In this document: positions 1 to 64,000 of the stretch, piece by piece
Layout of the letters: each line of letters starts with the position of its first letter
How positions within the stretch are numbered: the first letter of the stretch is position 1
Source of the DNA: Blastococcus sp. URHD0036
GTDB lineage: Bacteria > Actinomycetota > Actinomycetes > Mycobacteriales > Geodermatophilaceae
Length of the DNA: 64,000 bases
Assembly (NCBI RefSeq): GCF_000701365.1
Contig: NZ_JNIK01000011.1
Span: 310,001 to 374,000, forward strand
Direction of reading: 5' to 3'
Position numbers and translations under genes: made by a program
Notes under the pieces: generated by a model
What the model was told of the DNA's origin: nothing
The model's database searches: none
What the model saw: only the letters and a program-made list of their open reading frames with translations

Positions 1-1152
1 CAGCTCGGCGAGGAGCTGCTGGACACCTTCGCCGGGCGGCTGCGGGCGCTCGGGCTGGACCCGGCCGACTACCGCTACCTGCCGGTGCACCCCTGGCAGT
101 GGGAGCACCGGCTGGCGGTCACCTTCGCCGCGGACCTCGGCCGCCGCGACCTGGTGCCGCTCGGGCACAGCGAGGACCGCTACCAGGCCCAGCAGTCGAT
201 CCGGACGTTCTTCGACCTCGACCGCCCCGACCGGCACTATGTGAAGGTCGCCCTGGCGATCCAGAACATGGGCTTCCTGCGTGGGCTCTCGCCCGCCTAC
301 ATGCGCGCGGCACCGGCGATCAACGACTGGGTCGCCGGGGTGGTCACCGGCGACCCGGACCTCGGCGGGTTCGCGATCCTGCGGGAGCTGGCCTCGATCG
401 GCTACACCGGCGACGCCTACCACCGGATGGCCGCCCGGGGCGTCCGGTCGCCGTTCCAGAAGATGGTCGCCGCGCTGTGGCGGGAGAGCCCGGTGCCGGG
501 GCTCGCCGCGGACGAGCGGGCGATGACGATGGCCGCGCTGCTGCACCGCGACGCCGACGGGCGGTCGCTGGTCGGCGGGCTCATCGCCGACTCCGGCCTC
601 GACCCGCGGGTGTGGCTGCGCAGCTACCTCGACGCCTACCTCCGCCCGGTGCTGCACTGCCTGCTCGCCCACGACCTCGCGTTCATGCCGCACGGCGAGA
701 ACGTGATCCTGGTGCTGCGGAACTCGGTGCCGCACCGTGTCCTCATGAAGGACATCGGCGAGGAGGTCGCCGTCTTCGGGGACCGGCCGCTGCCCGCCGA
801 CGTCGAGCGGGTCCGCGTCGACCTGCCCGACGACGTGCGGCTGCTGTCGGTGTTCACCGACGTCTTCGACGGGTTCCTGCGCTACCTGGCCACGGTGCTG
901 GACACCGACGGCCTGCTCCCGGCCGACGAGGTCTGGGGCGTCGTCGCCGAGTGCCTGCTGGACCACCGCGAGGCGCACCCCGAGCTGCACCGGCGGTTCG
1001 ACCTGTTCACGCCTGAGTTCGCGCACTCCTGCCTGAACCGGCTGCAGCTGCGCAACACCCTGCAGATGGTCGACCTCGCCGACCAGGCGTCCTCGCTGCA
1101 GTACGCCGGGACGCTCGCCAACCCGGTCGCGCCGTACGGGCCGCCCCGGTGA
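1..1152 (+). CDS. NIS siderophore synthetase, IucA/IucC family (5' partial)
   Basis: The reading frame is open from base 1, so the start lies upstream; 383 C-terminal residues are present. The segment carries landmarks of NRPS-independent siderophore synthetases: PVHPWQW near residue 28, KVALAIQNMGFLRGLSPAYM near 82, and HGENVILVLRN followed by LMKDIGEE in the FhuF-like C-terminal part. The family uses ATP to adenylate a citrate- or succinate-type carboxylate and condense it with an amine or hydroxylamine in the cytosol. The stop overlaps the GTG of the next gene by 4 bases (GTGA), so translation is probably coupled. Family is certain; the product siderophore cannot be read from this fragment. 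Confidence 0.93.
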   Translation, partial: QLGEELLDTFAGRLRALGLDPADYRYLPVHPWQWEHRLAVTFAADLGRRDLVPLGHSEDRYQAQQSIRTFFDLDRPDRHYVKVALAIQNMGFLRGLSPAYMRAAPAINDWVAGVVTGDPDLGGFAILRELASIGYTGDAYHRMAARGVRSPFQKMVAALWRESPVPGLAADERAMTMAALLHRDADGRSLVGGLIADSGLDPRVWLRSYLDAYLRPVLHCLLAHDLAFMPHGENVILVLRNSVPHRVLMKDIGEEVAVFGDRPLPADVERVRVDLPDDVRLLSVFTDVFDGFLRYLATVLDTDGLLPADEVWGVVAECLLDHREAHPELHRRFDLFTPEFAHSCLNRLQLRNTLQMVDLADQASSLQYAGTLANPVAPYGPPR

Positions 1153-3296
1153 CCGAGCACGTCGCGCGCGAGAGGCTCCACGAGGTGCCCCGGGACGACT
1201 GGGGGATCCCGACGATCCGGGCGGGGTCGATCGACGACCTCGCGTGGGCCCAGGGCCGGGTCACCGCGATCGACCGCGCGTGGCAGCTCGAGGTGGAGCG
1301 GTGGCGCAGCGAGGCGACCCTGGCCGCACACGTCGGCGCCAGCGAGATCGAGTGGGACTCCTTCGCCGCCCGCGCCCGGCTCGACGACACCGCGCGCCGC
1401 TGCTTCGACGCCCTCGACCCGGAGACGCAGCGGTGGGTCACCGCCTACGTCGAGGGGGTGCGCGACGGGCTGGCCGAGGGCGCGGCCCGCTCCCCGGAGC
1501 TGCAAGCCCTGGGGTTCCCGGGCGGCGGGCTCGGTGAGTGGCGGCCCTGGACGCCGCTGGGCATCTTCTCGGTCCACCACGTCCTGTTCGGCTCTCTCGG
1601 CTCCAAGGTGTGGCGCGGGCACCTGCTGCGGTCCTTCGGCCCGGGGCTCGGCCGCGAGCTGGCCGGGGCGCTGGGCCTGTGCCCGCCCGACGGCAGCAAC
1701 GCGGTCGCGGTCACCGGCTCCCGGACGGCGTCCGGGCTGCCGCTCGTGGCCGGCGACCCGCACCGGCTGCTGGAGCGGCCGGGCATCTACCAGCAGGTGC
1801 ACCTGGTCGTGGACGGGGCGGCTGGGGCGGGAGGCAGCACGATCGACGTCGTCGGGCTGGCCTTCCCCGGCGTGCCCGGCGTCGCCCACTTCGGGCACAC
1901 CGGCACGGTCGCCTGGGCGGTCACCAACGCGATGGCCGACCACCAGGACCTCTACCGCGAGCGTCTGCGCCGCGACGGCGACCGGGTGCTGGCCCTCGGA
2001 CCCGACGGCGAGGAACCTGTCGAGGTCGCGACGGTGGAGCTGGCCGTCCGCGACGCCGAGCCGGTGTACGTGGAGATCCTCGAGACCGCGCGCGGCCCGG
2101 TCGTCGTCCCCTCCTGGGAGACCGACGGCGGGGAGCGCGAGGCGCTGAGCCTGCGCGCGCCGAACCGGGTCGACGCCGCCCAGGGCTTCGAGGCGCTGCC
2201 GCTGCTGCTGCGGGCGCGCAGCGCGGCCGACGTCGAAGCGGCGCTGGCCTCGTGGGTGGAGCCGGTGAACAGCTACCTGATCGCCGACACCACCGGCGAC
2301 GTGCGCCAGCTGGTCGCCGGCCGGGTGCCCGACCGCGCCGAGGCCAACCGCTGGCACCCGGTGCCGGCCTGGGAGCCCGCGTCGGCCTGGCGGGGCACCG
2401 TCGATCTCCCGGCCGGTCTGCGCGTGACCGACGACGCGCCCTGGGACGGCGTCGCGGTGACCGCGAACGACGAGCGGCCCGACACCGCGCCGTACGGCAC
2501 CGCCTTCGCCCGGCCGCACCGCGCGGCCCGCATCCGCGCCCTCGTCGGCGACCGCACCGGGCTCACCCCCGACGAGCTCGTCGCCGTCCTGCTCGACACC
2601 GCCACCCCCGCCGCCGGTCTGCTGGATCTCCTCGCCCGCACCGACGGGCCCGCGGCCGGCACCGCCGCCGCCGACCTGCGGGCCGAGGTCCTGGCCTGGG
2701 ACGGCCGGATGGACGCCGACAGCATCGGCGCCGGTGCGTTCGCCGCCTGGCGCTCGGGGCTGGTGCGCCGGGTCCTGGGGCTCACGGTGCTCGCGCCGCT
2801 GCACCGGCCGGCCGGTGTCCCCGGGGTCCTGGCGCCGTGGCTGTCCCCCGCCGAGCGGGTCGGGACGTCGCTGGAGCGGCTGCTCGACGTCCTCCCCGGC
2901 CTGGGCGTCGACGTGGTCGCGCTCGTCCGTGACGCGCTGGCCGACGCCGCGAGCGACCCCGCGCCGGCGTGGGGCGCGACCCACCGGCTGCACACCGTGC
3001 ACTCCCTCGACGGCACGCCCTGGCAGGACGCCGCCGTCCGGCCCGCCGACGGCACCCCGCTGCCCGGCGACACCGACTGCGTGCGGGCCACCGTGTCGCT
3101 GCCCGGGCTCACCGACCTCTGCCTGCGCGGATCGGTCGCCCGCTACGTCTGGGACCTCGCCGACCGCGGCCGCAGCCGGTGGGTGGTGCCGCTGGGTGCC
3201 GACGGCGCTCCCGGCCCGCACGCGGAGGACCAGACCCCGCTGTGGGCCGGCGACTCCTTCGTCCCCGTTCCCCCCACCCGTCAGGAGATCCCGTGA
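1149..3296 (+). CDS. Penicillin-acylase-type Ntn hydrolase in siderophore operon
   Basis: 715 residues with GTG start overlapping the preceding stop. It has the penicillin acylase layout: an N-terminal alpha-chain region with DDWGIPTIRA, then DGSNAVAV with the presumed autocatalytic nucleophile Ser183 (Asn184 next), and AFPGVPGVAHFGHTG downstream. Family members self-cleave and hydrolyse or transfer acyl amides. Sitting between a NIS synthetase and a hydroxylamine-type acyltransferase, it may remove or exchange an acyl group on the siderophore, by analogy with PvdQ in pyoverdine maturation. No signal peptide is visible, so unlike PvdQ it looks cytosolic. Family call is strong; the siderophore role is inference. 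Confidence 0.9.
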   Translation: MTEHVARERLHEVPRDDWGIPTIRAGSIDDLAWAQGRVTAIDRAWQLEVERWRSEATLAAHVGASEIEWDSFAARARLDDTARRCFDALDPETQRWVTAYVEGVRDGLAEGAARSPELQALGFPGGGLGEWRPWTPLGIFSVHHVLFGSLGSKVWRGHLLRSFGPGLGRELAGALGLCPPDGSNAVAVTGSRTASGLPLVAGDPHRLLERPGIYQQVHLVVDGAAGAGGSTIDVVGLAFPGVPGVAHFGHTGTVAWAVTNAMADHQDLYRERLRRDGDRVLALGPDGEEPVEVATVELAVRDAEPVYVEILETARGPVVVPSWETDGGEREALSLRAPNRVDAAQGFEALPLLLRARSAADVEAALASWVEPVNSYLIADTTGDVRQLVAGRVPDRAEANRWHPVPAWEPASAWRGTVDLPAGLRVTDDAPWDGVAVTANDERPDTAPYGTAFARPHRAARIRALVGDRTGLTPDELVAVLLDTATPAAGLLDLLARTDGPAAGTAAADLRAEVLAWDGRMDADSIGAGAFAAWRSGLVRRVLGLTVLAPLHRPAGVPGVLAPWLSPAERVGTSLERLLDVLPGLGVDVVALVRDALADAASDPAPAWGATHRLHTVHSLDGTPWQDAAVRPADGTPLPGDTDCVRATVSLPGLTDLCLRGSVARYVWDLADRGRSRWVVPLGADGAPGPHAEDQTPLWAGDSFVPVPPTRQEIP

Positions 3297-3871
3297 CCGA
3301 CGCCCGCCTCGCCGAGGGCACCTCCCCGTTCGGAGACGGCCGCACGATGCAGGTGCGCCGGCTCGACCCCGCCGGCGACGCCCCCCTGGTGCACTCCTGG
3401 GTGCGCGAGGAGCGCGCCCGGTTCTGGGGCATGACCGGCCACACCGTCGAGCAGGTCCGCGACATCTACGCGTTCGTCGACTCGCTCGACACCCACCACG
3501 CCTACCTCGTGTCGGTCGACGGCGCCCCGGTGGCGCTGCTGCAGACCTACCAGCCGGGCGAGGACCCGGTCTCGGAGGTCTACGAGGTGCAGCCGGGCGA
3601 CCTCGGCATCCACCTGCTCCTGGCGCCGGCGAGCGCTCCCGAGCCGGGCTTCACCGAGCGCCTGGTGGCCGCGCTGGGCGCGGTCGTGCTGCTGGACCCG
3701 TCGGTGCAGCGGGTGGTGGTGGAGCCCGACGCCGGCAACGAGCGGGCGGGCGACCGCGTCCGCCGGACCGGATTCGACCTGGGCCCGCAGGTGGACCTGG
3801 GCGAGAAGCGGGCCCAGCTCGCCTTCCTCGACCGGGCCACGCTCGAGGCGCTGGCCCCCGCGGGGGTCTAG
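3293..3871 (+). CDS. Siderophore-type GNAT acyltransferase (IucB/MbtK-like)
   Basis: 192 residues from a GTG that overlaps the stop of the acylase (GTGA). A longer upstream frame exists but would run through the acylase gene. Motifs match the siderophore acetyltransferase branch of GNAT: WVREERARFWGM near residue 41, GDLGIHLLLAP in the acyl-CoA binding core, and VEPDAGNERAGD with an NxxA-type loop. These enzymes transfer acetyl, succinyl or longer acyl groups from CoA to an N-hydroxylated amine. It is the third cistron of the operon and ends 3 bases into the convergent reductase gene. The acyl group is unknown. Confidence 0.88.
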   Translation: MTDARLAEGTSPFGDGRTMQVRRLDPAGDAPLVHSWVREERARFWGMTGHTVEQVRDIYAFVDSLDTHHAYLVSVDGAPVALLQTYQPGEDPVSEVYEVQPGDLGIHLLLAPASAPEPGFTERLVAALGAVVLLDPSVQRVVVEPDAGNERAGDRVRRTGFDLGPQVDLGEKRAQLAFLDRATLEALAPAGV

Positions 3872-4431
3872 GGCCGCCGCACGCGGTGGCGGTGGAAGAC
3901 CACGCCTGAGTCGAAGCTGCGGGTCTCGACGAGATCGAGTTCCACGCGGCGCTCGTTCCGGGAGAAGTACGGGAGGCCACCGCCGACCAGCACCGGGTAG
4001 ACCCGGACCCGGTACTCGTCGATCAGGTCCAGATCGGCGGCCTGGGCGGCGAGGGTCGCCCCGCCGACGGCGATGTCGCCGTCGCCGGGCTCGGCCCGCA
4101 GCCGCTCGATCTCCTCCGCCAGGCTCCCGGTGGCCAGCCGGGCGTTGCCCTCCACCGCCGACAGCGAGCGGGAGAACACCACCTTGGGCAGCTCCCGCCA
4201 GAGGTCGGCGAACTCCTGCTGCAGGGCATCGAGGGCCGGCGCCCGATCGGGCTCCCAGTAGAGCATCGACTCGTAGAGCCGCCGGCCCAGCAGGTGCACG
4301 CCGGCCCCCCGGACCTCGTCGGTGGCCAGGCGGAAGACCCCCTCGTCGGGACCGCCGAAGTCGAAGCCCCCGTCGGGGCCGACGACGAAGCCGTCGAGCG
4401 AGGTGCTGAGCGAGTAGGTGACGCGGCGCAT
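3868..4431 (-). CDS. Dihydrofolate reductase-family (RibD C-terminal) protein
   Basis: 187 residues. The RibD C-terminal/DHFR-like fold is indicated by MRRVTYSLSTSLDGFV at the start, LLGRRLYESM near residue 49, KVVFSRSL, GDIAVGGATLAAQ and VYPVLVGGGLPYF near the end. Members are NADPH-binding reductases, usually of unknown substrate in actinobacteria; there is no sign of a deaminase domain, so a riboflavin role is unlikely. The ATG overlaps the upstream YunG stop by one base (TGATG), indicating a two-gene operon. It converges with the siderophore operon with a 4-base overlap. Confidence 0.85.
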   Translation of the reverse strand: MRRVTYSLSTSLDGFVVGPDGGFDFGGPDEGVFRLATDEVRGAGVHLLGRRLYESMLYWEPDRAPALDALQQEFADLWRELPKVVFSRSLSAVEGNARLATGSLAEEIERLRAEPGDGDIAVGGATLAAQAADLDLIDEYRVRVYPVLVGGGLPYFSRNERRVELDLVETRSFDSGVVFHRHRVRRP

Positions 4432-4859
4432 CAGGGGTTCTCCTCGAGGTCGGGTCCGCCGGTAGGACCGCCGGACCCGGCAGGACTCATCGCCGCGTCG
4501 ACCGCCGTTCGGAACCGGGCGTACTGCTCGGCCCCCCGACGCGGTGGGCCCGGAGGACGGTCCACCACCCGCGGCGCCTGCACCACCTCGTCGGGTGCGA
4601 ACTGCTCGCGGGTCAGGTCCACCTCCCGCCCGTCGGGCAGGCGGTTCCACCAGTGCACCCCCTGCCGGGAGCCGTCGGGGCGCACCACCTCGGCGAGCAG
4701 CAGGTCCCCGCCGAGCACGTCCTGCACCGTGAGCGCGGTGACCCCGCACTGACCGCGCGCCGGGTTGCCCGGTGTCCAGTCGGCGAGATCGACGTCGTCG
4801 CAGGTCTCCCGCGACCAGGACGCCCGGACGGCGGCGGTCAGCTCCCTCAGGGTGGTCAC
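4431..4859 (-). CDS. YunG family protein
   Basis: 142 residues from GTG. A longer open frame reaches further upstream, but conservation starts at VTTLRELTAAVRASWSRETC. Family landmarks are GNPARGQCGVTALTVQD near residue 33 and HWWNRLPDGREVDLTREQF in the middle. YunG-like proteins are widespread small cytosolic proteins without a defined biochemical role; the conserved Cys in GQC and the His-Trp-Trp-Asn stretch hint at a papain-like or binding fold, which is speculation. It is translated just ahead of the RibD-like reductase, so the two may act together. Confidence 0.75.
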   Translation of the reverse strand: MTTLRELTAAVRASWSRETCDDVDLADWTPGNPARGQCGVTALTVQDVLGGDLLLAEVVRPDGSRQGVHWWNRLPDGREVDLTREQFAPDEVVQAPRVVDRPPGPPRRGAEQYARFRTAVDAAMSPAGSGGPTGGPDLEENP

Positions 4860-4888
4860 CCGCGCAGTCTCCCGCCGGCCACCGACAG

Positions 4889-5518
4889 TCAGGCCAGCAG
4901 CAGCCGGTCGACCGCGTCGACCAGGAAGTCCGCGTACTCCTCGACGCTCCAGCCACGGACCCGCACGAGGTTCGTGATGGGCTCGTGGGTGAACAGCGCC
5001 CAGGCGATCTCCGTCGCCCGGTCGGCGTCGAGTCCCTCCCGGAGCCACGGCTCGAACGAGCCGATGAGCAGCCGCTGGTCGGCCAGGCGCCGGCGCTCGT
5101 ACTCCGCCCAGACCTCCGCGATGTCCGGGTCCCCCGCAGCAGCTGCGGCGAAGACCTCGATCATCGGCACCGTCTGCCGGACGAACCGCACCACCAGCTC
5201 GCGCACGGCGGCCAGCTTCCCCGCGCGGTCCGTCGCCTCGACCGGGGCGACGAACGCCGCGCGCTGGGCGAGCGGCGTCTCCTCGTCGTCGCCGACGACC
5301 GCCCGGTCGACACAGGCCAGGAGCAGCGACGCCTTGCTGCCCTGCCCGAAGACCGTCTGCACCGAGACCCCGGCCGCCGCCGCGACGTCCTTCATGGTCG
5401 TCGCCGCATAGCCCCGCTCCAGGAAGCAGCGGGCCGCCGCGTCGAGCACCGCCGCGCGCGTGCGCTGCGCCTGCTCGGCCCGCAGCGGGGAGTTGTAGAT
5501 CCTCTTGCGCTCGGTCAT
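4889..5518 (-). CDS. TetR family transcriptional regulator
   Basis: 209 residues. The N-terminal HTH (about residues 16-66) reads RTRAAVLDAAARCFLERGY, then TMKDVAAAAGVSVQTVF, typical of TetR; the C-terminal ligand domain is not assignable to a known effector class. It is divergent from the hemerythrin gene at 5580 with 61 bases between them. That gap holds an inverted repeat ATTCGTTG-N11-CAACCAAT, a plausible operator for autoregulation and control of the neighbour. The effector is unknown. Confidence 0.9.
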   Translation of the reverse strand: MTERKRIYNSPLRAEQAQRTRAAVLDAAARCFLERGYAATTMKDVAAAAGVSVQTVFGQGSKASLLLACVDRAVVGDDEETPLAQRAAFVAPVEATDRAGKLAAVRELVVRFVRQTVPMIEVFAAAAAGDPDIAEVWAEYERRRLADQRLLIGSFEPWLREGLDADRATEIAWALFTHEPITNLVRVRGWSVEEYADFLVDAVDRLLLA

Positions 5519-5540
5519 GGGTTCACTCTACCGTGCCGCT

Positions 5541-5567
5541 ATTCGTTGCAGTGCTACTCCAACCAAT
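5541..5567. promoter_or_regulatory. Candidate TetR operator (inverted repeat)
   Basis: ATTCGTTG at 5541-5548 and CAACCAAT at 5560-5567 form an inverted repeat with 7 of 8 arm positions matching and an 11-base spacer. It lies between the divergent TetR and hemerythrin genes, the usual place for a TetR autoregulatory site. The region is locally much AT-richer than its surroundings. Binding is inferred. Confidence 0.5.
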
Positions 5568-5579
5568 GAGGTGATCCCC

Positions 5580-6290
5580 ATGACCGCCACCATCCCGACG
5601 ACCGTCCCCCAGGTGATGCTCCCCGGGCAGGCCGCCGCGCCCGAGGGCCCCGTCGACATCGCGCCGATGTACCTGATGCACCACGCCTTCCGCCGCGACG
5701 TCCACGCCTTCGCCGCCGTCGTGCCGACCGTGGCCGCGACCGACCGGCGGCGCTGGGCCCGGATCGCCCGGCGGTTCACCTTCTTCACCACGATCCTGCA
5801 CAAGCACCACTCCGGAGAGGACCGGGCGATGTGGCCCCTGCTCGCGGAGAAGGGCGCGGACACCGCCGTCCTGGACGCCCTCCAGGCCGACCACGCCGGC
5901 ATCGACCCGCTGCTGACCTCGCTCGACGCCGGTCTGCGCGCCCTCGCCGGCGGCAGCGGCGACGCGGCGGACCGGGACCGGGTGACCGACACCGCCGTCC
6001 GGCTGCGCGACGCGCTCCTGGCCCACCTCGAGCGCGAGGAGCGCGACGGCATGGCCCTGGTGCAGCGGCACCTCGTCCAGGAGGACTGGGACCGGCTGGA
6101 CCGGGAGGTCTTCCAGAAGGACTACACGGCGTTCGAGGTCCCCGCGGTCGCCGGATGGGTCGCCGACGGCCTGTCCGACGAGGACCTGCGGCGCATGCCG
6201 GACGCCGGTCCGGTGCTCCTGGCCGTCGCCCGTGCGATGGGCCGCCGCAACGCCCGCCGCGACGCCCGCGTCTTCGGTGGTGCCCGGTGA
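5580..6290 (+). CDS. Hemerythrin-domain protein
   Basis: 236 residues; ATG chosen because AGGTGATC lies just upstream and the conserved part begins soon after. The His/Glu pattern of a hemerythrin HHE domain is visible: MHHAFRRDVHAF near residue 35, HKHHSGEDRAMWP near 77, QADHAGI near 103 and HLEREERDGM near 145. Such domains bind a di-iron centre and serve in oxygen, NO or iron handling. The gene is divergent from a TetR regulator and overlaps the next gene by 4 bases (GTGA), so it is co-expressed with the deazaflavin reductase. Confidence 0.87.
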   Translation: MTATIPTTVPQVMLPGQAAAPEGPVDIAPMYLMHHAFRRDVHAFAAVVPTVAATDRRRWARIARRFTFFTTILHKHHSGEDRAMWPLLAEKGADTAVLDALQADHAGIDPLLTSLDAGLRALAGGSGDAADRDRVTDTAVRLRDALLAHLEREERDGMALVQRHLVQEDWDRLDREVFQKDYTAFEVPAVAGWVADGLSDEDLRRMPDAGPVLLAVARAMGRRNARRDARVFGGAR

Positions 6291-6745
6291 CCGCGACGAG
6301 CACCCCCACGAGGAAGGACCGCGCGCTCACCGTCGTCACCAAGTACGCCGCGAAGGTGCACGTCACGCTGGCGCGCCGATCCGGCGGGCGGCTGGTCCGT
6401 ACCTTCCGCGGCGGGGACCTGCTGCTGCTGTCCCACACCGGGCGGACGTCGGGGCGGACGTACACCACGCCGGCGCTCTTCGTCCGCGACGGGGAGGACT
6501 ACGTCGTGGCCGCGTCCAACGGCGGCATCGACTCCGAGCCGCAGTGGTGGCTGAACCTCCAGGCCGACCCCCGCGGCGCGGTGGAGATCGGCGGACGGCG
6601 CACCGAGGTGCTCGCCAGTCAGGTGTCCGAGGCCGACCGGCAGCGGCTCTGGGACGCCCTCATGGCCAAGTGCCCGACCTACGACGACTACCAGTCCACG
6701 GTCTCCCGCCGGATCTCCCTCGTCCGGTTGTCCCCGGTCGGCTGA
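6287..6745 (+). CDS. Deazaflavin (F420)-dependent nitroreductase family protein
   Basis: 152 residues from GTG overlapping the hemerythrin stop. Signature elements of the DUF385/Ddn family are visible: GDLLLLSHTGRTSGRTYTTP near residue 44, DGEDYVVAASNGG near 67, and PQWWLNLQADPRG near 85. These split-barrel proteins use F420H2 to reduce quinones or nitro compounds, usually at the membrane face. Pairing with a hemerythrin protein under a TetR-type operator suggests a redox-stress unit; that link is inferred from arrangement only. Confidence 0.88.
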   Translation: MTATSTPTRKDRALTVVTKYAAKVHVTLARRSGGRLVRTFRGGDLLLLSHTGRTSGRTYTTPALFVRDGEDYVVAASNGGIDSEPQWWLNLQADPRGAVEIGGRRTEVLASQVSEADRQRLWDALMAKCPTYDDYQSTVSRRISLVRLSPVG

Positions 6746-6776
6746 ACCCGGTTACCCGGTCCGCCACCATGAGCGG

Positions 6777-7484
6777 GTGAGCGATCCCCTCGCGCCGGGC
6801 GCCTCCGACATCGGCGAGTACCTGGTGAGCTGCCGCTCGTTCGACGAGTACCGGGCCATGTTCGGGCTCACCGACGACGACCTGGCCGGCCGGGTGCTGG
6901 ACTGCCCCGGCGGCGGAGCCGGGTTCACCGCGGTGGCGCGGGGGATCGGCGTGCGGGCCGTCGCGGCGGACCCGGTGTACGCCACCGCGCCCGAGGAACT
7001 CCTCGCACGGCTGCGCGAGGAGCTCGAGCGGGGCAGCGCGTGGACACGGGCGCACGCGTCCCGCTACGTCTGGTCCGCCTACGCCGGCGGACCGGAGGAG
7101 CACGCCCGCGTGCGAGCGGAGGCAGCGGGCCTGTTCGCCACCGACCTGCTCGCCCGGCCGGACGGCTACGTGGCAGCGGCCCTGCCGCACCTGCCCTTCG
7201 CCGACGACAGCTTCGACCTCGTGCTCTCCTCGCACCTGCTGTTCACCTACGCCGACCGCATCGACACGGCGGCCCACGAGGCGGCGCTGCGCGAGCTCGT
7301 GCGGGTCAGCCGCGGCCGGGTGCTGGTCTACCCGCTGGTCGACCAGGCCGGACGGGCCGTGCCCGACCTGGTCGACCGGCTCTCGGCAGCCCTGGGCGCC
7401 GACGGCGTCCGGGTCCGCGTGCGGGGCACCGACTACGAGTTCCAGCGCGGCGCCCGCCAGCTGCTGGAACTCAGCCGGCCGTGA
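6777..7484 (+). CDS. Class I SAM-dependent methyltransferase
   Basis: 235 residues from GTG. Motif I is VLDCPGGGAGFTAVA near residue 40, with the acidic ribose-binding residue in AVAADPVY, and the post-motif segment LPFADDSFDLVLSSHLLF near 139 is typical of small-molecule methyltransferases. The glycine-rich loop has CPGGGAG rather than the usual GxGxG. The substrate is not predictable. The gene converges with the ABC exporter and the two overlap by 14 bases, so transcription from either side could interfere. Confidence 0.83.
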   Translation: MSDPLAPGASDIGEYLVSCRSFDEYRAMFGLTDDDLAGRVLDCPGGGAGFTAVARGIGVRAVAADPVYATAPEELLARLREELERGSAWTRAHASRYVWSAYAGGPEEHARVRAEAAGLFATDLLARPDGYVAAALPHLPFADDSFDLVLSSHLLFTYADRIDTAAHEAALRELVRVSRGRVLVYPLVDQAGRAVPDLVDRLSAALGADGVRVRVRGTDYEFQRGARQLLELSRP

Positions 7485-9357
7485 CCGCCAGGACCGGCTC
7501 CTCGGGCTCGGCGAACTGCGTCCGGTACAGCTCGGCGTAGCGGCCACCGGCGGCGAGGAGGTCCGCGTGCGTCCCGCGCTCGACGATCCGCCCCGCCTCC
7601 AGCACGAGGATGCAGCCGGCGGCGCGCACCGTGGAGAGCCGGTGCGCGATGACGATCGCCGTCCGGCCGTCGAGGGCCTCGTCCAGCGCGGCCTGCACCG
7701 CGGCCTCCGAGGTGGAGTCCAGGTGGGCGGTGGCCTCGTCGAGGAGCACCACCCGGGGGCGGGCGAGCAGCAGGCGGGCGATGGTCAGCCGCTGCCGCTC
7801 GCCGCCGGAGAGCCGGTACCCGCGCTCGCCGACCACCGTGTCCAGCCCGTCGGGCAGCGCGGCCACCAGGTCGGCCAGCCGGGCCCGGGTCAGGGCGGCC
7901 CACAGGTCGTCGTCCGTCGCGTCGGGGGCGGCCAGCAGCAGGTTGGACCGCAGCGACTCGTGGAACAGGTGCCCGTCCTGGGTGACCAGCCCCAGGGTCC
8001 GGCGGATCGCGGCGAACGACAGGTCCCGGACGTCGACCCCGCCCAGCCGGACGGCGCCGGAGTCGACGTCGTAGAGCCGTGGGAGCAGCGAGGCGATGGT
8101 CGACTTGCCCGCGCCGGACGAGCCGACGATCGCCACGACCTGGCCGGGCTGCACGGTGAAGGACACGTCGTGCAGGACGTCGACCCCGCCACGCGAGTCC
8201 AGCTGGGCGACGTCCTCCAGCGAGGCCAGCGACACCTTGTCCGCGGACGGGTAGCCGAAGGTGACGCCGTCGAACTCCACCGACACCGGGCCGTCGGGCA
8301 CGTCGAGGGGGTCGGGCCGCTCGCGCACCAGCGGCACGAGGTCGAGGACCTCGAAGACCCGCTCGAAGCTGACCATGGCCGAGGAGACGTCGACGCGGGC
8401 ACTGGCCAGCGCGGTGAGCGGGGCGTAGAGGCGGGTGAGCAGCAGCGCGAGGGCGACCACGGAACCGGCGTCCAGCGAGCCGCGCAGCGCGTAGAACCCG
8501 CCGAGCCCGTAGACCAGCGCCAGGGCGAGCGCCGACACGAGCATCAGCGCGCTCACGAACGCCCACTGCACCATCGCCGTCCGCACGCCGATGTCGCGCA
8601 CCCGGCCCGCCCGCGAGGCGTACTCCGCGGACTCCCGGTCCGGCCGGCCGAACAGCTTGATCAGCGTCGCGCCGGGCGCGGAGAACCGCTCGGTCGTCTG
8701 GTCGGTCATGGCCGCGTTGTGGTCGGCCGCGGCGCGGCCGAGGTCGGCCAGCCGGGCGCCGATCCGGCGGGCCGGGAACAGGAAGGCCGGCAGGAGCAGC
8801 AGCGACAGCACCGTCACCTGCCACGACAGCGTGAGCATGACCGCGCCGGTCAGCACGAGGGTCACGGTGTTGCTGACGACGCCGGCGAGGGTGTCGCTGA
8901 ACGCCCGCTGCGCCCCGATGACGTCGTTGTTGAGCCGGGAGACCAGCGCGCCGGTGCGGGTCCGGGTGAAGAACGCGACCGGCATCCGCTGCACGTGGTC
9001 GAAGACGGCGGTGCGCAGGTCGAGGATCAGCCCCTCGCCGAGGCTGGCCGAGAGGTACCGGCCCACCAGCGACAGCGCCGTCCCGGCGACGGCGATGACG
9101 GCGATGAGCACCGCGAGCCGGACGACCACCGACACGTCGCTGCCCTCGACGATCTCGTTGACGACCATGCCGGCGAGCAACGGGGTCGCCACCGTCAGCA
9201 CGGCCTCGACGACACCCACCCCGACGAAGGCGGCGATCCGGCGCCGGTGCGGACGGGCGAACTCGCGCACCCGCCGCACGGTCGCCCACGAGAAGGGACG
9301 CCGCTCGGTGCGGCCGTGCATCGCGTTCGACATGGCCGACCAGGCCGACATCTCCAT
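7471..9357 (-). CDS. ABC exporter, fused permease and ATPase
   Basis: 628 residues from the ATG at 9357. A GTG at 9390 lies upstream of the predicted transcription start, so it was rejected. The N-terminal half is a type-I exporter membrane domain of six helices. The C-terminal ATPase has GSSGAGKST (Walker A), VTQDGHLFHESLRSNLLLA (Q-loop region), LSGGERQRL (signature) and VVLLDEATAHLDS (Walker B). It is a homodimeric or half-size drug/lipid exporter of MsbA/LmrA type. Its promoter has the 19-base spacer and palindrome of MerR-family control; the repeat resembles a SoxR box, so export of redox-active compounds is a reasonable guess. Confidence 0.92.
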   Translation of the reverse strand: MEMSAWSAMSNAMHGRTERRPFSWATVRRVREFARPHRRRIAAFVGVGVVEAVLTVATPLLAGMVVNEIVEGSDVSVVVRLAVLIAVIAVAGTALSLVGRYLSASLGEGLILDLRTAVFDHVQRMPVAFFTRTRTGALVSRLNNDVIGAQRAFSDTLAGVVSNTVTLVLTGAVMLTLSWQVTVLSLLLLPAFLFPARRIGARLADLGRAAADHNAAMTDQTTERFSAPGATLIKLFGRPDRESAEYASRAGRVRDIGVRTAMVQWAFVSALMLVSALALALVYGLGGFYALRGSLDAGSVVALALLLTRLYAPLTALASARVDVSSAMVSFERVFEVLDLVPLVRERPDPLDVPDGPVSVEFDGVTFGYPSADKVSLASLEDVAQLDSRGGVDVLHDVSFTVQPGQVVAIVGSSGAGKSTIASLLPRLYDVDSGAVRLGGVDVRDLSFAAIRRTLGLVTQDGHLFHESLRSNLLLAAPDATDDDLWAALTRARLADLVAALPDGLDTVVGERGYRLSGGERQRLTIARLLLARPRVVLLDEATAHLDSTSEAAVQAALDEALDGRTAIVIAHRLSTVRAAGCILVLEAGRIVERGTHADLLAAGGRYAELYRTQFAEPEEPVLAVTAG

Positions 9358-9369
9358 GCTCACCCGCCG

Positions 9370-9400
9370 ACCGTAGGAGCTCCAGTGCACTGGAGGTCAA
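9370..9400 (-). promoter_or_regulatory. MerR/SoxR-type promoter of the ABC exporter
   Basis: On the minus strand TTGACC (9400-9395) and TACGGT (9375-9370) are separated by 19 bases, longer than the usual 17. The spacer region holds the perfect 16-base palindrome CTCCAGTGCACTGGAG (9380-9395). A long spacer with a central dyad is the hallmark of promoters activated by DNA distortion by MerR-family regulators. The arms are close to the SoxR consensus (CCTCAAGT). A soxR gene is present at 60902-61390. Confidence 0.65.
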
Positions 9401-9422
9401 CGACCGTTCTTGCCCATCTGTG

Positions 9423-9461
9423 CGGAATGGCGGTTCTGCACGGTGCAGAACCGCCATTCCG
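9423..9461. terminator. 39-base near-perfect hairpin
   Basis: A 19-base arm (9423-9441) and its exact reverse complement (9443-9461) are separated by one base. It lies 17 bases beyond the stop of the leftward TPR gene and just upstream of the exporter promoter. It probably terminates the TPR transcript and insulates the exporter promoter. With so short a loop, cruciform DNA or a protein-binding site is also possible. Confidence 0.5.
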
Positions 9462-9478
9462 CCCCGGGGAGGAGGACG

Positions 9479-9814
9479 TCAGCGGGCGGCGCCGAGAGCG
9501 TCGGCCAGCCGGTGGTGGGCGGCGGCCTCGTCCTGCCGGCTCTGCCGCTCCAGCGTGCGGGCCAGCGCGCGGCGGGCCCACGCGTTGGACGGCGCCAGCT
9601 CCACGAGCCGGCCGAGCGTCTCCTCGGCACGGTTGAGCTGCGCGGAGCCGAAGTAGCTGCGGGCGAGGAGCTCGAGCGCGGCCTCGTTGGCCGGCTCGGC
9701 CTCGACCACCGGGACCAGGATCCGCGCGGCCTCGGTGGGCTGTCCCATGGAGAGGAACAGGTCGGCACGCAGGTACTCGGAGTGGAGGTCGGTCTCGAAC
9801 TGCTGGGTGGTCAC
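9479..9814 (-). CDS. Small TPR-repeat protein
   Basis: 111 residues from GTG. A much longer open frame extends upstream to 11968 but crosses cobG antisense and is a composition artefact. The protein is built of helical repeats with TPR spacing: ADLFLSMGQPTEAARILVPV near residue 17, NEAALELLARSYFGSAQLNRAEETL near 41, and NAWARRALARTLERQSRQDEAAAH near 77. TPR proteins mediate protein-protein contacts; no enzymatic domain is attached. The gene is monocistronic with a strong hairpin behind it. Confidence 0.8.
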   Translation of the reverse strand: MTTQQFETDLHSEYLRADLFLSMGQPTEAARILVPVVEAEPANEAALELLARSYFGSAQLNRAEETLGRLVELAPSNAWARRALARTLERQSRQDEAAAHHRLADALGAAR

Positions 9815-9940
9815 GCCCGCTGAACGCAGACGCCCGTCGGCTATTCCCGGGCCGGTCGTGCACGTCCGGATGGTGCGCATCCGTCTCGTGCGGCGGCGGC
9901 GAAGAGCAGGTGTCCGCCGAACCTCTGCGAGGAGGCCGCC

Positions 9941-10621
9941 ATGACCCTGCATCTCTCCCGCCCCGCCTGGACCCACCGATCCGGCGCGCACGCCCTCTCC
10001 CCCGGCGAGCGCGTGCCGGTCGTGCACCGCGCCGGCGCCCTGGTCGTCGCCGCGGCCATCACCGTCTTCGGTGTCCTGGGCTTCCTGAACGGGCTCGACT
10101 TCTTCTCCACCGACGGCGACCGCGTGCTGGGGCTGAGCTCCAACGGCCTGCTGTCCACGATCTCCCTGGTCACCGCCGCCGTGCTCGTCGCCGCCGCACT
10201 GCGCGGACCGCGGGTCGCCTCGACCGTGATGATGGTCGTCGGCTCGCTCTTCCTGCTCTCCGCGCTGGCCAACCTCGCGGTGCTGGAGACCGACTGGAAC
10301 ATCTTGGCCTTCCGCTTCGCGAACGTCGTCTTCTCCGTCGTCGCCGGGCTGGTCCTGCTGCTGCTCGGCGCCTACGGGCGGGTCAGCGGGAACCTGCCGG
10401 CCGACAGCCCGTACGCACGCGACCGCGACGACGACCCGGAGCCGGTCGACGAGTCGCCGTCCACGCCCGCGGAGTACGAGGCGGAGCGGGCGATGCGCGA
10501 CGCCGAGGTCGCCGTCGTCCAGCACCTCGCCACCCCCGACCAGCAGCGGCGGGTCGAGGCGATGGCCCAGGTCACCTCGCGGGTCGACCGGCGCCGGGTC
10601 TGGATGTCGTTCGACCGGTGA
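9941..10621 (+). CDS. DUF4383 family membrane protein
   Basis: 226 residues; ATG preceded by GAGGAGG at good spacing. The first 145 residues contain four hydrophobic helices, including VVAAAITVFGVLGFLNGL, the family-typical LGLSSNGLLSTISLVTAAVLV and a final FSVVAGLVLLLLGAYG. The C-terminal 75 residues are acidic then charged (RDRDDDPEPVDESPSTPAEYE) and presumably cytoplasmic. DUF4383 proteins are common in actinobacteria and have no known role. It precedes cobG but has its own gap, so co-transcription is possible, not required. Confidence 0.78.
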   Translation: MTLHLSRPAWTHRSGAHALSPGERVPVVHRAGALVVAAAITVFGVLGFLNGLDFFSTDGDRVLGLSSNGLLSTISLVTAAVLVAAALRGPRVASTVMMVVGSLFLLSALANLAVLETDWNILAFRFANVVFSVVAGLVLLLLGAYGRVSGNLPADSPYARDRDDDPEPVDESPSTPAEYEAERAMRDAEVAVVQHLATPDQQRRVEAMAQVTSRVDRRRVWMSFDR

Positions 10622-10641
10622 GCGCGGGGCGTCCGGGCACG

Positions 10642-10647
10642 TAGCCT
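10642..10647 (+). promoter_or_regulatory. Candidate -10 element of cobG
   Basis: TAGCCT stands 10 bases ahead of the cobG ATG and matches TANNNT. No Shine-Dalgarno lies between it and the start, so cobG mRNA is probably leaderless or nearly so. No clear -35 is visible. The same hexamer precedes cobH. Confidence 0.4.
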
Positions 10648-10657
10648 CGCTGCCGTC

Positions 10658-11830
10658 ATGAGCACCCCGATCCGCGACCGCGCCGACGCCTGCCCGGGCG
10701 CCCTGCAGACCCACGCGGCCGCCGACGGCGGGCTCGCCCGCGTGCGGGTCCCCGGCGGGCTGCTGTCCGCCGGTCAGCTGCGCGTGGTCGCGGGGGCCGC
10801 CCGGGAGCTGGGGGACGGCGCGCTGGAGCTGACCAGCCGCGGCAACCTGCAGCTGCGCGGCCTCGCCGACGGCGCCGAGGTGGAGCTCGGCGACCGGCTG
10901 GCCGCGGCCGGCCTGCTGCCCAGCGAGACGCACGAGCGGATCCGCAACGTGCTGGCCAGCACGCTGTCGGGCCGGGTGGCCGGCGGCGCCCTCGACGTCA
11001 CCCCGTGGGTCGCCGCGCTCGACGACGGACTCTGCGCCGACCCGGCCCTCGCCGGGCTGCCCGGCCGCTACCTCGCCACGCTCGACGACGGCCGCGGCGA
11101 CGTCGCCGGTCTCGGTGGGGACGTCGGGCTGGTCGCGCTCGACGCCGGCACGGTCGCGCTCACCCTGGCCGGCGCCGACAGCGGACTCCGGTGCACCCCG
11201 GCAGACGCGGTCGACCTGGTCCTCGCCGCCACCCGCGCCTTCCTCGCCGAGCGCACCGCCCAGGAGAGCACCGCCTGGCGCCTCGCCGAGCTGGACGACG
11301 GCCCCGCCCGCGTCGTGGAGCGGGTGGCGACCTCGATGAGCGTCTCGCGCGCGAAGGTGCAGGGACTCCCGCGCGCCGAGGTCTCGTCGGCCGCTGGGGT
11401 GGTCCGCCAGCTCGACGGCCGGACGGCGCTCGTGGCGGTCGTCCCGCTCGGCCGGCTGACGACGTACCAGGCGGAGCTCCTCGCCGACACCTCGGCCGGG
11501 ACCCTGCAGGTCACGCCGAACCGTGCGGTCGCCGTCCCCGACCTGCCGGACGGCGCCGCCGCCTCCGCGCTGACCGCCGCCGGCCTGGTGCTCGACCCGG
11601 AGAGCCCGTGGCTGCTGGTCACCGCGTGCGCCGGCCGGCCCGGGTGCGCGAAGTCGCTCGCCGACGTGCGGGCCGACGCCACGCACGCCGTCGCCACCGC
11701 CACGCTGCCCGCCGACGGCGCCCGCCAGCACTGGGCCGGGTGCGGACGCCGCTGCGGCCGTCCCCGCGGCGAGGTCGTGGACGTCGTCGCGACCGGCAGC
11801 GGCTACGCGATCGGCACGTCCGCCGGCTGA
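10658..11830 (+). CDS. cobG: Precorrin-3B synthase CobG
   Basis: 390 residues with the nitrite/sulfite-reductase-like ferredoxin and haem domains. LTSRGNLQLRG near residue 58 is the siroheme-reductase-type signature, and C324, C330, C362 and C366 (CAGRPGC and GCGRRC) match the 4Fe-4S ligands. CobG uses oxygen to hydroxylate C20 of precorrin-3A and form the gamma-lactone, preparing ring contraction by CobJ in the aerobic B12 route. It shows the strain makes the ring by the oxygen-dependent variant. It faces the convergent glgC across a strong terminator hairpin. Confidence 0.9.
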   Translation: MSTPIRDRADACPGALQTHAAADGGLARVRVPGGLLSAGQLRVVAGAARELGDGALELTSRGNLQLRGLADGAEVELGDRLAAAGLLPSETHERIRNVLASTLSGRVAGGALDVTPWVAALDDGLCADPALAGLPGRYLATLDDGRGDVAGLGGDVGLVALDAGTVALTLAGADSGLRCTPADAVDLVLAATRAFLAERTAQESTAWRLAELDDGPARVVERVATSMSVSRAKVQGLPRAEVSSAAGVVRQLDGRTALVAVVPLGRLTTYQAELLADTSAGTLQVTPNRAVAVPDLPDGAAASALTAAGLVLDPESPWLLVTACAGRPGCAKSLADVRADATHAVATATLPADGARQHWAGCGRRCGRPRGEVVDVVATGSGYAIGTSAG

Positions 11831-11852
11831 GCCCAGGGCACACCTGCGGACG

Positions 11853-11891
11853 CTCGTGCTCTGCCCACCCCCAGTGGGCAGAGCACGAGCG
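11853..11891. terminator. Bidirectional terminator hairpin between cobG and glgC
   Basis: A perfect 17-base stem (11853-11869 with 11875-11891) closes a 5-base loop. It lies between the stops of convergent cobG (11830) and glgC (11901) and can serve both. There is no T-run, which is usual for high-GC actinobacteria. Confidence 0.75.
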
Positions 11892-11900
11892 AGCGCGGGA

Positions 11901-13082
11901 CTACTCCCGGTCGGGGTCGGGGAAGCGGGCGCCGGCCGGGATCTCGGCGCCGTCGTCGACCCGCACACCCCGGCCGAGCAGCGTGATCTCGCCCTCGCCG
12001 CCGACCGAGGCCCCGCTCCCGATGTCCACGGTGTCGTCGACGACGGCCCGCGTCACCCGCGCCCCCGCCCGCACCCGGACGCCGGGCAGCAGCACCGAGT
12101 CCACCACCGTGGCGCCCTTCTCCACGATGACGCCGGGCGAGAGCACCGACCCGCGGACGTCGCCGGACACCCGGGTCCCACCGGACAGCAGGCTGTTCTC
12201 GATCCGCCCGTCGTCCAGCACCCGGGCGGCGCTGTGCCGGCCACCGCGGGTGTGCACCGGCCACGACCGCTCGTCGAGGTCGATGGGTGGCTCCTCGGCG
12301 AGGAAGTCCTGGTGGGCCTCCCAGTACGACGTCACGGTGCCGACGTCGCGCCAGTAGCCGTCGAACCGGAACGCGCGGGCGGCGCCGTCCCGGGTCTGCG
12401 CGGGGAGCAGGTGCGAGCCGAGGTCCTCGAGGCCGTCCTCCCCCACCTCGTCGGCGAGCGCCTCCAGCCGGTCGAGCGTCGGCCCGGGGGTGAACACGAA
12501 CACCTCGTTGGTCGCGGTCGTCGTCGCCGGCTCGTCGGGCTTGTAGGCGTAGTCGGTGACCTGCCCGTCGTCGCCGACCCGCACGATGCCGTAGCGCGCG
12601 GCGTCGTCGGCGGCGACCTCGGTCGTGACCATCGTGACCTCCGCGCCGGACCCGAGATGCGCGTCGACGACGTCGCGGTAGTCCAGCTTGTAGACCGCGT
12701 CGGAGCTGACGACGACGAGCGCATCCGGGGCGGACCCGCGGATCAGCTCGGTCTGCCGCCACAGGCCGTCGGCGGTGCCCTCGGTCCAGCCGCCGCGCTC
12801 GCTGCCCTGGAACGGCGGCAGCATCATCAGCCCGCCGGTGGTGCGGTCCAGGTCCCAGGGTCGGCCGTTGGCCAGGTGCTCGGACACCGACTGCGGCTGG
12901 AACTGGACCGACACCCACACGTCGGCGATCTGCGAGTGCTCGCAGTTGGACAGCGGGAAGTCGATCAGCCGGTAGACGCCGGCGAACGGGACGGCGGGCT
13001 TGGCTCGGGTCTCGGTCAGCAGCTCGAGGCGGTTGCCCTTTCCGCCGGCGAGGACGAGGACGAGGACGCGGGGAAGGGCCAT
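11901..13082 (-). CDS. glgC: Glucose-1-phosphate adenylyltransferase
   Basis: 393 residues. The nucleotidyltransferase core begins [12 protein letters not shown], close to the canonical AGGxGxRL loop, followed by [53 protein letters not shown] and [18 protein letters not shown]. The C-terminal third is a left-handed beta-helix of hexapeptide repeats ([15 protein letters not shown]). It makes ADP-glucose from glucose-1-phosphate and ATP for glycogen or trehalose synthesis. It is divergent from cobH with 59 bases between starts; no other glycogen gene is adjacent. Confidence 0.93.
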
Positions 13083-13127
13083 GCCCCGTCCGCTACCCGC
13101 TCCGGCGGGCGCTGCACCCGCGCCACG

Positions 13128-13133
13128 TAGCCT
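13128..13133 (+). promoter_or_regulatory. Candidate -10 element of cobH
   Basis: TAGCCT followed by 8 bases and the cobH ATG. The spacing predicts transcription starting at or next to the start codon, i.e. a leaderless mRNA. No Shine-Dalgarno is present. Confidence 0.45.
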
Positions 13134-13141
13134 CCTGGCCG

Positions 13142-13762
13142 ATGTACGCCTACGAGAAGGACGGCGCCGAGATCTACCGGCAGTCGTTCGCCACCATCCG
13201 CGCCGAGGCCGACCTGGCCGGCCTGCCCGACGACGTCGCCCGGGTCGTCGTGCGGATGATCCACGCCTGCGGGCAGGTGGACCTGGTGCCCGACGTCGCC
13301 TTCTCCCCCGCCGTCGTCTCCCGGGCCCGCGCCGCCCTGGACGCCGGCGCCCCGGTGCTCTGCGACGCGAAGATGGTCGCCTCCGGCATCACCCGCCGGC
13401 GGCTGCCGGCCGGCAACGACGTGGTGTGCACGCTGGACGACCCGCGGACCCCCGGCCTCGCCGCCGACCTCGGCACCACCCGGAGCGCGGCCGCGCTGGA
13501 GCTGTGGCGCGACCGGCTCGACGGCGCAGTCGTGGCCATCGGCAACGCCCCGACGGCGCTCTTCCACCTGCTCGAGATGCTCGCGGCCGGTGCGCCGCGG
13601 CCGGCCGCCGTCCTGGGCATCCCGGTCGGCTTCATCGGCGCCGCCGAGTCCAAGGACGCGCTGGCCGCCACGGACCTCGAGCACCTGGTGGTGCGCGGCC
13701 GGCGCGGCGGCAGCGCCATGGCCGTCGCCGCGGTCAACGCGATCGCGAGTGATCAGGAGTGA
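13142..13762 (+). CDS. cobH: Precorrin-8X methylmutase
   Basis: 206 residues, normal length for CobH/CbiC. The catalytic histidine is H41 in [15 protein letters not shown]; other family stretches are [16 protein letters not shown] near residue 78, [12 protein letters not shown] near 140 and [16 protein letters not shown] near 160. It moves the methyl group from C11 to C12 of precorrin-8X to give hydrogenobyrinate. The stop overlaps the start of cobIJ by 4 bases, so the two are one operon. Confidence 0.95.
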
Positions 13763-15255
13763 CCGGGCGTCTCTACGGCGTGGGGCTCGGCCCCGGCGAC
13801 CCCGAGCTGGTGACGGTCAAGGCCGCGCGGCTGATCGGCGCGGCCGACGTCGTCGCCTTCCACGCCGCCCAGCACGGCCGCTCGGTGGCCCGCGCGCTCG
13901 CGGCGCCGTACCTGCGCCAGGGCCAGGTCGAGGAGCTGCTGGTCTACCCGGTGACCACCGAGACGACCGACCACCCCGGCGGCTACCAGGGCGCGATCGA
14001 CGAGTTCTACGAGGCCGCCGCCGCTCGCCTGGCCGCGCACCTGGACGCCGGCCGCGACGTCGTCGTCCTCGCCGAGGGTGACCCGCTCTTCTACGGCTCG
14101 TACATGCACATGCACAAGCGGCTGGCCCACCGGTACCGCACCGAGGTCGTGCCCGGCGTGACCAGCGTGAGCGGTGCCGCCGCGGCCGTCGGCCGGCCGC
14201 TGGTCGAGCGCGACGAGGTGCTGACCGTGCTCCCCGGCACGCTGCCCACCGAGGAGCTCGCCGAGTGGCTGGCGACGACCGACTCGGCCGCGGTGATGAA
14301 GCTGGGCCGCACCTTCCGGTCGGTGCGCGACGCGTTCGAGGCCGCCGGCGTGCTGGACCGGGCGCTGTACGTCGAGCGGGCGACCACCGAGCGCCAGCGC
14401 ACCATGCCGCTGGCCGAGGTCGACCCCGACACGGTCCCCTACTTCTCGCTCGCGCTGCTGCCCAGCCCGCTGACCGAGCCCACTCCCGGCCCCGAGCAGT
14501 ACGACGAGGACCGGCCGCGCACCGGCGAGGTCGTCGTGGTGGGCCTCGGCCCCGGGCAGCGCTCGTGGACGACGCCGGAGGCCGCTGCCGCGCTGGCCGC
14601 CGCCGACGACCTCATCGGCTACGGCCCCTACCTGGACCGGGTGGAGGTCAACCCGCGGCAGACCCGGCACCCGAGCGACAACCGGGTCGAGGCGGAGCGG
14701 GCCGCGCACGCCCTTGAGCTCGCGCGGTCCGGCCGGCGGGTGGCCGTGGTCTCCAGCGGCGACCCCGGCGTCTTCGCGATGGCAGCGGCGGTGCTCGAGG
14801 TGGCCGACCGGCCGGAGTTCGCGGGCGTCGCCGTCCGCGTGCTCCCCGGGCTGACCGCCGCGCAGGCGGTGGCCTCCCGGGTGGGCGCGCCGCTGGGCCA
14901 CGACTTCGCCGTCATCAGCCTGTCCGACGTGCTCAAGCCGTGGGACGTCGTCCTCGACCGGCTGCGGCACGCGGCGCAGGCCGACCTCGTGCTGGCGCTC
15001 TACAACCCGCGGTCCAAGGCGCGCCCGCACCAGCTCGGGGAGGCGCAGAAGGCCCTGCTGGACGTGCGCGACGCCGAGACGGTGGTCGTGGTCGGCCGGG
15101 ACGTCGGCGGGCCGGAGGAGAGCGTGCGGGTCACGACCCTCGGCGACCTCGACCCCGACACCGTCGACATGCGCTGCCTGGTGCTGGTCGGCTCCTCGCG
15201 CACCCGGGTCGGCCCGGGCGGCGCGGTCTACACCCCGCGGACCTACCCGGCCTGA
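13759..15255 (+). CDS. cobIJ: Fused precorrin-2 C20- and precorrin-3B C17-methyltransferase
   Basis: 498 residues made of two tetrapyrrole methylase domains. The CobI half (1 to about 250) begins [17 protein letters not shown] and has [18 protein letters not shown]. The CobJ half starts near residue 255 with [18 protein letters not shown] and contains [13 protein letters not shown] and [12 protein letters not shown]. CobI methylates C20 and CobJ methylates C17 with ring contraction, bracketing the CobG step. The fusion is common in actinobacteria. The 3' end overlaps the convergent phosphatase by 13 bases. Confidence 0.95.
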
Positions 15256-17033
15256 CGCGGCTCGTCACTGCGCGGGCCGAGTGTTCCGGCCGCGGGGGTC
15301 ACCCGCCGCGACCCCTTGACCGACTCGAAGGCGGCCTCGAACCCCACGGTCGCGTCCGGGTCCAGCCGCGGGTCGGTGGTCAGCCCCTTGTCGCCGTCGC
15401 TGAGGATGAACCAGAAGTCCGTCTGCACGCGCTCCGGCGTGACGTCGAGGACGGCGAACCCGTGCCCGATGCCGTCGATGTACCGCACCCAGGGGTTGGC
15501 GGCCCGCCCCTGGGCGATGGCGTCGGTCGCCGCCTGCACCGAACCGAGGACCTCCTTGAACCCGTCACTGGTCACCGCCGGGCAGACGAACTCGACGCCC
15601 ACGCTGTTGCCGTCGGACGGGTAGGCGGCGAGGTCACGGGGCAGGTCGATGGCCCACGACGAGTGGATGTCGCCGGTCAGGACGACCGGGTCGGACTGCG
15701 TGCCGGCCATCGCCTCCAGCAGCGTCTGCTGGTCGGCCTGGTAGCCGTCCCACTGGTCGGTGCTGAACACCGTGCCCGCCGCGAACGGCGAGTTCACCCG
15801 GGCGAACACGGTCTGGTTGCCGACCAGGTGCCAGTCGGTCCGGCTCTCGGTGAGACCGCTGGTCAGCCAGGCCATCTGCTCGGGCTCGGGGAGGTGCCGG
15901 GCCGGGTCGGCCAAGGCCGGGTTCGGGCCGCCGTCCACCGCCGCGGGCACCTGCTGGCTGCGGTTCTGCCGGGTCTCGATCACCGACAGCTCGGCGAGGT
16001 CCCCGAACCGGAACCGGCGGAAGAACTGGGTGCCCTGGTGGGGCTCGGGCTGCCAGCTCTCGGGCTCCCGGATCGGCATCCACTCCAGGTACGCCTGGTA
16101 GGCGGCCGCCTTGCGGGCGAGGTAGTCGCCCTCGGGGCGGATGCCGGGCGGGGAGCCGGGCGCGGTGTAGTCGGTGTCCGGGTCGTCCTGGGTCTCGTGG
16201 TTCTCGGCGCCGGTGGCGTAGCTGTCGTTGGCCACCTCGTGGTCGTCGAGGATCGTGATCCACGGGAAGCGCGCGTGCGCCGACTGCAGGTCGGGGTCGG
16301 TCTTGTAGAACGCGTGACGCAGCCGGTAGTCCTGGAGCGACAGGACCTCCTCCGGCGGCTGGGTGTCGCGCACCCCGGCGAGTTCCGGTGGTCCGTAGCG
16401 CTCCCCGGTGCCGGAGGCCCCGCCCTCGGCCGGACCGTTGCCGTACTCGTAGACGTAGTCACCGAGGTGCAGGACGAGGTCCAGGTCGCCGCGCGCGGCG
16501 ACGCCGCGGTAGGCGGTGAAGTACCCGCCCGTGTAGTTGCTGCACGACACGAAGGCCAGGCGCAGCGCGTGCGTCGTCCCGGGTTCGTCCGGGGCGGTCT
16601 GGGTCCGCCCGACCGGTGACGTCGCCCCCTCCCACCGGAACCGGTAGAAGTACCGCGTGTAGGGCTCCAGGTCCTCGACGACCACCTTCACCGTGTGGTC
16701 CCGGGACTTGTCGGTGCGGGTGCTGCCCGAGGCGATGATGTCGGAGAACTCCTCGTCGGCGGCGACCTCCCAGTCCACGGAGACGTCGGGACCGAGGCCG
16801 CTGCCCGGGGTCGCCTCCTCGGTGGGCGTGACCCGCGTCCACAGCAGCACCGCCGTGCCGGTCGGGTCGCCGCTGGCCACCCCGAAGGCGAAGGCGTCCG
16901 ACCGGGCCGCCGAGTCCACCCGCTCGCGGGCGTCGTCGGAGGTGCAACCCCCCAGGAAGGTCATCGCGGCGGCCGCCAGGCCACCCTGCAGGACGGCGCG
17001 CCGGCTGAGCGGTGTGGACAACGGTGTCGACAT
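15243..17033 (-). CDS. PhoD-type alkaline phosphatase, Tat-exported lipoprotein
   Basis: 596 residues from the ATG at 17033; a longer frame exists upstream but conservation and the signal peptide begin here. Residues 1-30 hold SRRAVLQGG (twin-arginine) and a lipobox ending LGGC30, suggesting Tat export and lipid anchoring. The PhoD core shows FGVASGDPTGTAVLLWTR, LHLGDYVYEYG, ILDDHEVANDSYA and VVLTGDIHSSWAID, with the metal-binding Asp/His residues intact. These enzymes release phosphate from diesters and monoesters outside the membrane. Divergent from the MFS gene. Confidence 0.92.
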   Translation of the reverse strand: MSTPLSTPLSRRAVLQGGLAAAAMTFLGGCTSDDARERVDSAARSDAFAFGVASGDPTGTAVLLWTRVTPTEEATPGSGLGPDVSVDWEVAADEEFSDIIASGSTRTDKSRDHTVKVVVEDLEPYTRYFYRFRWEGATSPVGRTQTAPDEPGTTHALRLAFVSCSNYTGGYFTAYRGVAARGDLDLVLHLGDYVYEYGNGPAEGGASGTGERYGPPELAGVRDTQPPEEVLSLQDYRLRHAFYKTDPDLQSAHARFPWITILDDHEVANDSYATGAENHETQDDPDTDYTAPGSPPGIRPEGDYLARKAAAYQAYLEWMPIREPESWQPEPHQGTQFFRRFRFGDLAELSVIETRQNRSQQVPAAVDGGPNPALADPARHLPEPEQMAWLTSGLTESRTDWHLVGNQTVFARVNSPFAAGTVFSTDQWDGYQADQQTLLEAMAGTQSDPVVLTGDIHSSWAIDLPRDLAAYPSDGNSVGVEFVCPAVTSDGFKEVLGSVQAATDAIAQGRAANPWVRYIDGIGHGFAVLDVTPERVQTDFWFILSDGDKGLTTDPRLDPDATVGFEAAFESVKGSRRVTPAAGTLGPRSDEPRQAG

Positions 17034-17109
17034 GCCGGAGAGCATGTCCGGTGCCGGTGGTCGGGAGAAGACCTCCGGGCGCACGCCGGGCGACGCGCCG
17101 GGGGCGGGA

Positions 17110-18375
17110 ATGCCGATGAGGTCGTTCGCCTTGCGAAGCTTCGTGCCCTCCCCGACGCTCTCGCGCACCCCCGCGTTCTGGACGGCGACGGGTCTGCTGC
17201 TGCTCGCCCTGGCCGCCTCGGGGGTGCCGACGCCGCTGTACCGCGTCTACTCCGAGCGCTTCGACTTCGGCCCGGGCACGCTGACCGTCGTCTTCGGCAT
17301 CTACGCGTTCGCCCTGCTGGTGGCGCTGCTGGTCGTCGGCGGGCTGTCCGACCACGTCGGCCGCCGCCCCGTCCTCGCGGGCGGGCTGCTGCTCATGGCG
17401 TCGGCGATGGTCGTCTTCCTGGCCGCGGACGGCGTCGGCTGGCTGCTGGCCGCGCGGGTCGTGCAGGGCGTCTCGATGGGTGCGCTCACCGGGACCCTCG
17501 GCGCGCTGCTGCTGGACACCCAGCGGCCGGAGCGACCGCTCGGACCCCTGGTCAACAGCGCCGCCCCGGGGCTCGGGCTGTCCATCGGCGCGGTCGGCGC
17601 GGGGCTGGTCGTCGAGTACGTCGCCGAGCCCACCGACTGGGTGTTCACCGTGCTGGCCGTCGCCCTCGTGCTCGCCGCCGCCACCGTGCTGCTGCTCCCC
17701 GAGACCTCGCCGCGCGCGCCCGGCGCCCTGGCCTCGCTGCGCCCCGCCGTGCGGGTGCCGCGCCCGCAGCGGCCGGCGTTCCTGCTGGCCCTGCCGGTCC
17801 TCGTCGCCGCCTGGGCGCTCGGCGGGCTCTACCTCTCCCTCGGCCCCTCGCTGGCGGCGACGGTCTTCGGCCTCGAGGACCACCTCGTCGGAAGCCTGCT
17901 CGTGCTGGCGATGCAGGGCTCGGCCGCCCTCGGTGCCGTGCTCGGCCGGACCGTGGAGCCGCAGCGGGCGATGGTCGGCGGCGCCTCGGTCTTCGCCGCC
18001 GGGGTGCTCGCCACGATCGCCGCCCTGGTGACCGGGTCGGTCACCGTCCTGTTCGTCTCGGCGGTCGTCTCCGGCCTCGGCTTCGGACTCGCCGTCCTCG
18101 GCGCGATCTCCACCACGACCGCCGGGGTCGCCCCCGCCGACCGCGCCGGACTGCTCTCGGCGTCGTTCGTGGTCGGCTACCTCAGCTTCAGCGTCCCGGC
18201 GATCGTCGCCGGCACCGCCGCGACGTCCGTGGGGCTGGAGACGGTGGCCGAGGTCTACGCCGCCGTCTGCGTCGTCCTGGCCCTGCTCGCCGTCGTGGGC
18301 GTGCGGCGCAACCGGCGCAGCGTCCGGCTCGCCGGCGCCGACGTCGTGGAGCCCGCGCAGCCAGTCGCCGCCTGA
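17110..18375 (+). CDS. MFS transporter
   Basis: 421 residues; ATG codons at 17110 and 17116 are both possible starts. Twelve hydrophobic segments are predicted. The loop after helix 2 reads GGLSDHVGRRPVLAGG, the MFS motif A, and AARVVQGVSMGALTGT matches the helix-4 Arg motif of drug/proton antiporters. A central loop (PETSPRAPGALASLRP) separates the halves. Likely a proton-driven efflux pump of unknown substrate. It converges with the flavodoxin-like gene, whose stop is only 4 bases away, leaving no room for a terminator. Confidence 0.88.
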   Translation: MPMRSFALRSFVPSPTLSRTPAFWTATGLLLLALAASGVPTPLYRVYSERFDFGPGTLTVVFGIYAFALLVALLVVGGLSDHVGRRPVLAGGLLLMASAMVVFLAADGVGWLLAARVVQGVSMGALTGTLGALLLDTQRPERPLGPLVNSAAPGLGLSIGAVGAGLVVEYVAEPTDWVFTVLAVALVLAAATVLLLPETSPRAPGALASLRPAVRVPRPQRPAFLLALPVLVAAWALGGLYLSLGPSLAATVFGLEDHLVGSLLVLAMQGSAALGAVLGRTVEPQRAMVGGASVFAAGVLATIAALVTGSVTVLFVSAVVSGLGFGLAVLGAISTTTAGVAPADRAGLLSASFVVGYLSFSVPAIVAGTAATSVGLETVAEVYAAVCVVLALLAVVGVRRNRRSVRLAGADVVEPAQPVAA

Positions 18376-18379
18376 GCGC

Positions 18380-19000
18380 TCAGCGTCCCGGGTAGGGCGT
18401 GGCCTTCAGCGCCCGCGCCAGGGAGGCGGCGTTCTCCGCCAGCGTCGACGTCGTGGAGGCAACCGCCTCCGGGGTCTCGTCGAGGTCGAGGTAGTCGCGG
18501 CTGCCCATCGCCTCGTCGTTCCAGTACGTCCCGCCCTGCGCCGGGATCGTGAAGCCGATGTCGTTGAGGCCCTGCATGAGGTCGGCGGTGATCTTGTGCG
18601 CGCCGTCCTCGTTCCCGACCACGGCGGTGACGGCGACCTTGCCCGTCACCAGCGGCCGGCCCGAGTCGTCGGTCTCGGACAGCTCGCCGTCCAGCCGCTC
18701 CAGCACCCGCTGGGCGACGCTGCTCATGTGCCCGACCCACGTGGGCGTGGCCACCACGAGGATGTCGGCGGCCATCATCCGCTCGCGGATCGCCGGCCAG
18801 GCGTCGCCCTCGCCCATGTCCACTTCGACGCCCGGCTTCACGTCGTGGTCCACGACGCGGACGACGTCGCCGGTCACGCCGTGCTCCGCCAGCGCGTCGA
18901 GCACCTCGCGGGCCATCTTCTCGCTGCTCGACGGCTTCGGGGACGGCGAGAGGGTGCAGATCAGGGCGAGGGCGGTCAGCGGCGGCGCGGTCTCGGTCAT
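18380..19000 (-). CDS. NAD(P)H-dependent FMN reductase / flavodoxin-like protein
   Basis: 206 residues. The N-terminal LALICTLSPSPKPSSSEKMAREVL is the FMN-phosphate binding loop of the flavodoxin-like reductase fold, ILVVATPTWVGHMSSVAQRVLERL near residue 80 is the second FMN contact, and VTAVVGNEDGAHKITADLMQGL follows. Such enzymes reduce quinones or azo dyes with NAD(P)H in the cytosol. It sits 30 bases downstream of nothing co-directional except the HAD-FBP-cobK series (19031-20903), and may be read through from it. Confidence 0.85.
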   Translation of the reverse strand: MTETAPPLTALALICTLSPSPKPSSSEKMAREVLDALAEHGVTGDVVRVVDHDVKPGVEVDMGEGDAWPAIRERMMAADILVVATPTWVGHMSSVAQRVLERLDGELSETDDSGRPLVTGKVAVTAVVGNEDGAHKITADLMQGLNDIGFTIPAQGGTYWNDEAMGSRDYLDLDETPEAVASTTSTLAENAASLARALKATPYPGR

Positions 19001-19030
19001 GCACTTCCTCGTGCCCGGTCCGGTTGCCCG

Positions 19031-19660
19031 TCACACGTCGGCGAGCAGGCTCCTGACCTCGGCCGGGGTGCCGGCCACGGCCGCCGCACCGGCCGCGCGC
19101 AGCTCGTCCGGCGCCGGTCCCCAGCCCGCACCGATGCACGGCAGCCCGTGCGCCGCGGCACCGAGGACGTCGTGCTCCCGGTCGCCCACCAGCACCGGCC
19201 GCCGCCCCTCGGGATGTGCCGCGAGCGCGGCGGCCACCACCTGCGCCTTGTGCCGGACGGCGCCGTCGAGGGTCGCGCCGTGCACGGAGGCGAAGCAGCC
19301 GGCCAGCCCGGTGTGCTCGAGCACCCGCACGGCGAACGGCTCCGGCTTGCTCGTGGCGACGGCGAGCACCGCGCCCTCCTCGCGCAACTCCGCCAGGAGC
19401 TCGGGCACGCCGTCGTAGACGGTCACGTCGAGGAGGGCGCCCGCGGAGTAGTGCGCGCGGTAGGCGGCGACGGCCCGCGGCACGTCGCCGGCCGGGACGC
19501 CGAGGACCAGCGCGAACCCGTCCTGCAGGGGCGGGCCCACCATGTCGCGCAGCTGCGCCGGGTTCGGCTCCGGGAGGCCGAGGTCCGCCGCGGCCACCCG
19601 CACCGAGGCCCAGATGCCCGGCGTGGAGTCGACGAGGGTGCCGTCCAGGTCGAACAGCAC
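19031..19660 (-). CDS. HAD-superfamily phosphatase (Gph-like)
   Basis: About 209 residues. The HAD motifs are LFDLDGTLVDST at the N-terminus, AVATSKPEPFAVRVL (motif II), and VLVGDREHDVLGAAAHGLPCIG (motifs III-IV), with a helical cap between. It resembles phosphoglycolate or pyrophosphate phosphatases. The start is uncertain. The GTG at 19660 trims the first beta-strand, while a CTG at 19675 overlaps the upstream stop as CTGA and would give a complete NGRLVLFDLDGTL strand. Part of a leftward series cobK-FBP-HAD. Confidence 0.85.
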   Translation of the reverse strand: MLFDLDGTLVDSTPGIWASVRVAAADLGLPEPNPAQLRDMVGPPLQDGFALVLGVPAGDVPRAVAAYRAHYSAGALLDVTVYDGVPELLAELREEGAVLAVATSKPEPFAVRVLEHTGLAGCFASVHGATLDGAVRHKAQVVAAALAAHPEGRRPVLVGDREHDVLGAAAHGLPCIGAGWGPAPDELRAAGAAAVAGTPAEVRSLLADV

Positions 19661-19671
19661 CAGCCGCCCGT

Positions 19672-20166
19672 TCAGCGCTGCTGCACCGACTCGAGGAAGC
19701 CGTGCACCCGACGGCGCAGCTCCGCCGTCCGCTCGGCCACGACCTCGTCCGGGTCGCGCTCCCGCAGCCACTGCGGGATCTCCGTGCGCACCCGCTGGGC
19801 GCAGCCCAGGTCGGCGCAGATGTAGGTGCCGACGGTGTTGCCGTTGCGGCCGGCCTCACCGACCCGGCGGGCGGTGAACAGCGAGATCGCATCGCCGGGC
19901 TGGGCGGTCTGGCAGAGCAGGCACATGGCCGCCGTCCGGCCGGACATCTTCGTGTCCGCGGCGCGCAGCGAGATGCCCACCGGCCGGCCCTCGCCGGGGA
20001 CGACGAGGTAGCCGCGCAGCGGTGCCTTCGCGTCGCGCCAGCCGAGCAGCTCGAGGTCCGCCCACGGCAGCTGGTCGAGGTCGCGGGGCAGGGTGACCGC
20101 GTTGGCCTCGCCCTTGGAGCAGTTGACGAACGACCGCCGGATCTGGGGCTCGGTCAGGGGTTCCAC
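19672..20166 (-). CDS. FBP-type (EF-G-binding/treble-clef zinc finger) protein
   Basis: 164 residues from a GTG lying inside the 3' end of cobK (13-base overlap). The C-terminal half resembles the treble-clef zinc-finger domain of FusB/FusC-like elongation-factor-G binding proteins: MCLLCQTAQPGD near residue 83 and TYICADLGCAQRVR near 110 supply two Cys pairs. In staphylococci such proteins rescue ribosomes from fusidic acid; the actinobacterial branch is uncharacterised. LSLFTARRVGEAGRNGNTVGT-like sequence between the Cys pairs is family-typical. Confidence 0.75.
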   Translation of the reverse strand: MEPLTEPQIRRSFVNCSKGEANAVTLPRDLDQLPWADLELLGWRDAKAPLRGYLVVPGEGRPVGISLRAADTKMSGRTAAMCLLCQTAQPGDAISLFTARRVGEAGRNGNTVGTYICADLGCAQRVRTEIPQWLRERDPDEVVAERTAELRRRVHGFLESVQQR

Positions 20167-20903
20167 GTCTGTCGATTCTCCGCCAGCCAGTCCAGCGCTT
20201 TCTCGACGGTCGGGGCCACCGGGACGCCGGCCGGCAGGGGTGGTCGCCGGACCAGCACCACCGGCACGCCGAGCGCCCGGGCCGCGGTGAGCTTGGCCGC
20301 CGTCATCGCGCCGCCGCTGTCCTTGGTGACCAGCACGTCGACCGCGTGCTCGCGCATGATCGCCGTCTCCTCCTCGACGGTGAACGGGCCGCGGGCGAGG
20401 ACGACGGTGGTGCGGGCCGGCACCGGCACCTCCGGCGGGTCGACCGAGCGCACCAGCACCGCGCCGGTCAGCCCGGCGAACGCGGCGAGCCCCTGCCGGC
20501 CGGTGGTGAGGAAGACCGAGCGCCGGCCGGCCACCGCGGCCGCCGCCTCGTCCAGGTCGGACACCCAGCTCCAGTCGTCGCCGGGCCCCGCCGTCCAGCC
20601 GGGGCGCTGCAGCCGCAGCAGCGGAGTGCCCGTGGCCGCGCAGGCCGCCGCGGCGTTGCCCGTCATCCCGGCCGCGAACGGGTGGGTGGCGTCGACGACG
20701 ACGTCGACCTCGGCCAGCGCCTCCGCCAGCCCCTCGACGCCGCCGAATCCGCCGACCCGCACCCGGCCCGGCGGCAGCACCGGGTCGGCGACCCGCCCGG
20801 CCAGCGAGCTCAGGACGTCGACGCCGGACTCGACCAGCGCGGTGGCCAGCCGCCGCGCCTCGCCGGTGCCGCCGAGGACCAGCACGCGGCCGGGCCCTGT
20901 CAT
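20154..20903 (-). CDS. cobK: Precorrin-6A reductase CobK
   Basis: 249 residues with ATG. The N-terminus VLVLGGTGEARRLATALVESG is the nucleotide-binding motif of CobK/CbiJ; FGGVEGLAEALAEVDVVVDATHPFAAGMTGNAAAA (two runs) and VTKDSGGAMTAAKLTAARALGVPVVLVRRP follow. It reduces the macrocycle of precorrin-6A with NADPH. It is divergent from cbiD with 97 bases between starts and is translationally coupled to the FBP gene downstream. Confidence 0.92.
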   Translation of the reverse strand: MTGPGRVLVLGGTGEARRLATALVESGVDVLSSLAGRVADPVLPPGRVRVGGFGGVEGLAEALAEVDVVVDATHPFAAGMTGNAAAACAATGTPLLRLQRPGWTAGPGDDWSWVSDLDEAAAAVAGRRSVFLTTGRQGLAAFAGLTGAVLVRSVDPPEVPVPARTTVVLARGPFTVEEETAIMREHAVDVLVTKDSGGAMTAAKLTAARALGVPVVLVRRPPLPAGVPVAPTVEKALDWLAENRQTWNP

Positions 20904-20980
20904 GGTTCGCTCCCGCGGGGCGCTCCGCTCCTCGCTCGTCCCTCGCTGCGATGCTCACGCCCCTGTCCGCTCACGGGCGA

Positions 20981-20999
20981 GGTCCAGGCATGCTGGACC
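20981..20999. promoter_or_regulatory. Inverted repeat abutting the cbiD start
   Basis: GGTCCAG (20981-20987) and CTGGACC (20993-20999) form a perfect 7-base inverted repeat around GCATG. It ends one base before the cbiD GTG and contains CATGCT, a possible -10. It could be an operator or a short hairpin covering the start; no homologous copy is seen at the other cob genes. Confidence 0.35.
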
Positions 21000-21000
21000 C

Positions 21001-22086
21001 GTGAGCAGGGAGGGCAGCGGGCTGCGGCACGGCTGGACGACGGGCGCGTGCGCGACCGCCGCGGCCACCGCCGCCTACACCGCACTGCTCACCGGCGAGT
21101 TCCCCGACCCGGTGCAGATCGACCTGCCGAACGACAAGCACCCCTCGTTCGCGCTGGCCCGCGAGGCGCTGGTGCCCGGCGCCGAGGCGACCGTGGGCAT
21201 CGTCAAGGACGCCGGCGACGACCCCGACGTCACGCACGGCGCCCTGGTCTCCTCGCGGGTCCTGCTCGGCGAGCCGGGCAGCGGGGTGGTGTTCCGCGCC
21301 GGGTCGGGCGTCGGCACGGTCACCAAGCCGGGGCTGCCGCTCGCGGTGGGCGAGCCGGCGATCAACCCGATGCCGCGGCAGTTCATCTCCGAGCACGTGG
21401 CCGCGGTCGCCGCGCGGCACGGCGGCACGGGTGACGTCGTCGTCGAGGTGTCGGTGGCGGACGGCGAGGAGCTGGCCCGCCGCACCTGGAACCCGCGGCT
21501 GGGCATCCTCGGCGGGCTGTCGATCCTCGGCACGACCGGCGTCGTCGTCCCGTACTCGTGCTCGTCGTGGATCGACTCGATCCGGCGCGGCATCGACGTC
21601 GCCCGCGCGGCCGGCCGCACCCACGTCGCCGGCTGCACCGGGTCCACCAGCGAGCGGGTGGCGCAGGAGCTGCACGGCCTGCCCGAGGACGCGCTGCTCG
21701 ACATGGGCGACTTCGCCGGCGCGGTGCTCAAGTACCTGCGCCGGCACCCGGTGCCGCGGCTGACCGTGGCCGGCGGCATCGGGAAGCTGGCCAAGCTCGC
21801 CGAGGGTCATCTGGACCTGCACTCGGCCCGCTCGCAGGTGTCGTTCGAGGCGCTGGCCGGGCTGGTGCGCGACGCGGGGGGCACACCCGGGCTGGTGGCG
21901 GGCGTGCGCGGCGCGAACTCCGCGCTGGACGCGCTCCAGCAGTGCGCGGCCGCGGGGTTCCCGCTGGGCGACCTGGTGGCGGCGGGCGCCCGGGAGACCT
22001 CCCTCGGCGTGCTCCGCGGCGCCCCGGTCGAGGTCGACGTCGTGGTGATCGACCGCGCCGGCACGATCGTCGGCCGCGCCGGCTGA
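21001..22086 (+). CDS. cbiD: Cobalt-precorrin-5B C1-methyltransferase CbiD
   Basis: 361 residues from GTG. LRHGWTTGACATAAATAAY at the N-terminus is the CbiD signature, followed by VGIVKDAGDDPDVTHGA, GEPAINPMPRQFI and GGLSILGTTGVVVPYSC. CbiD methylates C1 in the anaerobic (early cobalt) route, replacing the aerobic enzyme CobF. Here it lies among aerobic-type cob genes, so it probably does the C1 methylation in an otherwise CobG-type pathway. It converges with cobM across a hairpin. Confidence 0.93.
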   Translation: MSREGSGLRHGWTTGACATAAATAAYTALLTGEFPDPVQIDLPNDKHPSFALAREALVPGAEATVGIVKDAGDDPDVTHGALVSSRVLLGEPGSGVVFRAGSGVGTVTKPGLPLAVGEPAINPMPRQFISEHVAAVAARHGGTGDVVVEVSVADGEELARRTWNPRLGILGGLSILGTTGVVVPYSCSSWIDSIRRGIDVARAAGRTHVAGCTGSTSERVAQELHGLPEDALLDMGDFAGAVLKYLRRHPVPRLTVAGGIGKLAKLAEGHLDLHSARSQVSFEALAGLVRDAGGTPGLVAGVRGANSALDALQQCAAAGFPLGDLVAAGARETSLGVLRGAPVEVDVVVIDRAGTIVGRAG

Positions 22087-22087
22087 A

Positions 22088-22128
22088 CGGAGTGTGAGAG
22101 TGCAGCTTTCCTGCGCTGTCGCACTCCG
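22088..22128. terminator. Bidirectional terminator hairpin, cbiD/cobM
   Basis: A stem of GGAGTG with CACTCC and inner GAGTGCAG-type pairing closes around TTTC. It sits between convergent stops of cbiD (22086) and cobM (22131). The same 39-base sequence pattern recurs at 63159-63197 between queA and the fhuF-like gene. Confidence 0.7.
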
Positions 22129-22130
22129 CA

Positions 22131-22871
22131 TCAGCGTGGGCGGGTCGTCGAGTAGAGGTGGCTGTCGCGGAACTGCTCGGCGGTCAGCGCGCGACCCACG
22201 ACCACGATCGCCGTCCGCCTGATCCCGGCGTCGGCGACCTGGGCGGCGATGTCGGCGAGGGTGCCGCGGAGCACCACCTCGTCGTCCCGGCTCGCGTAGG
22301 CGACGACGGCGGCGGGGCAGTCCGCGCCGTAGTGCCCGGCCAGCTCCGGCGCCAGCTCGTCCAGCCGCTGCACGGCCAGATGCAGCACCAGCGTGGCCCC
22401 GGTCGCGGCGTACGCGGCGAGGGTCTCCCCCGGCGGCATCGGCGTCGACCGGGCCGACGTCCGGGTGAGGACGACGGTCTGCGCCACCCCCGGCACGGTC
22501 AGCTCCCGCTTCAGCGCCGCGGCCGCGGCGGCGAACGCCGGGACGCCGGGGACGACGTCGTACGGCACCCCGGCCGCGTCGAGCCGGCGCATCTGCTCGG
22601 CCATGGCGCTGTAGACCGACGGGTCGCCGGAGTGCAGCCGGGCGACGTCGAGACCGGCCTCGTGCGCGGCGACCAGCTCGGCGGTGATCTGGTCGAGGTC
22701 CAGGTCGGCGGTGTCGACCAGCCGGGCGCCGGCCGGCGCGGTGTCGAGCAGCTCGCGCGGCACCAGGGCACCGGCGTAGAGGCAGACCGGCGCCGAGGCG
22801 ATCAGGCGGGCGGCGCGCAGGGTGACGAGGTCGGCGGCGCCCGGGCCGGCGCCGATGAAGTGCACGGTCAC
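22131..22871 (-). CDS. cobM: Precorrin-4 C11-methyltransferase
   Basis: 246 residues from GTG overlapping the cobL stop (GTGA). A tetrapyrrole methylase fold is shown by VHFIGAGPGAADLVTLRAARL at the start (two runs), ARLHSGDPSVYSAMAEQMRRL near residue 92, and VVLTRTSARSTPMP near 147, a segment typical of CobM/CbiF. It adds the methyl at C11 of precorrin-4. It is the distal gene of a def-cobL-cobM series read leftward. Confidence 0.95.
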   Translation of the reverse strand: MTVHFIGAGPGAADLVTLRAARLIASAPVCLYAGALVPRELLDTAPAGARLVDTADLDLDQITAELVAAHEAGLDVARLHSGDPSVYSAMAEQMRRLDAAGVPYDVVPGVPAFAAAAAALKRELTVPGVAQTVVLTRTSARSTPMPPGETLAAYAATGATLVLHLAVQRLDELAPELAGHYGADCPAAVVAYASRDDEVVLRGTLADIAAQVADAGIRRTAIVVVGRALTAEQFRDSHLYSTTRPR

Positions 22872-24076
22872 CGCGTCACGCTCCAGATCGTCACCGGCAG
22901 CGCGGGCCGCATCGCGGTGAAACCGCCCACCGGGTCGGCGTGCGACACCTGCAGCCGGGTCAGCCGGCCGCCGACCTCGGTGTGCCAGCGGGCCACCCAC
23001 GCCTCGCTCTCCAGGGTCACCGCGTTGACCACCAGCCGGCCGCCGGGCGGCAGCGCCTCCCAGCACGCGGCGAGCAGCCCGGGCACCGTGACCCCTCCGC
23101 CGACGAAGACGGCGTCCGGGGTGGGGAGCCGGGCGAGGACCTCGGGCGCGGAGCCGTGCACGACCCGCAGGTAGGGCACCCCGAGCCGGCCGGCGTTGCG
23201 GGCGATCCGCGCCGCGCGCTCCTCGTCGTCCTCCACCGCGACCGCACGGCTGGTGGGGTGGGCCCGCATCCACTCGATGCCGATCGACCCCGAGCCGGCG
23301 CCGACGTCCCACAGCAGCTGGCCCGGCACGGCGGCCAGGCGCGACAGCGTGACCGCGCGGACCTCGGACTTGGTCAGCTGGCCGTCGGACTCGTAGGCGT
23401 GGTCGGGCAGGCCCGGCGTGATCGGCAGCGGCATCGTGCCGCGGTCGGCCCGGCACTCGACCGCGGTCACCACGAGCGCCGGCGCCGGCTCCGACCAGCC
23501 GGCCGCCGTGCCGGTGCGCACGCTCTCCTCGGGTCCGCCGAGACCGCCGAGCACCGTGACGACGCTCTGCCCGTACCCGCGGTCGGCCAGCAGCCGGGCC
23601 ACCTGGGCGGGGGTCCCGCCGTCCGAGCCGAGCACCAGCAGCCGGGCGCCGGGGTGCACGTGCGGGTGCAGGAGCTCCACCGGCCGACCGACGAGGGTCA
23701 CCACGCAGGTCTCCTCGACCGCCCAGCCCAGCCGGGCGCAGGCCAGGGAGACCGACGACGGCGCCGGCAGCACGCGGACCCGCCCGGCCCCGAGCAGGCG
23801 GGTGAGCGTGGTGCCGATGCCGGACAGCATCGGGTCGCCGCTGGCCAGGACGACGACGGCCCGCCCGGCGTGCTCCTCGAGCAGCCCGGGCAGGCTCTCG
23901 CTCAGCGGCGACGGCCACGGCACCCGCTCGGCCGCGACCGACTCCGGGACGAGCGCCAGCTGCCGCCGGCTGCCCAGCAGCACCTCGGCCCGCTCCACCT
24001 CGGCGCGCGAGGTGGGGGCCAGGCCGTCCCAGCCGTCGGCGCCGATGCCGACGACGACGACCGGGGTGTCGGTCAC
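22868..24076 (-). CDS. cobL: Precorrin-6Y C5,15-methyltransferase (decarboxylating)
   Basis: 402 residues from GTG overlapping the def stop. The N-terminal CbiE-like methylase spans about 1-205 (VVVGIGADGWDGLAPTSRAE, VVLASGDPMLSGIGTTL). The C-terminal CbiT-like domain has LLWDVGAGSGSIGIEWMRAHP near residue 265 for SAM binding. It methylates C5 and C15 and decarboxylates the C12 acetate. The two domains in one chain match aerobic CobL. Coupled to cobM downstream. Confidence 0.95.
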   Translation of the reverse strand: MTDTPVVVVGIGADGWDGLAPTSRAEVERAEVLLGSRRQLALVPESVAAERVPWPSPLSESLPGLLEEHAGRAVVVLASGDPMLSGIGTTLTRLLGAGRVRVLPAPSSVSLACARLGWAVEETCVVTLVGRPVELLHPHVHPGARLLVLGSDGGTPAQVARLLADRGYGQSVVTVLGGLGGPEESVRTGTAAGWSEPAPALVVTAVECRADRGTMPLPITPGLPDHAYESDGQLTKSEVRAVTLSRLAAVPGQLLWDVGAGSGSIGIEWMRAHPTSRAVAVEDDEERAARIARNAGRLGVPYLRVVHGSAPEVLARLPTPDAVFVGGGVTVPGLLAACWEALPPGGRLVVNAVTLESEAWVARWHTEVGGRLTRLQVSHADPVGGFTAMRPALPVTIWSVTR

Positions 24077-24618
24077 TGCGCTCCCTGGCGGGACTCGGCG
24101 AGCAGCCGCTCGCGCAGCTCCTCCGGCAGCCGGTCGACGTAGACGGTGCCGTCGAGGTGGTCGACCTCGTGCTGCAGACAGCGGGCCGCCATCCCGGTCG
24201 CCTCGATGCTCACCGGGTCGCCGTTCGTGTCGACGCCGTCGACCCGGGCCCGGAACGCCCGCGGCAGCTCCGCGTAGGGCCCGGGCACGGAGAGGCAGCC
24301 CTCCTCGGTGACCTCCTCGGCCGGCTCGTCGTCCACCGGGTCGAGGACCGTCAGCACCGGGTTCACCACGTAGCCGACGACGTCCTCCCCGGCGGCGTCC
24401 GGGCAGTCGATCACGAAGATCCGCGCGTCGACGCCGATCTGGTTGGCGGCCAGGCCCACGCCGTCGGCGGCCTCCATGCTGGCGAACATGTCGAGCACCA
24501 GTCGGCGCAGGTCGCGGCCGAACTCGGTGACCGGCGCGCACGGGCGGTGCAGGACGGGGTTGCTGCCGTACGTGACGATCGGGCGGGCGACGCCGTCGTA
24601 ACGGCCGGGCAGGCGCAT
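24073..24618 (-). CDS. def: Peptide deformylase
   Basis: 181 residues from ATG. All three deformylase motifs are present: GVGLAANQIG at 53-62, EGCLS with metal ligand C108, and QHEVDHLDG with H150, E151 and H154. It removes the formyl group from nascent N-termini at the ribosome using Fe2+ or Zn2+. The stop overlaps cobL by 4 bases, so a housekeeping enzyme leads a B12 operon; a TAGGAT box 7 bases before the ATG suggests a leaderless promoter for the set. Confidence 0.95.
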   Translation of the reverse strand: MRLPGRYDGVARPIVTYGSNPVLHRPCAPVTEFGRDLRRLVLDMFASMEAADGVGLAANQIGVDARIFVIDCPDAAGEDVVGYVVNPVLTVLDPVDDEPAEEVTEEGCLSVPGPYAELPRAFRARVDGVDTNGDPVSIEATGMAARCLQHEVDHLDGTVYVDRLPEELRERLLAESRQGAQ

Positions 24619-24625
24619 GCCCGCG

Positions 24626-24631
24626 ATCCTA
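24626..24631 (-). promoter_or_regulatory. Candidate -10 of def-cobL-cobM
   Basis: On the minus strand TAGGAT is followed by 7 bases and the def ATG, the spacing of leaderless actinobacterial promoters. No Shine-Dalgarno is present. It lies within the 31-base gap to the divergent cobD start. Confidence 0.5.
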
Positions 24632-24649
24632 GGGACGGCGGTTGACACG

Positions 24650-25618
24650 ATGGGCGGCGTGCGCGGCGACCGGGACCTGGCGACGGCGGCCGGGCTGGCG
24701 CTGGGCGCCGCCGCCGACCTGCTGCTGGCCGACCCGCGGCGGCTGCACCCGGTGGCCGGCTTCGGCACCGCGGCGGCCGCGCTGGAGCGGCTGACGTACC
24801 GGGACTCCCGGATGGCCGGCGCCGGATACGCCGCCGTCCTCGTCGGGACGGCGGGCGCGGCGGGGATCGCCCTGGACCGGTCCACCCGCGACCGGCACGT
24901 GATCCGCGCACTGACCACCGCCGCGGTCACCTGGGCCGTACTTGGCGGCACCTCGCTGGGCCGGGCCGCGCGGGGCGTGTACGTCCCACTGGTCGAGGGC
25001 GACCTGGCCGCGGCCCGCGCGCAGCTGCCGTCGCTGGCCGGGCGCGACCCCTCGGGCCTGGACGCCGGCGAACTCGCCCGCGCCACGGTGGAGTCGGTCG
25101 CCGAGAACGCTTGCGACGCCGCGGTGGCCCCGCTGTTCTGGGGTGCGGTGGCCGGACTGCCGGGGCTGGCCGCCTACCGGGCCGTGAACACCCTCGACGC
25201 GATGGTCGGTCACCGGTCGGCGCGGTACGCGCGGTTCGGCTGGGCCGCGGCGCGCGCGGACGACGTCGCCAACTGGCTGCCGGCGCGGCTGACCGCCGCG
25301 CTCACCGTGGCGGTCGCCCCCCTGACCGGTGCGTCGCCGGGCGGTGCATTGCGGACCTGGTGGCGCGACGGCGCGGAGCACCCGAGCCCCAACTCGGGAC
25401 GGTGCGAAGCGTCGCTGGCCGGGGCACTCGGGCTGCGGCTGGGCGGCCGCAACGTCTACGGCAGCCGGGTGGAGGTGCGCCCGGCGCTCGGCGACGGCCG
25501 GCCCCCGCTCGCCGGTGACATCCCCCGGGCCGTGCGGCTGTCGCGGGCGGTGTGGACAGCGGCCGCCGGGGTCGCGGTGCTGTCCCGTCTGCTCCGACCG
25601 GGTAGAAGGAGCACGTGA
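24650..25618 (+). CDS. cobD: Adenosylcobinamide-phosphate synthase CobD/CbiB
   Basis: 322 residues from the ATG at 24650 (GTG at 24659 also possible). This membrane protein has LALGAAADLLLADPRRLHPVAGFG near the start, a CbiB hallmark, ATVESVAENACDAAVAPLFWGAVAG near residue 148, YRAVNTLDAMVGHRSARYARFG and a C-terminal GALGLRLGGRNVYG. It joins aminopropanol phosphate to adenosylcobyric acid. It is divergent from def and shares a 4-base overlap with the kinase-fold gene downstream. Confidence 0.92.
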   Translation: MGGVRGDRDLATAAGLALGAAADLLLADPRRLHPVAGFGTAAAALERLTYRDSRMAGAGYAAVLVGTAGAAGIALDRSTRDRHVIRALTTAAVTWAVLGGTSLGRAARGVYVPLVEGDLAAARAQLPSLAGRDPSGLDAGELARATVESVAENACDAAVAPLFWGAVAGLPGLAAYRAVNTLDAMVGHRSARYARFGWAAARADDVANWLPARLTAALTVAVAPLTGASPGGALRTWWRDGAEHPSPNSGRCEASLAGALGLRLGGRNVYGSRVEVRPALGDGRPPLAGDIPRAVRLSRAVWTAAAGVAVLSRLLRPGRRST

Positions 25619-26928
25619 CGACGAGCAGCGGAACGGCCTCCGACAGCGACCGCTGGGCTCCGGGGGCGGTCAGCGGCCTGCACGTGCCCGCCGACGCCGA
25701 GGCGCTGCTCTCCGGGGGGACGGCGTTCCTGACCGAGGCGTTCCGGTCCTCCGGTGCGCTCTCCGGAGACAACTCGGTGAGCCGGATCGTCGCGTCGCAG
25801 GGGTTCGAGGCGGGCGGCACGGGCAAGAAGCTGCTGCTCACGGTGGCCTACGAGAAGCCCGGGCCGGGCCTGCCGGAGGAGCTCTTCGTCAAGTTCTCGC
25901 GGAACTTCGACAACGAGCTGTGGGACAGCGGCCGGCACCAGCTGGCCTCCGAGGTCGCCTTCGCCGTCCTGTCCCGGTCGCCGGACTTCCCGGTGCCGGT
26001 GCCGCTCGTGCTGTTCGCCGACGTCGACCCCGAGACCCACACCGGGTTGATCGTCACGGAGTGCATCCCCTACGGCCGCGACGGCGTGGAGCCGCACCAC
26101 CCCAAGTGCCTGGACTACGTCGTGCCGGACCAGGTGGGCCACTACGAGGCGATCCTGCGCGGTCTGGCGAGGTTGTCGGGAGCGCACCGGGCCGGCCGGT
26201 TGTCCCCGGAGTTCGACCGGGAGTTCCCGTACGACCCCGCGGCGGGCGCCGCGACGGCCAAGGCCATGGCCAGGGCCCAGGTGCCGGGAGCCAAGGTCGT
26301 GCAGTGGGCGGAGCGGCTGTTCGACTTCGTCGACCGGTACCCGCAGCTCTTCCCCGCCCATGCGCGGGACGTGGCCTTCCGCGAGCGGTTCCTGACCGAC
26401 ATCCCCGTCGTGCTCGGCGCGGGTGAGCGGGTCACGGCCCTGCTGCACGGCAACCCGGACCTCATCGCGTTCGCGCACTGGAACGCCAACATCGACAACT
26501 GCTGGTTCCAGCGCGATGCGGAGGGCCGGCTGGAGGCCGGCTTCCTGGACTGGGCGAACGCCGGGCAGCTCAGCGTGGCCCAGTCGATCACCGGCGCGAT
26601 CAGCGGCGCGGAGCCCTTCCTCTGGGACGAGCACCTCGACCAGTTGCTGACCGTGTTCATCGAGGAGTACGCGGCGGCCGGTGGCCCGCGGCTGGACCTC
26701 GACGAGCTGCGGCTGCACATCCTCGTGATGGCGGCGTCGGGCCTCCCGCACTCGATGGGTGCACCGATCGCGCTCACCCGCGAGGTCCCGGACCTCGAGT
26801 CGCTGGAGAGCAACCACGACCCGCGCCTGGTCGACCACGAGAACGCCCGGATCCAGCTGCACATGACGACGAAGCTGCTGCACCTCTGGGAGAGCCAGCA
26901 CCTGGGCGACCTGATCCGCAGCCTCTAG
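25615..26928 (+). CDS. Phosphotransferase-fold (APH/kinase-like) protein of unknown substrate
   Basis: 437 residues from a GTG in GTGA overlap with cobD. The protein-kinase-like/APH fold is suggested by ELFVKFSRNFDNE near residue 100 (nucleotide-binding Lys), LIVTECIPYG (hinge) and, near residue 290, AHWNANIDNCWF followed by AGFLDWANAG, which match the Brenner-type catalytic loop and the metal-binding DxG-like motif. The loop has HWNANIDN rather than the common HGDxxxxN, so the expected catalytic Asp is replaced by Asn; activity may be altered. Linkage to cobD is positional only. Confidence 0.6.
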   Translation: MTTSSGTASDSDRWAPGAVSGLHVPADAEALLSGGTAFLTEAFRSSGALSGDNSVSRIVASQGFEAGGTGKKLLLTVAYEKPGPGLPEELFVKFSRNFDNELWDSGRHQLASEVAFAVLSRSPDFPVPVPLVLFADVDPETHTGLIVTECIPYGRDGVEPHHPKCLDYVVPDQVGHYEAILRGLARLSGAHRAGRLSPEFDREFPYDPAAGAATAKAMARAQVPGAKVVQWAERLFDFVDRYPQLFPAHARDVAFRERFLTDIPVVLGAGERVTALLHGNPDLIAFAHWNANIDNCWFQRDAEGRLEAGFLDWANAGQLSVAQSITGAISGAEPFLWDEHLDQLLTVFIEEYAAAGGPRLDLDELRLHILVMAASGLPHSMGAPIALTREVPDLESLESNHDPRLVDHENARIQLHMTTKLLHLWESQHLGDLIRSL

Positions 26929-26938
26929 CCGCTACCAG

Positions 26939-27175
26939 CTACCGGTCCGGCGTGGCGCCGTACCGCCTGCCCAGGCGTGCGCCGAGCCATGCCGCGGGCA
27001 CAGTTGCCAGTCCGCAGGCCAGCAGCACGAAGCCGGCGGCGGCGCCCGAGACCACGAACTGCAGCACGACGAGCAGCGCGTACAGGCAGACGAGCGCGAG
27101 CAGTGCCCAGCAAGCTCCCCGAGGAAGACGACTCACGAGCGCTCGGGCACCGCGACTGCTGGTCGGCTGGTGCAC
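26939..27175 (-). CDS. Small two-helix membrane protein
   Basis: 78 residues from GTG (start uncertain; a GTG at about 27127 is also in frame). Two hydrophobic stretches, CWALLALVCLYALLVVLQFV and AAAGFVLLACGLATVPAAWL, flank a short GA-rich turn, with Arg-rich ends. No family is recognised. The codon bias is consistent with coding. It converges with the kinase-fold gene 10 bases away. Confidence 0.5.
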   Translation of the reverse strand: MHQPTSSRGARALVSRLPRGACWALLALVCLYALLVVLQFVVSGAAAGFVLLACGLATVPAAWLGARLGRRYGATPDR

Positions 27176-27277
27176 GCAGCCGAGCGTAGGGCGGCTCGGT
27201 CGTCAGCGGACGACCGCGGGAGCCCCGCTGGGTGACACCCCTGTGCAACGCCACTCCGCCTCGGCCACTCTCGGTGC

Positions 27278-27481
27278 ATGACCCGACGGGGAGATCGACT
27301 GCCGCTGGCAGGGGAGATCGGGTGGTTGCTCCTCTCGACAGCACTGCTGGTCATCGCGGCAGTGCAGAACCCGGGCCACTGGCGGCTCCTCTGGCTGGCG
27401 ATGCTCGTCGTCAACACGGCCGTGGTCGGCTACCGGATCAGACGGATGTCGCGGCAGCTGGGAGCGCGGTCTGGTGCGTGA
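27278..27481 (+). CDS. Small membrane protein
   Basis: 67 residues from ATG. Two hydrophobic segments (IGWLLLSTALLVIAAVQ and WRLLWLAMLVVNTAVVGY) are followed by a basic tail RIRRMSRQL. CACTCT stands 6 bases before the ATG and could be a -10 for a leaderless message. No recognised family. It is transcribed toward the DUF222/HNH gene with 181 bases between. Confidence 0.5.
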   Translation: MTRRGDRLPLAGEIGWLLLSTALLVIAAVQNPGHWRLLWLAMLVVNTAVVGYRIRRMSRQLGARSGA

Positions 27482-27550
27482 CTCCGGGCCTGTCCTGGCA
27501 CTCGCCGTCAGGCACACATCGCCGCCGCGAGCCCGACTGTCACTGTTGGA

Positions 27551-27564
27551 CGCAAGTACTTGCG
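27551..27564. repeat. Perfect 14-base palindrome
   Basis: CGCAAGTACTTGCG is a perfect dyad in the gap ahead of the DUF222/HNH promoter. It may bind a dimeric regulator; nothing else supports a function. Confidence 0.3.
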
Positions 27565-27624
27565 CGGATCTGTGGACAAGCCGCTGACCTGGGGAAAGGT
27601 GGTGTCGAACCCCCTCCGATCCGC

Positions 27625-27645
27625 TAGAATCGAACACACATTCGA
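27625..27645 (+). promoter_or_regulatory. -10 box TAGAAT overlapping a LexA/SOS box
   Basis: TAGAAT (27625-27630) matches a -10. The 16-mer TCGAACACACATTCGA (27630-27645) matches the actinobacterial SOS box TCGAAC-N4-GTTCGA at 11 of 12 arm positions. Overlap of the operator with the -10 fits LexA repression. AGGAGG lies 6 bases before the ATG at 27663. Confidence 0.7.
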
Positions 27646-27662
27646 AGCGGTCAGGAGGGGTC

Positions 27663-28880
27663 ATGGGTGAGCTGCAGTCGGCACTGGACGCCCTGTCCGG
27701 CGTGGACCTGGACGAGCTCTCCGACGGGCCGCTGCTGGACCACGTGCGGGAGCTGGCCGTGGCGCGGAACCGGATCACCGCCGCGCTGACCCGTGCCGTC
27801 CGTCGTGCCGATGTCCGGGCCGCGTGCGAGCACGACGGCGCGAAGACGATGCAGTCCTGGCTGCGCGGGCACCTGCGGATGGCGGCCCCGACCGCCGGGC
27901 GGCTCGTCGGCCAGGGCCGGGCGCTGGACCACCTGCCGCTCACCGAGGGCCTGTTCACCGACGGAGAACTGGACGCCGACTCCGTCGAGGTGATCGCGGC
28001 GATCACCGAACCCAGGAACCGGGACAAGGCCGCCGCCCAGGGCATCGACCTGGCCTCGGTCGAGGCCGCGCTGCTGCTCGTCGCCACCCACGGCACCCAC
28101 CGCGACCTGCGCATCGCCGTCACCGACTACCTGGCCAAGCTCGACCCCGACGGCCCCGAACCCGACCCCACCGAGGAGCGGGCCTTCACGATGGTCCAGC
28201 ACCCCGACGGCACCTGGACCGTGCACGGCACCCTCGACCCCGTCGGCGGGCAGAAGCTGGCCACCGCCCTGGAATCCACCTCTGCCGCCAGCCGCTGCGC
28301 CGGCGACACCCGCAGCCGCGCCCAGCGCGACGGGGACGCCCTCGTGCAACTCGCTGACAACGCCCTCGCCTCCGGGCAGCTCCCGGTGCTGCGCACCGTC
28401 AAGCCGCACGTGATCGTCACCATCGGCATCGACGACCTCGTCGACCCCGCCACCGGGCATGGCGCCGCCACCACCGGTCTCGGCGCCACGATCTCCGCCG
28501 CCCGCGCCCGCTGGGCCGCGTGCGACTCCACGATCACCCGGATCGTGCTGGACCCCGACGGGCTGCCCATCGACGTCGGCCGCGACCACCGCGTCGTCCC
28601 CGCCCACATCCGCAAGGCCGTCGAACTGCGGGACAAGAAGTGCGTGTTCGCCGGCTGCGAAGCACCCCGCTGGTACTGCGACGTCCACCACATCATCGAG
28701 TGGATGAACGGCGGCCGAACCTCGGTCGGCAACTCCGCCCTGCTCTGCGAACGCCACCACGGCAAGGTCCACCACGGCTACCGCATCGAACGCGACGACA
28801 CCGCCCCACCCGGACGACGATGGCGCACCTACCGCCCCGACGGCACCGAGATCATCGTCGGGACACCGCTCCTCGCTTGA
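27663..28880 (+). CDS. DUF222 / HNH endonuclease protein (13E12-repeat family)
   Basis: 405 residues. The N-terminal DUF222 domain (about 1-270) is helical and charged (AVARNRITAALTRAVRRADV), and the C-terminal HNH domain has KKCVFAGCEAPRWYCDVHHIIEW then LLCERHHGKVHHG, giving two Cys pairs and the HH...N...H catalytic residues. The family expands in mycobacteria and relatives, where several members are LexA-regulated; function is unknown but damage-linked nuclease activity is likely. The SOS-like box directly upstream agrees. A hairpin follows the gene. Confidence 0.88.
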   Translation: MGELQSALDALSGVDLDELSDGPLLDHVRELAVARNRITAALTRAVRRADVRAACEHDGAKTMQSWLRGHLRMAAPTAGRLVGQGRALDHLPLTEGLFTDGELDADSVEVIAAITEPRNRDKAAAQGIDLASVEAALLLVATHGTHRDLRIAVTDYLAKLDPDGPEPDPTEERAFTMVQHPDGTWTVHGTLDPVGGQKLATALESTSAASRCAGDTRSRAQRDGDALVQLADNALASGQLPVLRTVKPHVIVTIGIDDLVDPATGHGAATTGLGATISAARARWAACDSTITRIVLDPDGLPIDVGRDHRVVPAHIRKAVELRDKKCVFAGCEAPRWYCDVHHIIEWMNGGRTSVGNSALLCERHHGKVHHGYRIERDDTAPPGRRWRTYRPDGTEIIVGTPLLA

Positions 28881-28894
28881 CCCCGCACACACCA

Positions 28895-28931
28895 CCGCCC
28901 ACCCGCGACCGAGAGGTCAGCGGGTGGGCGG
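28895..28931. terminator. Bidirectional terminator hairpin
   Basis: A 12-base perfect stem (CCGCCCACCCGC with its complement) is extended inside by GACC/GGTC around GAGA. It lies between the DUF222 gene and a small leftward reading frame. Confidence 0.7.
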
Positions 28932-28955
28932 CATGCGCATGTGCGGGCTGGGCGG

Positions 28956-29081
28956 TCAGACGTCGCTGTCGCGGTCCTCGGGCTTCTTCGAGGTCTCGAT
29001 CTCGGTGTCGGTGAGCGGCACGCCGCTCTCCTCGTCCATGCCTCCGCGCTCGACGTCCTGGCCGTTGGTGGGTTCGCTCAT
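28956..29081 (-). CDS. Short acidic hypothetical protein
   Basis: A 41-residue frame with ATG, beginning MSEPTNGQDVERGGMDEES and ending in KKPEDRDSDV. It is rich in Asp, Glu and polar residues, has no hydrophobic core and is probably disordered. A terminator hairpin lies immediately after its stop and it faces the DUF222 gene. Composition differs from random antisense frames here, which are Arg/Pro-rich. No family known. Confidence 0.45.
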   Translation of the reverse strand: MSEPTNGQDVERGGMDEESGVPLTDTEIETSKKPEDRDSDV

Positions 29082-29153
29082 GCCGAGCCCCTACCCCCGG
29101 GCTCCGGCCGATCCACCTGCCTCGTGGGGCCATCCGTCAGGCCGCGAGATCCG

Positions 29154-29876
29154 TCAGAACAGGTCGACCGGCACCGACGGCGTGAGCTGCCAGGCGGCGG
29201 GCACCGTGGCGGACGTACCGCCCTGCACCGGGGCCAGGTCGAGCACCAGCCGGGTGGGCTGGAACGCCTCCGCGTAGCCGATCCGCGCCTGCGCGCCCCA
29301 GTGCCGGGCGGAGGCGACGACCGCGTCGGGCTCGACCATCGCGGACTTCTCCACCTGCGTGGCGTGCGCGGCCAGGGCGGCGATCTTGCCGGACAGGTGG
29401 GCGGTCACGTCGGCGTAGACGGTCGGCGTGAACGACAGCGTCGACGGGCTCTGGTAGTGCAGCACCCGGGGCAGCCGGCGGGCCGCACCCTGCGTCGCCG
29501 AGGCGACGGCGCGGTGGTCCTGGTGGCTGTCGTCGGGCGCGTGCACGTAGACGAGGTCGGCGCGGCTCATGCGCAGCACGCGCTCGATCAGGCGGACCGT
29601 GTCGGAGTCCGGGACGACCTCGCAGTCGCGCAGTCCGCCCCAGACCAGGCGCGCCCCGATCATCTCGGCGGCCCGTTCCTGCTCCGCGCGCCGGCCGGCC
29701 CCGCGAGCACCGTCGCCGGGCCCGTTCTCACCGCCGGTCACCACGAGCATCGTCACGGTGTCACCCGCCGCCACGTGCGCCAGGAGCGTGCCGCCGCAGC
29801 CGAGCTCGATGTCGTCGGGGTGCGCGCCGATGGCCAGCACGCTGCGTCCCGCGATCCCGGTGTACCCGCCGTCCAT
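29154..29876 (-). CDS. PIG-L/LmbE family deacetylase (paralogue 1)
   Basis: 240 residues from the ATG at 29876, which has GGAGG 8 bases upstream; a longer frame to 29933 lacks this. Zinc ligands are in AIGAHPDDIELGCGG (HPDD at 19-22) and in HAPDDSHQDHRAVASA. The family removes N-acetyl groups from GlcNAc-type sugars or sugar conjugates. The neighbouring gene at 30012 is a close paralogue with the same motifs and near-identical middle region. Located next to secreted LPATG-like proteins and glycan enzymes, it may deacetylate a surface sugar. Confidence 0.9.
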   Translation of the reverse strand: MDGGYTGIAGRSVLAIGAHPDDIELGCGGTLLAHVAAGDTVTMLVVTGGENGPGDGARGAGRRAEQERAAEMIGARLVWGGLRDCEVVPDSDTVRLIERVLRMSRADLVYVHAPDDSHQDHRAVASATQGAARRLPRVLHYQSPSTLSFTPTVYADVTAHLSGKIAALAAHATQVEKSAMVEPDAVVASARHWGAQARIGYAEAFQPTRLVLDLAPVQGGTSATVPAAWQLTPSVPVDLF

Positions 29877-29958
29877 GGCCGGTGTCCTCCGCTCCGGGGC
29901 GACACGCGCCGCCCGATGCACCTCCATCGGCATCTGCGCGGGGTGCCTCCAACGAAAC

Positions 29959-29994
29959 GGCCCGGGCCTCCCCCCTGAGGGGGAGACCCGGGCC
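29959..29994 (-). terminator. Terminator hairpin between PIG-L paralogues
   Basis: GGCCCGGG/CCCGGGCC (8 pairs), one mismatch, then CTCCCCC/GGGGGAG around CTGA. It follows the stop of the second PIG-L gene in the minus direction and is followed by a short T-rich run on that strand. Confidence 0.75.
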
Positions 29995-30011
29995 GGGTGG
30001 TGGATGAGCGC

Positions 30012-30707
30012 TCAGCCGACCAGACGCGGAGCCGGGACGAGACGGTGCGAGGCCGGGACGACGTCCTCGGCCCGCCGCCGCGGCACGGGCGCGAGGTCCA
30101 TGACCATCCGCGTCGGCGCGAACGCCTCCGCGTAACCGATCCGCGCCTGCGCGCCCCAGTGCCGTGCCGAGGCGACGACGGCATCTGGCTCGACCATCGC
30201 CGACAGGTCCACCTGCGAGGCGTGCGCGCCGAGGGCGTGCAGCTTGCCGGTGAGGTGCGCGGTCACGTCGACGTAGACGGTCGGGCTGAACGACAGCGTC
30301 GACGGGCTCTGGTAGTGCAGCACCCGCGACAGCCGCCGGGCCGCGCCCTGCGTCGCCGAGGCGATGGCGCGGTGGTCCTGGTGGCTGTCGTCGGGCGCGT
30401 GCACGTAGACGACGTCGGCACCGGTCTCCTCGAGCACGCCCTCGATGAGGGCGACCGTGCCGGCGTCGGCGGTCAGCATGCAGTCGCGCATGCCACCCCA
30501 GACCAGGCGGGCACCGAGGCTGCGCGCGGCGGCCTCCTGCTCGAGCCGGCGACCGGTGACCTGCGCCGGGTCGCCGGGACCGTTCTCGCCCCCGGTCATG
30601 ACCAGCATGGTCACGCTGTCCCCCGCCGCGGCGTGGGCGAGCAGCGTGGCGCCGCACCCCAGCTCGACGTCATCGGGATGGGCCCCGATGGCGAGGACGC
30701 TGCGCAT
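30012..30707 (-). CDS. PIG-L/LmbE family deacetylase (paralogue 2)
   Basis: 231 residues from ATG, beginning MRSVLAIGAHPDDVELGCG, so the zinc site HPDD is at 10-13; HAPDDSHQDHRAIASA supplies the other ligand. Long identical stretches with the gene at 29154 (for example VLHYQSPSTLSF and MVEPDAVVASARHWGAQARI) show a tandem duplication. Most of the difference lies in the C-terminal tail. It starts 5 bases after the stop of the secreted protein gene upstream, so it is co-transcribed with that gene. Confidence 0.9.
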   Translation of the reverse strand: MRSVLAIGAHPDDVELGCGATLLAHAAAGDSVTMLVMTGGENGPGDPAQVTGRRLEQEAAARSLGARLVWGGMRDCMLTADAGTVALIEGVLEETGADVVYVHAPDDSHQDHRAIASATQGAARRLSRVLHYQSPSTLSFSPTVYVDVTAHLTGKLHALGAHASQVDLSAMVEPDAVVASARHWGAQARIGYAEAFAPTRMVMDLAPVPRRRAEDVVPASHRLVPAPRLVG

Positions 30708-30712
30708 GCCGG

Positions 30713-31285
30713 TCAGGCCGCCGCGTCGACCGACGGCGCGCCGCCGGAGAGCCGCGCCATCCGGCGGCGGAAGCGGTAGAGCATCGCCGCGCCGACGACG
30801 CCGGCCGCGCCCAGGCCCACCGCGGTCCCCGTGCCGTTGCCGTCGGCCGGGAGCTGGGTGGTGGGCGGGCAGACCGTCGCGTACTGCACGTAGTACGAGT
30901 ACTGGAGGGTCGTGCCGTTGAGGACCCAGCGGGCGTTCTGCTGGAAGATCTCGGCGTAGGTGAGCTTCACGGTCCAGGCACCGTGCACGGTGCCGGAGTA
31001 GAACGTCTTGGGCTGCTGCCCCTGCAGGCGGGTCGGGTACACCTGGTTCGTGGTGCCGTACTCGAACTTCTTCTGGCCGGCAGCCGGGCCCTGGTAGCCG
31101 AGGACCACCCAGAACGTGCCGTCGCCGTTGTCGCGGTAGCAGTCGACGATCGGCGTGACCTCGCCGGCAGCCGAGGCGGTGCCGGGCGTGAAGATCGTGG
31201 CCAGTGCCGCGATCACCCCGATCGCGGCGATCCGTGCGAATCGCGCGCGGATGCGCGAGCCGGTCTTCGTGCTGGTGCCTGCCAT
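30713..31285 (-). CDS. Secreted single-domain protein with LPADG-type C-terminal sorting tail
   Basis: 190 residues. The signal peptide (about 1-40) ends TASAAG. The mature part has CYRDNGDGTFWVVLGY and GQQPKTFYSGTVHGAWTVKL then WVLNGTTLQYS, a beta-sandwich-like extracellular module; Cys49 and Cys139 could form a disulfide. The tail is LPADG (145-149), a hydrophobic helix (about 152-170) and RFRRR: the tripartite plan of sortase or exosortase substrates, though Thr of LPxTG is replaced by Asp. It is co-directional with PIG-L genes and a paralogue at 31405. Confidence 0.75.
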   Translation of the reverse strand: MAGTSTKTGSRIRARFARIAAIGVIAALATIFTPGTASAAGEVTPIVDCYRDNGDGTFWVVLGYQGPAAGQKKFEYGTTNQVYPTRLQGQQPKTFYSGTVHGAWTVKLTYAEIFQQNARWVLNGTTLQYSYYVQYATVCPPTTQLPADGNGTGTAVGLGAAGVVGAAMLYRFRRRMARLSGGAPSVDAAA

Positions 31286-31385
31286 GGCGTCGTCCCTCGG
31301 GTGCTCCGGAGCGGCCTTCCCGCTCCACCCGGGTGGCATCGGACGATCCGGCCCCGGACTGGAGGGTCTGCGGCCGCGGATCACC
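31286..31385 (-). promoter_or_regulatory. Structured 5' leader, copy A
   Basis: Before the 30713-31285 gene (minus strand) lies GTCCGATGCCACCC followed by GGTGGAGCG, containing CCACCCGGGTGG, and then a GGAGCGG/CCGCTCC stem with a GAAGG loop. The block GTCCGATGCCACCCSGGTGGAGCG, shown here only in part, is shared almost base for base with copy B at 31972-32060. Possible cis-regulatory RNA; function unknown. Confidence 0.45.
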
Positions 31386-31404
31386 CCATCGAGGGAGCGG
31401 CCGG

Positions 31405-31971
31405 TCAGGCGACCGCGTCGGAGGGGGCTCCGCGGGTCCGCCGCCGGCGGCGCCACACCTCGAGCAGCAAGACGCCCGAACCGGCCAGGCCAGCCGCGCC
31501 CGAGGCCATCGCCGGTCCCCAGCCGTTGCCGGTGGCGGGCAGCTGCGTCGAGGCCGGGCACACCGTCCCGTAGGTCACCGCGGAGGAGTACTGCAGCGTC
31601 CGGCCGTCGAGGACCCAGCGGGCGTTCTGGTTGAAGACCTGGTCCAGCGAGACCCGGACGGCGAAGGCGCCGTGCACGGTCCCGGTCTCGAAGGTCGTGG
31701 GCTGCCCGCCGTTCAGCGCCGCGGGGAACATCTGGTTCTGCGCTCCGAGCGGGATCGTCGGCCGCGTCGCGCTGTTCGTGTAGCCGAGCACGGCCCAGTA
31801 GGTGCCGTCGCCGTTGTCGCGGTAGCAGTCGAAGATCGGCGTGATGCTCCCGGCGGCGGACGCCGTCCCGGGAGTGACGACCAGCGCGACCGCCGCGATC
31901 GCCCCGATCACCGTCAGCCGCGCGAGTCGCGTGCCGATGCGCCGGCCGATCGCCGCAGGGATCCCCACCAT
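31405..31971 (-). CDS. Secreted single-domain protein with LPATG C-terminal sorting tail
   Basis: 188 residues from an ATG with GAGGACGAGG upstream. Signal peptide about 1-40 (TPGTASAAG). The mature module has CYRDNGDGTYWAVLGY, TIPLGAQNQMFPAALNGGQP, TFETGTVHGAFAVRV and WVLDGRTLQYSS, a beta-rich repeat type seen in many bacterial surface proteins; Cys49 and Cys138 are conserved with the paralogue. The tail is LPATG (144-148), a hydrophobic helix to 172 and RRRRR, an orthodox LPxTG sorting signal. No classical sortase is visible in the window; an exosortase-like gene lies 3 kb away. Confidence 0.8.
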   Translation of the reverse strand: MVGIPAAIGRRIGTRLARLTVIGAIAAVALVVTPGTASAAGSITPIFDCYRDNGDGTYWAVLGYTNSATRPTIPLGAQNQMFPAALNGGQPTTFETGTVHGAFAVRVSLDQVFNQNARWVLDGRTLQYSSAVTYGTVCPASTQLPATGNGWGPAMASGAAGLAGSGVLLLEVWRRRRRTRGAPSDAVA

Positions 31972-32060
31972 GACCTCGTCCTCCACCTCTGGGAGCGGTC
32001 GATCGCTCCACCGGGGTGGCATCGGACGCTCGTGCGGGCGACTGGAGGGGCGGGCGCCGG
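31972..32060 (-). promoter_or_regulatory. Structured 5' leader, copy B
   Basis: Before the 31405-31971 gene (minus strand) the block GTCCGATGCCACCC, then CGGTGGAGCG, recurs, followed by GGAGCG/CGCTCC stem-forming sequence. Upstream, CTCCAGTC and GGGTGA are also shared with copy A. The two-copy conservation exceeds that of many synonymous positions in the paralogous genes. Confidence 0.45.
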
Positions 32061-32086
32061 CAGCTCACCCGTCCGGGCGGGACCGC

Positions 32087-32803
32087 TCAGGCGGGGGTGA
32101 CGGCCCCGGTGAGCAGGTCGAGGGCGAGCGCGGCGGCGGCGGGGAACGAGTCGACGACCGCCTCGGCCGCCGGCTCGTCGGGGGCGTGTGCGTACTCGCC
32201 CTGCCGGATCCGGATCGCCCGGGCGCCCACCGCGGCGGCCACCGCGACGTCCTTGCCCGGGCGGTCGCCGATGACCAGCAGCCGCTCCGCGGGGACCCCG
32301 AGGGCGTCCGCGAGCGCGACCAGGCCGACCGGGGACGGCTTGCGCGCGGCCCGGCCGCCCAGCGTGTCGGTCACCAGGACCGGCCCGAGCAGCGGCCGCA
32401 GGCCGGTGGCGGCCACCTTCGCGTCCTGGATCACCGGGTTGCCGTCGGTCAGGCAGCCCAGCGGGGCGACGGCGGCCAGCGCCGCCAGCGCCTCCGGCAC
32501 GCCCGCGTAGGGCGCCAGGGAGTCGGGCTCGTGCCCGGTGAAGGCGGCCACCAGCGGCGGCACCAGGGCCGGCAGGTCGCCGGCCGGGACCCCGGCCGCC
32601 AGCAGCGCCCGGTCGATGGTGCCGCCGGCATCGGACCCGGCGGCCAGCTCGCGGACGAGCGCGGCGTGCACGCGGACGCCGTCGACGCCGAGGCCGGTCG
32701 CTGCGACGCCGACGGCGGCAGCGGCGCCGGCCAGGTAGTCGGCCTGCGGGTAGAGCGTGTCGTCGAGGTCGACGACGACGGCCAGCGGCGGGAGCCCCGT
32801 CAC
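32087..32803 (-). CDS. HAD-superfamily hydrolase
   Basis: 238 residues. VVVDLDDTLYPQADYLAGA is motif I, LGCLTDGNPVIQDAKVAATG motif II, and RKPSPVGLVALADALG with LLVIGDRPGKDVAVAAAVGARAI motifs III/IV. Its ATG overlaps the wecB stop (4 bases), so it is the last gene of the exosortase-linked operon. A sugar- or polyprenyl-phosphate substrate would fit, but the cap domain does not identify it. Confidence 0.85.
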   Translation of the reverse strand: MTGLPPLAVVVDLDDTLYPQADYLAGAAAAVGVAATGLGVDGVRVHAALVRELAAGSDAGGTIDRALLAAGVPAGDLPALVPPLVAAFTGHEPDSLAPYAGVPEALAALAAVAPLGCLTDGNPVIQDAKVAATGLRPLLGPVLVTDTLGGRAARKPSPVGLVALADALGVPAERLLVIGDRPGKDVAVAAAVGARAIRIRQGEYAHAPDEPAAEAVVDSFPAAAALALDLLTGAVTPA

Positions 32804-33951
32804 CAGGGCAGCCGCCCGTCGGTGAAGTCGGGCTCCTCGATGGCCAGCAGGGCGTCGGTGGCCTCGTCGGCGAGGATCGCGGCGACCTGCGGACCGGTGG
32901 TGCCGTCGCCGTACGGGCAGGGCAGCGACGCCGCCCGCGCCTGCTCGGCCGGGGTGGTGTGCCGGGCGGCGGCGGCAAGGACGGCGTCGGCGGCGGAGTC
33001 GTCGGCCAGGCTCGCCAGCGTCGTGGTGCCGGCCTCGACGCCCTCCCAGCGTGGCGTCGAGCCGCGCAGCACGACGACCGGCACGCCGAGGTAGGCGGCC
33101 TCCTCCTGGATGCCACCGGAGTCGGTGACGGCGATCCGGGCCGAGGCCAGGGCGGCCAGCAGCTCGTCGTAGCCGACGGGCCCGGTGAGCGCGATGTCCG
33201 GGTGCTCGAGCCCGGCGTCCAGGCCGGTGGCGGCGAGACGGCCCGCGGTCCGCGGGTGCACCGGGAAGGTCACCGGTCCGACCTGCTCGGCCAGCGACCG
33301 GATGATGCCGACCAGGCGCTTGAGCCGCACCGGGTCGTCGACGTTGGTCGGCCGGTGCGCGGTGACGAGGACCCCGCGGCGCTCGGCGAGCGGCACGGCC
33401 TGCACGCCGCGCGCGACGAGGGTGTCGACGACGGGGTTGCCCACCACGAACACCCGCTCGGCAGGCACCCCCTCGGCGGCGAGGAAGGCCGCGGCGCGGC
33501 GGGTCGGGGCCAGGTGGAGTGCGGCGACCGCGGCGGCCACCCGGCGGTTGACCTCCTCGACGCTGCGCGGGTTGAGGCTGCGCAGCCCGGCCTCGAGGTG
33601 GGCGAAGGGGACGCCGGCGCCCCGGGCCGCCAGCGCGTACGCCGGCACGGTGTTGGTGTCGCCGAGCGCGAGGACGACGTCCGGACGGAAGTCGGCGACC
33701 GCGCGGGCGGCGTCGGCGTACAGCGCACCGAGCCGGCTCGCGGGCGAGTCGGTGGGCAGCGCGAAGCGGTGCGTCGGGGTGAGGCCGAGGGTCTGCTGCA
33801 GCTCCCCGGCCAGCGCCGGGTCGGTGTGCTGCCCGGTGTCGACGACGTCGACGCGGTGACCGGCGTCGGTCAGCGCGGCCACGACGGGAGCGAGCTTGAC
33901 CACCTCCGGGCGGGTGCCGAAGGGGACGAGGACGGAACGGGTGCGGCTCAT
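32800..33951 (-). CDS. UDP-N-acetylglucosamine 2-epimerase (WecB-like)
   Basis: 383 residues from ATG. Family stretches are LVPFGTRPEVVKLAPVVAAL at the start, HLEAGLRSLNPRSVEEVNRR near residue 117, VTAHRPTNVDDP near 190 and TDSGGIQEEAAYLGVPVVVLR near 280. It interconverts UDP-GlcNAc and UDP-ManNAc. The ATG overlaps the ATP-grasp stop by 4 bases. Here it would supply ManNAc-type sugar for the adjacent GT2 enzyme. Epimerase identity is strong; direction and sugar are inferred. Confidence 0.92.
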   Translation of the reverse strand: MSRTRSVLVPFGTRPEVVKLAPVVAALTDAGHRVDVVDTGQHTDPALAGELQQTLGLTPTHRFALPTDSPASRLGALYADAARAVADFRPDVVLALGDTNTVPAYALAARGAGVPFAHLEAGLRSLNPRSVEEVNRRVAAAVAALHLAPTRRAAAFLAAEGVPAERVFVVGNPVVDTLVARGVQAVPLAERRGVLVTAHRPTNVDDPVRLKRLVGIIRSLAEQVGPVTFPVHPRTAGRLAATGLDAGLEHPDIALTGPVGYDELLAALASARIAVTDSGGIQEEAAYLGVPVVVLRGSTPRWEGVEAGTTTLASLADDSAADAVLAAAARHTTPAEQARAASLPCPYGDGTTGPQVAAILADEATDALLAIEEPDFTDGRLPW

Positions 33952-34994
33952 GCGCGCACCCCGAGCGCGGCGGAGGGGTCGGCCACGGGGCTGCCGTCCT
34001 CGGCGGTGAAGACCTCGGCGAAGTAGCGCCGCATGCTCACCCCGGGGGTGAACCAGAGCTGCTGCGGCTGCCGCTCGGGCTCGCGGATGCCGGTGAGGTA
34101 GGCGCTGACGACGTCCGCCCCGGCGGCGAGGGTCAGCGGGAGACCGCCGGAGAACCGGGGGTTGATCTCCACGACCGTCGCCGTCCCGTCGGCGGCCACG
34201 AAGCCCTGCACGTTGGCCGGCCCGGTCAGGCCGACGGCCTCCAGGGCCCCGGCGACGACGTCGGTCACGGCGATCGAGTCGAACGTCGTGCCCTTCACCG
34301 AGATGCCGGCCTTGGTCTCCTCCCGCCACCGCGGGACGACGGTGAGCAGGTCGCCGGTGCGGGCGACCAGCGCGTCGGCGGTGAACTCCCGCCCGGCCAG
34401 CCGGGTCTGGGCGATCAGGGACCCGTCGGTGCGCAGCGCCTCGACCACGGCCGACCGCCGGTCCAGCAGCTGCAGGCCGCGGCTCCCCCGGCCGGCCCGC
34501 GGCTTGACGATCCACGGCCCCGGGACCTCGACCAGGCCGGCCGGGTTGTCCGTCGTGGCGGGGTGCGGCACCCCGGCCAGCCGCATCGACCGGGCGAAGG
34601 CGGACTTGTCACAGCAGATCTCCACGCTCACCGGGTCGGACAACCAGGTGGCGATCCCGGCGGCGGCCAGCCGGTCGGCCCCCGCGGTGAGCGCGGGCAG
34701 CTCCTCGGCCACCGTGGGCACGAGGGCGTCGACGCCGTGCACCGTGGCGACGCCGATGAGCGCGTCGATGAAGTGCGGGTGGTCCGCGCGCGGGACCATC
34801 ACGCCGACGTCGGCCAGCAGGCAGCCGGTCGCCCGCGGGTCCGCGTCGGCGGCGACCACCCGGTGGCCGAGGGCCGTCAGCCGGCGGATCACCGCGACCC
34901 CGGCGGGGCCGCCGGCCCCGGTGACGAGGACGGCCGCGCCCGGCGCGGCGGGACCACCGGCGGCATACGGCCGCGCGTCGAGGGTGGAGGTCAC
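33948..34994 (-). CDS. ATP-grasp ligase
   Basis: 348 residues from GTG overlapping the exosortase stop. An N-terminal Rossmann-like pre-grasp domain (AAVLVTGAGGPAGVAVIRRL) precedes the ATP-grasp region, with VKPRAGRGSRG at 163-173 (ATP loop) and VVEINPRFSGGLPLTLAAG (EINPR 276-280) for Mg binding. It resembles carbamoyl-phosphate-synthase-like ligases that join a carboxylate to an amine or phosphate. In this operon it could attach an amino acid to a sugar or peptide; this is speculation. Confidence 0.88.
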   Translation of the reverse strand: MTSTLDARPYAAGGPAAPGAAVLVTGAGGPAGVAVIRRLTALGHRVVAADADPRATGCLLADVGVMVPRADHPHFIDALIGVATVHGVDALVPTVAEELPALTAGADRLAAAGIATWLSDPVSVEICCDKSAFARSMRLAGVPHPATTDNPAGLVEVPGPWIVKPRAGRGSRGLQLLDRRSAVVEALRTDGSLIAQTRLAGREFTADALVARTGDLLTVVPRWREETKAGISVKGTTFDSIAVTDVVAGALEAVGLTGPANVQGFVAADGTATVVEINPRFSGGLPLTLAAGADVVSAYLTGIREPERQPQQLWFTPGVSMRRYFAEVFTAEDGSPVADPSAALGVRA

Positions 34995-36199
34995 CGGGGC
35001 ATCTCCTCGGGGTGGGGCGGGTGGACCGGACGGGCGAAGCTGAGCTGCCGCTGGGGAGGACGGCTGTGGCGTCCCACCGGAGGAGGCGGCGGGGAGGGTG
35101 GGACGGCCATCCGGGCGACGGCCGCGATCCGGGTGGTCTCGTCGGTCAGCCCGGCGCCGTCGGTCTCGTCGGTGGCCGGCTCGTCGTCGTCCTGGGGGTC
35201 GCGGGCCAGCAGCCAGCCGCGGGCCCACAGCCGCAGGGAGGCCACCCGGTGCGAGGTGATCGGCTCCCACTGCCGGGCGGCGATGGCCAGGGCCAGGCAG
35301 TCCAGGACCAGCGGGTCCTCGTCGTAGGTGGCCACCGCGACCAGCGAGGCGGTGTGCGCGCCCAGTCCGTCGCCGACGAGCTCCCGGACGCGCGCGATGC
35401 GGGCCTCGGTCGGGAGGTGGCCGATGCGGTAGTCGATCCGCCCGCTCTCCCGCCGCGCGGCCAGCCGGCGCGACAGCCAGCCCGGGAAGACGTAGCGGTG
35501 CAGGAGCCCGGTCAGGGTCGTGCGGCGGCGCGTCGACGTCCCGGCGGCGGGCTCCTCCAGGACGACGCGGTAGCCGAGGCCCGGCCGGGCCCAGCTGTCG
35601 GGACGCTGGGCGGTGTGCCGGCCGTCGACGTCCTGCTCGGCGCGCTCCCGCGACGGGAGCGTCAGCCAGACCATGAGCAGGAAGCCGGCGAGTGTGGCCA
35701 CGAGGTTCCAGAGCGTGCCGACCCAGTCGTGGAACAGCACGAGGGCGGCGTCGCCCCACCACATCCCGGCCAGGGCCGACAGCAGCAGCCGCAGGTGGTT
35801 GAGCACCAGCAGCGCGGAGATCGCGACGACCAGGCCCCAGAGGGCGTGCAGCTTGCGGCTGCGCAGCACGACGGCGGTCAGGGCCGTGAGACCGAGCACG
35901 GAGAGGATCGACGAGCACGACGCCGTCACCACGGCGTCGATGACCGCGCCCCCCTCGGGGAACAGCAGCACGTGCCCGGGCAGCACGTCCGACGCCCGCC
36001 CGGGATAGATCCAGGACATGACCTGGGCCAGGCCGCGGGCCTCCAGCTCCTGCATCGGCTGCGACAGGTAGCGGAAACCGAGCAGGCAGATCGCCGCGGC
36101 GAGCACCAGGTCGCCGGCGACGGGCAGCAGCCGGCGACCGCTCCCCCGCCGGATGAGACCGGGGCGGCGGGCCGGCGGCGGCGCGACGACGGTGGTCAC
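34991..36199 (-). CDS. Exosortase/archaeosortase-family transpeptidase with cytoplasmic C-terminal extension
   Basis: 402 residues from GTG. Six to eight hydrophobic helices occupy residues 25-185. The catalytic triad of the exosortase family is visible: C95 in VVTASCSSILS, R137 in LVLNHLRLL and H157 in LFHDWVGTLWN. Exosortases cut sorting tails of C-terminal signal proteins and transfer them to a surface acceptor. Beyond residue 190 there is a long hydrophilic, proline-rich tail of about 210 residues not found in the core family. Overlaps ATP-grasp and GT2 neighbours by 4 bases each. Confidence 0.85.
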   Translation of the reverse strand: MTTVVAPPPARRPGLIRRGSGRRLLPVAGDLVLAAAICLLGFRYLSQPMQELEARGLAQVMSWIYPGRASDVLPGHVLLFPEGGAVIDAVVTASCSSILSVLGLTALTAVVLRSRKLHALWGLVVAISALLVLNHLRLLLSALAGMWWGDAALVLFHDWVGTLWNLVATLAGFLLMVWLTLPSRERAEQDVDGRHTAQRPDSWARPGLGYRVVLEEPAAGTSTRRRTTLTGLLHRYVFPGWLSRRLAARRESGRIDYRIGHLPTEARIARVRELVGDGLGAHTASLVAVATYDEDPLVLDCLALAIAARQWEPITSHRVASLRLWARGWLLARDPQDDDEPATDETDGAGLTDETTRIAAVARMAVPPSPPPPPVGRHSRPPQRQLSFARPVHPPHPEEMPR

Positions 36200-37641
36200 C
36201 GGCTCCCCCTCTCCTCGGGGGCGGGTCCGGCGGCGGCGAAGCTGCGCGGCCGGCCCGGGGCGGCCGGCGCCACCGGGGCCGGCTCCAGGGCGCGGGCGAG
36301 CGGGGTCGGCGCCAGGACGGTCGAGGTGGCACCGGAACGGGTGGTCTTCACCCACGTGTAGGGGCGACCGAGCATGCCGTCGACGTACGCGCGGCTGGTG
36401 ATCCAGATGGAGAGGGCGAACGCGGGCAGGAAGCCCAGCAGCCGCCACGCCGACCGGCGCTCGACCCGGCCGATGAGCAGGCCGACGCACAGCTCGGCCA
36501 GCGGGCCGACGAACAGCAGCATCGACAGCGGCAGCACCGCCACGGCCGGCAGGTCCCCGATGCCGAAGGCCCGCAGCACGGTGAGCAGCACGCCGAGGCC
36601 GGCGAAGACGGGCACGTGGTAGACGAGCAGGAACAGCGTCGTCTCGAACTTCTCGAGCAGCGACAGGTGCCTCGAGCGCATCAGCGGGCGCCAGTAGTCG
36701 CGCAGGCACTTCTGGTGGCCGCGGGCCCAGCGGTAGCGCTGCTTCCAGAAGCGCTGGGCGGTGACGACCGCCTCCTCGTAGTCGATCGCCGAGACGTCGT
36801 AGCGCACCCGCTGGCCGGCCATGACGATGCGCAGGGTGAGGTCGGTGTCCTCGGTGACGGTCTCGGGGTTCCAGCCGCCGAGCGAACGCAGGGTCGACAT
36901 CCGCACCGCGCAGTTGGCGCCGCCGTAGGCGGGCAGCTCGAACAGGGCCTGGCGGCCGTACTCGTTGACCAGGTAGCCGGACAGGTAGTCGACGAAGACG
37001 GTGCCGGCCATGTGCGAGTCCTGGCCGTTGCGGATCACGCAGCGGCCCATGACCGCGCCCACCGAGGGGTCGCGGAAGTGCCGCACCAGCCGGCGCAGGG
37101 CCGTCGGCTCGGGCTCGTGGTCGGCGTCGAAGACGAGCACGACCTCGGCCTCGACCAGGGTCAGGGCGTCGTTCAGGGCACCGGACTTGCCACCGCCGGA
37201 GCCGACCGCCCGGTGCAGCACCCGGAGCCGCGGCTCGACCGCAGCCCAGGCGTCGAGCTTGGCGCCGGTCGCGTCGTCGGAGCCGTCGTCCACGACGACG
37301 AGGGTCAGCCGGTCGGCGGGGTAGTCCAGGGCCAGCAGCGCCGTGACCATCCCGTCGACGACGAGCTCCTCGTTCTTGCAGCCGACGAAGACGGCGACCT
37401 TCGGGGTGTAGCCCTCCAGGCCGACGTCGGCGGCGAGGAGGTCACGCTCGGCCCAGCGGGCGGCGGCGACGGCGAAGGCGAGGTGCCGGCAGAAGTAGAT
37501 GCCGAAGACCACGTTCAGCGCCCCGGCGATGACCCCCAGGACCGGGTCGGCGCCGTAGAGCCAGATGAGACCCGCGAGCACGACGACGTACAGGAGGAGG
37601 ACCCAGCGTCTCCCCTCGGGCCGTGCGCTGCCGTGGGCCAC
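36196..37641 (-). CDS. Membrane glycosyltransferase, family 2
   Basis: 481 residues from a GTG with GGAGG 8 bases upstream; a frame to 37686 was rejected. Two N-terminal helices precede the GT-A domain, with VVVDDGSDDAT near residue 116, DADH 172-175, TEDTD 263-267 and QRYRW 301-305, the processive GT2 set used by cellulose, chitin and N-acetylglucosamine polymerases. Four further helices follow, then a proline-rich tail. It probably builds or exports a beta-linked sugar chain across the membrane, as first gene of the exosortase operon. Confidence 0.93.
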   Translation of the reverse strand: MAHGSARPEGRRWVLLLYVVVLAGLIWLYGADPVLGVIAGALNVVFGIYFCRHLAFAVAAARWAERDLLAADVGLEGYTPKVAVFVGCKNEELVVDGMVTALLALDYPADRLTLVVVDDGSDDATGAKLDAWAAVEPRLRVLHRAVGSGGGKSGALNDALTLVEAEVVLVFDADHEPEPTALRRLVRHFRDPSVGAVMGRCVIRNGQDSHMAGTVFVDYLSGYLVNEYGRQALFELPAYGGANCAVRMSTLRSLGGWNPETVTEDTDLTLRIVMAGQRVRYDVSAIDYEEAVVTAQRFWKQRYRWARGHQKCLRDYWRPLMRSRHLSLLEKFETTLFLLVYHVPVFAGLGVLLTVLRAFGIGDLPAVAVLPLSMLLFVGPLAELCVGLLIGRVERRSAWRLLGFLPAFALSIWITSRAYVDGMLGRPYTWVKTTRSGATSTVLAPTPLARALEPAPVAPAAPGRPRSFAAAGPAPEERGSR

Positions 37642-37672
37642 CGACCCCTCCTCCGGACGCGGGCACGCGAGC

Positions 37673-37692
37673 GGTGGAGCGACCACTCCACC
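37673..37692. promoter_or_regulatory. Inverted repeat upstream of the GT2 operon
   Basis: GGTGGAG (37673-37679) and CTCCACC (37686-37692) flank CGACCA. It lies between the small membrane protein gene and the GT2 start, a suitable place for an operator or an intra-operon hairpin. Confidence 0.35.
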
Positions 37693-37724
37693 TCAAGGCC
37701 TCATCGGCAGTCCGGGGCCCGACC

Positions 37725-38030
37725 TCAAGCGGAACGCACCCCGACGCGGCCGACCGGCGCCGACGACAGGTCGCGGGCCGGCGTGCGCCCCGCGGCGCGC
37801 CCCTCAGTGGGCCCCTCGGCGCGAGCCGCGGCGCGAGCCCCGGCCGGCACCCGGGCGAGGACGCCGCGGGGCGCGGGCGGGACCGGGAACCCGGACAGGT
37901 CGACCCGGGCGTGGCTGGCCGGCGGATCGGCCGGGCCACGGCCGCCGCGCACCGCCACCACCAGCGTGGTGACGGCGAGGGCGCCGAGGGCGAGGAGGAG
38001 GAACAGGACGAGGACACCACCGAGAGTCAT
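37725..38030 (-). CDS. Small single-helix membrane protein
   Basis: 101 residues from ATG. MTLGGVLVLFLLLALGALAV leads a single N-terminal transmembrane helix, followed by a long Pro/Ala/Arg-rich tail presumably in the cytoplasm. No family is recognised. It heads the leftward operon of GT2, exosortase, ATP-grasp, WecB and HAD, and is divergent from the MocR regulator, with a 61-base gap carrying an inverted repeat. Could be an accessory subunit. Confidence 0.55.
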   Translation of the reverse strand: MTLGGVLVLFLLLALGALAVTTLVVAVRGGRGPADPPASHARVDLSGFPVPPAPRGVLARVPAGARAAARAEGPTEGRAAGRTPARDLSSAPVGRVGVRSA

Positions 38031-38048
38031 GGGAGCAGCGTGGCACCG

Positions 38049-38074
38049 AGTGGACTGGTCTTTTCGAGTCCACT
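38049..38074. promoter_or_regulatory. Candidate MocR operator
   Basis: AGTGGACT (38049-38056) and AGTCCACT (38067-38074) form a perfect 8-base inverted repeat with a 10-base spacer. A third AGTCCACT occurs at 38111-38118 inside the first codons of the MocR gene. Multiple half-sites with direct and inverted order are usual for MocR regulators. Confidence 0.55.
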
Positions 38075-38091
38075 GCGGCATGGTGGCCTGC

Positions 38092-39549
38092 ATGCCACCC
38101 GCCATCGAGCAGTCCACTCCGGCCCAGGAGCTGGCCAGTCTGGTCGGATCGCTGGAGAACGCACCCGGACCGCGGTACCTCGCTCTCGCCCGGCGGGTCC
38201 AGGAACTGCTCTCCACCGGACGCCTCGCCGCGGGCGGCCGGCTGCCCGCGGAGCGCGAGCTCGCCGCCGCCCTCGGACTCTCCCGCGTCACCGTCGCGTC
38301 GGCCTACCGCGAGCTGCGCGAGTCCGGTCACGCCACCACCCGGCACGGCTCGGGGACCGTGACCGAGCTGCCCGGCGGCACCGCGCTGGGCCCGGCCTGG
38401 GGCGTGCACAGCACCGACCCGCGGGTGCTCGACCTCGCCCACGCCGCGCTGGAAGCGGCCCCGGAGATGACCGGCGCCTACCGGGAGGCCCTGGTGGCGC
38501 TCCCCGCGTTCGCCGCCGGCCACGGCTACTCCGGCGACGGCCTGCCCGAGCTCCGCCAGGCGCTGGCCGACCGGTACACCGCCCGCGGGCTGCCCACCGA
38601 CCCCGACCAGGTGCTGGTCACCGCCGGCACCGGGGACGCCACCGACGTCGTCCTGGCCGCGCTGCTGCAGCCGGGCGACCGGGTCCTGGTCGAGCACCCG
38701 ACGTACCCGGGGATCCTCGGCGCGGTCGAGCAGCACGGCGGGCGGTGCCTGCCCGTGCCGGTGGACGCCGCCGACCCCGACGCCCTCATCGGCGCGGCCC
38801 AGCTGGCGGCGCGGCAGAGCAGCCCGCGGCTGGCGTTCCTGATGCCCGACTTCTCGAACCCGACCGGTGCCCGGGTGACCGCGGCCGGACGGCGGCGGCT
38901 GGCGGCGACGCTGTGGCAGCAGGGAGTCCTCACCGTCGTCGACGAGGTGAGCTCCGAGCTGTACCTCGACGAGGGCCCGCTCCCCCCGTTCGCCGCGGGC
39001 CTGCCGGACGCGGCCACGGTGACCGTCGGCGGGCTGTCCAAGTCGGTGTGGGGTGGCCTCCGGATCGGCTGGGTGCGGGCGGACGCGGCGCTCGTCGCCC
39101 AGCTGGGCGAGGTCCTGCGGCGGCGCCAGCTGTCGGTGGGCGTGGTCGACCAGCTGGCCGCCGTGACCCTCGTCCGGGACCTGGACGCCGTCCTCCAGGG
39201 GCGCCGCGCGACGCTGCGCGAGCGCCGGGACCTGCTGCGCGCCGAGCTCGCCCGGCAGCTGCCCACGTGGACGGTCCCGCGGCCGGCCGGCGGACTGTCG
39301 CTGTGGTGCACGCTCCCACCTGGGCTGAGCTCGGCCGCCCTGGTCGCCGCGGCGGCTCCGCTCGGGCTGCTGCTGGCGGAGGGCCGGGCGTTCGGCACCG
39401 GGCACGCCTTCGACGACCACCTGCGGCTGCCGTTCACCCGGCCGGCCGACCAGCTGTACCGCGCGGTGGAGCTGCTCGTCCAGGCCGAGGAGGCGGTCCG
39501 CGGCGGCGCCGACCGGCGGACGGGCGCCCGGGCACTCAGCGTGGTGTGA
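38092..39549 (+). CDS. MocR-type regulator (GntR HTH fused to PLP aminotransferase fold)
   Basis: 485 residues from the ATG at 38092 (38080 also possible). Residues about 20-90 form a GntR winged helix (GRLPAERELAAALGLSRVTVAS) and the rest a class I aminotransferase-like domain, with NPTGARVTAAGRRRL and the PLP-lysine stretch VTVGGLSKSVWGGLRIGW. MocR proteins sense PLP or amino compounds and switch an adjacent gene. The divergent partner is a small membrane protein heading the exosortase operon, not an aminotransferase or pyridoxal gene, so the ligand is unclear. Confidence 0.9.
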   Translation: MPPAIEQSTPAQELASLVGSLENAPGPRYLALARRVQELLSTGRLAAGGRLPAERELAAALGLSRVTVASAYRELRESGHATTRHGSGTVTELPGGTALGPAWGVHSTDPRVLDLAHAALEAAPEMTGAYREALVALPAFAAGHGYSGDGLPELRQALADRYTARGLPTDPDQVLVTAGTGDATDVVLAALLQPGDRVLVEHPTYPGILGAVEQHGGRCLPVPVDAADPDALIGAAQLAARQSSPRLAFLMPDFSNPTGARVTAAGRRRLAATLWQQGVLTVVDEVSSELYLDEGPLPPFAAGLPDAATVTVGGLSKSVWGGLRIGWVRADAALVAQLGEVLRRRQLSVGVVDQLAAVTLVRDLDAVLQGRRATLRERRDLLRAELARQLPTWTVPRPAGGLSLWCTLPPGLSSAALVAAAAPLGLLLAEGRAFGTGHAFDDHLRLPFTRPADQLYRAVELLVQAEEAVRGGADRRTGARALSVV

Positions 39550-39563
39550 GACCGGGGGGTCTC
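39548..39563 (+). terminator. Short terminator hairpin after MocR gene
   Basis: GAGACC, loop GGGG, GGTCTC; it overlaps the last two bases of the MocR stop. Compact and GC-rich. Confidence 0.45.
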
Positions 39564-39699
39564 GGGTGCGCGCCGGTCGGGCAGGAACTAAAGTCAGGGT
39601 GCGGCTGCGCCCCCTCGGGCCGGCCACGAGTGCGCAGGTCGAAACCACGGCCGAGCGGATCGCCGCCGGACAGTCGGCGGAGCCCCCGTGGAGTTCGCC
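39564..39699 (+). promoter_or_regulatory. Leader/promoter region of ANTAR gene
   Basis: This 136-base gap contains GGAACTAAAGTC, unusually AT-rich for the region, and a CCGCC/GGCGG hairpin around GGACAGT close to the start. It may be a promoter plus a short structured leader; ANTAR proteins usually act on hairpins, so self-binding is possible but unproven. Confidence 0.3.
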
Positions 39700-40074
39700 A
39701 TGACCACGATCCCTGCCCCCTCTCCCACCCGGCGCCGGATGGCGGACGTCCCGGCGGCGCCGCCGTCGCCACCCCTGTCGGCGGCACCTCTCCCACCGGC
39801 GGCCGACCGCGTGCACGACCTCGAACTCGAGGTCGCCCAGATGCGGACCGCGATGGCCAGCCGCGCGGTCATCGAGCAGGCCAAGGGCATCCTCATGCTC
39901 CTGACCGGCTGCACCGAGCAGGTCGCCTTCGACGTGCTCACGCACATCTCGAGCACGACCCACCGCAAGGTGCGCGAGCTCGCGGTGGCGATCACCGACT
40001 CGGCCTGCGGTCGCTCGGCGCTGCCGGCCGACGTCCAGGACGCCATCCGCGACGTCTGCCCGCCCCGCCGCTGA
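39700..40074 (+). CDS. ANTAR-domain RNA-binding regulator
   Basis: 124 residues from ATG with GGAG upstream (a GTG at 39688 is an alternative). Residues 1-35 are a proline-rich tail; the ANTAR domain runs about 47-102, with MRTAMASRAVIEQAKGILM and VAFDVLTHISSTTHRKVREL, the coiled three-helix pattern. ANTAR proteins bind paired hexaloop hairpins to block termination. There is no sensory domain (PAS/GAF/receiver) in the same chain, so a separate sensor or constitutive action is implied. Confidence 0.87.
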   Translation: MTTIPAPSPTRRRMADVPAAPPSPPLSAAPLPPAADRVHDLELEVAQMRTAMASRAVIEQAKGILMLLTGCTEQVAFDVLTHISSTTHRKVRELAVAITDSACGRSALPADVQDAIRDVCPPRR

Positions 40075-40183
40075 CCGTCCGCGCCCGACCTGGCGTCGGG
40101 GGCGGAAGGAGCACCCGGCAGGATGCCGGGTGCCCGCGGCCGGTACCGACCGCGCCGGGGCACGACGGAGCGGGGGGCGCGGC

Positions 40184-40849
40184 GTGCTCTACGGAGTCGC
40201 GAGGTTCGTGCTGCGACCGCTGTCCCGCGCGGTCCTCCGCACCCGCGTCACCGGGCAGGAGAACGTGCCGGCCACCGGCCCGGTGATCCTGGCCAGCAAC
40301 CACCTCTCCTTCATCGACAGCATGGTCATCCCGCTGTCGGCGCCGCGCCGGGTCCGCTACCTGGCCAAGGCCGAGTACTTCACGACGCCGGGGGTCGGCG
40401 GGTGGTTCACCCGCACCCTGTTCTCCGCGCTCGGCGCCCTGCCGGTCGAGCGGGAGACCTCCCGCGCCGCCCAGGCCGCGCTCGACACCGCCCTGGGCGT
40501 GCTGCACGACGGCGACGCCTTCGGCATCTACCCCGAGGGCACCCGCTCCCGCGACGGCCGGCTGGCCCGCGGCAAGACCGGCGTCGCCTGGCTCGCGCTG
40601 ACCGCCGGCTGCCCCGTCGTCCCGGTGGCGGTGTCGGGGACCGACCGGGTCCAGCCGGTCGGCGCCACCTGGCCGCGGCCGCACCGCGTGACGGTCACCT
40701 TCGGCCCGCCGCTGACCTTCCCCGAGCACCAGGGAGCGGCCCGCAACGGTCGGGCCCGCCGCGAGGTCACCGACCGGATCATGGAGGCGATCGCCGAGCT
40801 GTCCGGCCAGGAGAAGGCCGGCTGGGGCGAGCCGCGCGAGGTCGCGTGA
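40184..40849 (+). CDS. 1-acylglycerol-3-phosphate acyltransferase (PlsC family)
   Basis: 221 residues from GTG at 40184 with GGAG upstream (GTG at 40130 also in frame). The acyltransferase motif I is [12 protein letters not shown] near residue 40 and motif III is [21 protein letters not shown] near 110, followed by [11 protein letters not shown]. It adds the second acyl chain in phosphatidate synthesis at the inner face of the membrane. Its stop overlaps the cobQ GTG, coupling a lipid enzyme to a B12 gene. Confidence 0.9.
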
Positions 40850-42375
40850 GCGGCGCCGCATCCGGGCGCGGCGCCGCCGGCGGCGCCCTCCTCGTCGCCG
40901 GCACGACCTCCGACGCCGGCAAGTCGGTCGTGACCGCGGGCATCTGCCGCTGGCTGGCCCGCCAGGGCGTGTCCGTGGCGCCGTTCAAGGCGCAGAACAT
41001 GAGCAACAACTCCATGGTCACCGCCGACGGCGCCGAGATCGGCCGCGCCCAGGTGATGCAGGCCGCGGCGGCCCGGGTCGAGCCCGAGGCGCACATGAAC
41101 CCGGTGCTGCTCAAGCCCGGCGGCGAGGACTCCTCGCAGGTCGTCGTCCTCGGCCGGCCGGTCGCCGACGTGACCGCGCTGTCCTACCGGCCGATGAAGG
41201 CGGCCCTGCTGGAGCAGGTGCTGGCGTCGCTGGCCCACCTGCGGTCGCGGTTCGACGTCGTCGTGTGCGAGGGCGCCGGCTCGCCCACCGAGATCAACCT
41301 CCGCGCCGACGACATCGCCAACATGGGGCTGGCCACGGCGGCCCAGCTGCCGGTCGTGGTCGTCGGCGACATCGACCGGGGCGGGGTGTTCGCCGCCCTC
41401 TACGGCACGGTCGCGCTCATGCCGCCGGCCGACCAGCGACTGGTCGCCGGGTTCCTGGTCAACAAGTTCCGGGGCGACGTCCGGCTGCTGTCCCCCGGGC
41501 TCGACGAGCTGGCCCGCCTCACCGGCCGGCCCACGCTGGGGGTGCTGCCCTGGCTGCCGGGCGCCGCGCTCGACGTGGAGGACTCCCTCGGCGTGCCCAC
41601 CGGCGTCTCCTCGGCCGGACCGCCGCACGGGGCGGACGTGCTGCGCGTCTCGGTGGCCCGGCTCCCCCGGCTGTCGAACTTCACCGACCTCGACGCGCTG
41701 GCCGCCGAGCCCGGCGTCCTGGTGCGCTACGCGACCCGGCCCGAGGAACTGGCCGACGCCGACCTGGTCGTGCTGCCCGGGACGCGCTCGACCGTCGCCG
41801 ACCTGGGCTGGCTGCGGGAGTCCGGGCTGGCCGAGGCGGTCGCCCGGCGCGCCGCCGAGGGGCGTCCGGTCCTGGGCATCTGCGGGGGGAACCAGATGCT
41901 GGCGCGGACGATCACCGACGAGGTCGAGTCGCGGGCCGGTGCCGTGGCTGGGCTCGGCCTGCTGCCGACGGACGTGGTCTTCGCCCGGGAGAAGACGCTG
42001 GGCCGCCCGGTGGGGACGGCGTTCGGCCGGCCGGTGCGCGGCTACGAGATCCACCACGGGGTGGTCGCGGTCGACGACTCCGCCGAGCGCTTCCTCGACG
42101 GCGCCCGGGCCGGGTCCGTGTGGGGCACCACCTGGCACGGCACGCTGGAGGACGACGAGTTCCGGCGGGCCTTCCTCACCGAGGTCGCCCGGGCGGCCGG
42201 ACGGCGCTTCGTGCCCGCGCCCACCACGTCGTTCGCCGCGCTCCGCGAGGCCCGGCTGGACGCGCTGGGCGACCTGGTCGCCGAACACGCCGACACCGAC
42301 GCCCTCTGGCGGCTGATCGAGTCGGGGCCCCCCGCGGACCTGTCGCTGCTGCCGCCCGGGGCCGCACCGCGCTGA
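40846..42375 (+). CDS. cobQ: Cobyric acid synthase
   Basis: 509 residues from GTG in a 4-base overlap with plsC-like. [21 protein letters not shown] is the ATP-binding P-loop-like start (two runs), [14 protein letters not shown] and [20 protein letters not shown] are CobQ landmarks, and the GATase-like domain has the nucleophile in [12 protein letters not shown] with catalytic His in [12 protein letters not shown] replaces the more common GGY or GGF. It amidates four carboxylates of adenosylcobyrinic a,c-diamide using glutamine. Confidence 0.95.
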
Positions 42376-42393
42376 GCCGTCGGCGGCTCCCGC

Positions 42394-42399
42394 TACCGT
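42394..42399 (+). promoter_or_regulatory. Candidate -10 for the PPOX gene
   Basis: TACCGT followed by 7 bases and the GTG at 42407. No Shine-Dalgarno: leaderless pattern. The same hexamer stands 6 bases before the PemK-like gene at 44400. Confidence 0.45.
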
Positions 42400-42406
42400 C
42401 GAGGGC

Positions 42407-43009
42407 GTGACCGAACCGACGCCGGGAGCACTGGCCGTCTACCGCGCGCCGAACCGGATCCCCCTGGACAAGGTGATCGACCGGGTCGACGACCACTGCC
42501 GGGCGTTCATCGAGATCTCCCCGTGGGCGACCCTGGCCACCGCCGACGCCGAGGGCTGGCCCGACGTCTCGCCCCGCGGTGGCGAGCGCGGCTTCGTCAA
42601 GGTCCTCGACGAGCACCGGCTGGTGCTGCCCGACCGCCCGGGCAACAACCGGATCGACAGTCTGCGCAACATCGCCGCCAACCCGAGGGTCGCGCTGATG
42701 TTCCTCGTGCCGCGGATCGAGGAGGTGCTGCGGGTCTACGGGACGGCGACCATCGTCGGCCCCGACGACCTCGACCTCGACCTCACCGAGTTCGGCAAGC
42801 CGCCGCTGTCGGTGCTGGTCGTGGACGTGCAGCGGGCCTACTTCCAGTGCGCGAAGTCGCTGATCCGCTCCGGGATGTGGGCTCCGGACAGCTGGGGGGA
42901 CCGGGGCGACTTCCCGGCCATCGGCACGGTCTTCCGCGACCACTGCGACCTGCCGGCACCGCTGCCCCCGGACGACGTCCTGCGGGCGGGCCTGCTGCCC
43001 GAGCTCTGA
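42407..43009 (+). CDS. PPOX-type FMN-dependent flavoprotein (MSMEG_1061-like)
   Basis: 200 residues from GTG. A split-barrel flavin-binding fold is indicated by ISPWATLATADAEGWPDVSPRGG near residue 38 (two runs), VLPDRPGNNRIDSLRNIAAN near 74, ALMFLVPRIEEVLRVYGTA, and CAKSLIRSGMWAPDSWG near 150. The family oxidises pyridoxamine-like or reduces F420-like substrates, but members of this subgroup lack an assigned reaction. It lies after cobQ with its own leaderless-type promoter. Confidence 0.85.
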   Translation: MTEPTPGALAVYRAPNRIPLDKVIDRVDDHCRAFIEISPWATLATADAEGWPDVSPRGGERGFVKVLDEHRLVLPDRPGNNRIDSLRNIAANPRVALMFLVPRIEEVLRVYGTATIVGPDDLDLDLTEFGKPPLSVLVVDVQRAYFQCAKSLIRSGMWAPDSWGDRGDFPAIGTVFRDHCDLPAPLPPDDVLRAGLLPEL

Positions 43010-43012
43010 GAG

Positions 43013-43030
43013 CGCCCGGTTGACCGGGCG
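43013..43030 (+). terminator. Terminator hairpin after the PPOX gene
   Basis: CGCCCGG and CCGGGCG around TTGA, just after the stop at 43009. Confidence 0.5.
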
Positions 43031-43056
43031 GCGGGGCCGGAGCACCCTCCGCCGTC

Positions 43057-43527
43057 ATGGCCCAGCAGGAGGCACGACCCTCCCTGTACGAGTTCGCCGG
43101 TGGTGCGTCGGCCCTCCTCGCACTGGCGCGGGCGCACCATGACCGGTGCCTGGCCGACCCCGAGCTGAACCACCCCTTCTCGCACGGGGTGCACGCCGAG
43201 CACGTCGAGCGGCTGGCGGCCTACTGGGGCGAGGTGCTCGGCGGTCCGCCGGCGGCGTCCACGGCCGGGATCGACCAGCCCGCCGTCCTGCTGATGCACG
43301 CGCACAACGGCGACATCGACGACCTGGGGAGGCGGTTCCTCGCCTGCTTCGTGGCCGCGGCCGACGACGCCGGGCTCCCCGCCGACCCGGCGTTCCGGGC
43401 CGCCCTCGCCGCGTACATGACCTGGGCCGTCGACGACGTGCTCGCCGTGTCGCCGGTCGACGCCGTGGTGCCCACAGACGCACCCATGCCGCGCTGGTCG
43501 TGGGAGGGGCTGCAGCGCCCGACGTGA
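43057..43527 (+). CDS. Truncated haemoglobin, group II-like
   Basis: 156 residues from ATG. The 2-over-2 globin pattern is visible in FAGGASALLALARAHHDRCL, DPELNHPFSHGVHAEHVERLAAYWGEVLGG (two runs) and a C-terminal MPRWSWEGL typical of actinobacterial group II proteins; the proximal His is likely in HVERLAAYW or its neighbour. Such globins bind oxygen or NO in the cytosol for detoxification. It is preceded by a short gap with a terminator and is monocistronic. Confidence 0.87.
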   Translation: MAQQEARPSLYEFAGGASALLALARAHHDRCLADPELNHPFSHGVHAEHVERLAAYWGEVLGGPPAASTAGIDQPAVLLMHAHNGDIDDLGRRFLACFVAAADDAGLPADPAFRAALAAYMTWAVDDVLAVSPVDAVVPTDAPMPRWSWEGLQRPT

Positions 43528-43565
43528 GCGGCGCCGACGGTCCTCGTCCTGTCGGTGCCGTGTCC

Positions 43566-43571
43566 TAGCGT
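43566..43571 (+). promoter_or_regulatory. Candidate -10 for the VOC gene
   Basis: TAGCGT followed by 6 bases and the ATG at 43578; leaderless pattern, no Shine-Dalgarno. Confidence 0.45.
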
Positions 43572-43577
43572 CCCGGC

Positions 43578-44003
43578 ATGGCTACCGAGTTCCAGGTGAC
43601 GATCGACGCGACCGACCCGCACGTCCTGGCCGACTGGTGGGCCGAGGCGCTGGGCTGGGGGGTCGAGCCCAGCGACGAGGACTTCATCCGGCGGATGGTC
43701 GCGGAGGGGCACGCGTCGGAGGACGACACGACCACCCACCGCGGCGTGCTGGTGTGGACCCTGGGGGCGGCGCTGCGTTCTCCCGACCCGGGCCGGCCGC
43801 GGGTGCTCTTCCAGCGGTCGACCGAGGAGAAGACGGTCAAGAACCGCGTGCACCTGGACCTGCACGTCGGGGCCGAGAAGCGGGAGGCCGAGGTCGCCCG
43901 CCTGCTGGCCATGGGCGCCCGGGAACTCTGGCGGGCCGGGCAGGGCCCGCTGGTGTGGGCCACGCTCGCCGATCCCGAGGGCAACGAGTTCTGCGTCGCC
44001 TGA
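43578..44003 (+). CDS. VOC (glyoxalase-fold) family protein
   Basis: 141 residues from ATG. TEFQVTIDATDPHVLADWWA opens the first beta-alpha-beta-beta-beta unit, and VHLDLHVGAEKREAEVARL begins the second near residue 90, ending TLADPEGNEFCVA. Glyoxalase/bleomycin-resistance-type folds carry metal-dependent isomerases, dioxygenases or binding proteins; this one is close to the uncharacterised actinobacterial group. It converges with the small protein at 44008 with 4 bases between stops. Confidence 0.82.
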   Translation: MATEFQVTIDATDPHVLADWWAEALGWGVEPSDEDFIRRMVAEGHASEDDTTTHRGVLVWTLGAALRSPDPGRPRVLFQRSTEEKTVKNRVHLDLHVGAEKREAEVARLLAMGARELWRAGQGPLVWATLADPEGNEFCVA

Positions 44004-44007
44004 GGGC

Positions 44008-44205
44008 TCAGCCGGCCAGGATGTCCCGGGCGAGCCGGCGGGAGGCGACGGTGCGCTCGGCCGCGGCCCGACTGCGGCTGCGCCGGCGCTTGCGCTCCGT
44101 GCCGAGATAGCGCGCATCCTCGACGAGCTGGAAGGCCGCCAGCACGCTGGCCTTCACCTCGCGCGGGTGCAGGACGTGGGACGGCACGGGCTCGGCCGAG
44201 GTCAT
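44008..44205 (-). CDS. Small basic hypothetical protein
   Basis: 65 residues from an ATG with GAGAGGAGAGG upstream, a strong ribosome site. It begins MTSAEPVPSHVLHPREVKAS, then AFQLVEDARYLGTERKRRRSR and ends RRLARDILAG. It is strongly basic in the middle and may bind nucleic acid. No family is recognised. It shares the 194-base gap with the divergent PemK-like gene, which contains a GTGTCAC dyad. Confidence 0.6.
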   Translation of the reverse strand: MTSAEPVPSHVLHPREVKASVLAAFQLVEDARYLGTERKRRRSRSRAAAERTVASRRLARDILAG

Positions 44206-44303
44206 GGGCCTCTCCTCTCGGAACGGGCCCCCCGGACCGTCCGAGACACATGGTGCCCCCCTATCGGCGTACCGAACCCAATCCGTGACCATTTGGTGCC
44301 GAT

Positions 44304-44319
44304 GTGTCACGAGTGACAC
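44304..44319. promoter_or_regulatory. Inverted repeat GTGTCAC-GA-GTGACAC
   Basis: A perfect 7-base dyad with a 2-base spacer in the gap between divergent genes at 44205 and 44400. Possible regulator site. It does not match the CRP consensus (TGTGA-N6-TCACA), so no regulator is named. Confidence 0.4.
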
Positions 44320-44399
44320 CTGGGCCGTCCAGGACGATCGGCACGGTGCCGTCCTCCGGCGCCGCGACCGCCGCTGCGGGGGCTCCGTACCGTGCCCGC

Positions 44400-44924
44400 A
44401 TGGCGTCTCCCGTACGGCGGCTGGCCGCACTCCTCCGCTCCTCGCTCGGCGCCGCTGCGCGCACCGCCGGCCGGCCGGCCGCCGCACCGCCGCGGGCCCG
44501 ACCGGCAGCCGCGAGACCGGCGCCCACGGACGGCCCGGCCGACGCCGACCTGGAGTACCGGCCGCGCGCCGACGGCCACCCCGATCCCGGCGAGGTCGTC
44601 TGGGCCTGGGTGCCCTACGACGAGGGCGACGGCCGCGGCAAGGACCGTCCGGTGCTCGTGATCGGCCGCCGCGGCCGCGACCTGCTCGGCCTGATGCTGA
44701 CCAGCAAGGACCACGACCGGGATGCCGCCGACGAGGCGCGCCACGGGCGGTCCTGGATGGACGTGGGCACGGGTGCATGGGACTCGTCGCGGCGGCCCAG
44801 CGAGGTGCGGCTGGACCGCCTGCTGGTGCTCGAGCCGGCGAAGGTGCGCCGCGAGGGCGCCGCGCTCGACCGGACGCTGTTCGACGACGTCGTCGCCGCC
44901 GCGCGCCGCACCCAGGGGTGGTAG
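44400..44924 (+). CDS. PemK/MazF-family-like protein with long N-terminal extension
   Basis: 174 residues from ATG at 44400, with TACCGT 6 bases before it. Residues 1-60 are an Ala/Arg/Pro-rich low-complexity extension; the PemK-like barrel begins near 62 with DPGEVVWAWVPYDEGDGRGKDRPVLVIGRRG (two runs) and LMLTSKDHDRD, ending with VRLDRLLVLEPAKVR. MazF-type toxins cut RNA, but no antitoxin gene is adjacent and many single-copy homologues are not toxins. A housekeeping RNA or chromatin role cannot be excluded. Confidence 0.7.
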   Translation: MASPVRRLAALLRSSLGAAARTAGRPAAAPPRARPAAARPAPTDGPADADLEYRPRADGHPDPGEVVWAWVPYDEGDGRGKDRPVLVIGRRGRDLLGLMLTSKDHDRDAADEARHGRSWMDVGTGAWDSSRRPSEVRLDRLLVLEPAKVRREGAALDRTLFDDVVAAARRTQGW

Positions 44925-44925
44925 G

Positions 44926-45195
44926 TCAGCCGGCCGCCTCGTCGCGGTCCCGGCGGCGGGCCGGCGTGCGCAGGTGGTAGACCCCCGCCGCGCCGGGGAG
45001 TTCCTGCAGGTCGTAGCGGCTGACCACCTTGGGTCCGTCGTGCAGGTGCACGTGGGTCACCGTGGGCAGCGGGTCACCGTGCCGCGCCGGGCGCACCTCG
45101 ACGCGGCCGTCGAGCGGGCCGCCGACGAACAGCAGCACCGTGTCGTCGGACTCCACCTGCTCGGACAGCTCGCTCCCCCTCGTCGCGTCGGACAC
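44926..45195 (-). CDS. Hypothetical small protein
   Basis: 89 residues from GTG. VLLFVGGPLDGRVEVRPARH and THVHLHDGPKVVSRYDLQEL suggest a compact beta-rich fold, with HLRTPARRRDRDEAAG at the end. No family is recognised, although the GGPLDGR segment recurs in small actinobacterial and phage hypothetical proteins. Stop codons of this gene and the PemK-like gene are adjacent (convergent). Confidence 0.55.
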   Translation of the reverse strand: MSDATRGSELSEQVESDDTVLLFVGGPLDGRVEVRPARHGDPLPTVTHVHLHDGPKVVSRYDLQELPGAAGVYHLRTPARRRDRDEAAG

Positions 45196-45295
45196 CCGGT
45201 CGAGGGTAGGCGTGCCGGACGACGGAAGACCGTCTTCCGGGAGTTCTCCTGTGCACGAGGGGCCGACGGGTCGGGCCGTCTCGCGCGCGAAACGC

Positions 45296-46348
45296 TCAGG
45301 CGGCTCGGCGCAACCAGCGGGCCAGGAGCGGCGCCGTCCCGAGCATCACGAACAGCCGCAGCACCTGGACGGCGAGCACGAAGGTGGCGTCCGCGCCGCC
45401 GTCGGTCGCCGTCGCGAGGACGGCGTAGAGCCCGCCGGGCGTGGTGGCGAGGTACGCGTCGAGCTGGCTCGCCCCCGTGACCGCCGCCAGGACGACGCCC
45501 AGCCCGGCGCTGGCCGCGATCACGCCGGCGATCACGGCGAGCGCCAGGGGCAGCGCCCGGCCGATCGTGCGCAGGCTCGCCCGGTCGAAGTTCAGGCCGA
45601 CGTTCAGCCCGATGACGACGAAGGCGGCCGCGCCCAGAAGCGCCGGCACCTCCGCGCCGCCGGACAGGCCCGAGAGGTCCAGCGCCGCGGCGACCACGAG
45701 CGGGCCGAGCAGCGCGGGGACTGGCACGTGCAGCAGCCGCGCCAGCAGCACGCCGGCGACCGCGCACCCCGCGGTGAACAGCAGCCCGAGCGGCCACCCC
45801 GGAGCGGCGTCGTCCGCCGGTCCGCCGCCGGAGCCGGGCGAGGCGCCGTAGACCGCCGTCGCCGCGACCGGCATGAGCAGGACGATGAGCAGCACCCGCA
45901 GGTACTGGAGGACGGCGACCATCCGGTCGTCGGCGCCGAGGTCCCGGGCCATCGCGGTGATCCCGGAGGCACCCCCGGCGATCATCGCGAACGCGCCGGT
46001 GACGGGGCTGATGCCCGGCTGCAGCCGCAGCAGCAGTCCGGCCACGAGGCTCAGCGCCAGGGTGCCGAGCACCACGAGCAGGACCGGCAGCCAGTCCTCG
46101 CCCAGCGCGGCGAGGGTGTCGACGTCGACCAGCGAGCCGATCGACACCCCGAGCGTCGCCTGCGCCGCCAGGACCGCCGGCCGCGGGAAGGCCAGCCGCC
46201 GGGAGCCGGCCAGTCCCCGGACCAGCCCGGCGAGCAGGCCGCCGAACAGCGCCGCCGAGGGGAGGCCGAGGGCGGCGAGGACCACGCCGGCGACTCCCGC
46301 CGCGGCGACGACCGAGGCGACGTCAGCCCACCGCCGCCGCCCGCTCAT
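45296..46348 (-). CDS. AbrB family (putative ammonia monooxygenase-type) membrane transporter
   Basis: 350 residues with about ten helices in two similar halves. Characteristic pieces are LGLPSAALFGGLLAGLVRG near residue 27, FAMIAGGASGITAMARDLGAD near 128 (internal duplicate: AYLATTPGGLYAVLATATDGG), and LRLFVMLGTAPLLARWL. The PF05145 family is named after an ammonia-monooxygenase regulator misannotation and probably transports small organic molecules. It starts 37 bases after the wHTH gene and may be part of the same leftward transcript. Confidence 0.85.
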   Translation of the reverse strand: MSGRRRWADVASVVAAAGVAGVVLAALGLPSAALFGGLLAGLVRGLAGSRRLAFPRPAVLAAQATLGVSIGSLVDVDTLAALGEDWLPVLLVVLGTLALSLVAGLLLRLQPGISPVTGAFAMIAGGASGITAMARDLGADDRMVAVLQYLRVLLIVLLMPVAATAVYGASPGSGGGPADDAAPGWPLGLLFTAGCAVAGVLLARLLHVPVPALLGPLVVAAALDLSGLSGGAEVPALLGAAAFVVIGLNVGLNFDRASLRTIGRALPLALAVIAGVIAASAGLGVVLAAVTGASQLDAYLATTPGGLYAVLATATDGGADATFVLAVQVLRLFVMLGTAPLLARWLRRAA

Positions 46349-46384
46349 CGCGCTCAGTCTCCTCGGCCGGGGTTCCTGCCCTCG

Positions 46385-46690
46385 TCAGGCCCCGGTGATC
46401 CGCCGCAGCTCGGCGACGTGGGCGTCGAAGGCCCGCCGGCCGTCCTTGGTGAGGGCGAGACTGGTCCGCTGCCGGGAGGCGATGGTCGCCTTCGAGGCCT
46501 TGACGTACCCGGCCTCCTCCAGTTGCTTGACGTGTTTGGAGAGGACGGAGTCGCTCACCCCGACGGTGTCGCGGACGGTGGCGAACTCCATCGTGTCGAC
46601 CGCCGCGAGCAGCCCGCAGATCTGCAGCCGGGGCGGCGGGTGGATGACCGCGTCGAACAGCGGGGTCGTGCCCGCGGGACTCACGCTCAC
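46385..46690 (-). CDS. Winged-helix (HTH_34-type) transcriptional regulator
   Basis: 101 residues from GTG overlapping the upstream membrane gene's stop by 4 bases (GTGA). HPPPRLQICGLLAAVDTMEF, VRDTVGVSDSVLSKHVKQLE and RQRTSLALTKDGRRAFDAHV show the helix-turn-helix and wing of small MarR/ArsR-like regulators. Paired with a small membrane protein, this two-gene module is widespread in actinobacteria. Its operator may be the GGAAAG-based inverted repeat upstream of 47133. Confidence 0.85.
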   Translation of the reverse strand: MSVSPAGTTPLFDAVIHPPPRLQICGLLAAVDTMEFATVRDTVGVSDSVLSKHVKQLEEAGYVKASKATIASRQRTSLALTKDGRRAFDAHVAELRRITGA

Positions 46691-47133
46691 AGCCCGCTCC
46701 GCAACTCCGCGTCGTAGCGGCGGCTCCAGTGCCGGCCGAACAGGACCACGGCGGTGCCGAGCACCGCGCCGGCGACGACCATGACCCAGTGCTGGTCGAA
46801 GCCCTCGGCCAGCACGAACGCCGGCACCAGGACCAGCAGGACGAAGCCGCCCCAGGCCGTCATCGCCGGCCCGGTGACGCTCACCCAGATGCCGGTGATC
46901 CGCTTGTAGGCCGCGACGAGGGCGCCCAGCCCGGCGCCGAACAGGACCAGCGCCGGGAAGGTGACCCACAGCGAGTCGAAGGCGTAGGAGGACAGGAAGG
47001 CGAACAGCAGCAGCCCCAGCGCGACGTCGTACCACCACGGCGCCCGCACGCGGTCGGCCAGCGCCACCCGGTCGGCCCGCAGCGCAGCGAGCTGGGCGGC
47101 GGCCTCGGCCCGGTCGATATCGTTGCTTTCCAT
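46687..47133 (-). CDS. Membrane protein paired with wHTH regulator
   Basis: 148 residues from ATG. A polar, coiled N-terminus (DRAEAAAQLAALRADRVALA) precedes four hydrophobic helices, including WWYDVALGLLLFAFLSSYAF and VMVVAGAVLGTAVVLFGRHW. No enzymatic motif. Together with the regulator it forms a two-gene operon of unknown role. The stop of this gene overlaps the regulator's GTG, so they are co-translated. Confidence 0.75.
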   Translation of the reverse strand: MESNDIDRAEAAAQLAALRADRVALADRVRAPWWYDVALGLLLFAFLSSYAFDSLWVTFPALVLFGAGLGALVAAYKRITGIWVSVTGPAMTAWGGFVLLVLVPAFVLAEGFDQHWVMVVAGAVLGTAVVLFGRHWSRRYDAELRSGL

Positions 47134-47136
47134 GTC

Positions 47137-47160
47137 GGAAAGAGTGCCTGGTCACTTTCC
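47137..47160 (-). promoter_or_regulatory. Candidate operator for the wHTH/membrane-protein pair
   Basis: GGAAAGAGTG (47137-47146) and CACTTTCC (47153-47160) form an imperfect inverted repeat. CTTTCCAT also occurs twice as a direct repeat (47126-47133, 47155-47162). TTGACG lies just upstream on the minus strand as a -35 candidate. Autoregulation is plausible. Confidence 0.4.
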
Positions 47161-47225
47161 ATCTCGTCAAGTCGCGACCGGCTGTCGGCGCGCCCCCTTC
47201 CCGTGGTGTGATGGCCGCGCCACAC

Positions 47226-47373
47226 GCGACGGCAGTGGAGGAAGCCCGGTGAGATTCCGGCGCGGTCCCGCCACTGTGACCGGGGAGTCCGACCCCATGC
47301 ATGCCACTGCTCTCCGGAGCGGGAAGGCTGGGGCCGGGCGTCGATCCGGGAGCCAGGAGACTCTCGCCGTCGT
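47226..47373 (+). ncRNA. Cobalamin riboswitch
   Basis: The region contains GCCCGGTGAGATTCCGG, GGTCCCGCCACTGTGA, GGGAGTCCGACCCC and the B12 box GAGCCAGGAGACTCTCGCC, in the canonical order. GCGACGGC at the 5' end pairs with GCCGTCGT at the 3' end as P1. A CCGGG/CCCGG hairpin follows (about 47388-47406) and a weak ribosome site precedes the chlID ATG at 47439. It should repress the eleven-gene operon when adenosylcobalamin is plentiful. It is the only such element in the window. Confidence 0.95.
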
Positions 47374-47438
47374 CCCTGCCACCTCCGGGCGTGGACACCC
47401 GGGGAGAGGACGAGTGCCGTGCTCGCCGGTCCCATCGC

Positions 47439-49475
47439 ATGACCTATCCGTTCTCCGCCGTCGTCGGCATGGCCGACATGCGCCTGGCGCTGCTGCTGAA
47501 CGCCGTCTCCCCCGCGATCGGCGGGGTGCTGGTCCGCGGTGAGAAGGGGACGGCGAAGTCGACCGCCGTCCGCGCACTGACCGCCGTCCTGCCGCCGGTC
47601 GCCGTCGTCACCGGCTGCCGCTTCGGCTGCGACCCGGCCGCGCCCGACCCCGGCTGTCCCGACGGCCCGCACGACCCCGGTGCCCCGGCGGGCACGCGGC
47701 CGGCCCGGCTGGTGGAGCTCCCGGTGGGGGCGTCGGAGGACCGCGTCGTCGGCTCGCTGGACCTGGAGCGGGCGCTGACGGAGGGCGTCAAGGCGTTCGA
47801 GCCGGGCCTGCTGGCCGCCGCGAACCGGGGCGTGCTCTACGTCGACGAGGTCAACCTGCTGCACGACCACCTGGTCGACCTGCTGCTGGACGCCGCGGCG
47901 ATGGGCACCGCCTACGTCGAGCGAGAGGGCGTCTCCGTCCGGCACGCCGCCCGGTTCCTGCTGGTCGGGACGATGAACCCCGAGGAGGGCGAGCTCCGGC
48001 CGCAGCTGCTCGACCGGTTCGGCCTCACGGTCGAGGTCGCCGCCCCGCGCGACCCGGCCGAGCGCGCCGAGGTGGTCCGCCGCCGGTTCGCCGCCGACGC
48101 CGACCCGGCCGGGTTCGCCGCGACGTGGGCCGAGGAGGAGGCCGGGCTCGCGGAGCGGATCGCCTCCGCCCGGGCGCGGCTGCCGCACGTCGTCCTCGGC
48201 GACGACGCGCTGCGCCAGGTGACCTCGGTCTGCGCCGCGTTCGACGTCGACGGGCTGCGCGCCGACCTGGTGACCGCCCGGGCCGCGATCGCGCACGCCG
48301 CGTGGAGCGGGCGGGACGCGGTGACCGAGGACGACGTCCGCGTCGCCGCCCGGCTGGCCCTGCCGCACCGCCGCCGCCGCAACCCCTTCGACGCCCCCGG
48401 GCTGGACGAGGAGACGCTCGAGCAGGCGCTCGACGACGCCCGCCCCGAGGAGCCGGATCCCGAGCCCGACGGCGACGGCCCGCCTCCCGAGGACGGCGGC
48501 CCGCCACCCGGAGGCACCCCCCCGCCGGACGACGCAGGCATAGGAAGCAACACCCCCGGATCGACCGGCGAGACGCAGGGAAAGCCTCCTATGCCTGGGC
48601 ATGGCGAGAGCGGGGAGAGCGCGACCTCCGCGCCCGCGCCGGAGCGGGCGGCGGTGGAGGCTGCGGACCCGTTCCGCACCCGCCGGCTGGAGGTGCCCGG
48701 CATCGGCGCAGGTGCGGCCGGCCGCCGGTCGCGGGCGCGGTCCGAGCGCGGCCGGGTCGTCGGCTCCACCCGCCCCGCCGGCCCGGTCACCCGCCTGCAC
48801 CTGGTCGACACGGTGCTCGCCGCCGCACCGCACCAGCGGGCCCGCGGCCGCACCGGCCCCGGTCTGCGCGTCGCCCGGGAGGACCTGCGGCAGGCCACGC
48901 TGGAGGGCCGGGAGGGCAACCTCGTGCTGTTCGTCGTCGACGCCAGCGGCTCGATGGGGTCGAAGGCACGGATGGGCGCGGTCAAGGGCGCCGTCCTCTC
49001 CCTGCTGCTCGACGCCTACCAGCGGCGGGACAAGGTCGGCCTGATCACCTTCCGCGGCGGGGACGCCGAGCTCGCGCTGCCGCCCACCTGGTCGGTCGAG
49101 GCCGCCGCCGCACGGCTTCGGGAGCTGCCCACGGGCGGCCGCACCCCGCTCGCGGCCGGGCTGCTGCGCGCACACGAGGTGCTCCGGGTGGAGCGGATCC
49201 GCGAGCCGCAGCGGCGGGCGCTGCTCGTCGTCGTCACCGACGGCCGGGCGACCGGGGCCCGCGGCTCCGACGCGGTCGGCCAGTCACACCGGACCGCGGG
49301 GCTGCTGGCCGCCACCGGGACGGCGAGCGTGGTCGTCGACTGCGAGTCCGGGCCGGTCCGGCTGGGCCTGGCCGCGCAGCTGGGCGTGCACCTGGGCGCG
49401 CAGACCCTGCGGCTGGAGGAGCTCGCGGCCGAGACCCTGGCCGGCACGGTCCGCAGCCTGCGAGAGGCCGCCTGA
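47439..49475 (+). CDS. Magnesium/cobalt chelatase, ChlI-ChlD fusion (cobaltochelatase accessory subunit)
   Basis: 678 residues from ATG. The ChlI half begins YPFSAVVGMADMRLALLLN, with Walker A RGEKGTAKSTAVRAL (G34-T42) and VLYVDEVNLLHDHLVD as Walker B. An acidic/Pro-rich linker (about 320-420) leads to the ChlD-like half with VVDASGSMGSKARMG, the VWA metal site. Together with a CobN-type subunit such proteins insert cobalt into hydrogenobyrinate a,c-diamide with ATP. CobN is not in this window. First gene after the B12 riboswitch; next gene overlaps by one base (TGATG). Confidence 0.92.
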   Translation: MTYPFSAVVGMADMRLALLLNAVSPAIGGVLVRGEKGTAKSTAVRALTAVLPPVAVVTGCRFGCDPAAPDPGCPDGPHDPGAPAGTRPARLVELPVGASEDRVVGSLDLERALTEGVKAFEPGLLAAANRGVLYVDEVNLLHDHLVDLLLDAAAMGTAYVEREGVSVRHAARFLLVGTMNPEEGELRPQLLDRFGLTVEVAAPRDPAERAEVVRRRFAADADPAGFAATWAEEEAGLAERIASARARLPHVVLGDDALRQVTSVCAAFDVDGLRADLVTARAAIAHAAWSGRDAVTEDDVRVAARLALPHRRRRNPFDAPGLDEETLEQALDDARPEEPDPEPDGDGPPPEDGGPPPGGTPPPDDAGIGSNTPGSTGETQGKPPMPGHGESGESATSAPAPERAAVEAADPFRTRRLEVPGIGAGAAGRRSRARSERGRVVGSTRPAGPVTRLHLVDTVLAAAPHQRARGRTGPGLRVAREDLRQATLEGREGNLVLFVVDASGSMGSKARMGAVKGAVLSLLLDAYQRRDKVGLITFRGGDAELALPPTWSVEAAAARLRELPTGGRTPLAAGLLRAHEVLRVERIREPQRRALLVVVTDGRATGARGSDAVGQSHRTAGLLAATGTASVVVDCESGPVRLGLAAQLGVHLGAQTLRLEELAAETLAGTVRSLREAA

Positions 49476-50089
49476 TGCCGAAGGGACAGGTCGAGGTCGT
49501 CCCGAACGACGGGCTGAGCACGCGCCAGCGCCGCAACCGGCCGCTGCTCGTCGTCCACACCGGCGAGATGAAGGGCAAGTCCACCGCCGCGTTCGGCATG
49601 GCGATGCGCGCCTGGAACCAGGGCTGGTCGGTCGCGGTCTACCAGTTCGTGAAGAGCGCCAAGTGGCGCGTCGGCGAGGAGACCGCGCTGAGCGTGCTCG
49701 GCCGGGTGCACGAGGAGACCGGCGAGGGCGGTCCGGTCGTCTGGCACAAGATGGGCTCGGGCTGGTCGTGGTCGCGACGGCAGGGCAGCGACGTCGACCA
49801 CGCCGCCGATGCCGCCGAGGGCTGGGCGCAGATCAAGCGCGACCTCGCCGCGGAGGCGCACCGGTTCTACGTGCTGGACGAGTTCACCTACCCCATGAAG
49901 TGGGGCTGGGTGGACGTCGACGACGTGGTCGAGACGCTCACGAACCGGCCGGGCACCCAGCACGTGGTGATCACCGGTCGGGACGCGCACCCGGCGCTGG
50001 TCGAGGCCGCGGACCTGGTCGTGCAGATGACCAAGGTCAAGCACCCGATGGACGCCGGCCAGAAGGGCCAGCGGGGGATCGAGTGGTGA
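49475..50089 (+). CDS. cobO: Cob(I)yrinate a,c-diamide adenosyltransferase
   Basis: 204 residues from ATG. VVHTGEMKGKSTAAFGMAMR (29-48) is the P-loop used in reverse orientation by CobA/BtuR proteins, followed by AVYQFVKSAKWRVGEE, GWAQIKRDLAAEAHRFYVLDE and HVVITGRDAHPALVEAADLV. It adds the 5'-deoxyadenosyl ligand from ATP to Co(I). The start overlaps the chelatase stop by one base; the stop overlaps cobB by 4 bases. Confidence 0.96.
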   Translation: MPKGQVEVVPNDGLSTRQRRNRPLLVVHTGEMKGKSTAAFGMAMRAWNQGWSVAVYQFVKSAKWRVGEETALSVLGRVHEETGEGGPVVWHKMGSGWSWSRRQGSDVDHAADAAEGWAQIKRDLAAEAHRFYVLDEFTYPMKWGWVDVDDVVETLTNRPGTQHVVITGRDAHPALVEAADLVVQMTKVKHPMDAGQKGQRGIEW

Positions 50090-51474
50090 CCGCGCCGCGC
50101 ATCGTCGTCGCCGCCCCGACCAGCGGAGCCGGCAAGACGTCGATCACGACCGGGCTCGTCGCCGCCCTCACCGCCCGCGGGCTGACCGTCTCGCCGCACA
50201 AGGTCGGCCCCGACTACATCGACCCCGGGTACGCGGGCCTCGCCGCCGGCCGCCCCGGGCGCAACCTCGACCCGTGGCTCGTCGGCGAGGAGCGGATCGC
50301 GCCGCTGTTCCTGCACGGCTCCCGCGGCGCCGACGTCGCGGTGGTCGAGGGCGTCATGGGCCTGTTCGACGGCGCCAGCCACCCGCACGTCGCCCCCGGC
50401 TTCGGCTCGACCGCGTACGTCGCGGGACTGCTGCGGGCGCCGGTGGTGCTCGTCGTCGACGCGAGCGCGCAGGCGCAGAGCGTCGCGGCGCTGGTGCACG
50501 GCTTCGCCACCTTCGACCCGACCGTCCGCCTGGGCGGGGTGGTGCTCAACCGGGTCGGCAGCCCGCGGCACGAGGCGATCCTCCGCGAGGCGCTGGACGC
50601 CTCCGGGGTGCCGGTGCTCGGCGCGGTCCCCCGCACCGACGCCGTCGGGACGCCGTCCCGGCACCTAGGCCTGGTGCCGGCCGCCGAGCGGTCCGGTGAG
50701 GCGGTCGACACCGTGCGCCGGCTCGGCGAGGTCGTCGCGGCCGGGGTGGACCTGGACGCCGTCCTCGCGCTGGCCCGCACCGCGCCCGACCTGGACGCGG
50801 TCCCGTGGGACCCGGCGGCCGAGGTCGGCGTCGTGCCCGGCCGGCCCCGGATCGCGGTCGCCGGCGGCCCGGCCTTCACCTTCGGCTACGCGGAGAACGC
50901 CGAGCTGCTCGCGGCCGCGGGTGCCGAGGTCGTGACCGTCGACCCGCTCCGCGACGAGCACCTGCCCGCGGGCACGGCCGGGCTCGTCGTCGGCGGCGGC
51001 TTCCCCGAGGTGTACGCCGCCGAGCTGTCGGCCAACGCGTCGCTGCGCGCCGAGGTCGCCGCGCTCGCCGCCCGCGGCGGGCCGGTCGCCGCCGAGTGCG
51101 CCGGCCTGCTCTACCTGGCCGGCGAGCTGGACGGGCACCCGATGTGCGGCGTCCTCGACGTGACGACGGCGATGGCGCCGAGGCTGACGCTGGGCTACCG
51201 CGCCGCCGTCGCCCCCGCCGACTCGGTGCTGGCCGCCGCCGGCACCCGCGTGCGCGGGCACGAGTTCCACCGGACGACGGCCACCCCCGGTGCCGGGGCG
51301 ATGCCCGCCTGGCAGTGGTCCGGCCCGGCCGGCGCGACCGCCGAGGGGTTCGCGACCGGCTCGGTGCACGCCTCCTACCTGCACCTGCACTGGGCCGGCA
51401 GCCCGCAGCTCGCCGCCCGCTTCGTCGCCGCCTGCGCCGCGGCCGACCGATCGGAGCAGCATGCACATCGCTGA
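50086..51474 (+). CDS. cobB: Cobyrinate (hydrogenobyrinate) a,c-diamide synthase
   Basis: 462 residues from [23 protein letters not shown] is the P-loop, [20 protein letters not shown] and EGVMGLFDG are family-typical, and the C-terminal GATase-like part has [19 protein letters not shown] and the nucleophile in [14 protein letters not shown]. It amidates the a and c side chains with glutamine. It overlaps cobO by 4 and cbiM by 14 bases. By analogy with CobB the substrate is hydrogenobyrinate in the CobG-type path. Confidence 0.95.
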
Positions 51475-52147
51475 GGGGTTCCTCCCGCCGCTGCACGCCG
51501 TGGGCTGGACCGTCGCCGCCGCCCCCTTCGTCGTCCACGGCGCCCGTGCCGTGGTCAAGGAGGTGCGCGAGCACCCGGAGAACACGCTGCTGCTCGGCGC
51601 GGCGGGCGCGTTCACCTTCGTGCTGAGCGCGATCAAGCTGCCGTCGGTCACCGGCAGCTCGAGCCACCCGACCGGGACCGGCGCCGGGGCGGTGCTGTTC
51701 CGACCACCGGTGATGGCGCTGCTGGGCACGGTGGTGCTGCTCTTCCAGGCGCTGCTGCTGGCGCACGGCGGGCTCACCACTCTCGGGGCCAACGCCTTCT
51801 CGATGGCGATCGTCGGGCCCTGGGCCGGCTACGGCGCCTACCGGCTGACCCGGTCGCTCGGCGGCGGCCTCCTGCCGGGGGTGTTCGTCGCGATGCTCGT
51901 CGCCGACCTCGCCACCTACGTCACGACCGCCCTGCAGCTGGCGCTCGCCTTCCCCGACGCCGACAGCGGGTTCGCCGGCGCCGCGGTCAAGTTCCTCGGC
52001 GTCTTCGCGGTCACCCAGATCCCGCTGGCGGTCGGCGAGGGACTGCTCGGCGTCCTGCTGTTCCGGGTGCTCACCACGAACGCCCGGCCCGAGCTGGAGC
52101 GGCTGGGCCTGCTGCCCCCCGCCCCGGCGCAGGAGGAGGTCCGATGA
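51461..52147 (+). CDS. cbiM: Cobalt ECF transporter, CbiM
   Basis: 228 residues from [23 protein letters not shown] is the CbiM N-terminus in which His2 helps bind the metal; [21 protein letters not shown] near residue 53 and [27 protein letters not shown] are hallmark loops. It is the substrate-specific membrane subunit of the cobalt importer. The start lies inside the cobB 3' end, and ATGA couples it to cbiN. Confidence 0.95.
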
Positions 52148-52458
52148 GCCGCCGCAGGCTGGTCACCGTGCTGCTCGTCCTCGCGGTGGTGGCGCTGTTC
52201 GCCGTGCCACTGCTGATGGACGGCGGGTCCTCGGACTTCACCGGCACCGACAACCAGGCCGTGACCGCCATCCAGGAGAGCGATCCGGGGTACGAGCCGT
52301 GGTTCACCTCGGTGCTGCCGCCCCTGTCGCCGTCGGTGGAGTCCGGCCTGTTCGCCCTCCAGGCGGCCCTCGGCGGCGGCGTCCTCGGCTACGTCATCGG
52401 GAGACTGCGCGGCCGCCGGTCCAGCACGCCCGCACCGGAACCCGCCGAGCAGCCGTGA
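52144..52458 (+). CDS. cbiN: Cobalt transport accessory subunit, CbiN
   Basis: 104 residues from ATG. An N-terminal helix ([20 protein letters not shown]), an extracytoplasmic segment [22 protein letters not shown] typical of CbiN, and a second helix [18 protein letters not shown]. It interacts with CbiM to allow cobalt uptake. ATGA and GTGA overlaps on both sides. Confidence 0.93.
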
Positions 52459-53189
52459 CGGGCCTCGCCGTCGACGACGCCGCCTGGGCCAGCGCCTGGC
52501 GGCACCGCTCCCCCGGCGACAAGCTGCTGCTCTGCGTCGGACTGGTCGTCTGCGCGCTCGTCCTCCCCGCCTGGCCGGGCAGCGTGCTGGTGGGCGCCGT
52601 CGCCGTCGTGCTGGCGCTCGGACCGGCGCGGGTGCCTGCCGCGACGTTCGGCCGGGCGGTGCGCTGGCCGCTGACATTCGTCGCCGTCAGCGCGCTCACG
52701 ACGGTGGTCACGGTCGACGGCGGCCTCGGCTGGGCGCCCGACGCCGCAGCGCGCGCCGGGTCGCTGGTCGGGCACGCCCTGGCCGGGAGCGCCGCGGTCC
52801 TCCTGCTGGCCACCACGACCCCGATGGCCGACCTGCTGCCCGCGCTGCGCCGGTTGCGGGTGCCGGCGGCCGTCGTGGAGGTCGCGTCGGTGACCTACCG
52901 GCTGCTGTTCGTGCTGCTGCAGAGCCTGAACACCATCCGCGAGGCGCAGACCGCCCGGATGGGCTACTCGTCGGTCCGCCGCTCCTACCGCTCCTCCGGG
53001 GTGCTCGCGGCCGCCGTCCTCACCCGGTCCTGGGACCGCGCCCGCCGGATGCAGGAGGGCCTGGCCGGGCGGGGGCTCGAGACCGGCCTGCGGGTGCTGC
53101 CCGAGGTGCTGCCGTCGTCCCGGCTGTTCCTCGCCTGCTCGGTGCTGGCCCTGGCCGGCATCGTCTCCGCGTCGCTGGCCGTCGCATGA
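52455..53189 (+). CDS. cbiQ: Cobalt ECF transporter T component, CbiQ
   Basis: 244 residues from GTG. Hydrophobic helices ([50 protein letters not shown]) precede the coupling region, where [31 protein letters not shown] contains two Ala-Arg-Gly-like coupling helices (given here in part). It links CbiM to the ATPase CbiO. GTGA overlap with cbiN and ATGA overlap with cbiO. Confidence 0.93.
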
Positions 53190-54031
53190 GCCACCGGTCC
53201 CTGGCCGCCGACGGGCTCGTCGTCGGCTACGAGCGTGGCCGCCGGGTGCTCGACGGCGCCTCGGTCAGCGTCCCCGCCGGCCGGCGATTGGCGATCCTGG
53301 GCGCGAACGGCTCGGGGAAGACGACGCTGCTCCGCTGCCTCTCCGGCGCCCTGGAGCCGGCCGCGGGATCCGTCGCCGTCGACGACCAGTTGCTCCGGCA
53401 CAGCCGCCGCGGGCTGCGCGCCCACCGGCAGGAAGTGCAGCTGGTCCTCCAGGACCCCGACGACCAGCTGTTCAGCGCCTCGGTCGCGCAGGACGTCTCG
53501 TTCGGCCCGCTCAACCTGGGCCTGGACGACGACGCCGTCCGCGAGCGGGTCGCCGAGGCGCTGCGACTGCTCGCCGTCGACGGTCTCGCCGCCCGCCCCA
53601 CCCACCAGCTCTCCTACGGCGAGCGCAAGCGGGTCGCGATCGCCGGTGCGGTCGCCATGCGCCCCTGCGTGCTGCTGCTCGACGAGCCGACAGCGGGCCT
53701 GGACCCCTCCGCGGTCGCCGAGGCCCTCGCCGCACTGACCCGGCTCGAGGCGTCCGGGACCACGGTCGTCATGAGCACCCACGACGTCGACCTGGCGCTG
53801 CGCTGGGCCGACGAGGTCGCCGTCGTCGTCGACCGGCGGGTCGTGCAGGGCGACCCGGCGACGATGCTCGGCGACGACGACCTGCTCGCCCGCGCCCGCC
53901 TCGACCGGCCGTGGGCGCTGACCGTCGGTGCGCGGCTTCAGGAGATCGGCCTGCTGGCCGACGGTGCGCTCCCCCGCGACGTCGCCGCCCTGCTCGCCGC
54001 GCTGCCCGACCGGCCCGGGGTCGTCACGTGA
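53186..54031 (+). CDS. cbiO: Cobalt ECF transporter ATPase, CbiO
   Basis: 281 residues from ATG. ABC motifs in order: [17 protein letters not shown] (39-55), [19 protein letters not shown] (Q-loop), [17 protein letters not shown] (signature) and [19 protein letters not shown] (Walker B). It powers cobalt import by the CbiMNQO complex. The DPDDQLF segment is typical of ECF ATPases. Overlaps the cbiG-C gene by 4 bases. Confidence 0.95.
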
Positions 54032-54375
54032 GGGTCGGCATCGGCGCCCGGTCCGGCGTCTCCGCCGACGAGGTGCTGGCCGCCATCGACGCCGTTCTCC
54101 CCGCGGACGCCGCCGACGTCCGGCTGGTCACCCTCGACGTCCGGGCGGCCGAGCCGGGGATCGCGACGGCGGCCGCGCGCCGCGGCTGGCCGCTGACCGG
54201 GTACCCGGCCGCCGACCTGGCCGCCGTCGGGGTGCCGGAGCCGTCGGCAAGGGTCGCCGCGGCGGTCGGCACGCCGTCGGTGGCCGAGGCCGCGGCCCTC
54301 CTCGGCGGCGGCACGCTGCTCGTCGGCCGGACGGTGCACGGGCGGGTGACCGTGGCGGTGGCGGTCGCGTCATGA
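54028..54375 (+). CDS. CbiG C-terminal domain / CobE-like protein
   Basis: 115 residues from [23 protein letters not shown] and [20 protein letters not shown] with [19 protein letters not shown] match the CbiG C-terminal (PF01890) family, whose stand-alone form is called CobE in aerobic bacteria. The N-terminal and central CbiG domains, which open the lactone in the anaerobic pathway, are absent, consistent with a CobG-type ring contraction. The precise role of CobE is unknown. Confidence 0.88.
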
Positions 54376-55433
54376 CGGACCTCCACCACCACGGGGACGC
54401 CGAGCTCGCCCCGGGGCTCGTCGACCTCGCCGTCAACGTCCGCGCGGGCACCCCGCCGGAGTGGCTGCGCGCGGTGCTGCACCGGTCGCTGGACGACGCC
54501 GCCGCCTATCCCGACGCCGGCCCGGCGCGCGCCGCCGTCGCCGCCGCGCACGACCGGCCGCCGGAGGAGGTGCTGCTCGCCGCGGGCGCCGCGGAGGTGT
54601 TCGTGCTGGTCGCGCGGGCACTGCGGCCCCGCCGCGCCGTCGTCGTCCACCCGTCGTTCACCGAGCCGGAGGCAGCCCTGCGCGCGGCCGGGCACCCGGT
54701 CGAGCGGCTCGTGCTGGACGCGCCGGGCTACCGGCTGCTCCCCGCCGCCGTCCCGGCCGCCGCCGACCTCGTGGTGCTGGGCAACCCGACCAACCCGACG
54801 TCGGTGCTGCACCCCGCCGAGGCGGTGGCCGCGCTGGCCCGCCCCGGGCGGGTGCTCCTGGTGGACGAGGCGTTCGCCGACACCGTGCCCGGCGAGCCGG
54901 AGTCCCTGGCCGGCCGGCGCGACCTCCCGGGCCTGCTCGTCGTCCGCAGCCTCACCAAGACGTGGGGGCTGGCCGGGCTGCGGGTCGGCTACGCACTCGG
55001 GGCGCCCGACCTCGTCGCCGCGCTCGCCGCCGCCCAGCCCCACTGGCCCGTCTCCACCCCCGCGCTGGCTGCGCTGACCGCCTGCACGACGCCCGCCGCA
55101 CGCGCCGAGTCCGCCGCAGCCGCCGCCGAGCTGACCGGGCACCGGGCGGCGCTGCTGGCCGCCCTGCCCGACGGGGTGGAGGTGGTCGGCGAGCCCCGGT
55201 CGTCGTTCGTCCTGCTGCGGGTGCCGCACGGGCCCCGGGTCCGCGCCGAGCTGCGCGCCCACGGCTGGGCGGTCCGCCGCGGCGACACCTTCCCCGGTCT
55301 GGACGGCGACCACCTGCGGGTCGCCGTCCGCGATGCGGGGACCTCCCGTGCGTTCGCCACCGACCTCGCTGCGATCCTTGGGTCGTCCTCGACGACGCGG
55401 ACCGCACCCCCTGCCCTGGAGGAGATCCGCTGA
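54372..55433 (+). CDS. cobC: PLP-dependent CobC/CobD-like aminotransferase-fold enzyme
   Basis: 353 residues from ATG. NVRAGTPPEWLRAVLHRSLDD is typical of CobC/Rv2231c proteins; VVLGNPTNPTSVLHPAEAV contacts the cofactor, VLLVDEAFADTVPGEPES holds the Asp that pairs with PLP nitrogen, and VRSLTKTWGLAGLRVGYALG holds the PLP lysine. It is thought to make or condense (R)-1-aminopropan-2-ol O-phosphate, via threonine phosphate decarboxylation. A strong GGAGGAG site in its last codons serves the next gene. Confidence 0.88.
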   Translation: MTDLHHHGDAELAPGLVDLAVNVRAGTPPEWLRAVLHRSLDDAAAYPDAGPARAAVAAAHDRPPEEVLLAAGAAEVFVLVARALRPRRAVVVHPSFTEPEAALRAAGHPVERLVLDAPGYRLLPAAVPAAADLVVLGNPTNPTSVLHPAEAVAALARPGRVLLVDEAFADTVPGEPESLAGRRDLPGLLVVRSLTKTWGLAGLRVGYALGAPDLVAALAAAQPHWPVSTPALAALTACTTPAARAESAAAAAELTGHRAALLAALPDGVEVVGEPRSSFVLLRVPHGPRVRAELRAHGWAVRRGDTFPGLDGDHLRVAVRDAGTSRAFATDLAAILGSSSTTRTAPPALEEIR

Positions 55434-56527
55434 GCACCGACCCGACCCCGTTCGCCGGCACGCTGCTGGGCGAGACGATCGCCGCCGTCGCCCCCCGCGA
55501 CGCCGGCGCCGAGCGCGCCGCCCGCGAGCGGCTGGACCGCATGACCAAGCCCCCGGGCTCGCTCGGCGTGCTCGAGGACGTCGCCGCGCAGCTGGCCGGC
55601 ATCGCGGGCGCCTGCCCCGCGCCCCTGCCGGTGCCGGCCGCCGTCGCCGTCTTCGCCGCCGACCACGGCGTGCACGCCCAGGGGGTCACCCCCTGGCCGC
55701 AGGAGGTCACGGCGCAGATGGTCGCGAACTTCCTGGCAGGCGGTGCGGTGGTGAACGCCTTCGCCGCGCAGCTCGGTGCCGACGTCGTCGTGGTGGACGT
55801 CGGGGTGGCGACGCCCTACGCCGTCGAGCAGACCGACCGCCTCATCCGCTCCGCGATCCGCTCCGGCACCGCCGACCTCGCCGTCGGCCCGGCCATGTCG
55901 CTCGACGAGGCCCGCCGCGCGGTCGAGGCCGGCATCGAGGTCGCCACCGCGCTGGCCGCCGACCACGCCTGCCTGGTCACCGGCGACATGGGCATCGCGA
56001 ACACCACCGCGTCGGCGGCCCTGGTCTGCGCGTTCACCGGCGCCCCGGCGGCCGCGGCGACCGGGCGGGGCACCGGCGTGGACGACCCCACGCTGGCCCG
56101 CAAGGTCGCCGTCGTCGAGCGCGCGGTCGGCCGGCTGCCCGGCCGCCCGGCGACCCCCGAGCAGGCGCTGGCCACCCTCGCCGAGGTCGGCGGGCTCGAG
56201 CACGCCGCGATCGCCGGCTTCGTGATCGGCGCCGCCGCCGCCCGGCTGCCCGTGCTGCTCGACGGCGTCATCGCCGGCGCCGCGGCCCTCGTCGCCGCCG
56301 CCCTGTGCCCCACCGCCCTGGAGTACGCGCTCGCCGGACACAGCTCCGCCGAGCCCGGGCACGCCCTGGCGCTGCAGGCGCTCGGCATGCGGCCCCTGCT
56401 GGGACTGGACCTGCGGCTGGGCGAGGGCACCGGCGCGCTGCTGTCGCTGCCGCTGGTCGCCAGCGCCGCGCGGGCGCTCCAGGACGTCGCGACGTTCGAC
56501 TCCGCCGGGGTCACGGAGAAGAGCTGA
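55430..56527 (+). CDS. cobT: Nicotinate-nucleotide-dimethylbenzimidazole phosphoribosyltransferase (CTG start)
   Basis: 365 residues if read from a CTG at 55430 that forms CTGA with the cobC stop, with GGAGGAG 6 bases upstream. The next ATG in frame (55542) would drop TPFAGTLLGETIAAVAPRDA. Family motifs are RMTKPPGSLGVLEDVAAQLA, AVFAADHGVHAQGVTPWPQE, VVDVGVATPYAVEQTDRLIR, GDMGIANTTASAALVCAFTG and LRLGEGTGALLSLPL with the catalytic Glu. It makes alpha-ribazole phosphate, the lower ligand. Rare start codon, see findings. Confidence 0.93.
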   Translation: MSTDPTPFAGTLLGETIAAVAPRDAGAERAARERLDRMTKPPGSLGVLEDVAAQLAGIAGACPAPLPVPAAVAVFAADHGVHAQGVTPWPQEVTAQMVANFLAGGAVVNAFAAQLGADVVVVDVGVATPYAVEQTDRLIRSAIRSGTADLAVGPAMSLDEARRAVEAGIEVATALAADHACLVTGDMGIANTTASAALVCAFTGAPAAAATGRGTGVDDPTLARKVAVVERAVGRLPGRPATPEQALATLAEVGGLEHAAIAGFVIGAAAARLPVLLDGVIAGAAALVAAALCPTALEYALAGHSSAEPGHALALQALGMRPLLGLDLRLGEGTGALLSLPLVASAARALQDVATFDSAGVTEKS

Positions 56528-57774
56528 TGCCCGAGACACCCGTCGACCCCAGCACCGGGGTCGTCTATCCCATCGGCCTGCGGCTGCTCGGCCGCAAGGT
56601 CGTCGTCGTCGGCGGCGGCCAGGTCGCCCACCGCCGGGTGGCCGGCCTGCTGGAGGCCCGCGCGGAGGTCACCCTCGTCAGCCCGGAGGTGACGCCGGCG
56701 CTGGAGGCACTGGTGGCCCCCGGCTCGGTCACCTGGCTGCCGCGCCGGTACGAGCCCGGTGACCTGGCCGGCGCCTGGTACGCCGTGGCGGCCACCGACG
56801 ACCGCGAGGTCAACGCGGCGGTGGCGGCCGAGGCGGAGGCGGCGCGGGTCTTCTGCGCCCGGGCCGACGACCGCGCGGCCTCGAGCGTGTGGACACCGGC
56901 CGTCGGCCGCCACGGCGACCTGGTCATCGGCGTGCACGGCGGTGGCGACCCGCAGCGGGCCGTCGGCGTCCGGGACTCGGTCCTCGCCGGCCTGGCCGAC
57001 GGGAGCATCCGCGACACCGCCGGCCGCGCCACGGACGCGAGCCCGGCCGGCACCGTCGTCCTCGTCGGCGGCGGCCCCGGCGACCCGGAGCTGATCACCG
57101 TCCGCGGCCAGCACGCGGTGGCCCAGGCCGACGTCGTGGTCGCCGACCACCTGGCCCCGCAGTCACTGCTGGCCTCGCTCCCGCCCGACGTGGAGGTCAT
57201 CGACGCCTCCAAGCTCCCCCGCGGCCGGTACATGGCGCAGGAGCAGATCAACCAGCTGCTCGTGGACCGGGCGCTGGCCGGCAAGCGGGTGGTGCGGCTC
57301 AAGGGCGGCGACCCGTTCGTCTTCGGCCGCGGCATGGAGGAGGTCGAGGCCTGCGTCGCCGCCGGCGTCCCGGTCGAGGTCGTGCCCGGCGTCACCTCGG
57401 CGATCGGCGTCCCGGCGCTCGCCGGCATCCCGGTCACCCATCGCGGGCTGACCCACGAGTTCGTCGTCGTCTCCGGGCACGTCCCGCCGGGGCACCCCGC
57501 CTCGCTGGTCGACTGGGCCGCGCTCGGCCGACTGCGCGGCACGCTCGTCGTCCTCATGGGCGTCGACACCGCGCCGCAGATCGCCGCCGCCCTGGTCGAG
57601 CACGGCCGGTCGCCGGAGACCCCGGTCGCCGTCGTCGCCGACGGCTCCACCCCCGGGCAGCGGGTCGTCCGCACCACCCTCGCCGGGCTGGGGCGGACGC
57701 TGGCCGACGAGGCGATCATGCCGCCGGCGGTCTGGGTGGTCGGCGAGGTCGTCGCGCTGGGCGCCTCCGGCTGA
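56527..57774 (+). CDS. cobA: Uroporphyrinogen-III C-methyltransferase with precorrin-2 dehydrogenase domain
   Basis: 415 residues from ATG (TGATG with cobT). The N-terminal part (about 1-165) is CysG-N/MET8-like: GRKVVVVGGGQVAHRRVAGL and VAATDDREVNAAVAAEAEAA. The C-terminal methylase has VVLVGGGPGDPELITVRGQH, VVADHLAPQSLLASLPPDVE and VRLKGGDPFVFGRGMEEVEA. It makes precorrin-2, the branch point for B12 and siroheme, and the dehydrogenase part can divert to sirohydrochlorin. Unlike CysG no ferrochelatase domain follows. Last gene of the riboswitch operon. Confidence 0.9.
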   Translation: MPETPVDPSTGVVYPIGLRLLGRKVVVVGGGQVAHRRVAGLLEARAEVTLVSPEVTPALEALVAPGSVTWLPRRYEPGDLAGAWYAVAATDDREVNAAVAAEAEAARVFCARADDRAASSVWTPAVGRHGDLVIGVHGGGDPQRAVGVRDSVLAGLADGSIRDTAGRATDASPAGTVVLVGGGPGDPELITVRGQHAVAQADVVVADHLAPQSLLASLPPDVEVIDASKLPRGRYMAQEQINQLLVDRALAGKRVVRLKGGDPFVFGRGMEEVEACVAAGVPVEVVPGVTSAIGVPALAGIPVTHRGLTHEFVVVSGHVPPGHPASLVDWAALGRLRGTLVVLMGVDTAPQIAAALVEHGRSPETPVAVVADGSTPGQRVVRTTLAGLGRTLADEAIMPPAVWVVGEVVALGASG

Positions 57775-57782
57775 CACCTGCC

Positions 57783-57797
57783 GTCACCCGCGGTGAC
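57783..57797 (+). terminator. Small hairpin after the cobalamin operon
   Basis: GTCACC and GGTGAC around CGC, 9 bases beyond the cobA stop. Together with the larger hairpin downstream it may end the operon. Confidence 0.4.
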
Positions 57798-57848
57798 CGG
57801 CTCGACCGCACGGCACCCGACCTCGTGACCTCGGGCGGGACACCCACC

Positions 57849-57889
57849 CGTCCGGGCGTCCGCACCGTTGCGCCCGGGACGGACGCCCG
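57849..57889 (+). terminator. Mutually exclusive hairpins ahead of the NYN gene
   Basis: Structure 1: CGTCCGGGCG (57849-57858) with CGCCCGGGACG (57871-57881, one bulge). Structure 2: CGGGCGTCC (57853-57861) with GGACGCCCG (57881-57889). They share bases, so only one can form. May be a terminator with antiterminator; could also be an attenuator of the next gene. Confidence 0.45.
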
Positions 57890-57902
57890 CGACGGTCGCC
57901 CG

Positions 57903-58565
57903 ATGGGCACCGGTGGGACGCGGATCGCGCTGCTCGTGGACGCCGAGAACGCGCCCGCTGCCGCGCTCGGCCGGATCGTTCCCGAGGCGTCGGTGCACGG
58001 CTCGCTGGTCGTGCGCCGGGCCTACGGCGACTGGACGACGCCACAGCTGGCCCCGTGGACGGCGGCGATGCGTCCGCTCGGGGTGCAGGCGGTGCAGCAG
58101 TCCCCCTGCAGCAGCGGCAAGAACGCAGTGGACATGGCCATCGTCGTCGACGCGATGGACCTCTTCCACGCCCGCGCCGTCGACGCCTTCGCGCTCGTCT
58201 CCAGCGACGCGGACTTCACCCCGCTCGTGCTGCGACTCGTCGCCGGCGGCGCCCGGGTGCACGGTTTCGGGGAGGCCAAGGCGCCCGCTCCGTTCGTCGC
58301 GGCGTGCACCCGCTTCACCGTGGTGCAGGGCGCGCGCGGGCACGCGCGGCTGGTGACCCGGGTGCTGGCCGCGGTCGAGGCGACCCGCCGGGACGACGGC
58401 TGGGCCCCGCTCAGCACCGTGGGTCACCGGCTCCGCGCCTCCGGCGGTCTCGACCCGCGGGCACACGGCCACCGCCGGCTCAGCGAACTCGTCCAGGCGA
58501 CCGGCCGCTTCGAGCTGCGCCGCGAGGGCCTGAGTCTCCTGGTCCGGGCCGTGCGCGCCGGTTGA
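57903..58565 (+). CDS. NYN-domain ribonuclease-like protein with OST-HTH/LOTUS-like tail
   Basis: 220 residues from ATG. The NYN/PIN-like domain has IALLVDAENAPAAALGRIVP at the start, GKNAVDMAIVVDAMDLFHA near residue 73 and ALVSSDADFTPLVLRLVAGG near 97, giving the Asp triad for metal-dependent RNA cleavage. Residues about 150-220 (LSTVGHRLRASGGLDPRAHG, RRLSELVQATGRFELRREG) look like an OST-HTH/LOTUS RNA-binding fold. This pairing is found in RNA-processing and defence-associated proteins; the role here is unknown. Confidence 0.8.
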   Translation: MGTGGTRIALLVDAENAPAAALGRIVPEASVHGSLVVRRAYGDWTTPQLAPWTAAMRPLGVQAVQQSPCSSGKNAVDMAIVVDAMDLFHARAVDAFALVSSDADFTPLVLRLVAGGARVHGFGEAKAPAPFVAACTRFTVVQGARGHARLVTRVLAAVEATRRDDGWAPLSTVGHRLRASGGLDPRAHGHRRLSELVQATGRFELRREGLSLLVRAVRAG

Positions 58566-58617
58566 CGGCGGAGCCCGGCGCTACGGTGCCCCCGCCGCCG
58601 AGAGCAGGAGGAACGCC

Positions 58618-59007
58618 GTGCTGGGACGCAAGGACTTCGCCCCCGACGAGATCCGCCGTGCCCGCGAGGCCGCGGACCGCGTCCTGCGGGACTTCGCCGA
58701 CGCCGGGTCGCCGGCCGGGCTGGAGGACGTCGTCTTCACCGACGCCCTGCTCGCCCTGGACCGGCGCTTCGTGCACCGGATCCGCGCGGTGGCGGGCAAG
58801 GACGGCACGCCCCTCAACGAGGTCGAGCTCATCGTCGCCGCCCTGGTCGAGGGCGACGGCCGGTTCACCACGACCAAGGTCATCCGCTACGCGCCGGAGC
58901 GGTCGGTGCTGGGCCTGCAGCCCGGGGAGCGGATCGAGATGACCGCCGACCGGTTCTCGCGGCTGGCCGACGCCTTCCTCGAGGAGCTCGGGGAGAAGTT
59001 CGGCTGA
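58618..59007 (+). CDS. Conserved hypothetical protein
   Basis: 129 residues from GTG with GAGGAACG upstream. It is helical in the first half (FAPDEIRRAREAADRVLRDF) and includes DDGRFTTTKVIRY-like FTTTKVIRYAPERSVLGLQP near the middle and MTADRFSRLADAFLEELGEK at the end. The composition and codon use are coding-like and it appears conserved in actinobacteria by general look, but I recognise no named family. It converges with the cyclase gene with one base between stops. Confidence 0.6.
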   Translation: MLGRKDFAPDEIRRAREAADRVLRDFADAGSPAGLEDVVFTDALLALDRRFVHRIRAVAGKDGTPLNEVELIVAALVEGDGRFTTTKVIRYAPERSVLGLQPGERIEMTADRFSRLADAFLEELGEKFG

Positions 59008-59008
59008 C

Positions 59009-60001
59009 TCAGCGGATCGCGACGGCGTTCGCCGGGGAGCCCATCCCGCCGGGGATCCACAGCGGCGCCGCCACGAAGAGGAACTCCCACCGCCGGTCGG
59101 CCGCGCAGGCGGTGGCCAGGTCCCCGAGCTGGAACAGCTCGCCGAACGTGAGACCGAGGTCGCGCATCATCCGCACGTGCGCCGGCGGCTGGGCCAGCGG
59201 CACCGCCTCGACCGCGGCGTTGTCGGCGACGACCGCGGCCCAGCGCTGGGCGTGTGCCATCGCCGCGTGGTCGGGGCTGATACCGGCCTGTCCCGGGTTG
59301 CCGGCCGCGTCCCGGCCGGCGAGCAGCGCGCCGCGGCGGGCGTCGTCGGCGGCCAGGTAGGCCTCCGCCCAGCCGGTGCGGAAGCAGACGACCTCCCCGC
59401 TCTCGACGACCACGCCCTGGTGCCGGGCGCAGGCCTCGGTCTCCTCCGGCGTGATCACGTACCCGGGTGGCAGCGGGTCGGCCGCCCCGCCGGCCACCAT
59501 GCGGGCGACGTCGAGGAGCACCCCGCGGCCGACGATGCCGACGCGGGCGACCTGGTCGATGCCGTTGCGGTGGGCGAACCCGTCCGCGTCGACCGCCGAG
59601 CGCGGCACGCCGTTGTAGAAGACGCCGTCGACGCCGTCCTCGTCGGCGCCGCTGTGGATCAGCGCGTCCCACTGCGAGGAGCCCTGCGTGGCGATGGTGA
59701 GGGAGTCGTCGTTGCCGACGAGGCCGTACCGGGCGTCGTTGATGCGGTGGGCCGGCTTCCGGTACGGCGGCGCCTCCGGCTTGAACGCCCAGGCCCCGCT
59801 CCCGGGTAGCCGGGGCTGGTCGACCGGTAGCGACAGCGGGTAGCGGTCCCCGAGCCGCACCGCGGCCACGCCCCGGAGCACCGCCGCGCGGGTCAGGAAG
59901 TTCAGCGTGCCGATCTGGTCGTCGTCGCCGAAGACGCCCCAGTTCGACAGCTCCGGGGAGCCGGGGCGCGGGTCGCGCAGCTGCAGCTCGTCGTCCGCCA
60001 T
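59009..60001 (-). CDS. Cyclase family (kynurenine-formamidase-like) protein
   Basis: 330 residues from ATG. The cyclase superfamily is recognised by NWGVFGDDDQIGTLNFLT near residue 20, TQGSSQWDALIHSG near 107 and VVESGEVVCFRTGWAEAYLA near 200. The usual HxGTHxDxxxH metal site is altered to QGSSQWDALIH, so one or two ligands are replaced; members of this subgroup are found but not characterised. It is followed 17 bases later on the same strand by the DOPA-dioxygenase gene; note the cyclase lies downstream. Confidence 0.82.
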   Translation of the reverse strand: MADDELQLRDPRPGSPELSNWGVFGDDDQIGTLNFLTRAAVLRGVAAVRLGDRYPLSLPVDQPRLPGSGAWAFKPEAPPYRKPAHRINDARYGLVGNDDSLTIATQGSSQWDALIHSGADEDGVDGVFYNGVPRSAVDADGFAHRNGIDQVARVGIVGRGVLLDVARMVAGGAADPLPPGYVITPEETEACARHQGVVVESGEVVCFRTGWAEAYLAADDARRGALLAGRDAAGNPGQAGISPDHAAMAHAQRWAAVVADNAAVEAVPLAQPPAHVRMMRDLGLTFGELFQLGDLATACAADRRWEFLFVAAPLWIPGGMGSPANAVAIR

Positions 60002-60017
60002 GCCGGCCTCCGGGTCG

Positions 60018-60869
60018 TCAGATGTTGGCGCCGTCGGGCGGCGGGTCCTCCGGCAGTCTGGCCGCGACCCCGGTCCCGCCGGCGTCGGGGACGGTAGCGC
60101 CGACCGTGAACGAGGTCATCGACAGCGAGCCGTAGGCGTAGCCGTCGACCAGCACCTCGGCCTTCGCCCCCGTCGCCCCCGCCACCCCGGCCACGTACAG
60201 CAGCGGCAGGAAGTGGTCCGGCGTCGGGACGGCGAGGGAGTGGTCGCGGTGCCCGTCGAGCCGGCCCACGGCCGCCGGGTCGGTGAGCATGAGCTCGCGC
60301 GCCGCCTCGTCGAAGCGCTGCGCCCAGTCGAAGCCGGCGTCGGGCATCGCCCGGCTCACCCCGCCGAGGTTGTGCACCACGTTGCCGCTGCCCAGCACGA
60401 GCACGCCGTCCTCGCGCAACGGCGCCAGGGCCGCCCCGAGCTGGAGGTGGTAGTCGGCCGGCTTGAGCGCGTTGATCGACAGCTGGACGACCGGCACGTC
60501 GGCGTCGGGGAAGGCGTGCCGCAGCACCGACCAGGCGCCGTGGTCGATGCCCCAGCTGTCGAGGTCGGCCCCCACCCAGGTCGGCCGGACGACGTCGGCG
60601 ATCTCCTCGACCAGCCCGGGCAGGCCGGGAGCCGGGTAGTCGACCTGGAACAGCTCACGGGGGAAGCCGAAGAAGTCGTGGATCGTGCGCGGCCGGGGCA
60701 TCGCGGTCACGGCCGTGGCGTGCACGTACCAGTGCGCGGAGACCACGAGGACCGCCCGGGGGCGGGGCACCGATGCGCCGAAGGCTCGCCAGGCCTCGGT
60801 GTACCGGTTGCTCTCCAGGGCGTTCATCGGGTTGCCGTGCCCGATGAAGGCCGCGGGCATCAGTGCCAT
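60018..60869 (-). CDS. Class III extradiol dioxygenase (4,5-DOPA dioxygenase, YgiD-like)
   Basis: 283 residues from ATG. AAFIGHGNPMNAL near the start and VVSAHWYVHATAV near residue 43 carry His ligands; WGIDHGAWSVLRHAFPDAD near 106 and GNVVHNLGGVS near 160 are other family stretches. Members use Zn or Fe to cleave catechol-type rings of DOPA. Here the cyclase gene follows it in the same direction, suggesting a small aromatic-catabolism unit. The substrate is unproven. Confidence 0.88.
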   Translation of the reverse strand: MALMPAAFIGHGNPMNALESNRYTEAWRAFGASVPRPRAVLVVSAHWYVHATAVTAMPRPRTIHDFFGFPRELFQVDYPAPGLPGLVEEIADVVRPTWVGADLDSWGIDHGAWSVLRHAFPDADVPVVQLSINALKPADYHLQLGAALAPLREDGVLVLGSGNVVHNLGGVSRAMPDAGFDWAQRFDEAARELMLTDPAAVGRLDGHRDHSLAVPTPDHFLPLLYVAGVAGATGAKAEVLVDGYAYGSLSMTSFTVGATVPDAGGTGVAARLPEDPPPDGANI

Positions 60870-60901
60870 CAGGTCTCCCCTCCCCGTCCGAGGGGATCCT
60901 C

Positions 60902-61390
60902 CTACCCCGCGCGCCCGGCCGCGTCCCCCGCGTTCGAGGTGGGCGGTATGCGGCGCAGCGCCGGGGAGAGCCAGCGGGCGCCCGGCCCGTACGCGGCGGC
61001 GACGTCCCCCGCGTTCGACAGCGCGCACCGGGACAACGACAGGCAGCCGCAGCCGATGCACGCCGCCAGCCCGTCGCGCAGCTGGGTGAGCGCGGCGATC
61101 TGCTCGTCGAGGCGGGCCCGCCAGGTGTGCGACAGCCGGGCCCAGTCCCGCGCCGTCGGGGTGCGGCCCTCCGGCAGGGTCGCCAGCGCCTCGCGGATCT
61201 CCGGGAGCGAGAGCCCCACGTTCTGCGCCGCCCGGATGAACGCCAGCCGGCGCAGCACCGACCGCGGGAACCGGCGCGCACCCCCGGCCGTCCGCTCGCA
61301 GCTGACCAGTCCCTCCGCCTCGTAGTAGCGCAGCGCGGACACCGCGACCCCCGACCGTGCCGCGACCTCGCCGATCGCCATGAGCTCCAC
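60902..61390 (-). CDS. soxR: Redox-sensing MerR-family activator SoxR
   Basis: 162 residues from a GTG with AGAGGA at ideal spacing (ATG at 61381 possible). The MerR winged helix is IGEVAARSGVAVSALRYYEAEGL (given in part), and the 2Fe-2S site is C111-C114-C116-C122 in CIGCGCLSLSRC, matching E. coli SoxR spacing. SoxR is activated when its cluster is oxidised by redox-cycling compounds. It is divergent from an SDR-QueA operon with a SoxR-type box between (61407-61424). Confidence 0.93.
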   Translation of the reverse strand: MELMAIGEVAARSGVAVSALRYYEAEGLVSCERTAGGARRFPRSVLRRLAFIRAAQNVGLSLPEIREALATLPEGRTPTARDWARLSHTWRARLDEQIAALTQLRDGLAACIGCGCLSLSRCALSNAGDVAAAYGPGARWLSPALRRIPPTSNAGDAAGRAG

Positions 61391-61402
61391 GGCGCCATCC
61401 TC

Positions 61403-61433
61403 TTGACCTCGAGTGGACTTGAGGCAAGACGGT
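61403..61433 (+). promoter_or_regulatory. SoxR box and long-spacer promoter of the SDR-queA operon
   Basis: TTGACC (61403-61408) and GACGGT (61428-61433) are 19 bases apart with CCTCGAGTGGACTTGAGG (61407-61424) between. The dyad matches the SoxR consensus at nearly every arm position. The -10 is weak, as expected for an activator-dependent promoter, and stands 7 bases before the SDR ATG, so the mRNA would be leaderless. Confidence 0.8.
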
Positions 61434-61440
61434 ACGCGGC

Positions 61441-62130
61441 ATGGAGATCCGCACCGCTCTCGTCACCGGCGCCTCGCGCGGCCTCGGTGCCGCCCTCGCC
61501 ACCGCCCTGAACGCCCGGGGATGGCACCTCGTCCTCGACGGCCGGGACCCCGACCGGCTGGCCGCCGCCGTCGCCGCGCTGCCCCGTCCCGACCTGGTCA
61601 CCGCCGTGCCCGGGAACGTCGCCGACCCGGACCACCGCGCCGCCCTCGCCGCCGCCGTCCCCTCCCGGCTCGACGCCGTGGTCAACAACGCCTCCGACCT
61701 CGGGCCCACCCCGCTCCCCCGCCTCGCCGACCTGCCCCCGGCCGCGCTGGAGCGGGTGCTCGCGGTCAACACCGTCGCGCCGCTGGCACTGGTCCAGGCG
61801 GTGCTGCCGGCACTCCGCACCGCCCGCGGCCGGGTGCTGGACGTGAGCAGCGACGCCGCGGTCGAGCCCTACCCCGGCTGGGGCGGCTACGGCGCCAGCA
61901 AGGCCGCGCTGGACCACCTCTCCGCCGTCCTGGCGGTGGAGGAGCCGGCGCTGCGCGTGTACGCCGTCGACCCGGGCGACATGGCCACCGACATGCACCG
62001 TGCCGCCGCGCCGGAGGACGACGGGCTGCCGGGGCCGGAGACCGTGGTCCCGGCCCTGCTCCGCCTGCTGGACGACGACCTCCCGTCCGGCCGGTACCGC
62101 GCCGCCGACCTCGTGGCGGTGGCCCGATGA
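61441..62130 (+). CDS. Short-chain dehydrogenase/reductase
   Basis: 229 residues from ATG. TALVTGASRGLGAALATALN is the TGxxxGxG NAD(P) motif, VVNNASDLG the NNAG-like motif, LDVSSDAAVEP includes the catalytic Ser and GGYGASKAALDHLSAVLAVE the YxxxK. Most SDRs reduce ketones or oxidise alcohols. It is controlled by the SoxR box in its promoter and overlaps queA by 4 bases. A role in disarming redox-cycling compounds is inferred from regulation only. Confidence 0.93.
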   Translation: MEIRTALVTGASRGLGAALATALNARGWHLVLDGRDPDRLAAAVAALPRPDLVTAVPGNVADPDHRAALAAAVPSRLDAVVNNASDLGPTPLPRLADLPPAALERVLAVNTVAPLALVQAVLPALRTARGRVLDVSSDAAVEPYPGWGGYGASKAALDHLSAVLAVEEPALRVYAVDPGDMATDMHRAAAPEDDGLPGPETVVPALLRLLDDDLPSGRYRAADLVAVAR

Positions 62131-63155
62131 CCGCGACGTTCACCCTCCCGCCCGGGAGCGAGGCGACCGCACCGCCGGAGCGCCGCGGTCTGACCCGCGA
62201 CGGCGTCCGGCTGATGACCGTGCGGCCCGCCGGCATCACGCACTCCGCGTTCCGCGACCTGCCCGACCTGCTCTCCCCGGGCGACCTGGTCGTCGTCAAC
62301 ACCTCGGCGACGCTGCCGGCCCGGCTCGACGTCCGGCGGCGGGACGGCGTGCTCGTGCCGCTGCACGTCTCGACCACGCTGGACGACGGCGACTGGGTCG
62401 TGGAGCTGCGCCGTCCGGACAACGACGGCCCGGACCTCGGCGCCGAACCGGACAGCACCGTGCAACTCCCCGACGGGCGGGCCCTGCGGCTGGTCTCCGG
62501 ACACCCGGACGCCGGTCGCGGTTCGCGGCTGTGGCGGGCCCGGCCCGAGCCCCCGGTGTCGGCCCGCACGGTCCTCGCCCTGCACGGCCGGCCGATCACC
62601 TACGGATACCTCCGCGGGCCGGTCCGGCTCGCCGACACCCAGAACGTGTACGCCACCGAGCCGGGCAGCGCGGAGAACGCCAGCGCCGGGAGGCCGTTCA
62701 CCGACCGGCTGCTGGTGCGGCTCATGGCGCGCGGGGTGCCGGTCGTGCCCGTCGTCCTGCACGCCGGGGTGTCCAGCCCGGAGCTGCACGAGCCGCCCGC
62801 GCCCGAGCGGTTCGCCGTCCCGGAGGTCACCGCGCGGCTGGTCACCGCCACCGCGCGGGCCGGCGGGCGGGTGGTCGCCGTCGGCACCACGGTCACCCGG
62901 GCGCTGGAGTCGGCGACCGGGGAGGACGGCGTCACCCGGCCGGTGGTCGGGTGGACGCGCCTCGTGCTGGGTCCGGAGCGGCCCGCCCGGGTGGTGACCG
63001 GCCTGGTGACGGGTCTGCACGCGCCCGAGGCCTCGCACCTGCAGCTGCTCGAGGCGGTCGCCGGCGGGGACCTCGTGCGGCAGGCGTACGAGGAGGCCGT
63101 CGCCGAGCGCTACCTGTGGCACGAGTACGGCGACTCGATGCTCTTCCTGCCCTGA
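62127..63155 (+). CDS. QueA-like S-adenosylmethionine:tRNA ribosyltransferase-isomerase
   Basis: 342 residues from ATG. VVVNTSATLPARLDVRRRDG near residue 56 matches the family NxSxxxPARL stretch; TYGYLRGPVRLADTQNVYAT and SAENASAGRPFTDRLLVRLM near residue 190 fit QueA, and HLQLLEAVAGGDLVRQAYEEA is near the end. QueA transfers ribosyl from SAM to preQ1 in tRNA. No other queuosine gene is in the window, and it is tied to an SDR under a SoxR box, so it may have diverged. Ends at a hairpin shared with cbiD's terminator type. Confidence 0.85.
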   Translation: MTATFTLPPGSEATAPPERRGLTRDGVRLMTVRPAGITHSAFRDLPDLLSPGDLVVVNTSATLPARLDVRRRDGVLVPLHVSTTLDDGDWVVELRRPDNDGPDLGAEPDSTVQLPDGRALRLVSGHPDAGRGSRLWRARPEPPVSARTVLALHGRPITYGYLRGPVRLADTQNVYATEPGSAENASAGRPFTDRLLVRLMARGVPVVPVVLHAGVSSPELHEPPAPERFAVPEVTARLVTATARAGGRVVAVGTTVTRALESATGEDGVTRPVVGWTRLVLGPERPARVVTGLVTGLHAPEASHLQLLEAVAGGDLVRQAYEEAVAERYLWHEYGDSMLFLP

Positions 63156-63201
63156 TGTGGAGTGCGCGAGCGCAGGTTTCCTGCGCTCTGGCACTCCACA
63201 T
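63155..63201. terminator. Bidirectional terminator hairpin, queA/fhuF-like
   Basis: ATGTGGAGTG pairs with CACTCCACAT and GAGCGCAG with CTGCGCTC around a TTTC loop. It spans the gap between convergent stops at 63155 and 63201. Its core 39 bases closely resemble the hairpin at 22088-22128. Confidence 0.75.
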
Positions 63202-63914
63202 CACCCGATGCGCTCGGCGGTGTCCTCGAGGAGGACCTGGCGCTCGAAGGGCGTCCGGCGGGGGCAGGAGGTGCAGGTCGGCTCGTGCGGCAGCCGGTAC
63301 AGCAGGCAGCACGAGGCGCGCTGGGTGAACCGCACCGCCCGCGGGCCGACGTCGACGTAGCGGGGTGCGGGCAGCGGTGCACCGACCGCCGCCGCGAGCG
63401 GGCCGGCCAGGGCGGTCACGGCCCCGACGTCCCCCAGCGCCCGCCCCAGCGCCAGCAGCCGGTTGGCGATCGAGTCGGTGGCGATCGCCCACAGCGGCGC
63501 CGGCCGCACCGCCCCCGCTTCGGCGACCGCCCCGATCACGGCCTCGAGCGTCTCGCGCAGCTCCGCCGCGACGTCGCCCCACGGCGCACCCGACACCGCG
63601 GCGACCGGGGTGCCGCCGGCCAGCAGGGTCAGCGACAGGTCCGGCAGCCGGGGCGACAGGGGGACGCCGGTGGCGAGGCCCGCCAGCGGCGGCGTCACGA
63701 GGACGGACGACAGGGAGTACCACCACACCGTCGCGAGCACCCGCCGGTCGTCGCTGCGGTACCGCTGCCCGAGCTCGGCGACCCGCTCCGCCGTCCACCC
63801 CGGGTCGGCCAGCAGCGGCCCGGGGACGACGCTGCCGACCGGCGGCGCGACCAGGCCGAGAGCACCGGCGCCGGGCACCCGCGCGGCCACCGCCGCCTGC
63901 CCGCCGTCCGTCAC
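63201..63914 (-). CDS. FhuF-like siderophore-iron reductase (2Fe-2S)
   Basis: 237 residues from GTG. The C-terminal cluster motif RASCCLLYRLPHEPTCTSCP gives C202, C203, C214 and C217 (CC-x10-C-x2-C), the FhuF 2Fe-2S signature. Upstream sequence (WWYSLSSVLVTPPLAGLATG, ATDSIANRLLALGRALGD) fits the FhuF ferric-siderophore reductase fold. It reduces Fe(III)-siderophore in the cytosol to release iron. It complements the NIS operon at the left end of the window, 60 kb away. The region 63915-64000 shows no supported gene. Confidence 0.87.
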   Translation of the reverse strand: MTDGGQAAVAARVPGAGALGLVAPPVGSVVPGPLLADPGWTAERVAELGQRYRSDDRRVLATVWWYSLSSVLVTPPLAGLATGVPLSPRLPDLSLTLLAGGTPVAAVSGAPWGDVAAELRETLEAVIGAVAEAGAVRPAPLWAIATDSIANRLLALGRALGDVGAVTALAGPLAAAVGAPLPAPRYVDVGPRAVRFTQRASCCLLYRLPHEPTCTSCPRRTPFERQVLLEDTAERIG

Positions 63915-64000
63915 GCGCCCAGTCTGACCGGGCCCGGGGCAGCACCGTCGCAGCGGGCGGCGCGGAGCCATACGGTGTGCTCCAGAGCACGTCGAGCCGC

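Follow-up and report, generated by a model that had tools for sequence, protein, structure and literature searches.

In MerR-family activators such as SoxR, the dimer sits between the two hexamers of a promoter whose spacer is overlong, and oxidation of the SoxR cluster untwists the DNA. The closest described counterpart of the locus studied here is the Streptomyces coelicolor ABC exporter SCO7008 (EcaA), whose expression depends on soxR (5-fold by RNA-seq and 15-fold by qRT-PCR) and is brought back by complementation, and SoxR directly binds its targets in this species (PMC4146615). In a second report, SCO7008 appears merely among putative drug exporters under SoxR control (PMC3924187). For S. 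scabiei, the soxbox-bearing SoxR-regulon members listed are SCAB_5581, SCAB_12171 (an ABC transporter), SCAB_62351 and SCAB_70221 (Table 4 of PMC4146615). A literature search covering titles and the beginnings of abstracts returned no SoxR study in Geodermatophilaceae and none on leaderless SoxR targets. Here, we analyze an exporter promoter in a 64-kb stretch of a Blastococcus genome (the window), and find that positions 9370–9400 most probably (about 0.9) constitute a SoxR-activated, MerR-type promoter of an exporter orthologous to EcaA, as judged by comparative sequence analysis.

Architecture of the exporter promoter

The promoter lies on the minus strand, directly ahead of a gene for an MsbA-type ABC exporter of about 630 aa (7471–9363, minus strand). 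Its −35 element, TTGACC (9395–9400), is conserved in orthologous promoters, and its −10 element, TACGGT (9370–9375), corresponds to a TAnnnT at equal spacing in the orthologues. The two are separated by 19 bases, within the overlong 19–20 bases of MerR-type promoters, and enclose a predicted SoxR box of 18 bases, CCTCCAGTGCACTGGAGC (9379–9396, minus strand), supported by its sequence, by pattern counts and by a weight matrix. Inside this box is a perfect 16-base palindrome, CTCCAGTGCACTGGAG, running from 9395 to 9380. A preliminary description of this DNA had reported both hexamers with 19-base spacing around a 16-base palindrome, which proved exact on the minus strand from 9400 to 9370, and had counted 13 of 16 arm positions in agreement with the SoxR box, CCTCAAGT-N2-ACTTGAGG; our recount against this E. 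coli box gave the same number. The three departures are an A-to-C change in both arms and a change of the last G to C. Only 6 bases separate TACGGT from the GTG start codon at 9363 (reading GTG AGC ATG GAG), so the exporter mRNA is probably leaderless.

To quantify the site, we combined pattern searches with a 31-base matrix trained on 72 exporter promoters, from which Geodermatophilaceae were left out. The 5.18-Mb genome contains a single exact match to CTCCAGTNNACTGGAG, and at up to three mismatches the window holds three matches versus 0.26 expected by chance. The matrix picked only two places in the 64-kb window, the exporter promoter at 29.1 bits and the promoter between soxR and a short-chain dehydrogenase (SDR) gene at 18.1 bits, the next window position scoring −2.7. 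Simulation of 200 Markov strands, each 64 kb long, gave a maximum of 10.1 bits, which places the exporter site far beyond chance. Because the matrix was learned from exporters elsewhere, the soxR-linked site of the window was recognized unprompted.

Between a TPR gene and the exporter promoter, at 9425–9465, the window also carries a near-perfect inverted repeat, GCGGAATGGCGGTTCTGCAC/GTGCAGAACCGCCATTCCGC, with nearly loopless arms of about 20 bases, one of which is still visible in L040. This repeat is possibly a bidirectional terminator.

The exporter is an EcaA orthologue

The exporter combines a fused membrane domain and ATPase (Pfam ABC_membrane and ABC_tran), and its nearest models are MsbA-like, with scores below the MsbA equivalog cut-off. 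To relate it to a proven SoxR target, we mapped sites in the S. scabiei genome by proportional position and product. A pattern search found five sites only, at 0.626, 1.371, 4.955, 6.905 and 7.774 Mb, and a reversed control pattern found none in the same genome. The sites at 0.626, 1.371, 6.905 and 7.774 Mb are proportional to SCAB_5581, SCAB_12171, SCAB_62351 and SCAB_70221, at 110.7–112.7 bases per locus-tag unit, and the genes behind them encode an EcaC-family protein, the exporter orthologue (L067), an FMN reductase and a monooxygenase-like protein, the last called by reading, with no Pfam match in the part scanned. L067 is the sole exporter-linked site among the five and is located where SCAB_12171 is expected; its exporter is 77% identical to that of the window. 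Since these four sites coincide in position and product with published SoxR-regulon genes, among them the SCO7008 orthologue, the window exporter is by this mapping an orthologue of EcaA/SCO7008. The statement in the preliminary description that Streptomyces SoxR regulons include an ABC transporter was likewise correct, as SCO7008 and SCAB_12171 illustrate (PMC4146615). The fifth S. scabiei site (L298, 4.955 Mb) is outside the published regulon table and precedes a 154-aa reading frame at +98.

Conservation of the promoter across actinobacteria

We examined 400 bases upstream of 80 orthologous exporters (73–94% identical) from other actinobacteria and found a common motif, TTGACCTCAA-N6-TTGAGGT-N2-TA, with 17 fixed positions. 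It is present in 77 of the 80 at 0–5 mismatches and in 76 at no more than 4, with zero mismatches in 34 orthologues and one in 29; control stretches from the same loci gave 0 of 1600 at 4 or fewer mismatches. Two of the three box-less orthologues (L075 and L076) are cut by contig ends, and the third is from Hoyosella (L088). In 46 of the 77 box-bearing orthologues, the −35 element opens 37 or 38 bases ahead of the start codon, a distance at which their mRNAs would be leaderless.

These data bear on two other readings of the palindrome. Short inverted repeats are plentiful in high-GC genomes, and the site could be one that arose by chance or could belong to an unrelated promoter. A chance palindrome is ruled out by the matrix score against the Markov maximum together with the conservation of position and spacing across families, and the probability of this reading is negligible. 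The site could also be a relic, descended from a SoxR box but by now a poor binder in this species through drift, as its three non-consensus arm positions and its score below the training minimum (29.1 versus 33.6 bits) might suggest. Against this, the A-to-C changes are symmetric and thus leave the palindrome perfect, the relative G110 shows an identical symmetric change (CCTCCAGTGGGCTGGAGG), position 5 is altered in other boxes of the family too, and the exporter site retains its spacing, −35 and −10 elements and scores above the soxR/SDR site. We consider a relic very improbable.

soxR and the soxR/SDR promoter

The window encodes, at 60902–61381 on the minus strand, a redox-sensing MerR-family activator that scores 197.5 bits with the NCBIfam SoxR equivalog (cut-off 116.9) and matches E. 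coli SoxR (2ZHG) at E = 9e-41. It has a MerR HTH domain, a dimerization region and a CX2CXCX5C cluster (CIGCGCLSLSRC); judged by this cluster and the SoxR cut-off, it is a true SoxR. A second predicted SoxR box, CCTCGAGTGGACTTGAGG (61407–61424, plus strand), separates soxR from the divergently oriented SDR gene (61441–62130, plus strand; Pfam adh_short), a predicted SoxR target whose start codon is 38 bases from the first −35 base, as in a leaderless gene. This box, conserved beside soxR in about 19 relatives, had earlier been called authentic-looking. It agrees with the consensus at 15 of 16 arm positions and scores 18.1 bits; its −10 element, GACGGT, is weaker than the TACGGT of the exporter.

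Co-occurrence of exporter, box and soxR

Genomes that hold the exporter generally hold soxR as well. A SoxR match at E < 1e-40 was found in 47 of the 48 genomes from which exporters were fetched, and among 295 genomes sampled across the class soxR was present in 104 of 112 with the exporter versus 75 of 183 others, shared ancestry being uncorrected. The box follows the same pattern: counted as present at 4 or fewer mismatches, it precedes 41 of 61 exporters checked in soxR-holding genomes versus 1 of 8 in soxR-less ones (Fisher p = 0.005, ancestry uncorrected), and within Geodermatophilaceae 10 of 12 versus 0 of 3. Re-searching the soxR-less genomes with all candidates scored left soxR absent from them, and the available flanks of the box-less exporters contained no box further upstream. 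In two genomes of another family (G208 and G219), soxR and the exporter operon point away from each other on either side of the box, providing direct genomic support for a link between SoxR and the exporter; in G208, a short reading frame stands ahead of the exporter.

There are exceptions. Many of the 20 of 61 exporters that lack the box in soxR-holding genomes come from one family (f19), and one Geodermatophilaceae genus represented by MAGs (g6) has soxR and an exporter without a box. Conversely, G189 (L254) and G129 (L057) have a perfect exporter box and no SoxR-like full-length protein, as would result either from recent loss of soxR or from control by another regulator. These two genomes, the 20 box-less exporters and the three arm departures leave room for other regulators or for lineage-specific rewiring, for which there is too little support to prefer them over SoxR.

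The most concrete form of this alternative is that the exporter is activated from the palindrome by a different MerR-family protein encoded in this genome. The genome has about ten MerR-type domains (about nine proteins besides soxR), G189 and G129 retain the box, and the inner six bases of exporter boxes vary among orthologues, in contrast to the GT-N2-AC that is usual in the soxR-adjacent boxes of the family. At the screened exporter loci, however, there is no close MerR neighbor except soxR itself in G208 and G219 (the screen used the soxR sequence, and distant MerR types could escape it). Near the other MerR genes of the genome, a single well-spaced palindrome was found (L003); its arms differ, CTGGAGT-N2-ACTCCAG, and the exporter matrix gives it −14 bits. 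The S. scabiei sites coincide as a set with the published SoxR regulon (PMC4146615). We regard control by another MerR protein as improbable. The L003 palindrome belongs to a MerR-type promoter, TTGCGCTGGAGTGGACTCCAGCGCGGAGAGT, with a 19-base spacer, near base 409 of that locus and about 1 kb from the MerR gene.

Control by SoxR is thus favored by the footprinting, the published S. scabiei and S. coelicolor regulon, the joint distribution of the exporter, its box and soxR, and the divergent soxR–exporter pairs. The proposal that the exporter is a SoxR target is upheld by the footprint, the regulon mapping and the co-occurrence with soxR; the position originally given for the gene, 7471, is its 3′ end, the gene running from 9363 to 7471.

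A candidate SoxR regulon in this genome

A genome-wide motif search, as proposed in the preliminary description, found sites of the same build not only at the exporter but also in front of genes for the SDR, a PIG3-type quinone oxidoreductase, an EcaC-family protein (L127) and a DrrA-type transporter ATPase. The quinone oxidoreductase site (L122, G000:C12:196368-196388; also L160 and L165), with the start codon at +38, is found in three species of the genus (L122, plus G109 and G110). That of the DrrA-type ATPase (L123, G000:C16:4487-4507) also occurs in about a dozen relatives, some with a more distant DrrA homologue; the Geodermatophilaceae loci with a SoxR-like box and a leader of about 130 bases are L022, L029, L032, L161, L164, L166, L170, L173, L175 and L176, and the DrrA-type transporter of this family is a candidate for a second SoxR-controlled exporter. 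With the exporter matrix, L123 and L122 score weakly, at 11 and 14 bits, and both are therefore candidates only. Four of the five predicted targets, the exporter included, start 37–38 bases from the −35 element, consistent with leaderless mRNAs, and the DrrA leader is about 130 bases.

Discussion

We propose that the 19-base separation of the −35 and −10 elements would be too long for good sigma recognition until a SoxR dimer, supplied by the soxR gene at 61381 and seated on the palindrome, twists the DNA once its [2Fe-2S] cluster is oxidized. RNA polymerase could then initiate on the GTG codon or immediately beside it, yielding a leaderless exporter mRNA. The exporter in this organism probably serves to export redox-active small molecules that oxidize SoxR.

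The locus adds a further case to an established control circuit and leaves the general picture of SoxR unchanged. It indicates that the link between SoxR and EcaA, which was proven in a single Streptomyces, is conserved widely among actinobacteria, and it offers a testable small regulon for Geodermatophilaceae, a desert- and stone-dwelling family. Somewhat short of even odds, the circuit may have been rewired in this family, with a fifth arm position that tolerates A, C or G, targets that are mostly leaderless and transcribed from a SoxR-controlled +1, and an EcaA core extended by a divergent SDR and a DrrA-type transporter, so as to sense environmental or self-made pigments and not a known antibiotic.

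Among described systems, S. coelicolor EcaA (SCO7008; TCDB 3.A.1.106.9; PMC4146615, PMC3924187) shares the orthologous exporter, with soxR elsewhere on the chromosome, and a promoter with TTGACC, a CCTC...GAGG dyad, a 19-base spacer and a TAnnnT −10 element; the arms are CCTCCAGT...ACTGGAGC in the window and CCTCAA...TTGAGG in the EcaA system. The quinone oxidoreductase at L122 recalls SCO0320ext, and the EcaC-family protein at L127 recalls the EcaC-family gene of S. scabiei. The window organism belongs to Geodermatophilaceae and is not known as an actinorhodin maker, and its soxR is divergent from an SDR gene with a second box in between, whereas S. coelicolor soxR is reported not to be autoregulated. 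The E. coli soxS promoter and SoxR share with the window the CX2CXCX5C cluster and an 18-base dyad within a 19-base spacer, but the window is without a soxS relay, and the transporter gene is predicted to be a direct target. The SoxR regulon of Pseudomonas aeruginosa, made up of two transporters and the monooxygenase PA2274, is likewise small and direct and combines transporters with redox enzymes, differing in its transporter types and in having phenazines as the natural signal.

Follow-up and report, generated by a model that had tools for sequence, protein, structure and literature searches.

A SoxR-linked SDR/QueA-paralogue operon of actinobacteria, apparently outside queuosine synthesis

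Why should a gene of the QueA family stand in an operon with a SoxR-type promoter? The question is raised by a 64,000-nucleotide stretch of the Blastococcus sp. URHD0036 genome (positions 310,001 to 374,000 of contig NZ_JNIK01000011.1; hereafter the window), in which an SDR oxidoreductase gene and a QueA-like gene lie divergent from soxR (Table 1). The fold of QueA is peculiar to this enzyme, for which, to our knowledge, a single reaction is known. A member of this family behind a SoxR box might either still serve queuosine modification of tRNA or have been turned to another use.

Layout of the operon and its promoter in the window

As the initial annotation had described, a SoxR dyad lies in a promoter with a 19-base spacer directly before the SDR gene, and the SDR frame overlaps the QueA-like frame. 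The overlap measures 4 bp, the bases ATGA being common to both. The SDR start codon was found only 7 bases past the −10 element, so the mRNA of the two genes is probably leaderless. The product of the divergent soxR gene scored 198.1 bits with TIGR01950, above the equivalog cut-off of 116.9, carried the [2Fe-2S] cluster motif CX2CXCX5C, and was the only SoxR above this cut-off in its own genome. In the SoxR family, it is this cluster that redox-active compounds oxidise.

Table 1. Positions of the soxR, promoter, SDR and QueA-like features in the window
Feature	Position	Strand	Remarks
soxR	60902..61390	-	start GTG 61390 or ATG 61381; divergent from SDR/QueA-like operon
-35 element TTGACC	61403..61408	+	read from sequence
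SoxR box CCTCGAGTGGACTTGAGG (dyad)	61407..61424	+	sequence and whole-genome pattern scan
-10 element GACGGT	61428..61433	+	after 19-bp spacer 61409-61427
SDR oxidoreductase gene	61441..62130	+	229 aa; start ATG 61441
QueA-like gene, divergent paralogue family	62127..63155	+	342 aa

The box CCTCGAGTGGACTTGAGG shared 15 of 18 bases with CCTCAAGTTAACTTGAGG, which is the SoxR box of E. coli printed in the available part of PMC4411124; it agreed with the E. coli box in 15 of the 16 non-central letters, and 7 of its 8 outer pairs were palindromic. Its placement between the −35 and −10 elements in an over-long spacer, 19 bp in the window, is the layout of SoxR-activated promoters. The own 5.18-Mb genome was scanned with the 22-base promoter pattern at up to 3 mismatches, which gave one perfect match (that of the window), one site with 1 mismatch and two with 3, versus zero matches for the reversed pattern used as a control in the same genome at the same tolerance. 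The site with 1 mismatch (G000:C12:196367-196388) has the same layout and stands before a gene of the zinc-binding-dehydrogenase family (MDR; PF00107, PF08240), which we take to be quinone-oxidoreductase-like. In preceding an MDR-family oxidoreductase gene, this second site resembles the SoxR regulon of S. coelicolor, which is described in the available part of PMC4146615 as six genes with redox enzymes among the targets. That part of the article does not mention the SDR-QueA pair for the six-gene regulon, and where the pair occurs in presumed Streptomyces it is, unlike in the window, without a SoxR promoter.

Another MerR-type promoter was observed on the minus strand of the window (9379-9400): TTGACCTCCAGTGCACTGGAGC has a near-perfect dyad with three mismatches to the SoxR pattern and lies directly before an ABC exporter gene (approximately 7471-9390, minus strand; ABC_membrane and ABC_tran). 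It may belong to another MerR-family regulator.

The SDR protein matched PF00106 with 122.3 bits and, like classical SDR oxidoreductases of this family, contained the cofactor and catalytic motifs TGxxxGxG and YxxxK (TGASRGLG at position 9 and YGASK at position 150). It differs from classical SDRs in scoring far below the cut-off of its nearest NCBIfam equivalog (126.5 vs 218 bits), and its substrate was therefore left unassigned.

Queuosine partners and the QueA-like protein family

Four partners in the queuosine pathway, TGT, QueG, QueH and QueC, were searched for. TGT was found in none of the 112 Geodermatophilaceae genomes, the own genome included (controls: 14 of 14 positive), and neither QueG nor QueH, whose searches were positive in 7 and 2 of the 14 controls, respectively, had any match in the own genome. 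QueC gave a weak and partial match there (2.2e-4, 22.3 bits, profile 5-61); some QueC match was obtained in 96 of the 112 family genomes, a strong full match only in G042 (3.3e-76), and elsewhere in the family a weaker full match in G020 (6.1e-22) and one in two pieces in G106. PF02547 itself was matched in 46 of the 112 genomes, one match being a fragment. The remark in the initial annotation that most actinobacteria are without queuosine genes thus stands for the Geodermatophilaceae but fails for the phylum as sampled, where TGT was present in 241 of 396 genomes.

PF02547 matches in these 396 phylum genomes formed two score classes. When genomes were classed as canonical or divergent by E-value, and not by inspection of each sequence, TGT was present in 204 of the 205 canonical-score genomes (G495 being the exception) versus none of the 47 divergent-score genomes; 15 of the 267 PF02547-matching genomes, among which 5 have TGT, were left out of this comparison for their fragmentary or borderline scores. 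In the known route, preQ1 enters tRNA through TGT. A role of the QueA-like gene in queuosine synthesis was rejected on the grounds that TGT, QueG and QueH were unmatched in the own genome, and the suggestion that tRNA queuosine responds to oxidants found no support, because without TGT there is no known way for preQ1 into tRNA. A true queuosine enzyme fed with salvaged precursors, by which tRNA modification would answer oxidants, would account for the PF02547 match and for QueA models being the best, if sub-cut-off, NCBIfam matches; with TGT unmatched in 112/112 family and 47/47 divergent-score genomes, no QueG or QueH in the own genome and QueA scores below cut-off, this reading is highly improbable. 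As far as genomes can show it, this paralogue of QueA no longer takes part in queuosine synthesis. The available part of a 2023 survey (PMC10570037) classes genomes without tgt as non-Q, with which our result is consistent, and contains no discussion of queA without tgt. Many actinobacterial PF02547 matches would then not be queuosine genes (at least 577 relatives were found), which calls for caution in surveys that score queA through COG0809 or PF02547.

Among nine listed genomes of one genus, g13, a QueA-like gene without TGT was seen in G207, G261, G488 and G496, and TGT without a QueA match in G149, G185, G436, G472 and G503; it is possible that the two genes are mutually exclusive there.

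The QueA-like protein had PF02547 (Queuosine_synth) as its sole Pfam match, with 223.8 bits over profile positions 5-321 of 322. All of its QueA matches in NCBIfam were under cut-off: three equivalog models gave 162.1, 131.3 and 58.3 bits against cut-offs of 324, 267.45 and 588, respectively, which amounts to about half of the first two cut-offs, the third model (588) being failed by canonical members as well. The former two cut-offs were missed by 7 of 7 further divergent members tested, among them Ktedonospora, and passed by 3 of 3 canonical members. A structure model predicted from 87 sequences reached a pLDDT of 94.6 (an earlier one from 10 sequences was poor, with a pLDDT of 63.9, and was left unused), and had the complete QueA fold in common with the solved QueA-family structures 1wdi, 1vky and 1yy3 (Z 25.0-27.7, with an rmsd of 8.0-9.1 over 272-290 aligned residues). 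Rmsd values of 8-9 suggest that the domain angle differs or that there is flexibility. A search of a viral fold library gave zero matches at E <= 0.001.

Residues were compared between 29 canonical proteins (29 of 30 loci extracted, best-scoring) and 122 divergent ones. R24-D25, N58, G253-T254-T255, R258, E261, H298 and G335-D336 were among the residues conserved in at least 90% of both groups. G52-D53 and the VGTT..R.LE motif are likewise shared with QueA. The residues common to both groups are likely the SAM-handling core, and by this likeness to QueA the QueA-like protein would bind SAM; no SAM complex of QueA was available in 2005, according to the part of PMC1282579 at hand. The fixed canonical residues in the GLHFT, NFH and FGDA segments were replaced in the divergent proteins, GLHFT by GRPFT and NFH by G[LW]H, along with other fixed switches. 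In the alignment to QueA that the initial annotation had proposed, RD and VGTT..R.LE were thus kept and the residues of these three segments were not. Twelve positions were identical in 122/122 divergent proteins and different in the canonical majority (H80, E93, R95, P156, Y159, E183, R189, S217, G296, H304, W331 and H332), and P190 and E333 were near-fixed (120/122). Such a swap of one fixed residue set for another would be the expected trace of a change of acceptor, and, judging from the canonical motifs, the switched positions may line the pocket. The two QueA types were not clearly separated by net charge (medians −1 and −4).

By sequence comparison, then, the QueA-like proteins are a separate and intact enzyme family, and the earlier idea of a repurposed QueA was supported by TGT, QueG and QueH being unmatched, by QueC being weak and partial, and by a family with fixed residues of its own. 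One might still suppose a functionless QueA relic, decaying beside an SDR that alone is selected, and cite for it that PF02547 occurs in only 46 of 112 family genomes, one a fragment, and that matches in presumed Streptomyces are fragmented or partial (G521, G561, G530, G546). The 102 alignment columns found invariant over 10 Geodermatophilaceae members, the twelve family-specific positions without a single exception, the confident and complete predicted fold and the SDR overlap kept in 95 of 122 loci make such a relic very improbable.

Conservation of the gene pair and of its promoter

Loci were taken with best scores first, namely 30 of 46 from Geodermatophilaceae, the 80 top-scoring ones among at least 577 relatives that had been confirmed, and 12 of 36 from presumed Streptomyces; the resulting 122 loci (30 + 80 + 12) hold 112 distinct QueA-like proteins, ten occurring twice, and close or well-scoring members are over-represented among them. 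In all 122, an SDR gene stood immediately 5' of the QueA-like gene on the same strand, with the 4-bp overlap in 95 and no SDR-QueA-like fusion seen in any. The TGxxxGxG pattern was present in 111 of the SDRs and a narrow form of YxxxK in 100, some of the misses carrying YG.AK. This linkage is strict, and SDR and QueA-like proteins would act as a metabolically coupled pair. When a third broadly conserved neighbour was sought over the 80 loci, only SDR, QueA-like and SoxR genes were obtained, the next cluster covering 11 loci; since crude ORF picking had lost rows in this clustering (SDR 42 and SoxR 38 loci), tblastn counts were used instead. With no third gene broadly conserved beside the pair, the neighbourhood gave no hint of the substrate. 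In one close relative (L025), a single in-frame stop was observed in the SDR gene, the remaining frame and the QueA-like gene being intact.

A quick-type tree with 100 proteins of the divergent type, the identical pair L016/L084 among them, and 29 of the canonical type separated the two types with a support of 100. One divergent branch of 77 rows (support 99) contained all 46 rows with an adjacent soxR, compared with 0 of 23 outside it; four further clade rows, one of them with a truncated soxR, end too near a contig edge for adjacency to be judged. The clade includes Geodermatophilaceae, Mycobacteriaceae, Frankiaceae, Pseudonocardiaceae, Nocardiaceae, Kribbellaceae, Nocardioidaceae and others, and the window protein grouped beside Geodermatophilus proteins. 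For the promoter to be scored as present, TTGA and 5 or more of the 8 dyad pairs had to occur in a fixed register; this criterion was chosen after the sequences had been seen, and 0.4-0.9% of dinucleotide-shuffled versions of these upstream regions reached it. By it, the TTGA-dyad-19 bp layout was present in 72 of the 75 testable rows inside the clade (failing in L088, L089 and L123; L072 and L098 were not testable) versus 0 of 23 outside. These comparisons support SoxR control of the operon, and with it the earlier claim that SoxR drives it.

The layout was also retained in 25 of 27 clade rows without an adjacent soxR, counted where at least 700 bases lay upstream; L075 and L085, the latter with its soxR truncated, were left out because a contig ends close by. 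A SoxR above cut-off was encoded elsewhere in 17 of 17 tested clade genomes without an adjacent soxR, and adding three genomes that do not belong to the clade gave 19 of 20, the miss being Ktedonospora. Among SoxR proteins encoded next to the operon, 67 of 68 had CX2CXCX5C, the exception being cut by a contig end. The letters of the dyad drifted: at least 12 of the 16 SoxR letters were matched in 18 of the 27 non-adjacent clade rows and fewer in nine, set against a background in which 17 of 1851 windows reached 12 letters, some of these probably true sites. Because rows with an adjacent soxR drift as well, the drift does not show another regulator, although one may be involved.

If the dyad served only the autoregulation of soxR, or bound another MerR-family protein, the operon itself would be SoxR-independent. 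The box does lie just 5' of soxR too, where repression would be possible as in Stenotrophomonas (described in the available part of PMC4411124), and the nine non-adjacent rows below 12/16 letters would suit another protein. The dyad of the window, however, matches 15/16 letters and holds the −35/19-bp/−10 register toward the SDR gene, and it persists in 25 of 27 rows in which, without a neighbouring soxR, autoregulation would be useless; we regard SoxR independence as improbable. In seven rows the operator position was kept with altered letters (L112, L128 (Nocardia), L134, L101, L079, L082 and L090; for instance CCTGAACAGAGGTTCAGG in L112), as would be seen if the regulator had shifted in specificity or given way to another MerR protein. 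A search by eye for another divergent MerR-type regulator, based on crude ORFs in 14 loci without an adjacent soxR, revealed none.

The SDR/QueA-like pair also occurs without this promoter. SoxR-type promoters were found in 0 of 12 presumed Streptomyces loci and 0 of 5 loci of uncultured Geodermatophilaceae (L002, L003, L005, L006, L008), and the pair without one was also present in Streptosporangiaceae, Acidimicrobiaceae, Ilumatobacteraceae, Thermoleophilia and Ktedonospora (Chloroflexota). SoxR control is therefore not essential to the activity of the pair, and its absence in several lineages suggests that the pair is probably older than its SoxR control. In the simplest history, SoxR control would have been acquired a single time, at the root of the clade, and soxR would have moved later; the unit as a whole may also have spread horizontally.

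Upstream of the pair in the presumed Streptomyces loci L141-L152, a conserved block of TAGGnCGAAGgGCCc and GTTCCTAcgTTG was observed. TAGGnCGAAGgGCCc resembles, imperfectly, the OsdR/DevR dormancy box AGGGCCGATCGGCCCT as printed in the available part of PMC5069765, which we take as a lead only. QueA matches in pieces or partial were also seen among the presumed Streptomyces (G512, G513, G517, G554; G521, G561; G530, G546). In the first four the pieces share one open-frame length, which makes an insertion or divergent stretch as likely as breakage, and in G521 and G561 they lie in frames of differing length.

Proposed function of the operon

From TGT absence, the constant SDR partner and the clade-wide promoter together, the locus is, on comparative grounds, an old SoxR-linked SDR/QueA-paralogue module and not one for queuosine synthesis. 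Our favoured reading, which we hold to be reasonably probable, is a SoxR-switched two-gene stress operon, in which a QueA paralogue outside queuosine synthesis would still carry out SAM-dependent chemistry of the ribosyl-transfer type, on a non-tRNA acceptor and together with the SDR. Redox-active compounds would oxidise the [2Fe-2S] cluster of the window SoxR, as in its family; SoxR would then remodel the over-long promoter, of which the architecture is observed, and switch the operon on. The SDR, using NAD(P)H, would reduce or oxidise a substrate of carbonyl or quinone-like nature, and the QueA-like enzyme would use SAM, passing a ribose-derived group to the substrate of the SDR or to its product.

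The finer points of this scheme are put forward more tentatively. The SDR might prepare or finish the non-tRNA acceptor, whereby a redox-active or carbonyl compound would be disarmed or a protective metabolite made, which we hold to be possible but less likely than not. Equally conjectural is that a neofunctionalised QueA takes the ribose-derived group, perhaps of epoxycyclopentane type, from SAM and passes it to a redox-active small molecule. Read in this way, the operon could perhaps represent a so far undescribed SAM-consuming conjugation or protective-metabolite pathway across actinobacteria, SoxR-switched and SDR-assisted.

Another acceptor to be weighed is a different nucleic acid or nucleoside, such as another tRNA or rRNA position or a free or oxidised nucleoside, with SoxR providing the link to oxidant damage. 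Kinship with an RNA-modifying enzyme, the complete QueA fold of the model and the SoxR-type promoter would all agree with it. Yet the canonical residues at GLHFT, NFH and FGDA are replaced, no further gene is broadly conserved beside the pair, and the constant partner is an SDR of metabolic type, so that we consider RNA or nucleoside modification unlikely and keep to the non-tRNA acceptor handled jointly with the SDR.

Among known systems, canonical QueA, the tRNA preQ1(34) SAM ribosyltransferase-isomerase (TIGR00113, NF001140, PF02547), differs in occurring in genomes with a TGT partner, whereas the divergent family is without TGT and paired with an SDR. The soxR-mfsA system of Stenotrophomonas maltophilia, in which soxR stands head to head with its target and the box lies between −35 and −10 (available part of PMC4411124), has the same divergent soxR/box arrangement as the window; its target is an efflux pump, whereas that in the window is an enzyme pair of metabolic type. 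Searches of open-licence literature, judged by titles and abstract openings, listed no work on a QueA paralogue under SoxR control and none on an actinobacterial QueA family outside queuosine synthesis. The operon thus appears as a known fold and a known regulator in a new pairing, with a reaction that is probably new. Such a paralogue, widespread, constant in its partner and probably induced by redox cyclers, offers a testable entry to new SAM chemistry.

Some further features were observed around the operon. Outside Geodermatophilaceae, a LigB gene was seen within the fetched stretches in one locus (L129) only and FhuF in none. In the window, a gene for a LigB-type dioxygenase (60018-60860, in line with soxR) and a gene for an FhuF-like 2Fe-2S protein (63201-63971) flank the unit, as they do in most Geodermatophilaceae loci. 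Between the convergent QueA-like and FhuF-like genes (63154-63202) lies an inverted repeat, GATGTGGAGTGC ... GCACTCCACATC, which, judged by eye, looks like a shared bidirectional terminator.
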